Below, piece by piece: positions 1-40,004 of a stretch of 40,004 nucleotides of DNA. Position numbers and translations under genes: made by a program. Source of the stretch: Eubacteriales bacterium (GTDB taxonomy: Bacteria > Bacillota > Clostridia > Lachnospirales > Lachnospiraceae); the NCBI GenBank assembly GCA_030536855.1, contig JAUNPK010000016.1, forward strand, positions 27,775 to 67,778. Direction: 5' to 3'. The first letter of the stretch is position 1, and every line of letters starts with the position of its first letter. The notes beneath the pieces are model-generated. The model saw only the letters and a program-made list of their open reading frames with translations, had not been told where the DNA came from and searched no databases.

Positions 1-2155
1 TTGAGCCTGAGCTGCTTGAACCTGAACTGCTTCCTGTTGATTCCTGGTAACTGATTGAACCAAAGGATGTTCTTGAACTGTTTGTGGAAGAACTAAGAGT
101 TTCTCCACCGCTTGTTACAGTAACATTAGTAGGTCCCTGAACTTTAATATACATATATTTCTGACCGTTAATCTGAGCAGCAATGTCATCGAAGAAATCC
201 GTAAGATCTTCTGCCTTGTTAACCTCATAATTGCATCCCGGTGATGCAATTCTATTCATAAGGTCCTGAGCTCCGGCTTTATCAGAACCGCTAAGTGAAC
301 TGAAAAATCCAACCGTATAAATAGTATATCCCTTATCCTTTAATGTCTGTGCATAATCAACCAGATCATCCCCATCCTTACCTCTGTTAGGGAGACCGTC
401 ACTCATAAGGACAATTATCTTGTCATCTGATGATGATGTTGAAAACATTTCTGCTGCCTTTGCCAATCCTCCCTCTGTGTATGTTGAGCCACTGGCACTA
501 AGGGCATTTATTTTAGACTCCAGTGTTGTCTTATTAAGAGAAAAATCACTGGCCATTGTTACATTTGTTGCATATGTTACAAGTCCTACTTTTGCGCTGG
601 CTCCAAGTACAGTTTCCACGAACTTAACAGATGCATTCTTTGTCTCTGTTATAGGAGTTCCTGACATACTACCCGATACATCAAGAACAAGTGTTACTTC
701 TTTGTCAGTCTTTTTGTGACTCTGATACCAGTCAAGAGTAAAATTCTTATCTTCATCTTTCTTGGTAAACAGCTTAGTTTCTGTTGTTCTTAATTCTCCT
801 GTATCATAATTACCATTGATATTCTTTGCATAAGTTAATGCTTCTGATACTGAATTATAAGCGCCTGTTGAATTTTTCTTTGTAAGTCCTTCACATACCG
901 ACTTTATCATTGAAAGATTGTAAGTTGTGTGGATTGTTTCTGAATTGGCATAAACCGCAACAGCACCTTTGTTAAGGAAAGCATTTGCAAGCTTTGAATC
1001 CTTACCACTCTGGCATGCTCCAAGATAAACCACTGCATTCTCAAGGCTGTCTGATGCCACATACTTATTTATAAATGCTGCTGTTATTACATAACTGTCT
1101 GCAGTCATAAGAATTTCTTTATTTTCTATTGCTGCAGATAATTTCTTATCATTTTCTTCTGTACGCTTAACACCTGTAAGAAGGAATGAACCTACACTGC
1201 TGTCATATCCGCCATGACCATGCCAAAGCAGCATATAATACTGACTTACAGATGCGCAGGCATTAAAATTTACCTCTGAATCGTTATAATCGTCATCTGT
1301 ACTGCTGCCATCCTTCTTGAAAGTATATTTGTCAAACTCATTATCAATTAATACAGCTCCATCATCAATGTATGTCATATATTTTGAAATTGATGTGCTG
1401 TATCCTGACAGGCAAGGCTGATAAGTTGCAATCTTAATATCATCACTATTATCGCCTTCATCTGTACCCTCAACATTTGGAATAATCATATAGCAGCCAC
1501 CATTGGTAAGGGTCACTCTGATATTATCTGCATTTTTTGTATATGATACTTTTGTACCTGACTTGCTTAATTCATCAAGGCTCTTAGAAACATCATTTAA
1601 ATACTCTGAAATCTTAGAAATCGCAACTGTTGTATATGATTCCCCTGCTGAGTTCTTAACACCGCTGACGGCTGCCTGAATAGTAGCGATTTCAGCATTT
1701 CTGGCTTTTACCTTTTCATCGCTTCCCGGTGTAAGATTATTTAATGCAGTAAGATTAAGGGGCGTCTTTGAAAATGCATTTTCCTCATAACCCAGATCTC
1801 CCACTTGTGTGCTTTCTTCCTGAACAGCCGGTTTACTCTCTTCCGGTTTCTTTCCATCTCTGTTTAACAGGATGAGTCCTGCCACAAGACCTGCAATTCC
1901 AATCGCTACAACGATCATTAAAACTACAACAAGTCCGATTTTCTTTGGCTTTTTAGGTACTTTAGGCTGTTTTACAGGCTTTGGCTCGTTTGCAGCCGGA
2001 TAAGGCTGTGAAACGTATTGCTGATTCTGCATATTTTGCGCCTCTTTTGTTACCTGGGCAAAAGACTGCACTCCCTGCTGTTCTACAGCAGTGCCGCAAT
2101 TAGGACAAAATACATCTCCGTCTGTAAGTTGGTTTCCACATTTCTTGCAAAACAT
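1..2155 (-). CDS. Zinc-ribbon / TM / caspase-like / VWA fusion protein (3' end beyond window)
   Basis: An open frame of about 718 codons runs from an ATG at 2155, preceded by AGGAGG five bases plus spacer upstream, off the left edge. The N-terminus is a zinc ribbon (CKKC at 3-6, CPNC at 17-20), then a Gln/Pro/Lys-rich linker, one membrane segment at about 74-97, and a long extracellular part. Residues about 230-450 resemble a caspase/CHAT/C25-type peptidase: WHGHGG (His312 or His314) and YLGACQSG (Cys381) fit the His/Cys dyad. Residues about 485-665 are a von Willebrand A domain with an intact metal site (DVSGS at 492, Thr near 558, MSDG at 585). It ends in a Ser/Gly linker at the window edge, so a further domain may follow. 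It lies 78 bases behind the phosphopantetheinyl transferase gene. The peptidase assignment is inferred from the dyad motifs only; substrate unknown. Confidence 0.8.
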   Translation of the reverse strand, partial: MFCKKCGNQLTDGDVFCPNCGTAVEQQGVQSFAQVTKEAQNMQNQQYVSQPYPAANEPKPVKQPKVPKKPKKIGLVVVLMIVVAIGIAGLVAGLILLNRDGKKPEESKPAVQEESTQVGDLGYEENAFSKTPLNLTALNNLTPGSDEKVKARNAEIATIQAAVSGVKNSAGESYTTVAISKISEYLNDVSKSLDELSKSGTKVSYTKNADNIRVTLTNGGCYMIIPNVEGTDEGDNSDDIKIATYQPCLSGYSTSISKYMTYIDDGAVLIDNEFDKYTFKKDGSSTDDDYNDSEVNFNACASVSQYYMLLWHGHGGYDSSVGSFLLTGVKRTEENDKKLSAAIENKEILMTADSYVITAAFINKYVASDSLENAVVYLGACQSGKDSKLANAFLNKGAVAVYANSETIHTTYNLSMIKSVCEGLTKKNSTGAYNSVSEALTYAKNINGNYDTGELRTTETKLFTKKDEDKNFTLDWYQSHKKTDKEVTLVLDVSGSMSGTPITETKNASVKFVETVLGASAKVGLVTYATNVTMASDFSLNKTTLESKINALSASGSTYTEGGLAKAAEMFSTSSSDDKIIVLMSDGLPNRGKDGDDLVDYAQTLKDKGYTIYTVGFFSSLSGSDKAGAQDLMNRIASPGCNYEVNKAEDLTDFFDDIAAQINGQKYMYIKVQGPTNVTVTSGGETLSSSTNSSRTSFGSISYQESTGSSSGSSSSGS

Positions 2156-2177
2156 AAACTTGTTCCTCCTTTGTGTG

Positions 2178-2206
2178 TATATATGTGTAGAATTTAAGGT
2201 AATCAA
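2178..2206 (-). promoter_or_regulatory. Possible promoter of the zinc-ribbon/VWA gene
   Basis: On the minus strand TTGATT (2201-2206) and TATATA (2178-2183) are 17 bases apart just upstream of the AGGAGG of the gene at 2155. The -10 is a weak match and the implied 5' UTR is only about 15-20 bases. The same gap holds the 14-base palindrome ACATTATATAATGT just after the preceding stop codon; it has no T-tract and is not a convincing terminator. Read-through from the upstream genes is equally possible. Confidence 0.3.
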
Positions 2207-2233
2207 AACATTAACATTATATAATGTATTTTT

Positions 2234-2938
2234 TTATCTCCGCATATATTCAAGAGCAGCGATTCTGTAACCTTTCAGGTTGTATTCATATATATTTATG
2301 TTTTTCGATTCTCCTCCATATTGGTTACATTTTACTACATCTTCCACTATAAACTCAATAGATGAAATTACTTTTGCAATACCTTCTCCGGTGAGCTTTG
2401 CATATGCTTCCTTTAAGGTCCACATCCTGAAAAACCTGTCTTCATCCTTTCCAATCCAGGATTTTTCTTTATCCGAAAAAAACTTTTCAGATACTCTGAA
2501 ATTTATTTTTCTGTTACCTTCTATATCAACTCCCACAGGATTATTCCCTATCCCACACAGGGCATATTCTCCGCTGTGAGAGAGACTGAAGTTAATATTA
2601 CGATAATCTTTATATACGGGTTTTCCATTCATAATTGTTTCAATTTCATAATCGTACTCCGGATTATAACTATCTATAAGTGATGCTACATCTATCTTCC
2701 TTAAGGATGGGATTCCCTGGGATGTTTCCGCCTCTTTTTCAAAGAAGTCTCTTGTAGCATAGTTAAGGAGCAATCCTGCAGCCAGACTTCTTATTTTGTC
2801 ATCTTCATTTTTAAGGCTCTGCACTTTGTTGTAACGGTACATGTTCACAATCTTTAGCCCTTCATCATAAAATGTCAGATCTGACGCAGGAGTTCTGAAA
2901 TTCTTCAACTGATTTACATCTGCTACATAGATATCCAT
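2234..2938 (-). CDS. Sfp-type 4'-phosphopantetheinyl transferase
   Basis: The 234-residue product should transfer the phosphopantetheine arm of CoA to a carrier-protein serine. The family signature is complete: HSG near 121, GVDIE near 136-140 (Mg-binding Asp and Glu) and WTLKEAYAKLTGEG near 173-186. I chose ATG 2938 because AAAGGGGAA stands six bases before it; the frame could be opened 57 bases earlier by a GTG at 2995 that overlaps the upstream stop but has no ribosome binding site. It follows an ABC-2 permease by 53 bases. No NRPS, PKS or carrier protein is visible in the window, so the substrate is unknown; it could modify a carrier encoded elsewhere. Confidence 0.85.
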   Translation of the reverse strand: MDIYVADVNQLKNFRTPASDLTFYDEGLKIVNMYRYNKVQSLKNEDDKIRSLAAGLLLNYATRDFFEKEAETSQGIPSLRKIDVASLIDSYNPEYDYEIETIMNGKPVYKDYRNINFSLSHSGEYALCGIGNNPVGVDIEGNRKINFRVSEKFFSDKEKSWIGKDEDRFFRMWTLKEAYAKLTGEGIAKVISSIEFIVEDVVKCNQYGGESKNINIYEYNLKGYRIAALEYMRR

Positions 2939-2991
2939 GGTATTCCCCTTTCCAAAACTCCTTTCCTTATACACCGCCGGTGCGGATAAAA

Positions 2992-4041
2992 TCACATCAT
3001 ATAATATGGCAATAATAATTTCTGAATATACTTAACTCCCGGCAGGTAAACCGTAAGATTAATAAACACAGGACACAGTACCATACAGGCAATCAGCAAT
3101 ACAGGAATTACGGAAATCATTCCCTTTGCAGAATGTATAACTGTACCAAGAAGCCATGCAAAAAGTGTAACCCCTATAACATATAGACACATTTTGACTA
3201 TATCCCCCGGAAGATTAACATCTCCGGTTATAATCAAAGTAATCTGGGATGACAGTGCAAACAGGCCGGCTCCGATAAAAGCATACAATGGTTTTCCTGC
3301 GATTCTGTATCCAATAGACAATGTAACAAATGTGCCTTTTTCCTTATCCATGTAATATTGAACCACACCAAATAATGCGGCTGTGTATATAAGTATTGAT
3401 AATATCTGCCTTACAGGAAACCTTGCGCTCTCTTCCTCCAATACCACAGTTTCCTCCGGTGATGCATCATCCAGCATTTTAAAATCAATATAAAATGTGG
3501 AGTCATTGGAAAGATATTTTGAATAGCTTTCTTCTATACTATCTATGGCATCTCCCTGAATTTCCTTGAATAAACTATTGCTTTTAATATAATTAACTGC
3601 AATATCATCAGAATATGCTCTAAACATTGATGAGAATACAATTTCGTTGGTCATTGAACTGATAAAATTGGACTTATTAATAATAACCTCTATAGCCCCT
3701 TCATAATTTCGTTTGTCCAATTTTTTCTTGAGATTATCACCAAATATGTAACCACACTCTGCCTTTCCGTCCATTATGTCATCTTTAAGCTGTGACACAT
3801 TATGGCATATATAAAATCTGGCGGAATAATCCCCTTTAATCAATCTGTTAACAGTTTCCCTGGTTACCTCATCCCCGTCAAGGACAACCAGTCCCACCTT
3901 TGGTTTGTCCGATTTATTCAATTCCGGAACATTTACAATAATTGTTGATGCTACCGGAATTGCTATTAAAAACAGTGTTATGGCAGGATTTTTCAATTGT
4001 CTTTTTATAAGCAGATAAAACCAGAATAAAAATTTTTTCAT
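2992..4041 (-). CDS. ABC-2 type transporter permease (second subunit)
   Basis: A 349-residue membrane protein with the ABC-2 exporter layout: one N-terminal membrane helix, a soluble extracellular domain of about 170 residues, then about five helices in the C-terminal half. I chose ATG 4041 (reads MKKFLFWFYLLIKRQ) because GAAAGGAT lies seven bases upstream; a longer frame reaches 4095 but would overlap the previous gene and lacks a ribosome binding site. It follows the sister permease by 16 bases and is presumably its partner, powered by the ATPase at 5340-6023. Its substrate cannot be read from the sequence. Confidence 0.8.
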   Translation of the reverse strand: MKKFLFWFYLLIKRQLKNPAITLFLIAIPVASTIIVNVPELNKSDKPKVGLVVLDGDEVTRETVNRLIKGDYSARFYICHNVSQLKDDIMDGKAECGYIFGDNLKKKLDKRNYEGAIEVIINKSNFISSMTNEIVFSSMFRAYSDDIAVNYIKSNSLFKEIQGDAIDSIEESYSKYLSNDSTFYIDFKMLDDASPEETVVLEEESARFPVRQILSILIYTAALFGVVQYYMDKEKGTFVTLSIGYRIAGKPLYAFIGAGLFALSSQITLIITGDVNLPGDIVKMCLYVIGVTLFAWLLGTVIHSAKGMISVIPVLLIACMVLCPVFINLTVYLPGVKYIQKLLLPYYMM

Positions 4042-4057
4042 TGAATAAATCCTTTCA

Positions 4058-5305
4058 CTAATTATTTCTCTGAACCTTTTCAGCCAGGGATGCAATTCCT
4101 ATGAATATAACATCATACAACAGATTCACCAAAACAATTGTAGCGGAGAATCCACCCTTAATTATCTGTCCCGTAAGTCTGAAATACCATGATGCGGGCA
4201 AAATTTCTCCCACCGTTCGGATCGGTTTTGGAAGCAGGGCTGATGTGACAAAACAGCCTGATGCAAACATTTCACACATACCCACAAGGAATAGGATAAG
4301 TACTGCATAAACAGGATTTCCCACCAGTCTGAACACACAATATGTAAATGCAAACACAGAATATATTAACACGAACATCTGTAAGAATGATGTAATGAAT
4401 TCCAAAGGATTACTTATTCCTATTACACTTGAAAGGGAAGGTATCAGTGATGCCACTATCACCGCTACAATCATTATAAACGTGCCAATACACATAAATA
4501 CCAATGTTACACCAAGTGTCTTTGCAACTCCAAGAGTTCCTGCATGAATTCCCTCTCTTTTCAACGCAGTACTTATAGCATTATTATCTCTCTTTAACAA
4601 ATCCGCACAGGTTATTCCGCTTAACATAAGAAGAAGAATAATGGCAGTACATGTATAATACTGGATTGTGGACAGTCCCTCCTTCTCGGAAAGATCTGTC
4701 ACCTTAAAATATATGGATCTGTTCAATGCATAGGTAAAATATATTTCATTAAGCTCATTCTCCGCATCCGTCATATATTTCTTTTTATTTTTAAGAAGGG
4801 TATTAAATATATCATCCAATGAATATACACCGGCTTCAGCGCTGCTAAGATCCGAAGCACCGGCATTAAGCATTTCCCTGAAAAGCATGGAAGTATTGTT
4901 AACACCTTTTTTACTGTAAACAACCTCTGCCGGGGTATTTATTCCCACCATGATATCATCAATAAATCCTTTAGGAATAATTACCGCTGCAGTATATTTT
5001 CCGTCTTTTAAACCTCTGTAGGCTGTATCCTTATCCACCTGTTCAAAGGCACATACTTCACTGACAGTATCCATACTGCTTATCATATTAAAGGCCATTT
5101 TTATGTAGGTATTGTCATCATCCTGAGGATATACAATGGCGACTATCATTCTTTCCTCTCTGTCCCCGGACTGTGAAGCCATATTAATGCCCATCGAAAC
5201 CAAAGCCACCAGGACAGTAAGTCCCAGAGTTCCCAGTATTATCTTTCCAACAGAACCAAATGCTGCTTTAATCTGCAGCTTAAATAACATAAGACTTTTT
5301 TTCAT
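4058..5305 (-). CDS. ABC-2 type transporter permease (first subunit)
   Basis: A 415-residue permease of the ABC-2/YhgE-like layout: N-terminal helix at about 17-40, a large extracellular domain (about 45-210), then six hydrophobic segments. It starts at ATG 5305 (MKKSLMLFKLQIKAAFG) with a weak GGAT-type ribosome binding site. It sits 34 bases behind the ATPase and 16 before the second permease, giving a three-gene exporter. Such exporters move drugs, lipids or peptides; the cargo here is unknown. Confidence 0.8.
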   Translation of the reverse strand: MKKSLMLFKLQIKAAFGSVGKIILGTLGLTVLVALVSMGINMASQSGDREERMIVAIVYPQDDDNTYIKMAFNMISSMDTVSEVCAFEQVDKDTAYRGLKDGKYTAAVIIPKGFIDDIMVGINTPAEVVYSKKGVNNTSMLFREMLNAGASDLSSAEAGVYSLDDIFNTLLKNKKKYMTDAENELNEIYFTYALNRSIYFKVTDLSEKEGLSTIQYYTCTAIILLLMLSGITCADLLKRDNNAISTALKREGIHAGTLGVAKTLGVTLVFMCIGTFIMIVAVIVASLIPSLSSVIGISNPLEFITSFLQMFVLIYSVFAFTYCVFRLVGNPVYAVLILFLVGMCEMFASGCFVTSALLPKPIRTVGEILPASWYFRLTGQIIKGGFSATIVLVNLLYDVIFIGIASLAEKVQRNN

Positions 5306-5339
5306 AAATTATCCAATCTTAAAAATCTATTCTATACAT

Positions 5340-6023
5340 TTACGCCCTGATTATACTCATCAGTTGATTTCCTACAGGATTTCCGTTAAGTTCTTCCAAT
5401 ATACCATTTTTCAGAAGATACATCCTGTCGGCAAGTTTAAGTTCACCCTCTTCATGGCTTGTAAGAATAATAGTTCCGCCGCTTTTCTTATAGGCCTCCA
5501 GGTAATTGAGTATATCCTGCTTGCATACCACGTCCAGAGATGCTCCGGGTTCATCCAGAATAAGCACCGGAGGATTCTTTGCAAGAGCACATGTAATACT
5601 CAGCCTTTTTTTCATTCCTCCCGAGAGAGCATTTACATTTTTATTGAGGTATTGATTAACTCCAAATACTGCAGGCACACCGTTTACCAGATCCTGCTTT
5701 AAATCTCTTCCCGTTCCGCTATACCAGAATTTAAGATTATCAAGCACCGTAAGATTTTCCATCAGGGGATTTTCCTGGGGAATAAAGCCTATATATGAGG
5801 AAAATATTTTTTTATTCTTAAACGGCGACTGCCCGTTAATTGACATACTTCCGCCATCCGCCTTATGGCTTCCGGAAAGCACTCCAAGAAGCGTGGATTT
5901 TCCGCATCCGTTGGCCCCCACAATGGCCACGCACTCTCCCGGATTAACATAGAATGACGCACCTTTAAGCACGCCCGTTTTTCCGTAATTCTTAATTATC
6001 CCATTAACCTCAATATAGGCCAT
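5340..6023 (-). CDS. ABC transporter ATP-binding subunit
   Basis: A 227-residue nucleotide-binding subunit with all motifs: Walker A GANGCGKST, Q-loop (IPQENP), signature LSGGMKKR, Walker B LILDEPGASLD and H-loop TSHEE. I chose ATG 6023 (MAYIEVNGIIKNYGKTG) because GGAAAGG is six bases upstream; the frame extends nine codons further without a better site. It energises the two permeases directly downstream. An 84-base gap separates it from the exporter pair upstream; I see no strong promoter there. Confidence 0.9.
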   Translation of the reverse strand: MAYIEVNGIIKNYGKTGVLKGASFYVNPGECVAIVGANGCGKSTLLGVLSGSHKADGGSMSINGQSPFKNKKIFSSYIGFIPQENPLMENLTVLDNLKFWYSGTGRDLKQDLVNGVPAVFGVNQYLNKNVNALSGGMKKRLSITCALAKNPPVLILDEPGASLDVVCKQDILNYLEAYKKSGGTIILTSHEEGELKLADRMYLLKNGILEELNGNPVGNQLMSIIRA

Positions 6024-6107
6024 ACATATCCTTTCCTGCACTAAACACACTGCATTTTGAACATTTTAAACTGTATTGATTGTATCCTTCTGACTTAATA
6101 TATCTTA

Positions 6108-7868
6108 CTAACTTGCCGTATCAAACTGGCTCTCATACAGATTTTTGTAAAATCCGTTGGCTGCAAGTAATTCTTCATGATTTCCCTGCTCTATTATATG
6201 TCCGTCCTTCATTACAAGTATAACATCTGCCGACTGTATTGTGGAAAGTCTGTGAGCAACTATAAAGCTTGTTCTTCCTTCCATAAGCTTGGCAAATGCG
6301 TTCTGAATCTTTATTTCTGTTCTTGTATCAATTGATGAAGTTGCTTCATCAAGTATAAGCATAGGCGGCTTAGTGAGCATTATTCGTGTAATACATAACA
6401 ACTGCTTCTGCCCCTGTGACAAATTTCCGCCATCTTCACCGATTACAGTATCAAATCCATTGGGAAGCCTTTTTATGAAGCCGTAGGAATAGGCCGCTTT
6501 TGCTGCTTCTATTATCTCCTCTTCCGTAGCATCCGGTTTACCCATAATTATATTCTCTCTTATGGTTCCTGCCTTAAGCCAGGTTTCCTGTAACACCATA
6601 CCAAATCCCTGTCTAAGAGAAAAACGCATCATATCTTTTATATTCACACCGGAAACATCTATACTTCCTGAATCCACATCGTAAAATCTCATAAGAAGGT
6701 TAATAACCGTAGTCTTTCCACATCCTGTTGGTCCAACTATTGCAATTCTCTGGCCCTTCTTAACGTGAAGATTGAAATCCTCAATGAGCTTTTTATCCGG
6801 TGTGTAGGAGAAGTACACATTTTTAAGTTCTACTTCCCCATTGTAATCAGTGATTACTTTAGCGTGGGAAGAATCCGGAATTTCAGGCTCCTCCTCAATA
6901 AGCTCAAACATTCTTGATGCACAGGCAATAGCATTCTGAAGTTCCGTGACAACTCCAGATATCTCATTAAAAGGTTTTGTGTATTGATTTGCATAACTTA
7001 AAAAGCAGGACAACTGACCAACAGTTATTCCTCCGTTAATGGCGATAATTGCTCCCGTAACAGCTACACCTGCATACACAAGACTATTTACAAATCTGGT
7101 GGATGGATTGGTAATTGATGAGAAAAATATAGCTTTTAATGAGCATTTCTGTAATCTGGAATTAATTTCATCAAACTGCTCCAATGCATCATCTTCATAT
7201 CCGTATGCCTTAACTACCTTCTGTCCTCCAATTATCTCATCGATAAATGCAGTCTGCTCACCTCTTGTCTCTGACTGTAGCTTGAACATGGAAAATGTTC
7301 TCTTTGCAATAAAACTTGCCACAAGCAGCGACACAGGTGTTATCAACACTACTACAAAGGTAATCTTTATATTTATCGTAAGCATAAAAATCAAAGTTCC
7401 TAAAATCGTAAGTACACCTGAGAAAAACTGTGTGAATCCCATAAGAAGACCATCTGCAAACTGGTCCACATCTGCAATAACACGGCTGACAATCTCTCCG
7501 TAGGAATGACTGTCTATATACCTAAGAGGAAGCTTTTGTATTTTCTCCATAGCCTCATCTCTTATATCTCTTGTGACATGATAGGTGATTTTATTGTTGC
7601 ATATATTCATTATCCACTGGGATACGGCCGTAATTACTACAACTACGGCTATTTTTACAAGTATATACGTTATTGCTGTAAAATCCACATTATCTTTCCC
7701 GATTATGCAGTCTATTCCGTTACCCACAAGAATTGGAACATACAGGGTTGATGCTACCGTTATCGCAGCCATTAATACGGAAATGAAGAGGAATATTCCA
7801 TATTTCTTTATTCTTTTTAACACTTTAAGCAATGTTTTCTTCTGAACTTTTTTTGTGTCTTTGCTCAT
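6108..7868 (-). CDS. Heterodimeric ABC exporter, subunit with intact ATPase site
   Basis: A 586-residue fused exporter: six membrane helices (about 25-320) followed by an ATPase domain with Walker A GPTGCGKTT, signature NLSQGQKQL, Walker B MLILDEATSSID with the catalytic Glu, and H-loop AHRLSTI. Starts at ATG 7868 behind GGAAGG. Its gene is 27 bases downstream of a second exporter subunit whose catalytic residues are degenerate, the usual arrangement of heterodimeric type IV exporters (TM287/288, BmrCD class). Note the signature is LSQGQ rather than LSGGQ. Export of drugs or lipids is likely; cargo unknown. Confidence 0.9.
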   Translation of the reverse strand: MSKDTKKVQKKTLLKVLKRIKKYGIFLFISVLMAAITVASTLYVPILVGNGIDCIIGKDNVDFTAITYILVKIAVVVVITAVSQWIMNICNNKITYHVTRDIRDEAMEKIQKLPLRYIDSHSYGEIVSRVIADVDQFADGLLMGFTQFFSGVLTILGTLIFMLTINIKITFVVVLITPVSLLVASFIAKRTFSMFKLQSETRGEQTAFIDEIIGGQKVVKAYGYEDDALEQFDEINSRLQKCSLKAIFFSSITNPSTRFVNSLVYAGVAVTGAIIAINGGITVGQLSCFLSYANQYTKPFNEISGVVTELQNAIACASRMFELIEEEPEIPDSSHAKVITDYNGEVELKNVYFSYTPDKKLIEDFNLHVKKGQRIAIVGPTGCGKTTVINLLMRFYDVDSGSIDVSGVNIKDMMRFSLRQGFGMVLQETWLKAGTIRENIIMGKPDATEEEIIEAAKAAYSYGFIKRLPNGFDTVIGEDGGNLSQGQKQLLCITRIMLTKPPMLILDEATSSIDTRTEIKIQNAFAKLMEGRTSFIVAHRLSTIQSADVILVMKDGHIIEQGNHEELLAANGFYKNLYESQFDTAS

Positions 7869-7895
7869 ACTAACCTTCCATTCTGACTATTGGGT

Positions 7896-9635
7896 CTATG
7901 CATTCTTTACTGTATCAGCCGTCTTAAATTGTGATTCGTAAATTTCTCTATATACATCGCAAGTTTCCAACAGTTCCTTATGAGTCCCTTTACCCACAAC
8001 ACATCCGTCATCCAGCACAATTATCATATCAGCATACATAAGAGAGGCTGCTCTCTGGGATACTATGAAGACTGTAGGATTATCGGCCATATTTTTTATA
8101 GACTTTCTAAGTGCGGCATCTGTGGCAAAATCAAGGGCCGAGGCGCTGTCATCAAGAATAAGTATTTCAGGCTTCTTTACTAAGGCTCTGGCAATCGTGA
8201 GACGCTGTCTCTGCCCACCTGAAAGATTCTTTCCGCCTTGTTCTATCATGTAGTCAAGTCTGCCTTTCTTCTGGTCTACAAATTCCTTTGCCTGGGCTAT
8301 TGATAAAGCTTCATCTATTTGAGAATCCGTTGCATTTCTCTTTCCCATCTGCATATTTTTTCTTATGCTTCCCTTGAAAAGAACTGCCTTCTGCATAACA
8401 ATTCCCACTTTGTCTCTTAGCTCACTAATTTTTATATTTTTAACATTAGTGCCATCTATAAGGACTTCTCCCTCAGTGGCATCGTAAAATCTTGGAATAA
8501 GACTTACAAGACTTGTTTTACCGGAACCGGTACCTCCTATAACTCCCACTGTCTGTCCTTTGTACACTTTGAAATCAATATTATCTATACTTGAATCTCC
8601 GGCTCCCTTATAGGTAAGAGAAACATTTTTAAATTCCACCACAGGTACATCATTACTGCTTTCATCTGCACCCGAAGTTCCATCTTTCATACTTGATTCT
8701 ACATCAAACACAGTCTGTATTCTTCCTGCACAGGCAAGAGCTTTTGTAATATTAATTACAAGATTTGCCAGCTTTATGAGCTCAACTAATATTTGAGACA
8801 TATAGTTATATAATGCTACAACCTGCCCCTGAGATAAGACGCCTGAGTTAACTTTTATGGCACCTACATAAATAAGAGCAATAATTGATATATTAACTAC
8901 CCCATAGGTAAGAGGATTCATAAGACCTGATATCTTTCCCACAAACTTCTGTGTAGAATTAAGCTCTTCATTTGATTTTTTAAAATGTGCTGTCTCATCC
9001 TCCTGCTTGTTGAAAGCCCTGATAACACGCACACCAGTAAGATTTTCTCTTGTTATCTGAAGAATTTTATCAAGACCTGACTGAACTTTAGCATAAAGAG
9101 GTCTTGTTCCTATCATTATGCCAAATACGATAATGGCAAGTACAGGAATTGCTGCCACAAATACAAGGGCTGAGGTGATATCAATGAAAAATGCCATAAT
9201 CATCGCACCAAATACTATGAAGGGAGAGCGCAAAAATAATCTTAACACAAGATTCACGCCATTTTGTACCTGATTAATATCACTGGTCATTCTGGTGATT
9301 AAGGTGGCGGAACCTATTGTATCCATTTCGGTAAATGAAAGGCTCTGTATATGCTTAAATAATGAATGTCTAAGTTCTGTAGCACATCCAACGGCCGCCT
9401 TGGCGCTGAAATACTGGGCAGTTATGGAACAGACAAGACCGATTACTGCCAAGATAAGCATAAGAAAACACATTTGCACTATATATTTTATATTATTATC
9501 AGCAATACCTTTATCAATAATTGAAGATACTACCAATGGAACAAATAACTCGAATATTGCTTCCAGCATTTTAAATAATGGTGCCAGAACACATTCCTTC
9601 TTATATCTGCTAAGATACTTAAGAATCATTTTCAT
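7896..9635 (-). CDS. Heterodimeric ABC exporter, subunit with degenerate ATPase site
   Basis: A fused exporter of about 579 residues with six membrane helices and a C-terminal ATPase domain: Walker A GGTGSGKTS, signature NLSGGQRQR, but Walker B reads LILDDSASALD, with Asp in place of the catalytic Glu, and the H-loop His is Gln (VSQRAAS). These two changes mark the noncatalytic half of an asymmetric exporter. ATG 9635 is preferred; a GTG at 9647 opens the same frame but lies one base after its AAAGG. It follows the dNTPase gene by 23 bases and precedes the catalytic partner by 27. Confidence 0.9.
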   Translation of the reverse strand: MKMILKYLSRYKKECVLAPLFKMLEAIFELFVPLVVSSIIDKGIADNNIKYIVQMCFLMLILAVIGLVCSITAQYFSAKAAVGCATELRHSLFKHIQSLSFTEMDTIGSATLITRMTSDINQVQNGVNLVLRLFLRSPFIVFGAMIMAFFIDITSALVFVAAIPVLAIIVFGIMIGTRPLYAKVQSGLDKILQITRENLTGVRVIRAFNKQEDETAHFKKSNEELNSTQKFVGKISGLMNPLTYGVVNISIIALIYVGAIKVNSGVLSQGQVVALYNYMSQILVELIKLANLVINITKALACAGRIQTVFDVESSMKDGTSGADESSNDVPVVEFKNVSLTYKGAGDSSIDNIDFKVYKGQTVGVIGGTGSGKTSLVSLIPRFYDATEGEVLIDGTNVKNIKISELRDKVGIVMQKAVLFKGSIRKNMQMGKRNATDSQIDEALSIAQAKEFVDQKKGRLDYMIEQGGKNLSGGQRQRLTIARALVKKPEILILDDSASALDFATDAALRKSIKNMADNPTVFIVSQRAASLMYADMIIVLDDGCVVGKGTHKELLETCDVYREIYESQFKTADTVKNA

Positions 9636-9658
9636 AAAAATAATCACGCCTTTCTGTT

Positions 9659-10864
9659 TCAGTCAAAGTACCCGATATATTTAATCCTATCTTTATCATC
9701 AGGGAAGATGTGGTTGTACAAATCCACAAAATAGTCATCTGTCATGCTGGCAATGTAGTCCACAACCAACTGATTTGGTTCCGTCTTCTCATAATCCGGA
9801 ACATTTATGCCGTACCTGTCATTGTCCTTTACAAGTTTAACATGGTGCTTATACAAGTAAGAATCTGTATTATGTTCCTTCGCATCTTTCAGGAATGTGT
9901 AATACAATCTTTCCATCATTGGCTTAACGCTTTCCTTGTACATATTGTTAATATCAGCATTTCCATATATTTGCATACCATTCTCTTTCTTTGCTTTTAC
10001 GAGAGTGTCAAAATGTTCCTCATCCATAGAAAGATATGGTTTACCGTAACTATTTTCTATAATATTCACCACAAGATTGTTAATTATCTCACTGTTGCTC
10101 GTTCCGATTGAACCGGTTGTAAATGTATCATTATTACTCAGGATTCCCAACTTCATTGCATCCTGTCTGTCTTTTCCCAGGTATGCTATTATATCGCATA
10201 TTCTCATTACACAGCCTTCAAGAGTACAAGGCACCAGTTTTTTTATGTTGCTCTGGTCAACAAAACAGCTTTCTACTCTTTTGTCAAATTCCTCAAAACT
10301 ATTCAGTCGTGAAGGCCTGTATTCCTGCTGTTCCATTTCCCCATTGTGGCATATTATTCCATCAAGGGTCTGAAGGCTTATGTTCCAGTGAGTCATCTGA
10401 TCCAACACCCTGACACTGTGGACATTATGATTAAAGTACCGTCCTGTTTCAGCGTGATAAATCTCGCTTAGCTGTCTTTCCCCTTCATGCCCGAAAGGAG
10501 TATGTCCTATATCATGTCCCAGAGAAATTGCCTCTATAAGATCAATATTAAGATTCAAAGCTTTTCCTATATTTCTGGCAATTCTTGAAACCAGCTGTAC
10601 ATGATATGAACGTCTGCTTATATCATCATTTTTATAAAATGAAAAAACTTGGGTCTTATCAGCATACCTGTTGTAATATGGCACATTCATAATCTTTTCG
10701 ATGTCTCTTACAAAGGAGGGTCTCCACAGGTTAGCCTTATCTCTCTCCGGATTTCTTCTTATAACATCCTCATCCCTGAATGCATAGGGATTTATCCTGT
10801 TATTTTTCCTGTCCTCCGTTATTCTTTCCTGTATTTCTGGTGATAATTTATGGTAATTTGCCAT
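9659..10864 (-). CDS. dGTPase-like HD-domain dNTP triphosphohydrolase
   Basis: A 401-residue HD-superfamily protein of the deoxyguanosinetriphosphate triphosphohydrolase family, which hydrolyses dNTPs to nucleosides and tripolyphosphate. Metal ligands are visible: His88 (SRRSYHVQLVSRIARNIG), His117-Asp118 in LGHDIGHTPFGHEGER, and a late Asp in CDIIAYLGKDRQD. N-terminal NLWRPSFVRDIEKI and RYADKTQVF also fit the family. ATG 10864 has AAAGG at eight bases; the ATG two codons earlier is only two bases from it. It heads the long minus-strand run. The region just upstream is occupied by the 204-bp inverted repeat, so its promoter must lie in or beyond that element or in the 30 bases between. Confidence 0.88.
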   Translation of the reverse strand: MANYHKLSPEIQERITEDRKNNRINPYAFRDEDVIRRNPERDKANLWRPSFVRDIEKIMNVPYYNRYADKTQVFSFYKNDDISRRSYHVQLVSRIARNIGKALNLNIDLIEAISLGHDIGHTPFGHEGERQLSEIYHAETGRYFNHNVHSVRVLDQMTHWNISLQTLDGIICHNGEMEQQEYRPSRLNSFEEFDKRVESCFVDQSNIKKLVPCTLEGCVMRICDIIAYLGKDRQDAMKLGILSNNDTFTTGSIGTSNSEIINNLVVNIIENSYGKPYLSMDEEHFDTLVKAKKENGMQIYGNADINNMYKESVKPMMERLYYTFLKDAKEHNTDSYLYKHHVKLVKDNDRYGINVPDYEKTEPNQLVVDYIASMTDDYFVDLYNHIFPDDKDRIKYIGYFD

Positions 10865-10892
10865 ATACATTTCCTTTCATTGCCTTTTGTAT

Positions 10893-11096
10893 TAGATGTT
10901 TGTGAAACTCTTTATACTGTACGTTGTGAAAATATACTATATTACCGCCAGGCACGCTCTCGCTGCTTGCTGCTCACAGCGGTGCATAAGCGGCTAAAGT
11001 ACAGCCGCTAAGCACCGGCGGCAGCAAAGCACCTGGCTTGCAATATAGTATATTTTCACAACTGCTCAGTAATATAAAGAGTTTCACAAACATCTA
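10893..11096. repeat. 204-bp inverted-repeat element with GC-rich core (MITE-like or structured RNA)
   Basis: Outer arms 10893-10916 and 11073-11096 are perfect 24-base inverted repeats (TAGATGTTTGTGAAAC at the left tip). After short unpaired stretches, inner arms 10924-10943 and 11042-11061 are perfect 20-base inverted repeats. The roughly 95-base core is GC-rich, unlike the AT-rich surroundings, and continues to pair imperfectly (GCCAGG with CCTGGC, GCGGTGC with GCACCGG) up to a terminal stem AGCGGCT/AGCCGCT. Both ends are TA, which could be part of the repeat or a TA target duplication as made by IS630/mariner-type transposases. It contains no open frame. It ends six bases past the methylase stop codon and about 29 bases before the dNTPase start. 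Confidence 0.85.
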
Positions 11097-11101
11097 CATT
11101 T

Positions 11102-12262
11102 TTATATGCTTAAAAGTATTGATATCAGATTTGAATACCCATATATTTTCTTACTGCAAAAGAATTCTCTGTACACTTCAAAATTATAATAAGAATGCTC
11201 AAATTGTCTTGAGTAAAGATGGGCAAGATCTACGCGCCGTTCAAATGTAAGTTTCCCGTCATTTAAATAGCGGTCTGCTATCTCCATTATTTTCAATGCA
11301 ATATATCCCACCGCAGCATTTTTCCCCTTCAGAAGAAGGTTGTAGTCATATACGGCATCAAGAAAATACCTGTAAATATAGTACATCAATAACTGCTCAT
11401 ATTCAAATTCTTTATCTTCCATGAAGCTGTTGAATTCCTTGAAGATTTCCTTCAATTTTTCATTAGATTTAATGCTATTGAAAAATTCCTTAACCTCTCT
11501 GCAGTATATATTCCAATCCGGGTTAATTACTTCCATACCTTTGAATGTATTGAAGAATTTTGGAATATTGAAACATTTTTTGGGATTGTAGTATTTTGCC
11601 TTAAGCTTTTTTATCTTGTCGTCCCTATACTCGCAACTTGCATATCTCCTGCTTACATTAATAATCAAGTCATCTCTTTCCTTATCAAGGTAACCCTGAA
11701 TGTCCTTACAAAAAGATAGAAGAAGAACAATTCGTTCCCTGATAGAATAGCCTCTGTCTGAGACTATTTCATAAGCAATATTTCTGGCAGTTTTTAACTG
11801 GGTATAGGTAAGAGGATCTATGTCATTGTAACTGCTTATCTTTTCATCGCTTTCTACCTGATTAAATGTAAGATTGTCTCTGTAGCTGAACATCAACTCT
11901 CCCGCTGTTTTACAAGACGGAGCAATTCCAATTTCCCTGATGTTACCATACTCATTAATAAAACGAGGAAATTCATCACAGGTGTCACACAACTTATCTT
12001 CTCCCAACGCAATGTACAAATCGCAGAGATTCTTATCATTAAGGAAAGGGCATCTTCCGTCATTAAGGGTAAATGTGCATCCTCCATCCTCTGAAGGCAC
12101 CATCACACTCTTAAGTCTTTTTCCAAAATCTCCCGTTACACTTTTATAATATCTGTAGGATTTCTCATCCACATCCACGTCCCAGCCTGCACAGCATGTA
12201 TCCGTGCATTCTCCCGCTATACACTTGAAATCCTTATAATAATCCGGCGTTACTGTAATCAT
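11102..12262 (-). CDS. fliB: Flagellin lysine N-methylase family protein (FliB-like)
   Basis: A 386-residue protein of the FliB family, radical-type/cysteine-cluster enzymes that methylate lysines of flagellin. Diagnostic cysteines cluster at the N-terminus: CIAGECTDTCCAGWDV, then CTFTLNDGRCPFL, LCDLY and LCDTCDEFPRF. The C-terminal half is helical and poorly conserved. ATG 12262 is preferred because GGAGG stands five bases upstream and the ATG four codons earlier overlaps that site. No flagellar genes are nearby, so the substrate is inferred from the family; some members act on other proteins. A GGGGTC palindrome lies about 45 bases upstream, in its leader region. Confidence 0.82.
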   Translation of the reverse strand: MITVTPDYYKDFKCIAGECTDTCCAGWDVDVDEKSYRYYKSVTGDFGKRLKSVMVPSEDGGCTFTLNDGRCPFLNDKNLCDLYIALGEDKLCDTCDEFPRFINEYGNIREIGIAPSCKTAGELMFSYRDNLTFNQVESDEKISSYNDIDPLTYTQLKTARNIAYEIVSDRGYSIRERIVLLLSFCKDIQGYLDKERDDLIINVSRRYASCEYRDDKIKKLKAKYYNPKKCFNIPKFFNTFKGMEVINPDWNIYCREVKEFFNSIKSNEKLKEIFKEFNSFMEDKEFEYEQLLMYYIYRYFLDAVYDYNLLLKGKNAAVGYIALKIMEIADRYLNDGKLTFERRVDLAHLYSRQFEHSYYNFEVYREFFCSKKIYGYSNLISILLSI

Positions 12263-12285
12263 ACTATCCTCCATTCCGCAGGCAC

Positions 12286-12353
12286 TTTATAAAAAATTAA
12301 TGGAAATTTTATAAAAATTTATTGGGGTCTGACCCCATTAAATTTTTATAAAA
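12286..12353. repeat. GGGGTC palindrome, variant copy with a single centre
   Basis: The centre GGGGTCTGACCCC (12324-12336) is flanked on both sides by the arm TTTTATAAAAATTTA, making a 23-base inverted repeat (12307-12353) with one mismatch and a one-base centre. A decayed further arm, TTTATAAAAAATTAATGG, precedes it at 12286-12303. Compared with the three other copies (15460, 23897, 31460), the order of parts is inside-out: one GGGGTC palindrome between two AT arms rather than two GGGGTC palindromes around paired AT arms. It lies between a terminator hairpin and the FliB-like gene. Confidence 0.85.
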
Positions 12354-12359
12354 TAAATT

Positions 12360-12387
12360 CTGCCACCGGAGTTTTCTCCATGATGGC
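12360..12387 (-). terminator. Intrinsic terminator of the small membrane protein gene
   Basis: On the minus strand the sequence CTGCCATCATGGAG, loop AAAA, CTCCGGTGGCAG folds into a stem (CTGCCA/TGGCAG and GGAG/CTCC with a small bulge), followed by the T-rich AATTTATTTTA. It begins ten bases after the stop codon at 12398. Confidence 0.65.
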
Positions 12388-12397
12388 AGAAGTAATT

Positions 12398-12955
12398 CTA
12401 ATATCTCTTATACTGGTTATTATCATTCTTTTTATCCTTATGCTGTTTAACCAGAGATATAACTGATGTAATCGTCAATCCCAGGAAAATCACAACAGAA
12501 AGCATGTAAGTGTAAAATAAATATGGATTGTCTATTAAAAATCCACTTATTTTCATGGAATAAACCTCATCAAGGGTTAATTGAAATCCAATACTGGACA
12601 AATCTTCCGGAACCTTCGCCAATCCAATGTACACCATCTGTACAATTGCCGGAAATGATGCAAAGGCATCCATCATTGCCACTCCTATTGCCACTGTTCT
12701 GATAATGACTCCATTCTTTTTTTCACCTTTTCTTAAAAGAATGCTAAACACCATAGCTACAACCATAAGGACCACAAAAAACATGTAACTTTCTGCCATT
12801 GCAAAAATCTGTGTAAACAGGGTATCCCCGTCCATTAATTCATAATTAGCAAGCGTCCTTAAAAAATTTATAGCAAGTCTCACTCCTATAAAAAATGCCA
12901 ATATAATAACTGTTCTAAACACAATATTGAGTATTCCAAAATCTTTCTTAGTCAT
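12398..12955 (-). CDS. Small multi-pass membrane protein of unknown function (DUF2975-like layout)
   Basis: A 185-residue protein with four hydrophobic segments (about 10-30, 50-75, 82-110, 146-168) and a short Lys-rich cytoplasmic tail. The layout, four helices with a long loop between helices three and four, resembles the DUF2975 family, but I cannot confirm this from motifs. ATG 12955 is preceded by AGAGGAA. It is divergent from the amino-acid ABC importer and ends in its own terminator. Function unknown. Confidence 0.7.
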   Translation of the reverse strand: MTKKDFGILNIVFRTVIILAFFIGVRLAINFLRTLANYELMDGDTLFTQIFAMAESYMFFVVLMVVAMVFSILLRKGEKKNGVIIRTVAIGVAMMDAFASFPAIVQMVYIGLAKVPEDLSSIGFQLTLDEVYSMKISGFLIDNPYLFYTYMLSVVIFLGLTITSVISLVKQHKDKKNDNNQYKRY

Positions 12956-13086
12956 AAATCAATTCCTCTGTCAAATTAACCTAACTTCTTAATTTTACAA
13001 TATTTTAAAATATTTTCAATAATAATTTAGAAAATAAAGATATGCTAAGAAACTGCAACAAATAGGAAATCAATCCACATTTTTAA

Positions 13087-13116
13087 TTGAAATAAACACA
13101 AATGTATGTATATAAT
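13087..13116 (+). promoter_or_regulatory. Promoter of the amino-acid ABC importer
   Basis: TTGAAA (13087-13092) and TATAAT (13111-13116) are 18 bases apart on the plus strand, 77 bases before the importer start. The -10 is a perfect consensus. Transcription would start near 13123. Confidence 0.6.
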
Positions 13117-13193
13117 TGTTGAGATTGCAAAATGTCAATTATTATCTTGCATTTAACAACATATAAACAACTCAGAAAGGATAAATTTAAGAC

Positions 13194-14720
13194 ATGAAAA
13201 AACACTACTCTATAAAACAATTCTTTACACTGTGTCTTATAACGGTAATAGGGCTTTCCTGTGCACTGCTTCTTGGCGGTTGCGGAAATAAATCCCTAAA
13301 GAACACTGTATTTGGTGTGGATGACCTTCCGGGAAAGACTCTTGGTGTTCAATTAGGAACAACCGGCGACATCTATGTTTCTGATTACGAGACAGATGGT
13401 TCCGGCACAGTTGTGGAAAGATACAACAAGGGAAATGATGCCATCCAGGCATTAAAACAGGGAAAGGTTGATGCCGTTGTTATTGATGAACAGCCGGCTA
13501 AATCTTTTGTAAGTGCAAACAGCGAATTAAAGATTCTTGAAGAGGAATTTACCACAGAGGATTATGCTATATGTATTTCAAAAAATAATTCATCTCTCAC
13601 AGCATCTGTAAATGAAGCCATTAACAAACTCTTGGCAGATGGTACTATTGAGGCGATTATCAACAACTATATAGGTGAAAATGCAAGTCACGAATCTTAT
13701 GTATCTAAAAATACATCCAAGACAAACGGCACTCTCACAATTGCTCTTAATGCTTATTTCGAGCCTTATGAATATTATAATGGTGGTAAAATTGTTGGTA
13801 TTGATGTTGATATTGCCAATGCTATCGGCGATTATCTTGGTATGAACATCTCTATTGAGGATATGGAATTTGATTCTATTATCACAGCTGTTTCATCCGG
13901 AAAAGCTGATATGGGTATTTCAGGAATGACTGTTACGGAAGAACGACTGAAAAACATTGATTTTTCTATTCCATACACTACCTCAAGTCAGGTTATCATT
14001 GTCCGGGATGACGACGCAGCAACATCTTCCATGTCATTTGTTGAGAAATTCAAGACTGATTTTATCAAGGATGGAAGATATAATTATCTTCTCACAGGTT
14101 TAAGAAACACTCTTATAATTGCTTTATTTGCCGCAATTATAGGTATTATTCTCGGTTTCCTCATTGCTGTGGTTCGTTCAAATCATGACAAGACCGGTCA
14201 TATGAAAATACTTAATTTCATTTGTAACATTTATCTTACTGTAATACGTGGAACACCAACTATGGTACAACTCCTGATTATATACTATGTAATCTTTAGT
14301 TCTGTTTCAATCAATAAGATTATTGTTGCCATTTTGGCTTTCGGTATCAATTCCGGAGCTTATGTTGCTGAAATTTTCCGTTCAGGTATTATGTCAATTG
14401 ACAACGGACAGTTTGAAGCCGCACGAAGCCTTGGTCTTAACTACAGGCAGACAATGATTACTGTTATACTTCCTCAGGCATTTAAAAATGTATTACCTGC
14501 CCTTGCCAACGAGTTTATCGTCTTACTTAAAGAGACATCTATCAGTGGTTACATAGGTCTTAACGATCTTACCCGTGGCGGTGATATTATACGAAGTATA
14601 ACATATGATCCAATGCTTCCACTTTTCGGTGTGGCAATTATATATCTTGTACTTGTTATGATTCTTTCGGGACTTGTAAAGAAATTGGAAAGGAGATTAA
14701 GAAGCAATGAACGACACTAA
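13194..14720 (+). CDS. Amino-acid ABC importer: lipoprotein binding domain with swapped lobes fused to permease
   Basis: A 508-residue lipoprotein-permease. The signal peptide ends in LLGGC, lipidated at Cys30. Residues about 40-160 match the second lobe of a family 3 solute-binding protein ([51 protein letters not shown]). Residues about 178-253 match the first lobe ([51 protein letters not shown]), ending at the crossover strand QVIIV. The order is thus the reverse of a normal binding protein. A HisM-type permease follows (about 300-500), with RGTPTMVQL and the EAA loop [13 protein letters not shown]. It overlaps its ATPase gene by 14 bases. Polar or basic amino acids are the likely cargo. 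GAAAGG precedes the start at a slightly long spacing. Confidence 0.9.
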
Positions 14721-15447
14721 TATAATTCTTGAAGTTAAAAACCTAAAGAAATCTTTCGGTAATCATCTGGTTTTGAACAACATAAATACCACTGTAAGAA
14801 AAGGTGAAGTAATAGCAATTATCGGTCCATCAGGATGCGGTAAATCCACATTTTTAAGATCACTAAATATGTTGGAAACACCAACAGAGGGACAAATTAT
14901 CTATGAGGGCACAGACCTCACTGATAAAAATGTTGATATAAATAAATTAAGACAACATATCGGTATGGTTTTCCAGCATTTTAATCTTTTTCCTAATATG
15001 ACTATTAAGAAAAATATAACTATGGCACCGGTTAAGCTGGGACTTATGTCAGAAGCTGATGCTAATAAAAAAGCTGATGAACTCCTGGCAAGAATAGGGC
15101 TTTCAGACAAGGCAGATTCTTATCCTGATATGTTATCAGGTGGTCAGAAACAGCGGGTTGCCATTGCAAGAGCACTGGCTATGAATCCTGATATTATGTT
15201 ATTTGATGAACCAACATCCGCTCTTGATCCTGAAATGGTAGGTGAAGTTCTAAGTATCATGAAAGAACTAGCTTCATCAGGTATGACTATGATTGTGGTA
15301 ACACATGAAATGGGATTTGCCAAGGAAGTTGCAACCAGATGCATGTTCTTCAATAACGGTGTAATTGATGAAGAAAATGAACCAAAAGAATTTTTTGAAA
15401 ATCCTAAAAGCGCAAGACTTAAGGAATTCTTATCTAAAGTTCTGTAA
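14707..15447 (+). CDS. Amino-acid ABC importer ATPase (GlnQ/HisP family)
   Basis: A 246-residue ATPase of polar amino-acid uptake, with Walker [11 protein letters not shown]-loop FQHFNLFPN, signature LSGGQKQR, Walker [13 protein letters not shown] and H-loop VTHEMGFA. The motifs FNLFPNMT and [16 protein letters not shown] are typical of GlnQ. Its start lies inside the end of the permease frame, with AAAGGAG upstream, so translation is coupled. Transcription probably ends at the GGGGTC inverted repeat 12 bases after its stop. Confidence 0.93.
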
Positions 15448-15459
15448 TATGAAATAGGA

Positions 15460-15533
15460 GGGGTCAGACCCCATAAAATTTTTATAAACTTTTTCTCCAA
15501 AAAAGTTTATAAAAATTTTATGGGGTCTGACCC
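15460..15533. repeat. GGGGTC double palindrome, copy 2
   Basis: GGGGTCAGACCCC (15460-15472), the arm ATAAAATTTTTATAAAC, a loop of about 15 bases, the complementary arm and GGGGTCTGACCC (15522-15533) form one long hairpin of about 29 paired bases; each GGGGTC block is also a palindrome by itself. It fills the gap between two converging genes, 12 bases after the ATPase stop and four bases from the MFS stop, so it can serve as a two-way terminator. Confidence 0.9.
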
Positions 15534-15537
15534 TGTT

Positions 15538-16686
15538 TTATCCCTTCTTAAGGTTTACGGCCGCCAGCACCAGCATTCCCACTGCATTAAAGCTAAGTAC
15601 AAGCATTGCTGCCGTCATACCTGTATAATCAGCCACAGTTCCCACAATCTGAGGAGTTACAATTCCTCCAACTGCTGCCAGCGCAAGAAGCATAGACATT
15701 CCGGTTGTGGAGCCGCTTACTGCTTTTCCTGCACATGAAATACATGTTGGATAAATTCCTGCAAAAAAGAAACCAAGCCCTGCTATAGCTATAGTAATCA
15801 CTGCAAGATTCTCAGTAGCTGTCAACATAAAGAAAAATACAGCAGTTGCAATACAATAAGCCATTACGAGTTTTCTCTTGTCCACAATTGTTGAAAGTCT
15901 TGCTGTTAATAATCTTCCTATCATTACCATAATCCATGTTATGGACACAAGATTAGTGGCATAAGCATCACTCATGATTCCCATTCCCTTGAAATATGTA
16001 ACAAACCATCCATTTACACAGTTCTCAAGTCCAAGATATAAAAGAAGTAAAAATCCGCAAATATAAAATGAAGAATTCTTATAAAACTTCTTACTTTCTG
16101 TATTTGTTCCTTTTTTAGAATCCTTAGGCCAGTTATAGTCCATTATCATAGAAGCATACCCTGCCACTGCAAGGGCAGAGGCAACTACCATGGTATATAC
16201 TATAGCTTTCCAGTTAAGTCCGGCTCCAATATAAAGGGACGTAAGAAAAGGTGCTAAAAATGCTCCCACCGCAAAAGTCATATGAAGAAGATTCAATGAT
16301 GCAGGTTTTCCATTTGAATTATCATTCACAATAGCATTGTTAATAATACTTACCGAACCTCTTCCAATACCTGCAAAGATAAAAGCTCCATATATTACCG
16401 GAACAGGCGGTACAAATGTAATTACTAAAAATGAAACAGGAACTAAAGATGACATTATCACTGTTGCTGCTTTTCTTCCGATTTTGCTTACAATCAGAGG
16501 ATTAATAAAACTTGCCATCAGATTTCCTATTGCATAGGCTGATAAAAAACTTCCTGCAATACTATAGTTTATATTGGCCTCTTCAATCAAATATGGAAGT
16601 ATAGCTCCAACCAAGAGCACCACTGCTCCACTTACAAAAAAGGCAAAATAACATGGCGCCATTAATCTGAATTTATTTTTGTTCAT
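15538..16686 (-). CDS. Major facilitator superfamily transporter
   Basis: A 382-residue MFS permease with about twelve hydrophobic segments in two halves, separated by a charged loop (DYNWPKDSKKGTNTESKK, about 189-206). The loop after helix two has SKIGRKAAT, a variant of the MFS signature. Length and sequence resemble sugar-type (FucP/NarK-like) MFS members, but substrate cannot be decided. It starts at ATG 16686, 36 bases behind lgt, and ends four bases from the GGGGTC double palindrome. Confidence 0.85.
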   Translation of the reverse strand: MNKNKFRLMAPCYFAFFVSGAVVLLVGAILPYLIEEANINYSIAGSFLSAYAIGNLMASFINPLIVSKIGRKAATVIMSSLVPVSFLVITFVPPVPVIYGAFIFAGIGRGSVSIINNAIVNDNSNGKPASLNLLHMTFAVGAFLAPFLTSLYIGAGLNWKAIVYTMVVASALAVAGYASMIMDYNWPKDSKKGTNTESKKFYKNSSFYICGFLLLLYLGLENCVNGWFVTYFKGMGIMSDAYATNLVSITWIMVMIGRLLTARLSTIVDKRKLVMAYCIATAVFFFMLTATENLAVITIAIAGLGFFFAGIYPTCISCAGKAVSGSTTGMSMLLALAAVGGIVTPQIVGTVADYTGMTAAMLVLSFNAVGMLVLAAVNLKKG

Positions 16687-16722
16687 CTCTGATAATAACC
16701 TTTCAAAATCCTTACGTATCTT

Positions 16723-17592
16723 CTACTCTTCACTATTCTCTTCGTTGCTCTCATTGCTACACTCTTCACTGCGGATTTCTTCCACTGTCTTAAGCTTAAC
16801 AACTTTTCTTGTTAACACCATTACAACTATACCGAATACAACTACAATCAAGGAAATGAACTGGGATGTTGAAAAAATACCAATTTCGCCTCTGTAATCA
16901 TTTCTTAAGAATTCAATGAGAAACCTTCCTATTCCATATATGAAAATATAGATGCATCCTATATCTCCCGGATATAAATGCTTAACATTATCCTCCCCGG
17001 CTTTAATTCTATTCTTCGCAACTGTATAACTGAATTTGGATGCGATAAAAATGAGAATCGCCATATTGAGAAAATCTCCTGCCGACGATATAAGCTGTGT
17101 TGGAATAAGTTTAACTCCCGCAGGTGCATAACATCCTTCCGGAAATACAACACCCCACACTCCATCCGTGGGTCTTCCGTAACAGCATCCTGCCAGAAAA
17201 CATCCTATACGTCCAAAGCCCTGGGCAAGGGCAACTTCCGGCATTACCAGATCAAAATATTCAAGAAACGACAGCTTTTTAATTCTGGTATACAATCCGC
17301 AACATACAGTTCCAATTATAATACCGCCATAAACAACAAATCCTGAAGAACCGATAACTCCCATAGGATCCGCCAGAAAATCCTTGAATTCCACTATAAT
17401 ATATAACAGTTTAGCCCCAAGAAAGCCTGTAACTCCCGCAATGATCGCTAAATCAAGAATTGAATCAGCATTCATTTTCATTTTCTTAGCTCTGAGTTCT
17501 CCCACAATCCAGGCAAGAATAAATCCGATTCCAATCATAAATCCGTATCCGTGAACCTCAAATCCACCTATATGAAACAATTCAGTTTTCAT
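16723..17592 (-). CDS. lgt: Prolipoprotein diacylglyceryl transferase
   Basis: A 289-residue integral membrane enzyme that attaches diacylglycerol to the lipobox cysteine of exported lipoproteins. The family signature region is AQGFGRIGCFLAGCCYGRPTDG, with further matches at the N-terminus (HGYGFMIGIGFILAW) and the late GIGRFLIEFLRND. Seven membrane segments are visible; the C-terminus is an acidic Glu/Ser-rich tail. ATG 17592 follows GGAGG by eight bases. It lies in a minus-strand series behind the YkgJ-like gene (66 bases) and before the MFS gene. Its products would include the lipoprotein importer at 13194. Confidence 0.93.
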   Translation of the reverse strand: MKTELFHIGGFEVHGYGFMIGIGFILAWIVGELRAKKMKMNADSILDLAIIAGVTGFLGAKLLYIIVEFKDFLADPMGVIGSSGFVVYGGIIIGTVCCGLYTRIKKLSFLEYFDLVMPEVALAQGFGRIGCFLAGCCYGRPTDGVWGVVFPEGCYAPAGVKLIPTQLISSAGDFLNMAILIFIASKFSYTVAKNRIKAGEDNVKHLYPGDIGCIYIFIYGIGRFLIEFLRNDYRGEIGIFSTSQFISLIVVVFGIVVMVLTRKVVKLKTVEEIRSEECSNESNEENSEE

Positions 17593-17658
17593 AAACAATT
17601 CCTCCCAAACATTTTCTGTATACTAAAACGATTTCTATAACCAATTATTTTCTATAAT

Positions 17659-18327
17659 CTATATCCCGAACATTTCTCTCGCTTTTATTATCCTGTCCGA
17701 AAACTCCATTCTAAAATTCTCCATTCCGATGTATGGTGTCTGGTAAAATGTCCTTAAATTGTACATATTAAGAATTTTCTTCTGCTCATCATTGAGATTT
17801 TCCATAGATTCCCTAATAGCAGCCATATAACTGTGCCACATAACAACACATTCATTGTATGTAGAAATATCATCTATTCCAATCCATTTTTTCACTTTAA
17901 TCTTGGCCAGTTCTTCCTTATTACATTCCCCTGTCTGAAAAATGTATGAAAATTTTGTTTCATCCTCCCAATATCTTCCCAAAGGAAACATTCTGCATAT
18001 TCCCGGTCTTATACTGTGAATATTGCACAGATTATCTTGTCTTAAAAAATAACAGGCATTATCTTCTTCTCTCATTTTAAGATTAGGAAGGATACACCCA
18101 TCCACAACATTTAACTCCAAAGCACCATTTAGCAATTCTTCAAATGTTGTGTTAAGACCACAAGTAAGCAGGCATACATCATAAGGGTCAAGTATAATCG
18201 TCTTTCCCATTCCTATACAGCATACCTTCTTACATCCCGAACAATTGCAGGTGTCAGTACGCACCATATCATTCTCTTTATACAATTTTCCATCCGAAAT
18301 ATCTTCCAGTCTCACATTTCTTAACAT
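17659..18327 (-). CDS. YkgJ-family cysteine cluster protein
   Basis: A 222-residue protein with the Zn/Fe-chelating YkgJ arrangement: CNCSGCKKVCC near 27-37, then CYFLRQDNLCNIHSIRPGICRMFPLGRYW near 108-136. The C-terminal part is helical. I chose ATG 18327 (MLRNVRLEDISDGKLY) because GGGG lies seven bases upstream and homologous features begin there; the open frame runs 61 codons further into the intergenic region but has no such signal. The biochemical role of this family is unsettled. It is divergent from kdgK and leads the lgt-MFS series. Confidence 0.8.
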   Translation of the reverse strand: MLRNVRLEDISDGKLYKENDMVRTDTCNCSGCKKVCCIGMGKTIILDPYDVCLLTCGLNTTFEELLNGALELNVVDGCILPNLKMREEDNACYFLRQDNLCNIHSIRPGICRMFPLGRYWEDETKFSYIFQTGECNKEELAKIKVKKWIGIDDISTYNECVVMWHSYMAAIRESMENLNDEQKKILNMYNLRTFYQTPYIGMENFRMEFSDRIIKAREMFGI

Positions 18328-18559
18328 ACTGCAACCCCACAATTTCAACGATGCTTTCTTAATAATCTGCAACTGATGACGATTATAACAAAAAAATGTG
18401 AAGTATTCAAAATTTTCTGTTTCTTTTTCCTTTTTTATGATAAAATACGTAAATGTGTATATTAAACAGGAATATATCACCTCTGCTTTGCAGTTTACAA
18501 TCCTGTTCATAACTTAAGAACGGGTCCTGAATTTTTAAATTTAGAATCGAGGTTACATA

Positions 18560-19567
18560 ATGAAACAGAAAATAATAACATTTGGTGAGCTGATGCTCAG
18601 GCTCTCTCCGGAGAACAACGAAAGATTTACACAGGCTCATACTTACGAAGCCGTTTACGGCGGAGGAGAAGCCAACACAGCCGTATCTCTTTCAAATTTT
18701 GGTGTTGAGACAAGCTATGTCACAAAACTTCCATCACACACTATCGGACAGAGTGCCGTTAATTCCTTAAGAAAATATGGTGTTGGTGTTGAACATATTA
18801 TAAGAGGCGGAGAGCAGATTGGTATCTACTTTTTAGAGAAGAAGACAAGCCAAAGACCTACTAACGTTATATATAACCGTTTAGGTTCAGCTATTGCCCT
18901 TGCCGAGGAATCAGAATTTAACTGGGATGAAATATTTGAAGATGCAACCTGGTTCCACTTCTCAGGAATTACTCCTGCAATAAGCGATACAATGGCTAAG
19001 GTTACACTTAACGCATGTAAAGCCGCTAAAGAAAAAGGGCTTACAATAAGCTGCGACCTTAATTACAGAAGCAAATTGTGGTCAAGCAGCAAAGCCCTTA
19101 GCGTCATGAGTGAAATCTGTAAATATGTGGATATTTGTATTGCAAATGAAGATGATGCAGTTGGAATTTTCGGTATGGATGCTTCTAATTCCAACGAAGA
19201 AAAAAATGCATATATTGCAAAAGAACTTACTAAGATGTTCCCTAATTTCAAAATGGTTGCCTCCGTATGGAGAACTGAGACTTCAATTACAACATTTAAG
19301 CTTCAGTCAATGATTTATACAGAAGGCAAGGCATATTACAGTAAAGAATACTTTATGAACATTCTGGATTATATCGGTGCCGGAGATGCTTACTGTGCAG
19401 GTATAATCTACAGCCTTATAAATGATTTTGACCCACAGAAAGCTGTTGAATTCTCTAATGCAGCAAGCTGTCTGAAGCATACTGTCAGCGGTGACTTTAA
19501 TCTTGTATCCGTTGACGAGGTTATGAAACTTGCATTCTCTGCTGCAGGTAATGAAGTATCAAGATAA
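18560..19567 (+). CDS. kdgK: 2-dehydro-3-deoxygluconokinase (PfkB family)
   Basis: A 335-residue ribokinase-fold sugar kinase that should phosphorylate 2-keto-3-deoxygluconate, the product of pectin and uronate breakdown. PfkB motifs are present: GGGEANTAVSLSNFG near 36, DLNYRSKLW near 172, and the catalytic GAGDAYCAG near 275. YGGGEAN and DLNYRSKLW are characteristic of KDG kinases rather than fructokinases. ATG 18560 has GAGG seven bases upstream. It stands alone between the divergent YkgJ gene and a terminator hairpin. No KDPG aldolase is beside it, so the pathway is split on the chromosome. Confidence 0.85.
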   Translation: MKQKIITFGELMLRLSPENNERFTQAHTYEAVYGGGEANTAVSLSNFGVETSYVTKLPSHTIGQSAVNSLRKYGVGVEHIIRGGEQIGIYFLEKKTSQRPTNVIYNRLGSAIALAEESEFNWDEIFEDATWFHFSGITPAISDTMAKVTLNACKAAKEKGLTISCDLNYRSKLWSSSKALSVMSEICKYVDICIANEDDAVGIFGMDASNSNEEKNAYIAKELTKMFPNFKMVASVWRTETSITTFKLQSMIYTEGKAYYSKEYFMNILDYIGAGDAYCAGIIYSLINDFDPQKAVEFSNAASCLKHTVSGDFNLVSVDEVMKLAFSAAGNEVSR

Positions 19568-19632
19568 TATCGTTGAAAAATATAACGAACTTATGAAAAT
19601 TACCGTTTAATACCGGGAAGATGCATTAAAAT

Positions 19633-19672
19633 AGCGTGGCAAATTTATGTAATTTCACATAAATGCCACGCT
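19633..19672. terminator. Bidirectional hairpin between kdgK and the amylase gene
   Basis: AGCGTGGC and GCCACGCT bracket ATTTATGT/ACATAAAT, giving a 16-base-pair stem with a small A bulge and a short loop. Flanks are AT-rich (ATTTTAATGC on the minus strand, GTAAAATACT on the plus) but have no long T-tract. Position between converging genes supports a terminator role. Confidence 0.6.
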
Positions 19673-19726
19673 GTAAAATACTAAATATTTATATCCGTTT
19701 ACTGATATTCATTTATTATTATAAGC

Positions 19727-21196
19727 TTATTCATATAGAAACATTTCGTCATAAGCCTCTTCTACAAGCCATACTGACACAGAGCCATCAATAACCATAA
19801 ACTCACCAAAGCCCTCTTCATCAATGGTAACAGGACTGTTAATATGTCCTAAGGCATCATAGAAATTTTTGCCCGAAAATTGTTTTCCCACCTTCATGCG
19901 CTTCGTTCCTGCGGTTTCATCCGTAACAATAAGAGCCAGTCCCGAATTAGGGTGTTCCTCATCCCCTAATCGTGTAAAGCCTACCTGATTACAATTATCA
20001 AAATAATCAATCTGCTCACCATAGGCATACTTTTCTCTTATTTTTATGAGTTTTCTTAATCCTTCCACAGGTTTTACATGATCATGAACTATACCATAAT
20101 AATCCCCATAAAATATACAGGGAATTCCATCCTTGTGAAGAAGAATCAATGCGTATGCTGAAGTCTTAAACCATTCCGGTATAAAAGAATACAATGCCTG
20201 TCCCGGCTGTGTATCATGATTATCAACAAATGTGACTGCATTATCAGGCCGTGCTTTTACCAGTGAGTCCGCAAATAATGTACTCATATCAAAATTGCCG
20301 TTAGAGGTAGCTGCTCTTAAAAATGAATAATGGAGAGTTACGTCAAATAAACTCATGGAATTATCCACTACATCAAGATAATGAGTCATTTTGTCCACTT
20401 CTCTTGCCCAGTACTCCCCTACTGCAAAAAGCTCCTTACCTGCATGCTGCCTGATATTTTTCAGCCAGTTTTTATAAAAATCAAAGCTGATATGCTTCAC
20501 AGCATCAAGCCTTAATCCATCCATTTCCACGGTATCATAATACCATTTTCCCCAATCTGTTACAGCCTTAACAGTATCTTTATTATCTGTATCAAGATCT
20601 GCACCCATGAGATAATCATAATTAACATTCTCCTGATCTGTTTCTTTATTCCAGTTCTTTCCCTCAAAAAGAAATATTCCGTTACGCTTACTATCATTGT
20701 CCCAGTCTGTTCCACTGAAATTTGATGCATCCCAGACCTTCTTTGAATACTTTCCATTTCTTCCCGGAAAATCAAATTTTGTCCAGGCGCTTATTTCGAA
20801 ACTGTCACTTATACAACGTTCTCTGTTACTGCTGTCGTCCTCTGTGACAGTAACCTGCTCACAAGCATCTGCTCCCATCATATGATTGAGAACAATATCT
20901 GTTATTACCTGTATATTATTTTCTTTGAGAGTCTTAACCGCCTGAAGATAATCCTGTCTTGTACCATATTTAGTTGATACGCTGCCCTTCTGGTCAAATT
21001 CTCCCAAATCGTATGTATCATAAACATCATAACCCACACTGCTTTTTCCCGATGCTCCCTTATATGACGGGGGAAGCCAAATCATATTAATTCCTGCATC
21101 CTTAAGCCCCTGTGCATTATTTATAATTTTTCTCCAAAGCAATCCATTGTCCGGAAGATACCATTCAAAGTATTGCATCATCGTCTTATTATCCAT
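19727..21196 (-). CDS. Cytoplasmic alpha-amylase (GH13)
   Basis: A 489-residue alpha-amylase without a signal peptide, so it acts on internal glycogen or imported maltodextrins. The GH13 regions are clear: DIVLNHMMGAD (region I), DGLRLDAVKH with nucleophile Asp231, FAVGEYW with acid/base Glu261, and FVDNHDTQ with Asp328. The N-terminus MMQYFEWYLPDNGLLW is typical of the GH13_5 liquefying-amylase group. ATG 21196 follows AGAGGAT; eight further codons upstream lack this. It is last in the nth-yqeY-truA-amylase series, 37 bases after truA. Confidence 0.9.
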   Translation of the reverse strand: MDNKTMMQYFEWYLPDNGLLWRKIINNAQGLKDAGINMIWLPPSYKGASGKSSVGYDVYDTYDLGEFDQKGSVSTKYGTRQDYLQAVKTLKENNIQVITDIVLNHMMGADACEQVTVTEDDSSNRERCISDSFEISAWTKFDFPGRNGKYSKKVWDASNFSGTDWDNDSKRNGIFLFEGKNWNKETDQENVNYDYLMGADLDTDNKDTVKAVTDWGKWYYDTVEMDGLRLDAVKHISFDFYKNWLKNIRQHAGKELFAVGEYWAREVDKMTHYLDVVDNSMSLFDVTLHYSFLRAATSNGNFDMSTLFADSLVKARPDNAVTFVDNHDTQPGQALYSFIPEWFKTSAYALILLHKDGIPCIFYGDYYGIVHDHVKPVEGLRKLIKIREKYAYGEQIDYFDNCNQVGFTRLGDEEHPNSGLALIVTDETAGTKRMKVGKQFSGKNFYDALGHINSPVTIDEEGFGEFMVIDGSVSVWLVEEAYDEMFLYE

Positions 21197-21233
21197 TTTT
21201 AATCCTCTTAATTCATGCAAAACATTTTGAATA

Positions 21234-21989
21234 TTATTCTGTGTTCTTTGAATAATCCACTTTAATTAAACTCAATCCCTTAGCCGGTGCTGTAGGCCCT
21301 GCCTGAGATCTGTCCCGTGCCTCCAGAAGTTCCACCATACTTTCCGGTGTTCTCTTCTTATAACCTACTTCCAATAATGTTCCGGATAAAATTCTTACCA
21401 TATACTGCAAAAATCCGCTGCCATGATAAGTAAGATTTAGAAATGATCCTTTTAAAGAAATACTTATGGAATATATTTCCCTTACTGTAGATTTTTTCAT
21501 CTTGGGATTTCCGCAGAAGCTGGCAAAATCATGTACTCCAACGAGATATTCTGCTGCCTTTTTCATACTCTCCACATCCGGCATTTTTTCCGTAATATGA
21601 ACGTATTTCCTGTTAAATACCGGTTTTTTATCTCCTACATAACAGGTATAACAATAAGTTTTTCCCATTGCATTATAACGGCTGTGAAATCTGTCTGAGG
21701 CAATCCTTACCTCCATAACACAAATATCTTCCGGTAAGTATCTGTTCATATAATCGCAGATTTCCTTTTCAGACATATCTGTCTCCAAATGAGCATTGGC
21801 AACCATACCCTTTGCATGCACTCCTGCATCTGTTCTTCCTGCCCCGATAACCTCTACTTCCTGTCCTGTCATTTCTGAAAGAACAGATTCTAATTTTCCC
21901 TGGATAGTCATATCCGTATTAGGCTGATGCTCCCATCCGTAATATCTTGAGCCATCATAGGCAATAATCATCTTATAGTTGGATTTCAT
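21234..21989 (-). CDS. truA: tRNA pseudouridine(38-40) synthase
   Basis: A 251-residue TruA, which isomerises uridines 38-40 in the tRNA anticodon arm. The catalytic motif GAGRTDAGVHAKG carries Asp54; the N-terminus MKSNYKMIIAYDGSRYYGWE fits the family start. ATG 21989 is preferred, with GAAAGAGAG upstream. Another ATG at 22031 overlaps the yqeY stop (TAATG) and would add 14 residues by translational coupling, but has no ribosome binding site. Confidence 0.92.
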   Translation of the reverse strand: MKSNYKMIIAYDGSRYYGWEHQPNTDMTIQGKLESVLSEMTGQEVEVIGAGRTDAGVHAKGMVANAHLETDMSEKEICDYMNRYLPEDICVMEVRIASDRFHSRYNAMGKTYCYTCYVGDKKPVFNRKYVHITEKMPDVESMKKAAEYLVGVHDFASFCGNPKMKKSTVREIYSISISLKGSFLNLTYHGSGFLQYMVRILSGTLLEVGYKKRTPESMVELLEARDRSQAGPTAPAKGLSLIKVDYSKNTE

Positions 21990-22030
21990 ATATAACTCTC
22001 TTTCCCCGGGCACCTCTGCCAAATTTTTCA

Positions 22031-22468
22031 TTACTTACACAGATCTGAAACAACCTGATTAATAACTTTACCGTCAGCTTTTCCTTTAAGTTCTCCCATA
22101 ACAGCCTTCATAATCTGACCCTTATTCTTAGTAGCCACTACATCTGCAAATTTTTCTGTAATAATGGTCTTAACCTCTTCCTCGGAAAGCATTTTAGGTG
22201 CGTATTCTTCCATAACTGCCAGTCTTGCCTTATATTCTTCCAATAATTCTGTCCTGTCTGCCGGACATGTTTCTATCTGCTCTTTAACACTCTTTATTTC
22301 CTTTAATATAGCTGCATCCACCATATCCTCAGGAATTTCCTCTCTGCATCCTGCATCTATGGCGCTCTTCTTTGCTGCTGATACAAGTACTGAAATGGTA
22401 TCCTTTCTTGCCTTATCCCTTGCCTTCATAGCTGCTATCATTTCTTTTTGTAATACCTCAAACTGCAT
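22031..22468 (-). CDS. GatB/YqeY domain protein
   Basis: A 145-residue YqeY-type protein, all helical, sharing its fold with the tail of the GatB amidotransferase subunit. Family landmarks are MKARDKARKDTISVLVSAAKK near 14-34 and a C-terminal MKAVMGELKGKADGKVINQVV. It may assist tRNA-dependent amidation, but its role is not established. AGGAGG precedes the start by eight bases. It sits between nth and truA. Confidence 0.88.
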   Translation of the reverse strand: MQFEVLQKEMIAAMKARDKARKDTISVLVSAAKKSAIDAGCREEIPEDMVDAAILKEIKSVKEQIETCPADRTELLEEYKARLAVMEEYAPKMLSEEEVKTIITEKFADVVATKNKGQIMKAVMGELKGKADGKVINQVVSDLCK

Positions 22469-22574
22469 TTCCTTTTCCTCCTGAAAAATTAAATATTATC
22501 ATACGGTTATCCGCCGTTGATGTCTGATTTTTTCAATAATATAATTAACTTCTGTCTTCTGAATTCTGTCTGAT

Positions 22575-23213
22575 TTATTTTACACCCTGTTTCTTACATA
22601 TATCATTAAGGCAGCATTTTTCACAGTAGGGCTTAGTCCTTGCAGTGCACACCTCTCTTCCGTGATATACAAGTCTGTGACATAATTCACTTCCCTCTTC
22701 CGGAGGAATTATTTTCCATAATGCCATCTCTACCTTCTTAGGGTCCTTCTCATCTTTAACGAGACCAATTCTGTTAGAAAGCCTTATACAATGGGTATCT
22801 GTTACTATCGCGGGTTTTTTATATACATCTCCCATTATAAGGTTGGCACTTTTCCTACCCACTCCCGGGAGTTTCAAAAGCTCGTCAAAATCATCCGGCA
22901 CCTTATCATTATATTGCTCATGGAGCATTTTCATACAGGCACTGATATCTCTCGCCTTACTTTTTCCCAATCCGCAGGGATGAACAATCTTTTCAATGTC
23001 CTCCACCGGGGCCTCTGCCAAATCTTTAATCCCCGGATATTTATCAAACAATCCCTCAACAACCACATTAACACGTGCATCTGTACACTGGGCCGCCAGC
23101 CTGACACTAACCAGTAATTTCCATGCATCATCAAAATCAAGAGTGCACCCGGCATCCGGATATTCCTTTGCCAGTCTGTCTATAACCTCTAAAGCAAGCT
23201 GTTTCTTTGTCAT
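22575..23213 (-). CDS. nth: Endonuclease III (DNA glycosylase/AP lyase)
   Basis: A 212-residue base-excision repair enzyme for oxidised pyrimidines. The helix-hairpin-helix LPGVGRKSANLI holds catalytic Lys121, and Asp139 lies in VTDTHCIRLSNRIGLV. The C-terminal iron-sulfur cysteines are in CTARTKPYCEKCCLNDIC; the first spacing is seven residues rather than the six of E. coli. ATG 23213 follows AAAGGAG by seven bases and matches the usual N-terminus; the frame extends 14 codons further without a signal. Confidence 0.93.
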   Translation of the reverse strand: MTKKQLALEVIDRLAKEYPDAGCTLDFDDAWKLLVSVRLAAQCTDARVNVVVEGLFDKYPGIKDLAEAPVEDIEKIVHPCGLGKSKARDISACMKMLHEQYNDKVPDDFDELLKLPGVGRKSANLIMGDVYKKPAIVTDTHCIRLSNRIGLVKDEKDPKKVEMALWKIIPPEEGSELCHRLVYHGREVCTARTKPYCEKCCLNDICKKQGVK

Positions 23214-23298
23214 AACAGTACTCCTTTTCACAACCTGATTCCCGCTAATCTTCATATAGTATTTTACAAATGATTTTATATCCTATACCATGTTTCCT

Positions 23299-23328
23299 AT
23301 TATATCACCACTAATCACCCAATTGCAA
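23299..23328 (-). promoter_or_regulatory. Promoter of nth
   Basis: On the minus strand TTGCAA (23323-23328) and TATAAT (23299-23304) are 18 bases apart, about 85 bases before the nth start. It is divergent from mscL, for which I see only an isolated TATAAT at 23413-23418 without a good -35. Confidence 0.55.
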
Positions 23329-23471
23329 AAATCCGGCTTCATATTATTGATTTTCTGAAAAATTTTCCGAAAAAAATCTTATTCTATATTTATTTTTTTA
23401 TACAGTAGCCGATATAATCAAACAGGAATGTTATTATTCTGTACAAAAATTTTGAAAGGAAATGTACTTTA

Positions 23472-23882
23472 ATGAAAAAATTTATTAATGAATTCAAAAC
23501 TTTTATCAGCAAAGGTAATGTGATGGATATGGCTGTAGGTCTTATCATCGGAAGCGCTTTCACATCAATTGTTTCATCATTTGTTTCTGACATTATTAAC
23601 CCCTTTCTGGGATTATTTGGCGGCGTCAATTTTGATCAGTTGTCTGTAAAACTCATAGGTGATACAACTCTTTACTATGGCAAATTTATTACCAACGTTA
23701 TTAACTTTCTAATCGTTGCTCTTGTATTATTCTGCATAATAAAAACATTTAACAAGGCCGCAGAAAAAATTCACAAAAAGGAGGAAGCTGCTCCTACTAC
23801 CAAAAAATGCCAGTTCTGCTTCAGCGAAATAAATATTAAAGCCACCAGATGTCCTCATTGCACTTCTGAATTAACAAAATAG
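23472..23882 (+). CDS. mscL: Large-conductance mechanosensitive channel with C-terminal zinc ribbon
   Basis: A 136-residue MscL, a pentameric channel opened by membrane tension. The N-terminus and first helix are typical ([41 protein letters not shown]), followed by a short periplasmic loop and a second helix (about 75-95). Instead of the usual charged helical bundle, the tail carries a zinc ribbon: CQFC at 113-116 and CPHC at 127-130. AAAGGAAATG lies upstream of the start. It is divergent from nth and ends 14 bases before a GGGGTC double palindrome. Confidence 0.93.
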
Positions 23883-23896
23883 ATTATTATATAAAA

Positions 23897-23969
23897 GGGG
23901 TCAGACCCCATAAAATTTTTATAAACTTTTTTCGAAAAAATTTATAAAAATTTTATGGGGTCTGACCCC
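23897..23969. repeat. GGGGTC double palindrome, copy 3
   Basis: GGGGTCAGACCCC (23897-23909), arm ATAAAATTTTTATAAAC, a short loop, complementary arm and GGGGTCTGACCCC (23957-23969). The stem is about 30 base pairs and is flanked by AAAA on the left and TTTTT on the right, as expected of a terminator in both directions. It separates the converging mscL and SGNH hydrolase genes. Confidence 0.92.
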
Positions 23970-24006
23970 TTTTTCACCTTTTTTCCTTTTTTATTCCGTA
24001 TGCTTT

Positions 24007-25548
24007 CTACCAATATCCCAGGCTTCTGCCCTTTTCGTAAATTCCCTGTGCCTTTGCATAATATCCGTAAGCGTTAAAATGAGTCCAGTCAGCTCTTAAC
24101 TGAGGTGAAATATCACCCCTTAAATAATAATCCAAATCCTGTCTGTTTGCATCTAATCCGCATATACTTAATCCGTTCTTTATAAGATACACTCTTGTAT
24201 TAAAGAAATGTTCTCCGTAGGCTTCCCGTAGTGCAGCCTCCCAGGATGTATCACCAATACCTACATAGGAGCCCGAATCATCAAATTCTGTCTGATTGTT
24301 GTCCCCTATTGATGTTCCGGGATCATCTGTATCACCCACAATAATATAATACTTACAACCGGAATTATTAATAATTGAGTCATATTGTGCTATAAGCTGT
24401 CGATAATCACTATCCCATCCTCCGTTGCTGCCAATCTCAAGAATGAGTATATCATCCTGATGATCCACCGACACTTTAGATTTTGCTACAGTTCCAGCTT
24501 CAAACATCACACTTTCAATTTTTGGAATCTGAGTTGTTGTTTCAGGAACCTTTGTTGTCTCAGGAACTGTTGTTGTCTCCTGTGGCTTCGTTTCCTTTGT
24601 TGTCTCTGTAATTGAACCGGTCTCACCATTAGAAGATGTTGATGTTGTTTCATTATAATTTCCAGTGGCTGAAATATCCACCCCTGTTGTTTCCTGCTGT
24701 CTTTCTTCTATGTCATTACTATAAGTAACATTATTGTATGCTGCATAACCTTTTACAAGTTTTATCCTTACCAGATCATCTTCAACATTTTCTACATTAC
24801 AGAGATATCCTCCAATATACATAGTGTTAGGATAATTATTACCCTCAATTCCATATCCGCTGTATTCAGCCCTCGTAATCCTGTTCCCAGAAGAGTCCAA
24901 CAGTGCAACAACTGCAGATACATCTTCGCTGATTGTCACACTTCTGTCTATATAAAGGAGTTCTCCTCCCGCTCTGTAGGTAATCTCTAGTGAATTTTCA
25001 CCACTCACTCCGAAATTGTATGTCCTGATTCCCGTAAAATATTGTAATGAATATGGTGTGGTCCAACCCGTAATATCCTTCCCGTTAACAACAGCCTTAA
25101 CATAATCACTACATGCACCCTGCATCATACTGTCTCCATAACAGGAAATAGTTCTCTTTTTTCCATCATATGGAATAACTCTGTTATCAAAATCTCTTGG
25201 TGGAAGTTCCAGTGCCTCCTGGTCTTCTGTTGCAATCTCTTCTTCAAAAAACTTCTCCAATTCCTCTTCAGGAACTTCTTCTGTAGCATCCTCTGATGTT
25301 TCTTCCTGTTCTTCCTCAACAATGTCTGTTGTTGTCTCTATATAATTAAATGTAGTAGTTTCCTGACAGGTTGTTTCCTCTGCATCTGTCTCAATAGGTT
25401 CTGTATTATAGAAATTATGCATTGCAACAAATATAACAGCCACAATCGCTCCTACTACAGTAATTCCACCTATTATCCTTAACAAAATTTTTTTGTTTAC
25501 CTGTTTACTAATTAACGATATTTTCTTTTTAAGCATTTTGTTCACCAT
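24007..25548 (-). CDS. Membrane-anchored SGNH/GDSL-type hydrolase with Thr-rich insert
   Basis: A 513-residue protein: basic N-terminus, one membrane helix (about 21-43), a Glu/Thr-rich stalk (50-115), then an SGNH domain. Block I is GDSM (Ser140), block II FGVSGENS near 179, block III GSNGG (Asn375), block V DWTHFN (Asp487, His490). Between blocks II and III lies a roughly 180-residue insertion holding a beta-rich part and, at about 287-340, a Thr-rich stretch with repeated ETT and VPETT units. Such enzymes deacylate polysaccharides or other esters outside the cell. The neighbour at 25682-26881 is a paralogue lacking this insert. ATG 25548 has no good ribosome binding site; ATG 25536 follows GGTGA. 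The substrate is unknown. Confidence 0.8.
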   Translation of the reverse strand: MVNKMLKKKISLISKQVNKKILLRIIGGITVVGAIVAVIFVAMHNFYNTEPIETDAEETTCQETTTFNYIETTTDIVEEEQEETSEDATEEVPEEELEKFFEEEIATEDQEALELPPRDFDNRVIPYDGKKRTISCYGDSMMQGACSDYVKAVVNGKDITGWTTPYSLQYFTGIRTYNFGVSGENSLEITYRAGGELLYIDRSVTISEDVSAVVALLDSSGNRITRAEYSGYGIEGNNYPNTMYIGGYLCNVENVEDDLVRIKLVKGYAAYNNVTYSNDIEERQQETTGVDISATGNYNETTSTSSNGETGSITETTKETKPQETTTVPETTKVPETTTQIPKIESVMFEAGTVAKSKVSVDHQDDILILEIGSNGGWDSDYRQLIAQYDSIINNSGCKYYIIVGDTDDPGTSIGDNNQTEFDDSGSYVGIGDTSWEAALREAYGEHFFNTRVYLIKNGLSICGLDANRQDLDYYLRGDISPQLRADWTHFNAYGYYAKAQGIYEKGRSLGYW

Positions 25549-25681
25549 TTCAATCAGGGTCTTTTTTCATACCTGCTTGTCCCTTGTAAGTTTCTCATCT
25601 GATTATATATACGAATTTAAACCACTTTTTGTCTTCTATTTAGCATAAAAATTTACATAAAGAACAGGTAATTTGTTACTT

Positions 25682-26881
25682 TTATTGCCAATAACCTAAT
25701 TCTACACCTTTTTTATAAATTGCCAAGCCTTTTGAATAATATCCATAAGAATTAAAATGTGTCCAGTCACTTCTTAATCTTTCCGGTATTAATCCATTTC
25801 TTGCCATCCTTCTTTCCTGTTTCGTGCGTGCAAGACCTACGTCCTTAAGTCCATATTTTATTAGGTAAGCACGCATATTAATAAAATGTTCCCCATAGGC
25901 TTCTCTTAAAGTTGCTTCCCAAGATGTATCTCCTGTACCAATTCTTGTACCATCTTCGTTGCGTTCTCCCTGATTTGTATCTGCCAGTGATGTTCCCGGG
26001 TCATCCGTATCTCCCACAATTATATAGTACTTACATCCAGAATTCTCAATTATGGCATCATACTGTTTTATAAGTTCCTGATAATCATTCCAACCACCAT
26101 TACTTCCTATTTCCAGAATTAATATATCATCTTTTCTCTCGTAAGATGCCTTAGTGTATACCTGTTCATTTTCCTTAATTACAATATATTCATCATTTTC
26201 TACAGATTCCTTTGAATATCTCTGTATGTGTAGCCCTTCCTCTTCCGTACCTGTAATCTTAAACAGCTGCTTATCAATGTACACTAAGTCGGGTTCCTCT
26301 AATTCCACATAACCATAAGCACTAAAATCAGCCATAAATATTTCATTATCATATTCATCTAGAATTGTTACATTTACGGGTTCATTATACCCCACGGTAA
26401 ATCCATCCTTGACACGCATCTTAATCCCACCTGCTCTTAAAGCAATATCATAGGAAGTTTCCCCCTCAACTCCAAGATTATATGTCTTTATACCTGTTAA
26501 AGTCTCTATGGTTGAAGGAGACGTCCAACCTGATATATTGACCTCTTCTCCTTCATTATTCACAAATATTGCATAGCCTGCTCCGGTTCCATACGTCATG
26601 GAATCTCCCCAGCAGGTTATAGTTCTTTCAATTCCATCATAAGGTATAACACTACCATCAAGGGTTCTGCGTGGCAATTCATACGCCTCTTCGTCCTCAT
26701 CAGGAATTACAATATTTTCTTCTGTTTCATTTTGTTTCTCAATATCTGACGGACTCTCCTCTAAATTATAGACTGCCACCGTAATAATAGCAGTAAAAAA
26801 TACAAGAAACATCAATCCAATAATGGCTTTTCGATTTATATTATATTGTCTTTTTTCATGCATATCCTTATATTTCCTCAT
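25682..26881 (-). CDS. Membrane-anchored SGNH/GDSL-type hydrolase (paralogue)
   Basis: A 399-residue protein with an N-terminal membrane helix (about 18-37), an acidic stalk (40-67) and an SGNH domain: GDSM with Ser94, LGVEGETS near 136, GSNGG with Asn261 and SDWTHFN with Asp372 and His375. About 110 residues, predicted beta-rich, separate blocks II and III. It shares long near-identical runs with the protein at 24007-25548, notably GCKYYIIVGDTDDPGTS and LREAYGEHF, so the pair is a tandem duplication. GGGAGAT stands four bases before ATG 26881. Likely an extracellular carbohydrate esterase or similar; substrate unknown. Confidence 0.8.
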   Translation of the reverse strand: MRKYKDMHEKRQYNINRKAIIGLMFLVFFTAIITVAVYNLEESPSDIEKQNETEENIVIPDEDEEAYELPRRTLDGSVIPYDGIERTITCWGDSMTYGTGAGYAIFVNNEGEEVNISGWTSPSTIETLTGIKTYNLGVEGETSYDIALRAGGIKMRVKDGFTVGYNEPVNVTILDEYDNEIFMADFSAYGYVELEEPDLVYIDKQLFKITGTEEEGLHIQRYSKESVENDEYIVIKENEQVYTKASYERKDDILILEIGSNGGWNDYQELIKQYDAIIENSGCKYYIIVGDTDDPGTSLADTNQGERNEDGTRIGTGDTSWEATLREAYGEHFINMRAYLIKYGLKDVGLARTKQERRMARNGLIPERLRSDWTHFNSYGYYSKGLAIYKKGVELGYWQ

Positions 26882-26915
26882 AACTATCTCCCTATGATGT
26901 TATCTTTATATTTTC

Positions 26916-26943
26916 TGTATATATAATTGTTTTAATACTTCAA
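26916..26943 (-). promoter_or_regulatory. Possible promoter of the SGNH pair
   Basis: On the minus strand TTGAAG (26938-26943) and TATACA (26916-26921) are 16 bases apart, about 35 bases before the start at 26881 and downstream of the cysK terminator. Confidence 0.35.
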
Positions 26944-26984
26944 TTTTCTAGCATAATACTATATTTTTGTGTTAAATATGTGAA

Positions 26985-27035
26985 AAAAATAGATTCGCCA
27001 AATATCATTATGTTTCCACGATACTTTGGCGAATC
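26985..27035 (-). terminator. Intrinsic terminator of cysK
   Basis: GATTCGCCAAA (from 27035 downward on the minus strand) pairs with TTTGGCGAATC ending at 26992, with extra pairing of GTATC-like bases inside, and is followed by TATTTTTTTC. It starts 25 bases after the cysK stop. The plus strand also continues into a T-run. Confidence 0.88.
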
Positions 27036-27060
27036 ATCTTTTTTATATTAATTATGTGTA

Positions 27061-27999
27061 TTAATTATTACTGAACAATGCTGTAGAGAGATATCTGTCT
27101 CCTGAATCCGGAAGAAGAACTACTATATTCTTTCCCTTGTTTTCCGGTCTATTTGCAATTATTGTTGCTGCCTTAAGAGCGGCACCTGAAGAAATTCCAA
27201 CTAAAACGCCTTCGCTTGTAGCAAATGCTCTTCCTTCTTCAAATGCATCATCGTTGTCAATAGCAATAATCTCATCGTAAACCGATGTATTAAGAGTTTC
27301 AGGAACAAATCCTGCTCCTATACCCTGAATCTTGTGAGGACCAGGTGTTCCTTTTGAAAGTACCGGGCTTCCTGAAGGCTCCACTGCAATAATCTTTACA
27401 TTTGGATTTTTCTCTTTCAAATATTCACCAACACCTGAAATTGTACCACCAGTACCAACACCTGCAACAAATATATCAACCTTTCCTTCTGTCTGATCCC
27501 ATATTTCCGGACCTGTAGTAGCTTTATGTATTGCCGGATTAGCTGGATTTACAAACTGTCCGAGAATAATAGAATTAGGAATAGTCTTATTAAGCTCTTC
27601 AGCCTTGGCAATTGCTCCCTTCATTCCCTTGACACCTTCTGTAAGAACAAGTTCAGCTCCGTACGCCCTCAAAAGATTTCTTCTCTCAATTGACATAGTA
27701 TCAGGTAATGTAAGTATTGCCTTATATCCTTTTGTAGCTGCTACTGCTGCAATACCAATACCTGTATTACCGCTTGTTGGTTCAATAAGTGTAGCCCCTG
27801 GCTTAAGTTTTCCACTTTTCTCTGCGTCTTCTATCATTGCTAAAGCAACTCTGTCCTTAACTGAACCCGCCGGATTAAAATATTCAAGCTTTGCAAGTAT
27901 TGTAGCATCTGTAACCCCTGCTTTTTTAGCATATCTTTCAGCATTTAATAAAGGTGTATTTCCCACTAATTCCAATGCACTTCCAATAATTTTACTCAT
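27061..27999 (-). CDS. cysK: Cysteine synthase (O-acetylserine sulfhydrylase)
   Basis: A 312-residue PLP enzyme that makes cysteine from O-acetylserine and sulfide. The cofactor lysine is Lys48 in [12 protein letters not shown], the substrate loop is TSGNTGIG near 74, and [12 protein letters not shown] binds the PLP phosphate. AGGAGG stands eight bases before ATG 27999. It has its own consensus promoter overlapping the larE stop codon, a leader of about 215 bases with a small ORF rich in cysteine codons at its end, and a strong terminator. This points to regulation by cysteine supply. Confidence 0.95.
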
Positions 28000-28017
28000 A
28001 ATAAAATCCTCCTGATT

Positions 28018-28098
28018 ATTACATTTTCTATATTTATTTCATCGTTAACTTATCTTTTTTATCGTTGATTGTCATTTTCAAAAGCTGTTAAATGTAAT
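28018..28098 (-). promoter_or_regulatory. Candidate attenuator structure between the Cys leader ORF and cysK
   Basis: On the transcript, ATTACATTT (28098-28090), beginning two bases after the leader stop codon, can pair with AAATGTAAT (28026-28018), which ends four bases before the cysK AGGAGG. A ribosome stalled on the leader Cys codons would cover the first segment. The nine pairs are AU-rich and weak. No Rho-independent terminator is visible between leader and cysK, so control at translation initiation, RNA stability or Rho is more likely than classical termination. Confidence 0.35.
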
Positions 28099-28100
28099 GT

Positions 28101-28148
28101 TTAGCAACAACACAAATATCTTCCGCTGTAAAACTCGTCTTTTATCAT
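28101..28148 (-). CDS. Cysteine-codon leader peptide upstream of cysK
   Basis: A 15-codon frame encodes MIKDEFYSGRYLCCC and stops with TAA. The three cysteine codons TGT TGT TGC are the last before the stop. AAAGGAG stands eight bases before the ATG, a ribosome binding site as good as those of the real genes. The frame lies about 70 bases after the predicted transcription start and its stop is 101 bases before the cysK ATG. A run of codons for the product amino acid before a biosynthetic gene is the hallmark of a leader peptide that senses charged tRNA; polycysteine leaders of this kind are described in mycobacteria. Its role here is inferred. Confidence 0.72.
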   Translation of the reverse strand: MIKDEFYSGRYLCCC

Positions 28149-28223
28149 AAACTCGACTCCTTTTTTAGTGCTTGCGTTTATTCTACCTATATTTCTGATA
28201 GGTTTAATTTGTTTATGTATCGA

Positions 28224-28252
28224 ATTATACACACACAACTTTTCTTTGTCAA
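28224..28252 (-). promoter_or_regulatory. Consensus promoter of the leader ORF-cysK unit
   Basis: On the minus strand a perfect TTGACA (28247-28252) and a perfect TATAAT (28224-28229) are 17 bases apart. The TGA inside TTGACA is the stop codon of larE. A small hairpin, ACCTAT/ATAGGT with a seven-base loop (28185-28203), lies in the early leader before the leader ORF. No T-box sequence or known riboswitch consensus is visible. Confidence 0.85.
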
Positions 28253-29091
28253 TATTTTTTTAATATTTCATTCATGCTTCCTGTTCTGTATCCTAATAAA
28301 TCCATAGTTACATAATCAAAGCCATATTCTTTCAATTTTTTATATATTAAGTTTCTATTGCATTCTTCCATCAGCTTTTCAAACTCTTCCGGCATTATTT
28401 CAATTCTTGCTATTTTGCCGTGAATTCGTACTCTCACCTGGTGGAATCCCATATCCAACAGAAGCTGTTCAGCCTTATCAACCATGGATAACTTCTCTTT
28501 TGTTATAGTCTCTCCGTATACAAATCTTGATGAAAGACAGGCAAAAGACTGTTTTCCCCATGTTTTGAGTCCAAGATATTTCGACAATACCCTGATATCC
28601 TCCTTGGTCATATCACTGTACTTAAGGGGACTTTTAACATTCAGCTCTGCCACTGCTATAAGACCCGGTCTGTAGTCCCCGTCATCGTCAATATTGGAGC
28701 CCTCTATAACCTCTGCAATATCATTATCCTTTGCAATATTTGTTATTTTAGTAAATAACTCTTTTTTGCACAGGTAACATCTGTTTGGCGGATTATGAGA
28801 AAAGCCTTCTATTTCCAACTCCTCCGAATCGCATATAAAATGTCTGATTTTTTCAATTCTGCAAAAAGCCTTTGCCTCATCTAATTCTCTTTTGGGAAAC
28901 GAACATGATTGTGCAGTAACAGCAACCGCATCATCCCCCAATACTTCGTGTGATACTTTTAACAAAAATGTTGAATCCACACCTCCTGAAAAGGCAACTG
29001 CCACAGAGCCCAATTTCTGCAGATAACTCTTAAGGTTATTCAGTTTATCCATTTGCTGTTTAGTTGGTTCAATAACATTTTTCTCTTCCAT
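28249..29091 (-). CDS. larE: ATP-dependent sulfur transferase LarE
   Basis: A 280-residue PP-loop enzyme of the LarE family, which adds sulfur to the pyridinium cofactor precursor of lactate racemase and related enzymes. The PP-loop SGGVDST is at 35-41. CYLC (Cys105, Cys108) and CLSSR (Cys185) give three conserved cysteines, the pattern associated with a [4Fe-4S] cluster that carries sulfide, while the Lactiplantibacillus enzyme sacrifices a single cysteine at the Cys185 position. AAGGA precedes ATG 29091. No larA, larB or larC is in the window. It lies just before cysK, whose promoter overlaps its stop codon, and 51 bases after tcdA. Confidence 0.88.
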   Translation of the reverse strand: MEEKNVIEPTKQQMDKLNNLKSYLQKLGSVAVAFSGGVDSTFLLKVSHEVLGDDAVAVTAQSCSFPKRELDEAKAFCRIEKIRHFICDSEELEIEGFSHNPPNRCYLCKKELFTKITNIAKDNDIAEVIEGSNIDDDGDYRPGLIAVAELNVKSPLKYSDMTKEDIRVLSKYLGLKTWGKQSFACLSSRFVYGETITKEKLSMVDKAEQLLLDMGFHQVRVRIHGKIARIEIMPEEFEKLMEECNRNLIYKKLKEYGFDYVTMDLLGYRTGSMNEILKKY

Positions 29092-29142
29092 ATATTGTTC
29101 CTTACTTTAGATTTCTATTCCTGACATTTTATTTGCATTGCA

Positions 29143-29928
29143 TTAAGCATTGTCATTTTCGTTATATCTTGCACTGTCTTTTGTGAGATCCTTTACAATC
29201 TCACCTGCGATAATCAAGCCTGCCACTGATGGTACAAATGCGGTGCTTCCCGGAATAGCTCGTCTCTCTGTACATTTATGCTGTGCTCCCGGAGGACATA
29301 CACAATTTGTGCGGCAACTCACTTCCATATTTTCAATTGGCTTTATAGGCTGTTCCTCAGAATAAACCACCTTGAGTTTCTTAACCCCTCGCTTTTTCAA
29401 TTCTCTTCTCATCACTTTAGCAAGAGGGCACACCTTGGTCTTATATATATCTGCCACTTTAAACTGACTTGGATCCAGCTTATTACCTGCTCCCATGCTG
29501 GATATAACAGGTATATTCAGCTCTTGTGCTTTCATAACAATAGATATTTTGGCTGTTACGGTATCAACCGCATCTACTATATAATCATATTCCTGAAAAG
29601 GAAATTCATTTGCATTTTCAGGTAGAAAGAAACATTTGTATACCCGCACTTCCGCTTCAGGATTTATGTCAAGTATTCTTTCCTTCATAACATCTACCTT
29701 ATATTTTCCTATAGTTTTCCTGGTTGCAATAATCTGCCTGTTTATATTAGTCAGACATACCTTATCATCATCTATCAGGTCAAATTTGTACACCCCGCTT
29801 CTGGCAAGAGCTTCACATACATATCCACCGACTCCTCCTATTCCAAATACTGCAACTCTCGATTTACGAAGCTTCTCCATTGCTTCATTACCCAATAAAA
29901 TTTCTGTTCTTGAAAATTGATTCAACAT
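29143..29928 (-). CDS. tcdA: tRNA threonylcarbamoyladenosine dehydratase (ThiF/E1-like)
   Basis: A 261-residue ATP-dependent enzyme that cyclises t6A at tRNA position 37. The nucleotide-binding loop is GIGGVGGYVCEALARSG, followed by DDDKVCLTNINRQ with the conserved Asp, Asn and Arg, then VDAVDTVTAK and SMGAGNKLDP. The C-terminal CRTNCVCPPG and GSTAFVPSVAGLIIAGEIVKDL are typical. GAGGAT is six bases before the start. It lies between the MATE transporter gene and larE on the same strand. Confidence 0.9.
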   Translation of the reverse strand: MLNQFSRTEILLGNEAMEKLRKSRVAVFGIGGVGGYVCEALARSGVYKFDLIDDDKVCLTNINRQIIATRKTIGKYKVDVMKERILDINPEAEVRVYKCFFLPENANEFPFQEYDYIVDAVDTVTAKISIVMKAQELNIPVISSMGAGNKLDPSQFKVADIYKTKVCPLAKVMRRELKKRGVKKLKVVYSEEQPIKPIENMEVSCRTNCVCPPGAQHKCTERRAIPGSTAFVPSVAGLIIAGEIVKDLTKDSARYNENDNA

Positions 29929-30032
29929 ATACTAATCCTCATTCCAAAGTGACACTCTATTCTCCATTTTTCACAATGAATTATAGTCCCATAACATTAT
30001 AGTTTCAATATAAACCTATTATTTTTATATGA

Positions 30033-31394
30033 TTATGCATTTTCTCTCTTCTCAAGATTTTGCAAAAAAATTCTTGCAAAGAAGACACTTATCACAAAGG
30101 AAATAGCAAATGCTACGGGCTGAGCCTCCTGGATTCCCATTATTCCCCTAACGCAGGCAAGTATTATAAGTGTGGGAATAAACACGATTCCGCTTCTGAG
30201 TGAAGAGCTTATTGTAGCATATATTTTCTGTCCTGTACTTTGAAATCCCATCTCTGTCATCATGGACAGAGGTATAAGGGGGCCGGTTATGCATTGAAGC
30301 CGTAATGCTCTCACACCATATATGACAACTTCACTGTCATCACGAAATATCCTGATGAGGGACGGTGCGTTGAAAAATACCGGTACTACTATAATGCATA
30401 CCAGAATTTCAGCAACAATAAAGGTAAACCAATAAGCTTTTTTTACTCTCTCGTATTTACCGGCTCCATAATTGAAACTGCTTACAGGCTGGAATCCCTG
30501 ACCCATACCGATTGCCAACGACATTACAAAGAAGCTTATTCTTGAGACTATACTCATAGCTGCAACCGCTGAGTCTCCGTATCCTGCCGAAAAACTATTA
30601 AGAAGCATTGTTGATATACTGTTAAGTGACTGTCTTACAAGGCTCGGAAAACCTGACGCAAGAACATTTCCAATCTGACCCATATTATTATAAGCCCTTT
30701 TTACGGAAATCTTCGTCTGGGTTTTACCTGAAAGAAACATAAATAAAAGAATGCAGAAACTAATGATTTGGGCTATGGCAGTTGAAAGACCTGCCCCTGC
30801 GATTCCCATGTTAAGCACAAACATAAACAATGCGTCACCGCAAATATTAAGTATCGCACCGGTCATTAACCCTGCTGTTCCAAGTTTTGCCCTTCCTTCA
30901 TATCTTAACAGGTTATTTAGAGACAGACTGGCTGTCATAAACGGTGCAGAAACAATGATAAACTTAATATAGACTTTTGCATAAACACTTATTGTACTGG
31001 TGCTTCCCAAAACCACCAATAGAGGTTCCAGAAAAATGTAACTTAAAATGCCTATAATTGCTCCAAGGCCCAAGGACATAAAAAATCCAAGAGAAGAATA
31101 ATTGCTGGCGCTCTCAACATCCTTAGCCCCCAGTCTCCTCGACATAATACATCCCGAACCCATACCACACATAAAGCCCACTGCCTGAAGAATGGACATA
31201 TATCCAAACACTATACCTACAGCTCCCGACTGACTCGTTCCCAATGTACCTACAAAAGCTGTATCCACCATATTATATATATTGGTAACCATCATACTGA
31301 TAATGGTAGGTACCGCCAAAGAGCCTACAAGTCTCTGGACTGACACCGTGGTCATTCTTTTAAACTGTTTATCCTGTAATTCTTTCTGCTCCAT
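30033..31394 (-). CDS. MATE family efflux transporter
   Basis: A 453-residue transporter with twelve hydrophobic segments, a Na+ or H+ coupled multidrug exporter. Family features include LAVPTIISMMVTNIYNMVDTAFVG near 24-47, MGSGCIMSRRLGAKD and the internally repeated second half with MGQGFQPVSSFNYGAGKYERVKKAY. ATG 31394 is chosen because GGAG stands six bases upstream; an ATG four codons earlier overlaps that site. A GGGGTC double palindrome lies 65 bases upstream, between it and the transporter remnant. Confidence 0.9.
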   Translation of the reverse strand: MEQKELQDKQFKRMTTVSVQRLVGSLAVPTIISMMVTNIYNMVDTAFVGTLGTSQSGAVGIVFGYMSILQAVGFMCGMGSGCIMSRRLGAKDVESASNYSSLGFFMSLGLGAIIGILSYIFLEPLLVVLGSTSTISVYAKVYIKFIIVSAPFMTASLSLNNLLRYEGRAKLGTAGLMTGAILNICGDALFMFVLNMGIAGAGLSTAIAQIISFCILLFMFLSGKTQTKISVKRAYNNMGQIGNVLASGFPSLVRQSLNSISTMLLNSFSAGYGDSAVAAMSIVSRISFFVMSLAIGMGQGFQPVSSFNYGAGKYERVKKAYWFTFIVAEILVCIIVVPVFFNAPSLIRIFRDDSEVVIYGVRALRLQCITGPLIPLSMMTEMGFQSTGQKIYATISSSLRSGIVFIPTLIILACVRGIMGIQEAQPVAFAISFVISVFFARIFLQNLEKRENA

Positions 31395-31459
31395 AATAAT
31401 CTCCATTCCACATATGTAAAATATAGATAGAGAATATATTACCATAAAATAAAAGGAAA

Positions 31460-31521
31460 GGGGTCAGACCCCATAAAATTTTTATAAATTTTTTTACAAA
31501 AATTTTATGGGGTCTGACCCC
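31460..31521. repeat. GGGGTC double palindrome, copy 4
   Basis: GGGGTCAGACCCC (31460-31472), arm ATAAAATTTTTATAAA, almost no loop, complementary arm (ending AAAATTTTAT) and GGGGTCTGACCCC (31509-31521). The stem is continued outwards by GGAAA and TTTTTTCC. It is the shortest of the three full copies. Unlike copies 2 and 3 it lies between two genes on the same strand, 12 bases after the stop of the transporter remnant. Confidence 0.92.
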
Positions 31522-31533
31522 TTTTTTCCTTTT

Positions 31534-31848
31534 TCAAATTCCCTGGGTGATTGCGATTGTTATCACCATCAAAGGTATCATTAGTATTGTTGTCACAGGA
31601 TTTAAAGCTGCCGCAATATCAGTTGATACGCCCAATTTTTCATTATAAATAAGTGCCACCGTAGGAACTGCAGCAAACAATCCTGCTGATAAAGTCTGTC
31701 TCATAATGAGAGGTCCCGGAACAAAGCAGAATATTACAACCGCTGCCACAGCACTTATTGTGTATCTCATTCCCAGAATTCTTAACACCTCTTTAATAGC
31801 ACTTTTCTCCATTAAATAAAATCCGGATATAATAAATACATTTGTCAT
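31534..31848 (-). pseudogene. C-terminal remnant of an AEC (auxin efflux carrier) family transporter
   Basis: The 104 residues match only the last third of an AEC-type permease: three hydrophobic segments with the late AGLFAAVPTVALIYNEKLGVSTDIAAALNPVTT-like region (a helix with Pro and Tyr, then the final helix). A full AEC protein has about 300 residues and ten helices; no sequence for the first part is seen upstream, where a terminator of the previous operon begins 71 bases away. GGGAG stands eight bases before the ATG, so the fragment may still be translated. I consider it a decayed gene, with a small independent protein as the alternative. Confidence 0.6.
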
Positions 31849-31918
31849 AAACTAAACTCCCATAACTAATCTTTGAACTTATTCTTTCCTTTAGTAAAAC
31901 TAAGGGTGTATAAACGGC

Positions 31919-31944
31919 AAAAAGCGTCATCTACATATAATCCG
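31919..31944 (-). terminator. Intrinsic terminator of the EAL-kinase-C_GCAxxG operon
   Basis: On the minus strand GCGTCATCTAC and GTAGATGACGC form a perfect 11-base-pair stem with a nine-base loop, followed by TTTTT. It lies about 65 bases after the stop at 32010. Confidence 0.9.
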
Positions 31945-32009
31945 TAGATGACGCCTTTGTCTTCTTCCCAATTAATATATCACTGTTTGTAGTAGCTGGA
32001 TTGTAAATT

Positions 32010-32489
32010 TTACTGTAATTCTGACATCTTTTCCTTCTTCAATTCTTCAAATATTTCACAGACCTGTCCCACCAGCTCAACGCATGGTCTCTTTTTGTAA
32101 TAAGTCTCTGTTCTTTCTTCCGGTGTTGTTTGTGTAAATCCCTGAGTCCCTGTATTCTTGGACAAGCCCAGCAAATCCCTGCAATATATTGACCCGTTAC
32201 ATTTTCTGTACTTATCGGCTATCTCCTGAACCAAGTCATAATTAGCCTTTTTCCCCTCAGCATCTTTTCCATCAGTAGCACCTGTTTCAAGACCTGCTAC
32301 CATAAATATCCCGGAAAGTGCTCCGCACACTTCCCTCATTCTTCCCATACCACCGCCAAATGATGCGGATAACTTCAATGCCGTCTCTTTATCAATTCCG
32401 TAATCATTGGCATAGGCTGTAAATACTGCCTGGGAACAATTATATCCCTGTTTAAACAATTCCTGCGCCAATTTGCTTTTATCACTCAT
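32010..32489 (-). CDS. C_GCAxxG_C_C family protein
   Basis: A 159-residue protein of the cysteine-patterned C_GCAxxG_C_C family: GYNCSQAVFTAY near 15, then REVCGALSGIFMVAG near 53, CNGSIYCRDLLG near 96 and a late CVELVGQVCEIF. The cysteines suggest a redox or metal centre in the membrane-peripheral or cytosolic space; the family is often beside redox genes and has no proven function. ATG 32489 has GGAG six bases upstream. It follows the histidine kinase by 51 bases and ends the operon. Confidence 0.85.
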   Translation of the reverse strand: MSDKSKLAQELFKQGYNCSQAVFTAYANDYGIDKETALKLSASFGGGMGRMREVCGALSGIFMVAGLETGATDGKDAEGKKANYDLVQEIADKYRKCNGSIYCRDLLGLSKNTGTQGFTQTTPEERTETYYKKRPCVELVGQVCEIFEELKKEKMSELQ

Positions 32490-32540
32490 ACTAATCTCCA
32501 TTCCTGCGGGTTTACATAACGGGTAAAGCAATGCCCCGCA

Positions 32541-35500
32541 TTATAATTTTCCAAGAATTGAATCAGCCAATGCCAGAATATCTTCCATTGCAACATCTGC
32601 TGATGCAATGGACAATTTTTCCATGTCTTCCTTGCAGTCATCTGGAAGTTTGCAGCTTTCTAATTCCTGAATTGCAAAATCTATTGAATCCAAATCAAAA
32701 GAATTAACTGCCTCCTTCAGACTTTCCAGCACCTCTTTAAGATACTCTATGGAAACTTCCTTTTTCTTGCTATCACTAACTATTGCATATGGCTTAAGTA
32801 TCTCCTTAAAACTGCTGAAATATTCCATAAGTTCAGGGTTATGTTCTTTTAAATAACCCTCATCTTCTTTATTTCCATGCTCTTCCATGTCTTTAAATGA
32901 ATCAGAGAGCTCATAAGCACCTATCATCCTTGCTGAGTTCTTAAGAGCATGTACTTCAATTGTATAATCATGCAGAAGTCCATCCTCCAAACATTCTTCT
33001 ATTTTATGGATTTTTGTATCAATCAGTCTGTAAAAATCTCCAAGAAGGTTATAGTACAACTCCTCCGAACCAAGATACTCTATTGCACCTTTCACGTCAA
33101 GATTTTCCAGCTCAGGATATTGTCCGACTTTACCTATTCCTTCATTTTTATTTTCTGTTTTCCTGCTTTCAGCTTCTTTTCCAGTTGCGCCCTTACCACT
33201 AATGTCTGTCTGACTACTTGTCTTTTTAACAATAAGACTATCCGGAAGCCATACTCTGATCTTAGTTGTAATTTCATTAAGGTCTATTGGTTTTGCAACA
33301 AAATCATTCATTCCTGCTGCAATAAATTCTTCCTTTGCCTCAACAACAGCATTGGCAGTCAGCGCAATAATTGGTACATTTTTATAATAATCGCCATCCA
33401 TCTGTCTTATTGCTTTAGCCGTATCAACACCATCCATTACAGGCATCATATGGTCCATAAATATGATGTTATACTCTTTTTTCTGAATCATCTCAAGGGC
33501 ATTCATTCCACTGTCACAAAGATCAATATTCATCTTCAGAGGCTCAAGAAGTCCCTGTGCCACCTTAAGATTTATTTCACTGTCATCCACGATTAGTATA
33601 TTTGCTCCGGGAGCGATGTAATTAAAGTAATCTTCTGTAGTTTCATTATATGCTATTTTTTCATGGTTAATAGTTTGACAGAAATTTAAAGTAAATAAAG
33701 GCTTGTTAATCAATGAGCATGTTTCACAATCTCCTCCATCTATGAGAGGATTGCGCAGTACACACGTTTCTCCCACATTGTCTTTGCATTTCTTTGCAAT
33801 TTCATCATGCTTTCTTCTGTGAAAATGTGTATCCATAAACAGATAATCAGCATGCCTGCCTTCTTTTACAATATCCTCATAGCTTATTGTTTCAATATTA
33901 TAATCCGCCACAAGTTTAAAGAACTGTTCATTGGCATATTCATTATCAAATGCTCCGCATACCACCAATCCATTTTCAATAACTGAATTATCAATCCTGG
34001 TAGAAGGTGTACTATCCACAACTTTTTGGTGAATTGTAAAGTAGAAATCACTTCCCTTTCCATATTCACTTTCAAGTTTAATTTCCCCTCCCATCATTGC
34101 AACAAGCTGCCTTGAAATAGAAAGTCCAAGACCTGTACCTTCTTTTTCATGGTTCTTCCTGCTGTCTACCTGCTGGAAGGATTCGAAAAGTTTCTCTTTA
34201 TCTTCATCTTTTACGCCTTGTCCCGTATCTTTTACTGAAAAGAATATAGACATATCATCATTTGTCACATTTTCAATTCGAACAGTAAGACGGACAAATC
34301 CTTTCTCCGTAAACTTTATTGCATTATTAACTATATTGATAACAACCTGTCTGATTCTTAATGAATCTCCGTATAAAACCTTTGGAAGATCTTTATCTAT
34401 ATCAAACAGGAGCTCTATATCCTTATCCCCAATTCTGGTGAGGAAAATCATTCCTATATCATTAAACAGAGACATAGGTTCATACTCAGACTCAACAAGT
34501 TCCATTTTTCCGGATTCAATTTTAGAGAAGTCCAGAATGTCGTTAATAATTCCCAAAAGCGCTTTGCCCGAATTCTTTATGTTAAGAAGGTATTCCACAT
34601 CCTCCTTAGGAAGATCCTCTCTCAACAAAATATCTGTCATACCTACAATTGCATTCATTGGTGTCCTTATCTCATGAGACATATTGGAAACAAATGCGGA
34701 TTTCGCTTTATTAGCATTCTCAGCCTGCTCCTTTAAGGATTTCATAATTTCGGATTGTTCCAAAAGCTGCTTTGTATTCTGATGATTCTCAGTAATATCT
34801 GTTAAAACATACATTTTACCGTAAAATTCATTATCCTGGGTAATCATTCTTCCGTTGGCTTTTATGTACCTTGAACCTTTAAGTAAAACATCTTTATCTA
34901 CAATACTGTTATCCAGTTCTTCAATAATATCTTTAGCACCGTCTTCATCTATATCCGGGTACAATTTCTTTGCTTTTTTGTTATAATATATAATCTTATT
35001 TTCATTATCTACCACTAACAGTCCATCATTCAAATCATCAACTGCCAGATCTTTAGCCAATGCAAGGGTATCAAACAGCTTATCCTTAAACATAGCAAAA
35101 GAAAGAATTATAATTCCAACAAAAAATCCCAACAATGTTGTATCATAACCGGATGTAATCCCACTTAAATATGTAATCTGTCCCACCGCAACAACAATAC
35201 AGATTGCTATTAAACGTATAAGCTGTCTTTTTACTACTGCAGCACTGACTTTTCTGTATCTGCACACACAGGCTGTAAACATTGCAACCAGATAACAAAT
35301 TATTACAAATAAATATAAATGATATAAAATACCATATTTCACTATTATATGAGGAAAAAGCCCTTCTTTAACATAAGTAATACCCTTATAAAACAAGGTA
35401 TTATTTTCATAATTGAATACCGATACTGTGATAACAAGTGAGATTCCGACCAAAATTGCATAAACAGGTTTAGGAATCCTATAATTACAATATTCTATAA

Positions 35501-35747
35501 CAAATAAAAACATTGTAAGGCTTATCATCGGTTTACCGATATATATGAATTTTACAGCCTGCATAGCCAAATCCATGCTATCCGACTTCATCTCCAGAAG
35601 ATGACCAAAGAAATTTATAAACAGTGCAATATACATAATCAGGCATAGCTGCTGCTGTCTTGAAGGTCTTTGCTGGGATATAAATATTATTCCCACTGCC
35701 AAAACTATTATTGCGATAATTTGAATAGTTATAAATACTGTAGTCAT
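32541..35747 (-). CDS. Hybrid sensor histidine kinase (7TM-PAS-HisKA-HATPase-REC-HPt)
   Basis: A 1068-residue multi-step phosphorelay kinase. Residues 1-220 hold seven membrane helices of the 7TM histidine-kinase sensor type; a PAS-like domain follows (about 235-320), then HisKA with His358 in FVSNMSHEIRTPMNA, HATPase with N box NIVNNAIKF and G boxes DTGQG and GTGLGL, a degenerate receiver (about 590-695) containing a cysteine cluster (CVLRNP, CETC), a true receiver with Asp765 in IIFMDHMMPVMDG, and an HPt domain with His933 in EVHALKNSARMIGA. GGGAGG stands six bases before the start. It lies 26 bases behind the EAL protein. No DNA-binding output is beside it, so the phosphoryl group leaves by way of another regulator. 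Confidence 0.92.
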   Translation of the reverse strand: MTTVFITIQIIAIIVLAVGIIFISQQRPSRQQQLCLIMYIALFINFFGHLLEMKSDSMDLAMQAVKFIYIGKPMISLTMFLFVIEYCNYRIPKPVYAILVGISLVITVSVFNYENNTLFYKGITYVKEGLFPHIIVKYGILYHLYLFVIICYLVAMFTACVCRYRKVSAAVVKRQLIRLIAICIVVAVGQITYLSGITSGYDTTLLGFFVGIIILSFAMFKDKLFDTLALAKDLAVDDLNDGLLVVDNENKIIYYNKKAKKLYPDIDEDGAKDIIEELDNSIVDKDVLLKGSRYIKANGRMITQDNEFYGKMYVLTDITENHQNTKQLLEQSEIMKSLKEQAENANKAKSAFVSNMSHEIRTPMNAIVGMTDILLREDLPKEDVEYLLNIKNSGKALLGIINDILDFSKIESGKMELVESEYEPMSLFNDIGMIFLTRIGDKDIELLFDIDKDLPKVLYGDSLRIRQVVINIVNNAIKFTEKGFVRLTVRIENVTNDDMSIFFSVKDTGQGVKDEDKEKLFESFQQVDSRKNHEKEGTGLGLSISRQLVAMMGGEIKLESEYGKGSDFYFTIHQKVVDSTPSTRIDNSVIENGLVVCGAFDNEYANEQFFKLVADYNIETISYEDIVKEGRHADYLFMDTHFHRRKHDEIAKKCKDNVGETCVLRNPLIDGGDCETCSLINKPLFTLNFCQTINHEKIAYNETTEDYFNYIAPGANILIVDDSEINLKVAQGLLEPLKMNIDLCDSGMNALEMIQKKEYNIIFMDHMMPVMDGVDTAKAIRQMDGDYYKNVPIIALTANAVVEAKEEFIAAGMNDFVAKPIDLNEITTKIRVWLPDSLIVKKTSSQTDISGKGATGKEAESRKTENKNEGIGKVGQYPELENLDVKGAIEYLGSEELYYNLLGDFYRLIDTKIHKIEECLEDGLLHDYTIEVHALKNSARMIGAYELSDSFKDMEEHGNKEDEGYLKEHNPELMEYFSSFKEILKPYAIVSDSKKKEVSIEYLKEVLESLKEAVNSFDLDSIDFAIQELESCKLPDDCKEDMEKLSIASADVAMEDILALADSILGKL

Positions 35748-35773
35748 AACCTTCCTCCCATAACCTCAGGCTT

Positions 35774-37876
35774 TTATGCATCTGCCTGTACTCTTCTGGT
35801 AAATTCTTCTGCCGGAACAGGTTTTGAATAATAATAGCCCTGAATCATATTACAGCCTTCCTCCGCAAGAAAATCACGCAGTTCTTCCGTCTCTACGCCT
35901 TCAGCCACAACCTTCATTCTCATGGACTTTGCCAGCTTTATTACGCTACTGACAATAATTCTGCTTCTTTCCATGTCTCCTTCGTCGGTTGCCCTAAAGA
36001 ATTCTCCATCGATTTTAACAATATCCAACGGAAGCTCCTTAAGAGAATTAAGAGACGAATATCCTGCCCCAAAATCATCCATAGATATTGCAAAGCCCTT
36101 TTCTCTAAGCTGCTTAACAACATTTATCATAAGCTTCTTATCGTCAAGAAATGCACTTTCTGTAACTTCAAATTCAATCATTTTTCTTTCCGTTCCATAA
36201 GAATCAACCATATCGCAGAATTCCTTTACAAGGTCCTCCTGTACAAAGTGCGCCCTTGAAACATTTATGGAGACCGGAACTATCTTATTGCCGGCAATTT
36301 TCCATTCAGCCTGCTGTTTCGATACCTCCCTGATCATATAATCGTCAAGCTTTGTAATAAATCCGTTTTTCTCAAATATAGGTATGAACTTTGCCGGAGA
36401 AATCATCCCTTCTGTAGGGGAAAGCCATCTGACAAGGGCTTCTGCCGCAACAAGCCTGTTACTTACCGGATCATATTTAGGCTGATAAAATGCAACAAAT
36501 TCATGATTAAGAAGAGCCTGTTCCATAGTATTTTCTACCTTTCGCTCCCACTTCTCATCATCCAACATCTCATTTGAGAATATTCCCATAACACCATCAT
36601 TTAATCTCTTATTTTTGACAGCCGCCTCACAGGCAAAATTATATATCTGCTCTATATCAATATCCTGTCTGTTCTGCTTTAGATACTTATCTTCGTCCAC
36701 ATCTGCCACAGCAGGAATTATAAATACACCGGTTGAAAATGAAATCTTCTGCTCCGCCTTTAAACTCATAAGCTCCGCAACAATTGTCTTAATCCTCGCG
36801 TTAAAAGAATCCTCATCCTTATACTTTAAAAGCAATGCAAAATCTGCACCTGAATGTCTTGCATACACCTCCCCCATATCTATCTTAATTCTAAGATAGC
36901 CGTTGACCGATTTAATAATCTGTTCTCCTGCTTCAACTCCGTAATATGAGCAGTAATCCCTGTATTTATTAATGTGAAGATTAATTACAGCATAAGCCCT
37001 TTTCTTATTTCTTCTCCTGTTAATAATCCTTAGACTCATGGCCTTATAATAAAGCCAGTTATTATCCTCTGTTACAGGATCCTTATATAAAAGCATGAGC
37101 ATTCTTTTTTGATTTATGATTCCCAGTATCATATTAATAAATAGCACTGTCATTGGTATTAACAAAAAAATTACTGCCAGAATACCAACGGCAAAAATGT
37201 AAAATACATCCTGTCTCTGAATAACAAATACACTTCTTATGTAGACACTTCCATCATATCCCGGAATGGTTTTCTTAATCCAACAGCCGATGTTAAGCAT
37301 GTCTGCCTTCATCCACTGACCTGAGAATCCTTTATTATTTTTACTACCCATATCCCCCTTATCAATCACATTACCATCAGAAGGCCGTTCCACATTAATA
37401 TTCCCTGAAATTCCTTTAAAAGATTGTACAAGAAGACGATGCATGGAACCCATAAAATCATCATCAAAGACATGGAGTCCTTCTCTGTCCTGATATATTT
37501 CATATATTTCCCCTAAATCCATTACAATACAATTATCAATTTCCGGAACATTCTTACCTGATCTGGCTGCTATATTTCCCTCAGAGTCTACAAAACATAT
37601 CTCCTCATCTAACTCAACATAACGCTTCATTTCATCAATAGTAATGCCAATATCCTGCGTTGTCTCATAAGTTCTTTCAAGGTTAAAAGCAATATTTGCA
37701 TTGTTGTTCCTTATCTGCTCCAGTTTTGAGCTGGCCATATAGTACATGAAAATACTTACAAATGTTCCCACAAGGGTTACTGTCAATCCAACCATAACGA
37801 AGAACAAGCACACATAAGGCCAAATTCTTTTCTTTTGAAGTTTTCCAAACTTTCTGTTTCTGCTGTCCTTTTTCAT
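35774..37876 (-). CDS. Membrane protein with degenerate GGDEF and intact EAL domain (c-di-GMP phosphodiesterase)
   Basis: A 700-residue protein: membrane helix at about 19-45, an extracellular sensor (about 50-220), a second helix (about 222-252), a GGDEF-fold domain (about 285-440) and an EAL domain (about 455-695). The cyclase signature reads HSGADF at 341-346 instead of GGDEF, so it should not make c-di-GMP. The EAL domain keeps its catalytic residues: EALVRW (479), INVS, EVTES, DDFGAGYSS (600) and AEGVET (659). It should therefore hydrolyse c-di-GMP. AGAGGAT precedes the ATG. It is first in an operon with the hybrid kinase. Confidence 0.92.
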   Translation of the reverse strand: MKKDSRNRKFGKLQKKRIWPYVCLFFVMVGLTVTLVGTFVSIFMYYMASSKLEQIRNNNANIAFNLERTYETTQDIGITIDEMKRYVELDEEICFVDSEGNIAARSGKNVPEIDNCIVMDLGEIYEIYQDREGLHVFDDDFMGSMHRLLVQSFKGISGNINVERPSDGNVIDKGDMGSKNNKGFSGQWMKADMLNIGCWIKKTIPGYDGSVYIRSVFVIQRQDVFYIFAVGILAVIFLLIPMTVLFINMILGIINQKRMLMLLYKDPVTEDNNWLYYKAMSLRIINRRRNKKRAYAVINLHINKYRDYCSYYGVEAGEQIIKSVNGYLRIKIDMGEVYARHSGADFALLLKYKDEDSFNARIKTIVAELMSLKAEQKISFSTGVFIIPAVADVDEDKYLKQNRQDIDIEQIYNFACEAAVKNKRLNDGVMGIFSNEMLDDEKWERKVENTMEQALLNHEFVAFYQPKYDPVSNRLVAAEALVRWLSPTEGMISPAKFIPIFEKNGFITKLDDYMIREVSKQQAEWKIAGNKIVPVSINVSRAHFVQEDLVKEFCDMVDSYGTERKMIEFEVTESAFLDDKKLMINVVKQLREKGFAISMDDFGAGYSSLNSLKELPLDIVKIDGEFFRATDEGDMERSRIIVSSVIKLAKSMRMKVVAEGVETEELRDFLAEEGCNMIQGYYYSKPVPAEEFTRRVQADA

Positions 37877-37952
37877 ATTAATCCTCTTTTCAGCACATTA
37901 AATCCGATTAACGACTAAAATATTCTTCTGTCCGTACTACCCATACACCTTT

Positions 37953-37981
37953 ATTATATTTTGATACGTGAATAATTACAA
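37953..37981 (-). promoter_or_regulatory. Promoter of the EAL-kinase operon
   Basis: On the minus strand TTGTAA (37976-37981) and a perfect TATAAT (37953-37958) are 17 bases apart, about 77 bases before the start at 37876. The -35 is one base from the T-tract of the preceding terminator. Confidence 0.65.
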
Positions 37982-37982
37982 G

Positions 37983-38028
37983 AAAAAATTCCCATAAGAC
38001 AGTTTATTTTCTTCTGCCTTATGGGAAT
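37983..38028 (-). terminator. Intrinsic terminator of the EIIC-like gene
   Basis: On the minus strand ATTCCCATAAG and CTTATGGGAAT form an 11-base-pair stem with further CAG/CTG-type pairing, followed by TTTTTTC. It begins about 25 bases after the stop at 38054. Confidence 0.9.
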
Positions 38029-38053
38029 AAATTATATTTCATCCTGTTATTAT

Positions 38054-39148
38054 TTAGTTTAATTTCATATCACCGTCTTTAACCCAGCCTATCTTCTTTA
38101 ACAAAACATTAATAAGAGGACATATCACAGCAGGGAGAATAAACGAAATCAGTATAAGCCCCGTCCAGTCAAAGGCAGTGATTGCTGCCTTAGAGCCTGC
38201 GGCGACATCATTTACCCATCCTGAATATACTCCTATTTGCCCTACAAAACCACAGGTACCCATACCTGATGAAACAGCAGTTCCATTCATCTGAAGCTTA
38301 AACACACATGTTGCTAACGGTCCTGTTATAGCTGAAGTTACAATAGGAGCTATCCAGATTTTTGGATTTTTAATGATATTACCCATCTGAAGCATGGATG
38401 TACCTATTCCCTGAGAAACAAGTCCACCCCACCTGTTTTCCTTAAATGACATAACTGCAAAACCTACCATCTGTGCACAACAACCTGCAACAGCTGCCCC
38501 ACCGGCAAGTCCCGTCAACCCGAACGCGGCACATATTGCTGCTGAGGATATGGGAAGGGTCAATGCAATTCCCACTAATACAGAAACCACAATCCCCATA
38601 AGAAATGGCTGAAGATTCGTAGCAAGCATTATCAATTCTCCTATCTTCATGGCAGCTTTGCCCAGTACCGGTGCTATAAGAGCTGCAGCTCCTGTACCTA
38701 CGCCAATTGTTACAAGGGGTGTAACCAGAATATCAACTTTCGTTTCTTTGGAAATTGCCTTACCGAATTCCGATGCAATTATTGCTATAAAATATACTGC
38801 CAAAGGGCCACCGGCTCCTCCCAAAGCATTGGAGGCGAATCCTACAGTTATAAGTGAAAACAACACAAGAGGAGGACATTTCAATGCATAACCTATAGCA
38901 ACAGCCATAGCCGGACCACTCATTGCCGAGGCAAGTCCTCCAACAGTATAGTTAACTCCGCTTACGGTTGCTACCGTATTTTTCAGACATTCTATGTTAA
39001 GTTGTGTTCCAAGAGTATTAAGTATGGTACCAATCAGCAAAGAACAGAATAATCCCTGTGCCATGGCACTAAGAGCATCAATTCCATACCTCTTTACGGA
39101 TATTTCAATATCCTTTTTCTTAAAAAAATTTTTAATCTTCTCTTTCAT
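38054..39148 (-). CDS. PTS EIIC-like membrane permease (PTS_EIIC_2 type)
   Basis: A 364-residue membrane protein with about nine or ten hydrophobic, glycine- and alanine-rich segments, matching the stand-alone EIIC type (PTS_EIIC_2 family): RYGIDALSAMAQGLFCSLLIGTILNTLG near the N-terminus, GGAGGPLAVYF and NGTAVSSGMGTCGFVGQIGV later. No EIIA or EIIB partner is nearby, and many members of this family lack them, so phosphotransfer coupling is uncertain and the substrate unknown. GGAG is six bases before ATG 39148. It is divergent from the secreted protein at 39442. Confidence 0.75.
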   Translation of the reverse strand: MKEKIKNFFKKKDIEISVKRYGIDALSAMAQGLFCSLLIGTILNTLGTQLNIECLKNTVATVSGVNYTVGGLASAMSGPAMAVAIGYALKCPPLVLFSLITVGFASNALGGAGGPLAVYFIAIIASEFGKAISKETKVDILVTPLVTIGVGTGAAALIAPVLGKAAMKIGELIMLATNLQPFLMGIVVSVLVGIALTLPISSAAICAAFGLTGLAGGAAVAGCCAQMVGFAVMSFKENRWGGLVSQGIGTSMLQMGNIIKNPKIWIAPIVTSAITGPLATCVFKLQMNGTAVSSGMGTCGFVGQIGVYSGWVNDVAAGSKAAITAFDWTGLILISFILPAVICPLINVLLKKIGWVKDGDMKLN

Positions 39149-39441
39149 CTAAATCTCCATTTCTGATAACATCAGTCTTTGCACATCTATTTGTCGAAAT
39201 CTTCCTAAGTATACAGTATCCCTGTTGTTACCGCAAGGCTCCATAATATATATATTGCACATTTATATTGCATTATTATTTCATAATTTATACATTATGC
39301 ACAAGGTATTGTTTTAATCTTTATTATTATTGTCAATTTCCAAAGTTTTGCTATTGTGATAAGTTTAGGTCGATAGGAACATATTCCGCAAAATATATTC
39401 TTATCTGTTGTTAAAACTAAATATAACGGGAGGATTTTACT
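39149..39441. promoter_or_regulatory. Divergent intergenic region with a possible plus-strand promoter
   Basis: The 293 bases separate two divergent genes and contain no coding frame. On the plus strand TTGTCA (39330-39335) and TATTGT (39352-39357), the latter with an extended TGC, are 16 bases apart and could drive the secreted protein, leaving a leader of about 75 bases. Upstream, CATAAT and ATTATG (39282-39299) form a small inverted repeat that could be an operator. GGGAGG at 39429-39434 is the ribosome binding site. Confidence 0.4.
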
Positions 39442-40004
39442 ATGCTAACTATGTTCAAAAAAGCAAAAAGGGTTTTTGCATCTTTATTAGTAGTACTTTT
39501 GGTAAGCGTTGCAGCATTACCATCAGTATCTGCTCAAGCCTCAACTTCTACTTCATGGAACTTCAAGAACAGTAATTTCAAAAGTCTTGGAACCATCAAT
39601 TCTTCAATTACAGTTGACGGACTGGGACTTATTGCTACAAGTTCCAAAACTATGCGTGTAAAAGCTGAATCAGTAAGCGTAAACGGAACATCATACACCT
39701 ATTGTCTTGCTCTTGGAGGAACCGGTTCTGTTTCTTATCGTGCTGTTAAAGTTCCTGTTTCCGGTTCTGACACTATCAAGGTAGTTTTAAGAAGCAGCGG
39801 AAGCTCAACACGTACTCTTGTAGTTGCAGATTCTAAAGGCAACCGATTAGGAACAATAAGTGCTAAATCAAGCGCATCCCAGGGTACATACTCATATTCA
39901 GGCTCTTCTGGTTATGTATATCTTTACTCATCAGGCAGCGGCATTAATATTTACAAGATTCAGGTAGACTCTAATGGTTCTTCTGGAAGCTCAAGTTCTT
40001 CTTC
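39442..40004 (+). CDS. Secreted protein, N-terminal part (carbohydrate-binding-like domain, Ser linker)
   Basis: The frame opens at ATG 39442 behind GGGAGG and runs off the right edge after about 187 codons. A signal peptide is clear (FKKAKRVFASLLVVLLVSVA, cleavage near SAQA-ST). Residues about 35-175 form a Ser/Thr/Gly-rich, beta-type domain beginning SWNFKNSNFKSLGTINSS and ending GINIYKIQV, of the kind found on secreted pectate lyases of Lachnospira-type bacteria. It is followed by a Ser/Gly linker, so a catalytic domain probably lies beyond the window. A pectin-active enzyme would fit the KDG kinase at 18560, but this is inference. Confidence 0.7.
   Translation, partial: MLTMFKKAKRVFASLLVVLLVSVAALPSVSAQASTSTSWNFKNSNFKSLGTINSSITVDGLGLIATSSKTMRVKAESVSVNGTSYTYCLALGGTGSVSYRAVKVPVSGSDTIKVVLRSSGSSTRTLVVADSKGNRLGTISAKSSASQGTYSYSGSSGYVYLYSSGSGINIYKIQVDSNGSSGSSSSS

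Follow-up and report, generated by a model that had tools for sequence, protein, structure and literature searches.

What does a short open reading frame (ORF) ending in three cysteine codons do between a promoter and a cysteine synthase gene? The question is raised by a 40,004-nt stretch (the window) of a 2.40 Mb, 99% complete Lachnospiraceae genome, on whose minus strand the order is larE, promoter, inverted repeat, Shine-Dalgarno (SD) sequence, leader ORF and cysK. The TGA stop of the upstream neighbour larE (28249..29091; ATP-dependent sacrificial sulfur transferase, TIGR00268, 327 bits, cut-off 150) overlaps the -35 box of a sigma-70-type promoter, TTGACA-N17-TATAAT (28224..28252; TTGACA 28252-28247, TATAAT 28229-28224), which matches the consensus at 12/12 positions. 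Between this promoter and the leader SD, in the initially transcribed region, lies the palindrome AAACCTATCAGAAATATAGGTAG (inverted repeat I3, 28180..28208, no strand; core CCTATCAGAAATATAGG at 28186-28202), a candidate CymR/Rrf2-type operator. The leader SD, GGAG (28157..28160), stands 8 nt before the ATG at 28148, and the -10 box ends 75 nt before that ATG, making this an SD start rather than a leaderless one. The ORF itself (28101..28148) has 15 codons encoding MIKDEFYSGRYLCCC (ATG ATA AAA GAC GAG TTT TAC AGC GGA AGA TAT TTG TGT TGT TGC TAA), with the Cys codons TGT TGT TGC directly before TAA. From the leader stop, 87 nt with 22% G+C lead to the AGGAGG that we read as the SD of cysK (28008..28013), followed by cysK itself (27061..27999; cysteine synthase A, TIGR01139, 444.3 bits, cut-off 350.95). 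This layout confirms the preliminary description, which had reported a perfect promoter followed by an SD-started Cys-Cys-Cys-stop ORF and cysK.

That description had also found neither a T-box nor a terminator in the window, and this holds. No Rfam family scored above threshold in the 40-kb window and there was no T-box covariance match; among 20 cysK loci searched with Rfam there was likewise no T-box, and only tRNA genes matched. The terminator scan returned 0 intrinsic terminators between leader ORF and cysK, and the best that a looser scan offered was a hairpin of -6.2 kcal/mol that covers the Cys codons and precedes TTACATTTA, without a T tract. The rut site of Rho-dependent termination is C-rich, and the A+T-dominated stretch after the stop is unlike that. 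Elsewhere in the window (24007-26881), neighbouring ORFs of 513 and 399 aa share GDTDDPGTS and GDTSWEA..REAYGEHF and resemble tandem copies of a membrane-anchored protein.

Whether the ORF is more than a functionless product of chance can be judged from shuffles, from the rest of the genome and from relatives. An SD ORF with Cys-Cys-Cys (CCC) arose in 0/20,000 dinucleotide-preserving shuffles of the window leader. The 12-mer TGYTGYTGYTRA (Cys-Cys-Cys-TRA; searched as TGYx3-TRA, TAG stops left out) occurs at 43 places in the genome, compared with 6 for the pattern read backwards, and after inspection of all 43 the window leader was the one with an in-frame SD start within 150 nt. The earlier claim that three Cys codons before a stop are unlikely by chance was thus borne out. 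The absence of the leader from the examined genus mates would suit a chance ORF, but the shuffles, the genomic search and the recurrence of Cys leaders across the family all argue against it, and we regard it as very improbable. That the ORF truly encodes a leader peptide, with Cys codons that report tRNA-Cys charging, is in our judgement reasonably probable.

For the comparison across relatives we collected 217 cysK upstream regions (reduced to 208 and then, under a stricter duplicate filter, to 206) from 22 genus genomes, the best 80 named loci and at least ~150 places in 299 family genomes, part of which were used (28 new loci, 80 regions); G302, a cysK place interrupted by an internal stop, was left out. 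Of the best 80 named cysK relatives, 39 carry a Lachnospiraceae title, and one genome of the same genus has a compared cysK upstream (L016) identical to that of Eubacterium sp. AF22-9 (L059). SD ORFs with CCC were present in 10/206 upstreams (L008, L044, L052, L056, L092, L121, L124, L133, L150, L161), against 1 on the antisense strand and a mean of 0.03 in shuffles (highest 1 in 60 sets; 0 in 60 sets for shuffles made before two duplicates left the set), counts whose significance is overstated by the kinship of some sequences, L052 and L056 for example. Among same-residue triplet runs in the 206 upstreams, no amino acid besides Cys exceeded 4 (F 4, L 4, R 3 being the next). A Cys-Cys (CC) pair within an SD ORF of <=45 codons was found in 27/208 upstreams, 18 of them leader-like by position; the other nine (L014, L015, L016, L064, L103, L118, L132, L136, L198), judged by position to be far upstream or inside neighbouring genes, were set aside, including those of the genus mates L014-L016, in which the CC frame lies inside the upstream gene.

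Within the genus the picture is different. Homologous leaders lacking the ORF, which the preliminary description had named as speaking against its reading, are what we found here: none of the 27 other same-genus cysK-like upstream regions carries a comparable leader (36 places found; 6 without a locus left out, L012 without upstream DNA and L033 a duplicate), and the trait is therefore patchy. A DNA search of 22 genus genomes recovered the leader in full from no genome but its own, with short pieces making up the six other matches, and within genus g80 some species have a leader and others the operator alone. The proposed sensing of charged tRNA-Cys accordingly gained ground in one respect and lost it in another: Cys leaders precede cysK far above chance across Lachnospiraceae, but the ORF is not kept within the genus. 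The recurrence of SD-started Cys-codon leaders above chance makes sensing of charged tRNA-Cys the likeliest role. A cysK tree for dating gain and loss was discarded, its resolution being too weak (16/123 inner branches starred) and cysK too mobile.

In a held-out set of 33 new upstreams (30 after three already seen were dropped), four had Cys leaders, one without a terminator (L327) and three with one (L325 and L352/L353); L352 and L353 encode the same peptide, and the genome of L353 is also that of L244. A CC frame in L337 was taken as unrelated. The fixed operator-to-cysK statistic of this set was modest, with 4 Cys in 51 codons and 18/500 shuffles as high. Two further observations concern the wider set. 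One 36-codon leader (L074/L274) has 7 Cys without a tight run behind the same operator, and sister species have the operator without any leader. Moreover, cysK genes 76-83% identical to that of the window occur in metagenome-assembled genomes (MAGs) labelled Bacteroidales, Paludibacteraceae, Alistipes and Treponema (L038-L040, L043, L053, L055, L065, L069, L085, L088, L094, L106), reflecting either recent transfer or mis-binned contigs.

The relatives fall into two forms. An intrinsic terminator of -13 to -17 kcal/mol with a T tract lies between leader and cysK in 9/17 leaders examined (L044, L121, L124, L092, L093, L138, L145, L161, L135; group A), while the other 8/17, the window included, have no terminator better than -7.3, except that in L150 a looser scan shows a hairpin of -12.2 within the leader, its T tract poor. 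In all nine group A leaders the distance from start region to T tract is 159-176 nt, and their peptides follow the pattern M..MCCC[QHK]xVC..TVYF. These terminators indicate that classical attenuation does occur in Lachnospiraceae, and group A leaders, as judged from their sequences, are classical cysteine attenuators. In group A, as distinct from the window, the position of the ribosome on the Cys run would decide terminator formation: at low Cys-tRNA the ribosome would wait on the run and transcription would read through.

Covariation bears on the same structures. In 19 aligned attenuators, fitted to a covariance model (R1; 19 pairs) and including its nine training sequences, two helices were paired in 93.4% of cells, and 11/19 pairs showed changes on both sides compared with 5.7 in shuffles; 0/500 shuffles reached any of five covariation measures, and sliding the helix partner lowered pairing to 18-50%. 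Antiterminator-like duplexes lie in similar places, with the 5' arm near the ORF end in 6/9 attenuators, and were not better than shuffles in any of the nine (lowest z -1.6), for which reason we do not claim an antiterminator in group A. At three attenuator-bearing loci (3 of 12 scanned), a tRNA-Cys(GCA) gene follows cysK in the same orientation at ~70-270 nt (L044 3152-3223, L145 1362-1433, L135 1599-1668), and tRNA-Cys and cysK possibly share one transcript there.

Searching 397 family genomes with R1 (E <=0.01) gave 26 matches in 25 genomes, comprising six training members, eight new Cys leaders (L233, L237, L238, L239, L240, L244, L247, L255), one match before cysK without Cys codons (L241) and 11 without a Cys leader, which we took as chance terminators. 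Among 391 class genomes, five gave a match at E <=0.001: one new Cys leader (L262), the known L244 and three without a Cys leader. Genus genomes gave 32 matches at E <=1, of which the top three were inspected and lacked a Cys leader; the best match in the own genome had E 0.22, and the window had none, its best minus-strand score being 5.1 bits.

The genes behind the new R1 members extend beyond cysK to an NlpA/MetQ lipoprotein (L237), a MetN-type ATPase with a NIL domain (L238), a Cys/Met-metabolism PLP enzyme (Cys_Met_Meta_PP, L247) and a solute-binding protein of family 5 (L240). At one locus (L361) a MetN-type gene is accompanied by ORFs that by eye resemble metI and metQ, and another combines a PLP enzyme and a cysK-like gene with metNIQ-like ORFs, the transporter genes again by eye (L363). 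Nitrogenase-like genes recur as well: NifH above cut-off with NifD-, NifK- and SsuA-like genes (L358), NifB-like and NifD-like genes with an OppA-like protein (L359), cysK-like and NifD-like genes (L360) and, by eye only, two NifDK-like ORFs further downstream (L362), the NifD-/NifK-like scores being far below nitrogenase cut-offs. In one genome outside the family, a Cys leader precedes a NifH operon (L262). At the leader locus of L359 (L255), the stretch directly behind the terminator resembles, by eye, a broken cysK piece. In Rhodobacter, a nitrogenase-like enzyme and the SsuCAB transporter are reported to obtain sulfur from isethionate (PMC11423573), and this precedent leads us to read the attenuator-led nitrogenase-like operons (L358, L359, L360, L362) as sulfur acquisition, probably serving organosulfur use and not nitrogen fixation.

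Lacking a terminator, the window leader was placed in the second form (group B), whose Cys codons sit at or close to the stop. In an extended set (223 regions, 219 once two duplicates of the 208 set and two more were out), 92/219 regions had an operator-like site (<=1 mismatch) with >40 nt behind it, and 31 SD ORFs lay between site and cysK, compared with 20.9 in shuffles. Cys made up 80/549 codons (14.6%) of these 31 ORFs, a count that includes group A leaders and the near-identical L052 and L056, against 3.1% in shuffles (highest 7.5%, n=200). Eight of the 31 ended in Cys-stop (L008, L052, L056, L115, L130, L188, L271 and the second ORF of L138, a group A locus), against 0.48 among 20.9 shuffled ORFs (highest 3); with duplicates left in, the same counts were 93/223 regions, 87/584 Cys codons and 8/32 Cys-stop endings. 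The leader of L130, a close cysK relative in another genus, encodes MKRDNYWLSYSMARC and also has 15 codons.

A codon preference was noted as well. The octamer CGATGTTG occurs in 10/235 regions, compared with 0.55 in shuffles and 2 on the antisense strand, and in 10/10 it reads as Arg(CGA)-Cys(TGT) of an SD ORF (L052, L072, L089, L114, L115, L130, L133, L144, L150, L327). In 24 hand-chosen leaders, CGA is the Arg codon used immediately before Cys in 12/14 cases, against 9/37 for other Arg codons; across 128 cysK genes it accounts for 2.1% of the 973 Arg codons. CGA pairs were slow in a Salmonella his-leader assay (PMC4046918), and we suggest that a CGA codon prepares the ribosome to pause in a Cys-dependent way. 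There is no CGA in the window leader (TTG TGT TGT TGC TAA), and the CGA idea thus does not explain it.

The leader shares its promoter with the palindrome, and here the preliminary description was incomplete: it had missed the candidate CymR/Rrf2-type operator. The exact motif CCTA-N9..11-TAGG occurs once in the 40-kb window, as the operator core (N9), and in 72/206 cysK upstreams compared with 1.45 in dinucleotide shuffles, with a spacing of N9 in 74/75 sites and the consensus AAaCCTAtTaAaaaAgTAGGAAa. A loose form (one mismatch, gaps 7-11) was found in 131/206 real and also in ~50/206 shuffled regions, so that the loose-site set is impure. The palindrome resembles what we take to be the CymR motif. 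The genome encodes two full-length Rrf2 proteins, one with CymR as its best NCBIfam model (L146; 134 bits, below the cut-off of 195) and one with the Rrf2 superfamily model (L147), and CATA-N9-TGGG, two mismatches from the operator, lies upstream of L146. A CymR-like protein may bind the candidate operator. In a clade near Eubacterium ruminantium (upstreams of L022, L135, L145 and similar), TTATC-N6-GATAA-like repeats and a conserved TTTTCAAA...TAGTCAATCC stretch stand in place of the CCTA operator; the repeats look like a putative LysR-type activator site.

How the window leader may act on cysK was weighed against two further explanations. In a translational attenuator of the mycobacterial polycysteine type, the cysK SD would be exposed only when a ribosome waits at the Cys codons. 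The Cys run at the stop and the lack of a terminator are as in the Actinobacteria cases, and a 9-bp inverted repeat (I2) joins 28098-28090, just after the stop, to 28026-28018, just before the cysK SD. The modelled effect has the wrong direction, however, as a ribosome on the Cys codons lowers the unpaired value of the SD from 0.61 in the free RNA to 0.48 and 0.25, so that no SD release was modelled, and the leader and the stretch after the CCC fold no better than shuffles (z +0.49 and +1.07); translational attenuation of this kind therefore seems improbable. The same modelling of 10 other terminator-less leaders gave a clear rise in SD access only in L271, whose SD lies under the ribosome footprint itself, and a slight one in L072, L114 and L188.

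A CymR/Rrf2-like repressor might instead control cysK alone, the ORF being a translated, effectless remnant of an attenuator that lost its terminator. The recurrence of the exact operator before cysK would fit, as would the CymR-like gene L146, the predominance of operator-like regions without a leader ORF (of 131 regions that have a site, 31 show an SD ORF behind it), five genus mates with the exact operator and no ORF (L009, L010, L011, L013, L017) and the lack of a switch in folding or SD-release modelling, the folding analysis of the window having found no competing antiterminator. Yet a remnant should not retain an SD, a frame and three Cys codons up to the stop, and terminal Cys is also found in other terminator-less leaders; we consider a remnant rather unlikely. 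We favour, with moderate confidence, a sensor of charged tRNA-Cys under a CymR-like repressor. The repressor would govern initiation from the operator; the leader, as a member of a patchy Lachnospiraceae family, would tune what follows, its Cys codons reporting tRNA-Cys charging. A waiting ribosome would then raise cysK output by protecting the mRNA 5' end or by another step without an RNA switch. Waiting ribosomes protect mRNA in erm leaders, and that such protection is the output step here is possible, if somewhat doubtful.

Comparison with known systems places the window leader among several types of control. The cysK gene of C. perfringens has a Cys T-box (PMC2940859), with the same gene and the same signal, tRNA-Cys charging; there the tRNA binds the mRNA, whereas we propose sensing by the ribosome and find no T-box. 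For C. acetobutylicum, cysK is predicted to be under CymR control (PMC3828012); the candidate Rrf2-type operator on the cysK promoter would make the window alike, with the difference that a Cys leader ORF is added. Cys leaders without terminators were predicted in Actinobacteria (Seliverstov 2005, PMC1262725), and the polycysteine short ORFs of mycobacteria (Canestrari 2020, as cited in PMC13236596 and PMC9094748) share with the window a short ORF, a Cys run near the stop before cysteine genes and no intrinsic terminator. Those ORFs are leaderless, however, whereas the window has an SD start, a candidate CymR-type operator, a place in another phylum and nine relatives with terminators. In Rhodobacterales, uORFC-8-2 is a cysS attenuator with tandem Cys codons (PMC8632094), resembling the window in being an upstream ORF with such codons and its nine relatives in having an intrinsic terminator; it differs in preceding cysS, in being confined to alpha-proteobacteria in that account and in having its Cys codons inside the first stem, the window being without a terminator. 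Classical his/trp attenuators and the His leaders that replace T-boxes in bacilli (PMC2965389) likewise have a run of regulatory codons, with a terminator before the gene as in the nine relatives. The window matches the his/trp type in its SD-started short ORF with a regulatory-codon run before the matching biosynthetic gene; the differences are cysteine, Lachnospiraceae and a branch without terminators. The open-access literature, among the best matches listed and with subscription papers mostly outside, contained no cysteine leader in Lachnospiraceae or other Clostridia; Cys leaders being known in Actinobacteria and Rhodobacterales, the Lachnospiraceae occurrence is hence new as far as that literature shows.

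Lachnospiraceae with such leaders probably sense cysteine supply by the ease with which ribosomes read them. More broadly, we tentatively propose that the family may run much of its sulfur economy on ribosome-read Cys leaders that replace Cys T-boxes. They would form a mobile regulon of cysK, Met/Cys importers, reverse transsulfuration and nitrogenase-like operons, the last probably for sulfonate or organosulfur, together with a new hairpin-free output form with Cys at or near the stop and mostly, the window excepted, a slow CGA before Cys. The leader would suggest, in specific and testable form, how gut Lachnospiraceae with T-box-less cysK leaders control this gene, and it would tie the codon content of a leader ORF to the sulfur regulon. 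The attenuator further suggests that some nitrogenase-like operons are sulfur-acquisition systems and not nitrogen fixers, and the terminator-less form in the window raises the question of how a leader ORF may regulate without a hairpin switch.
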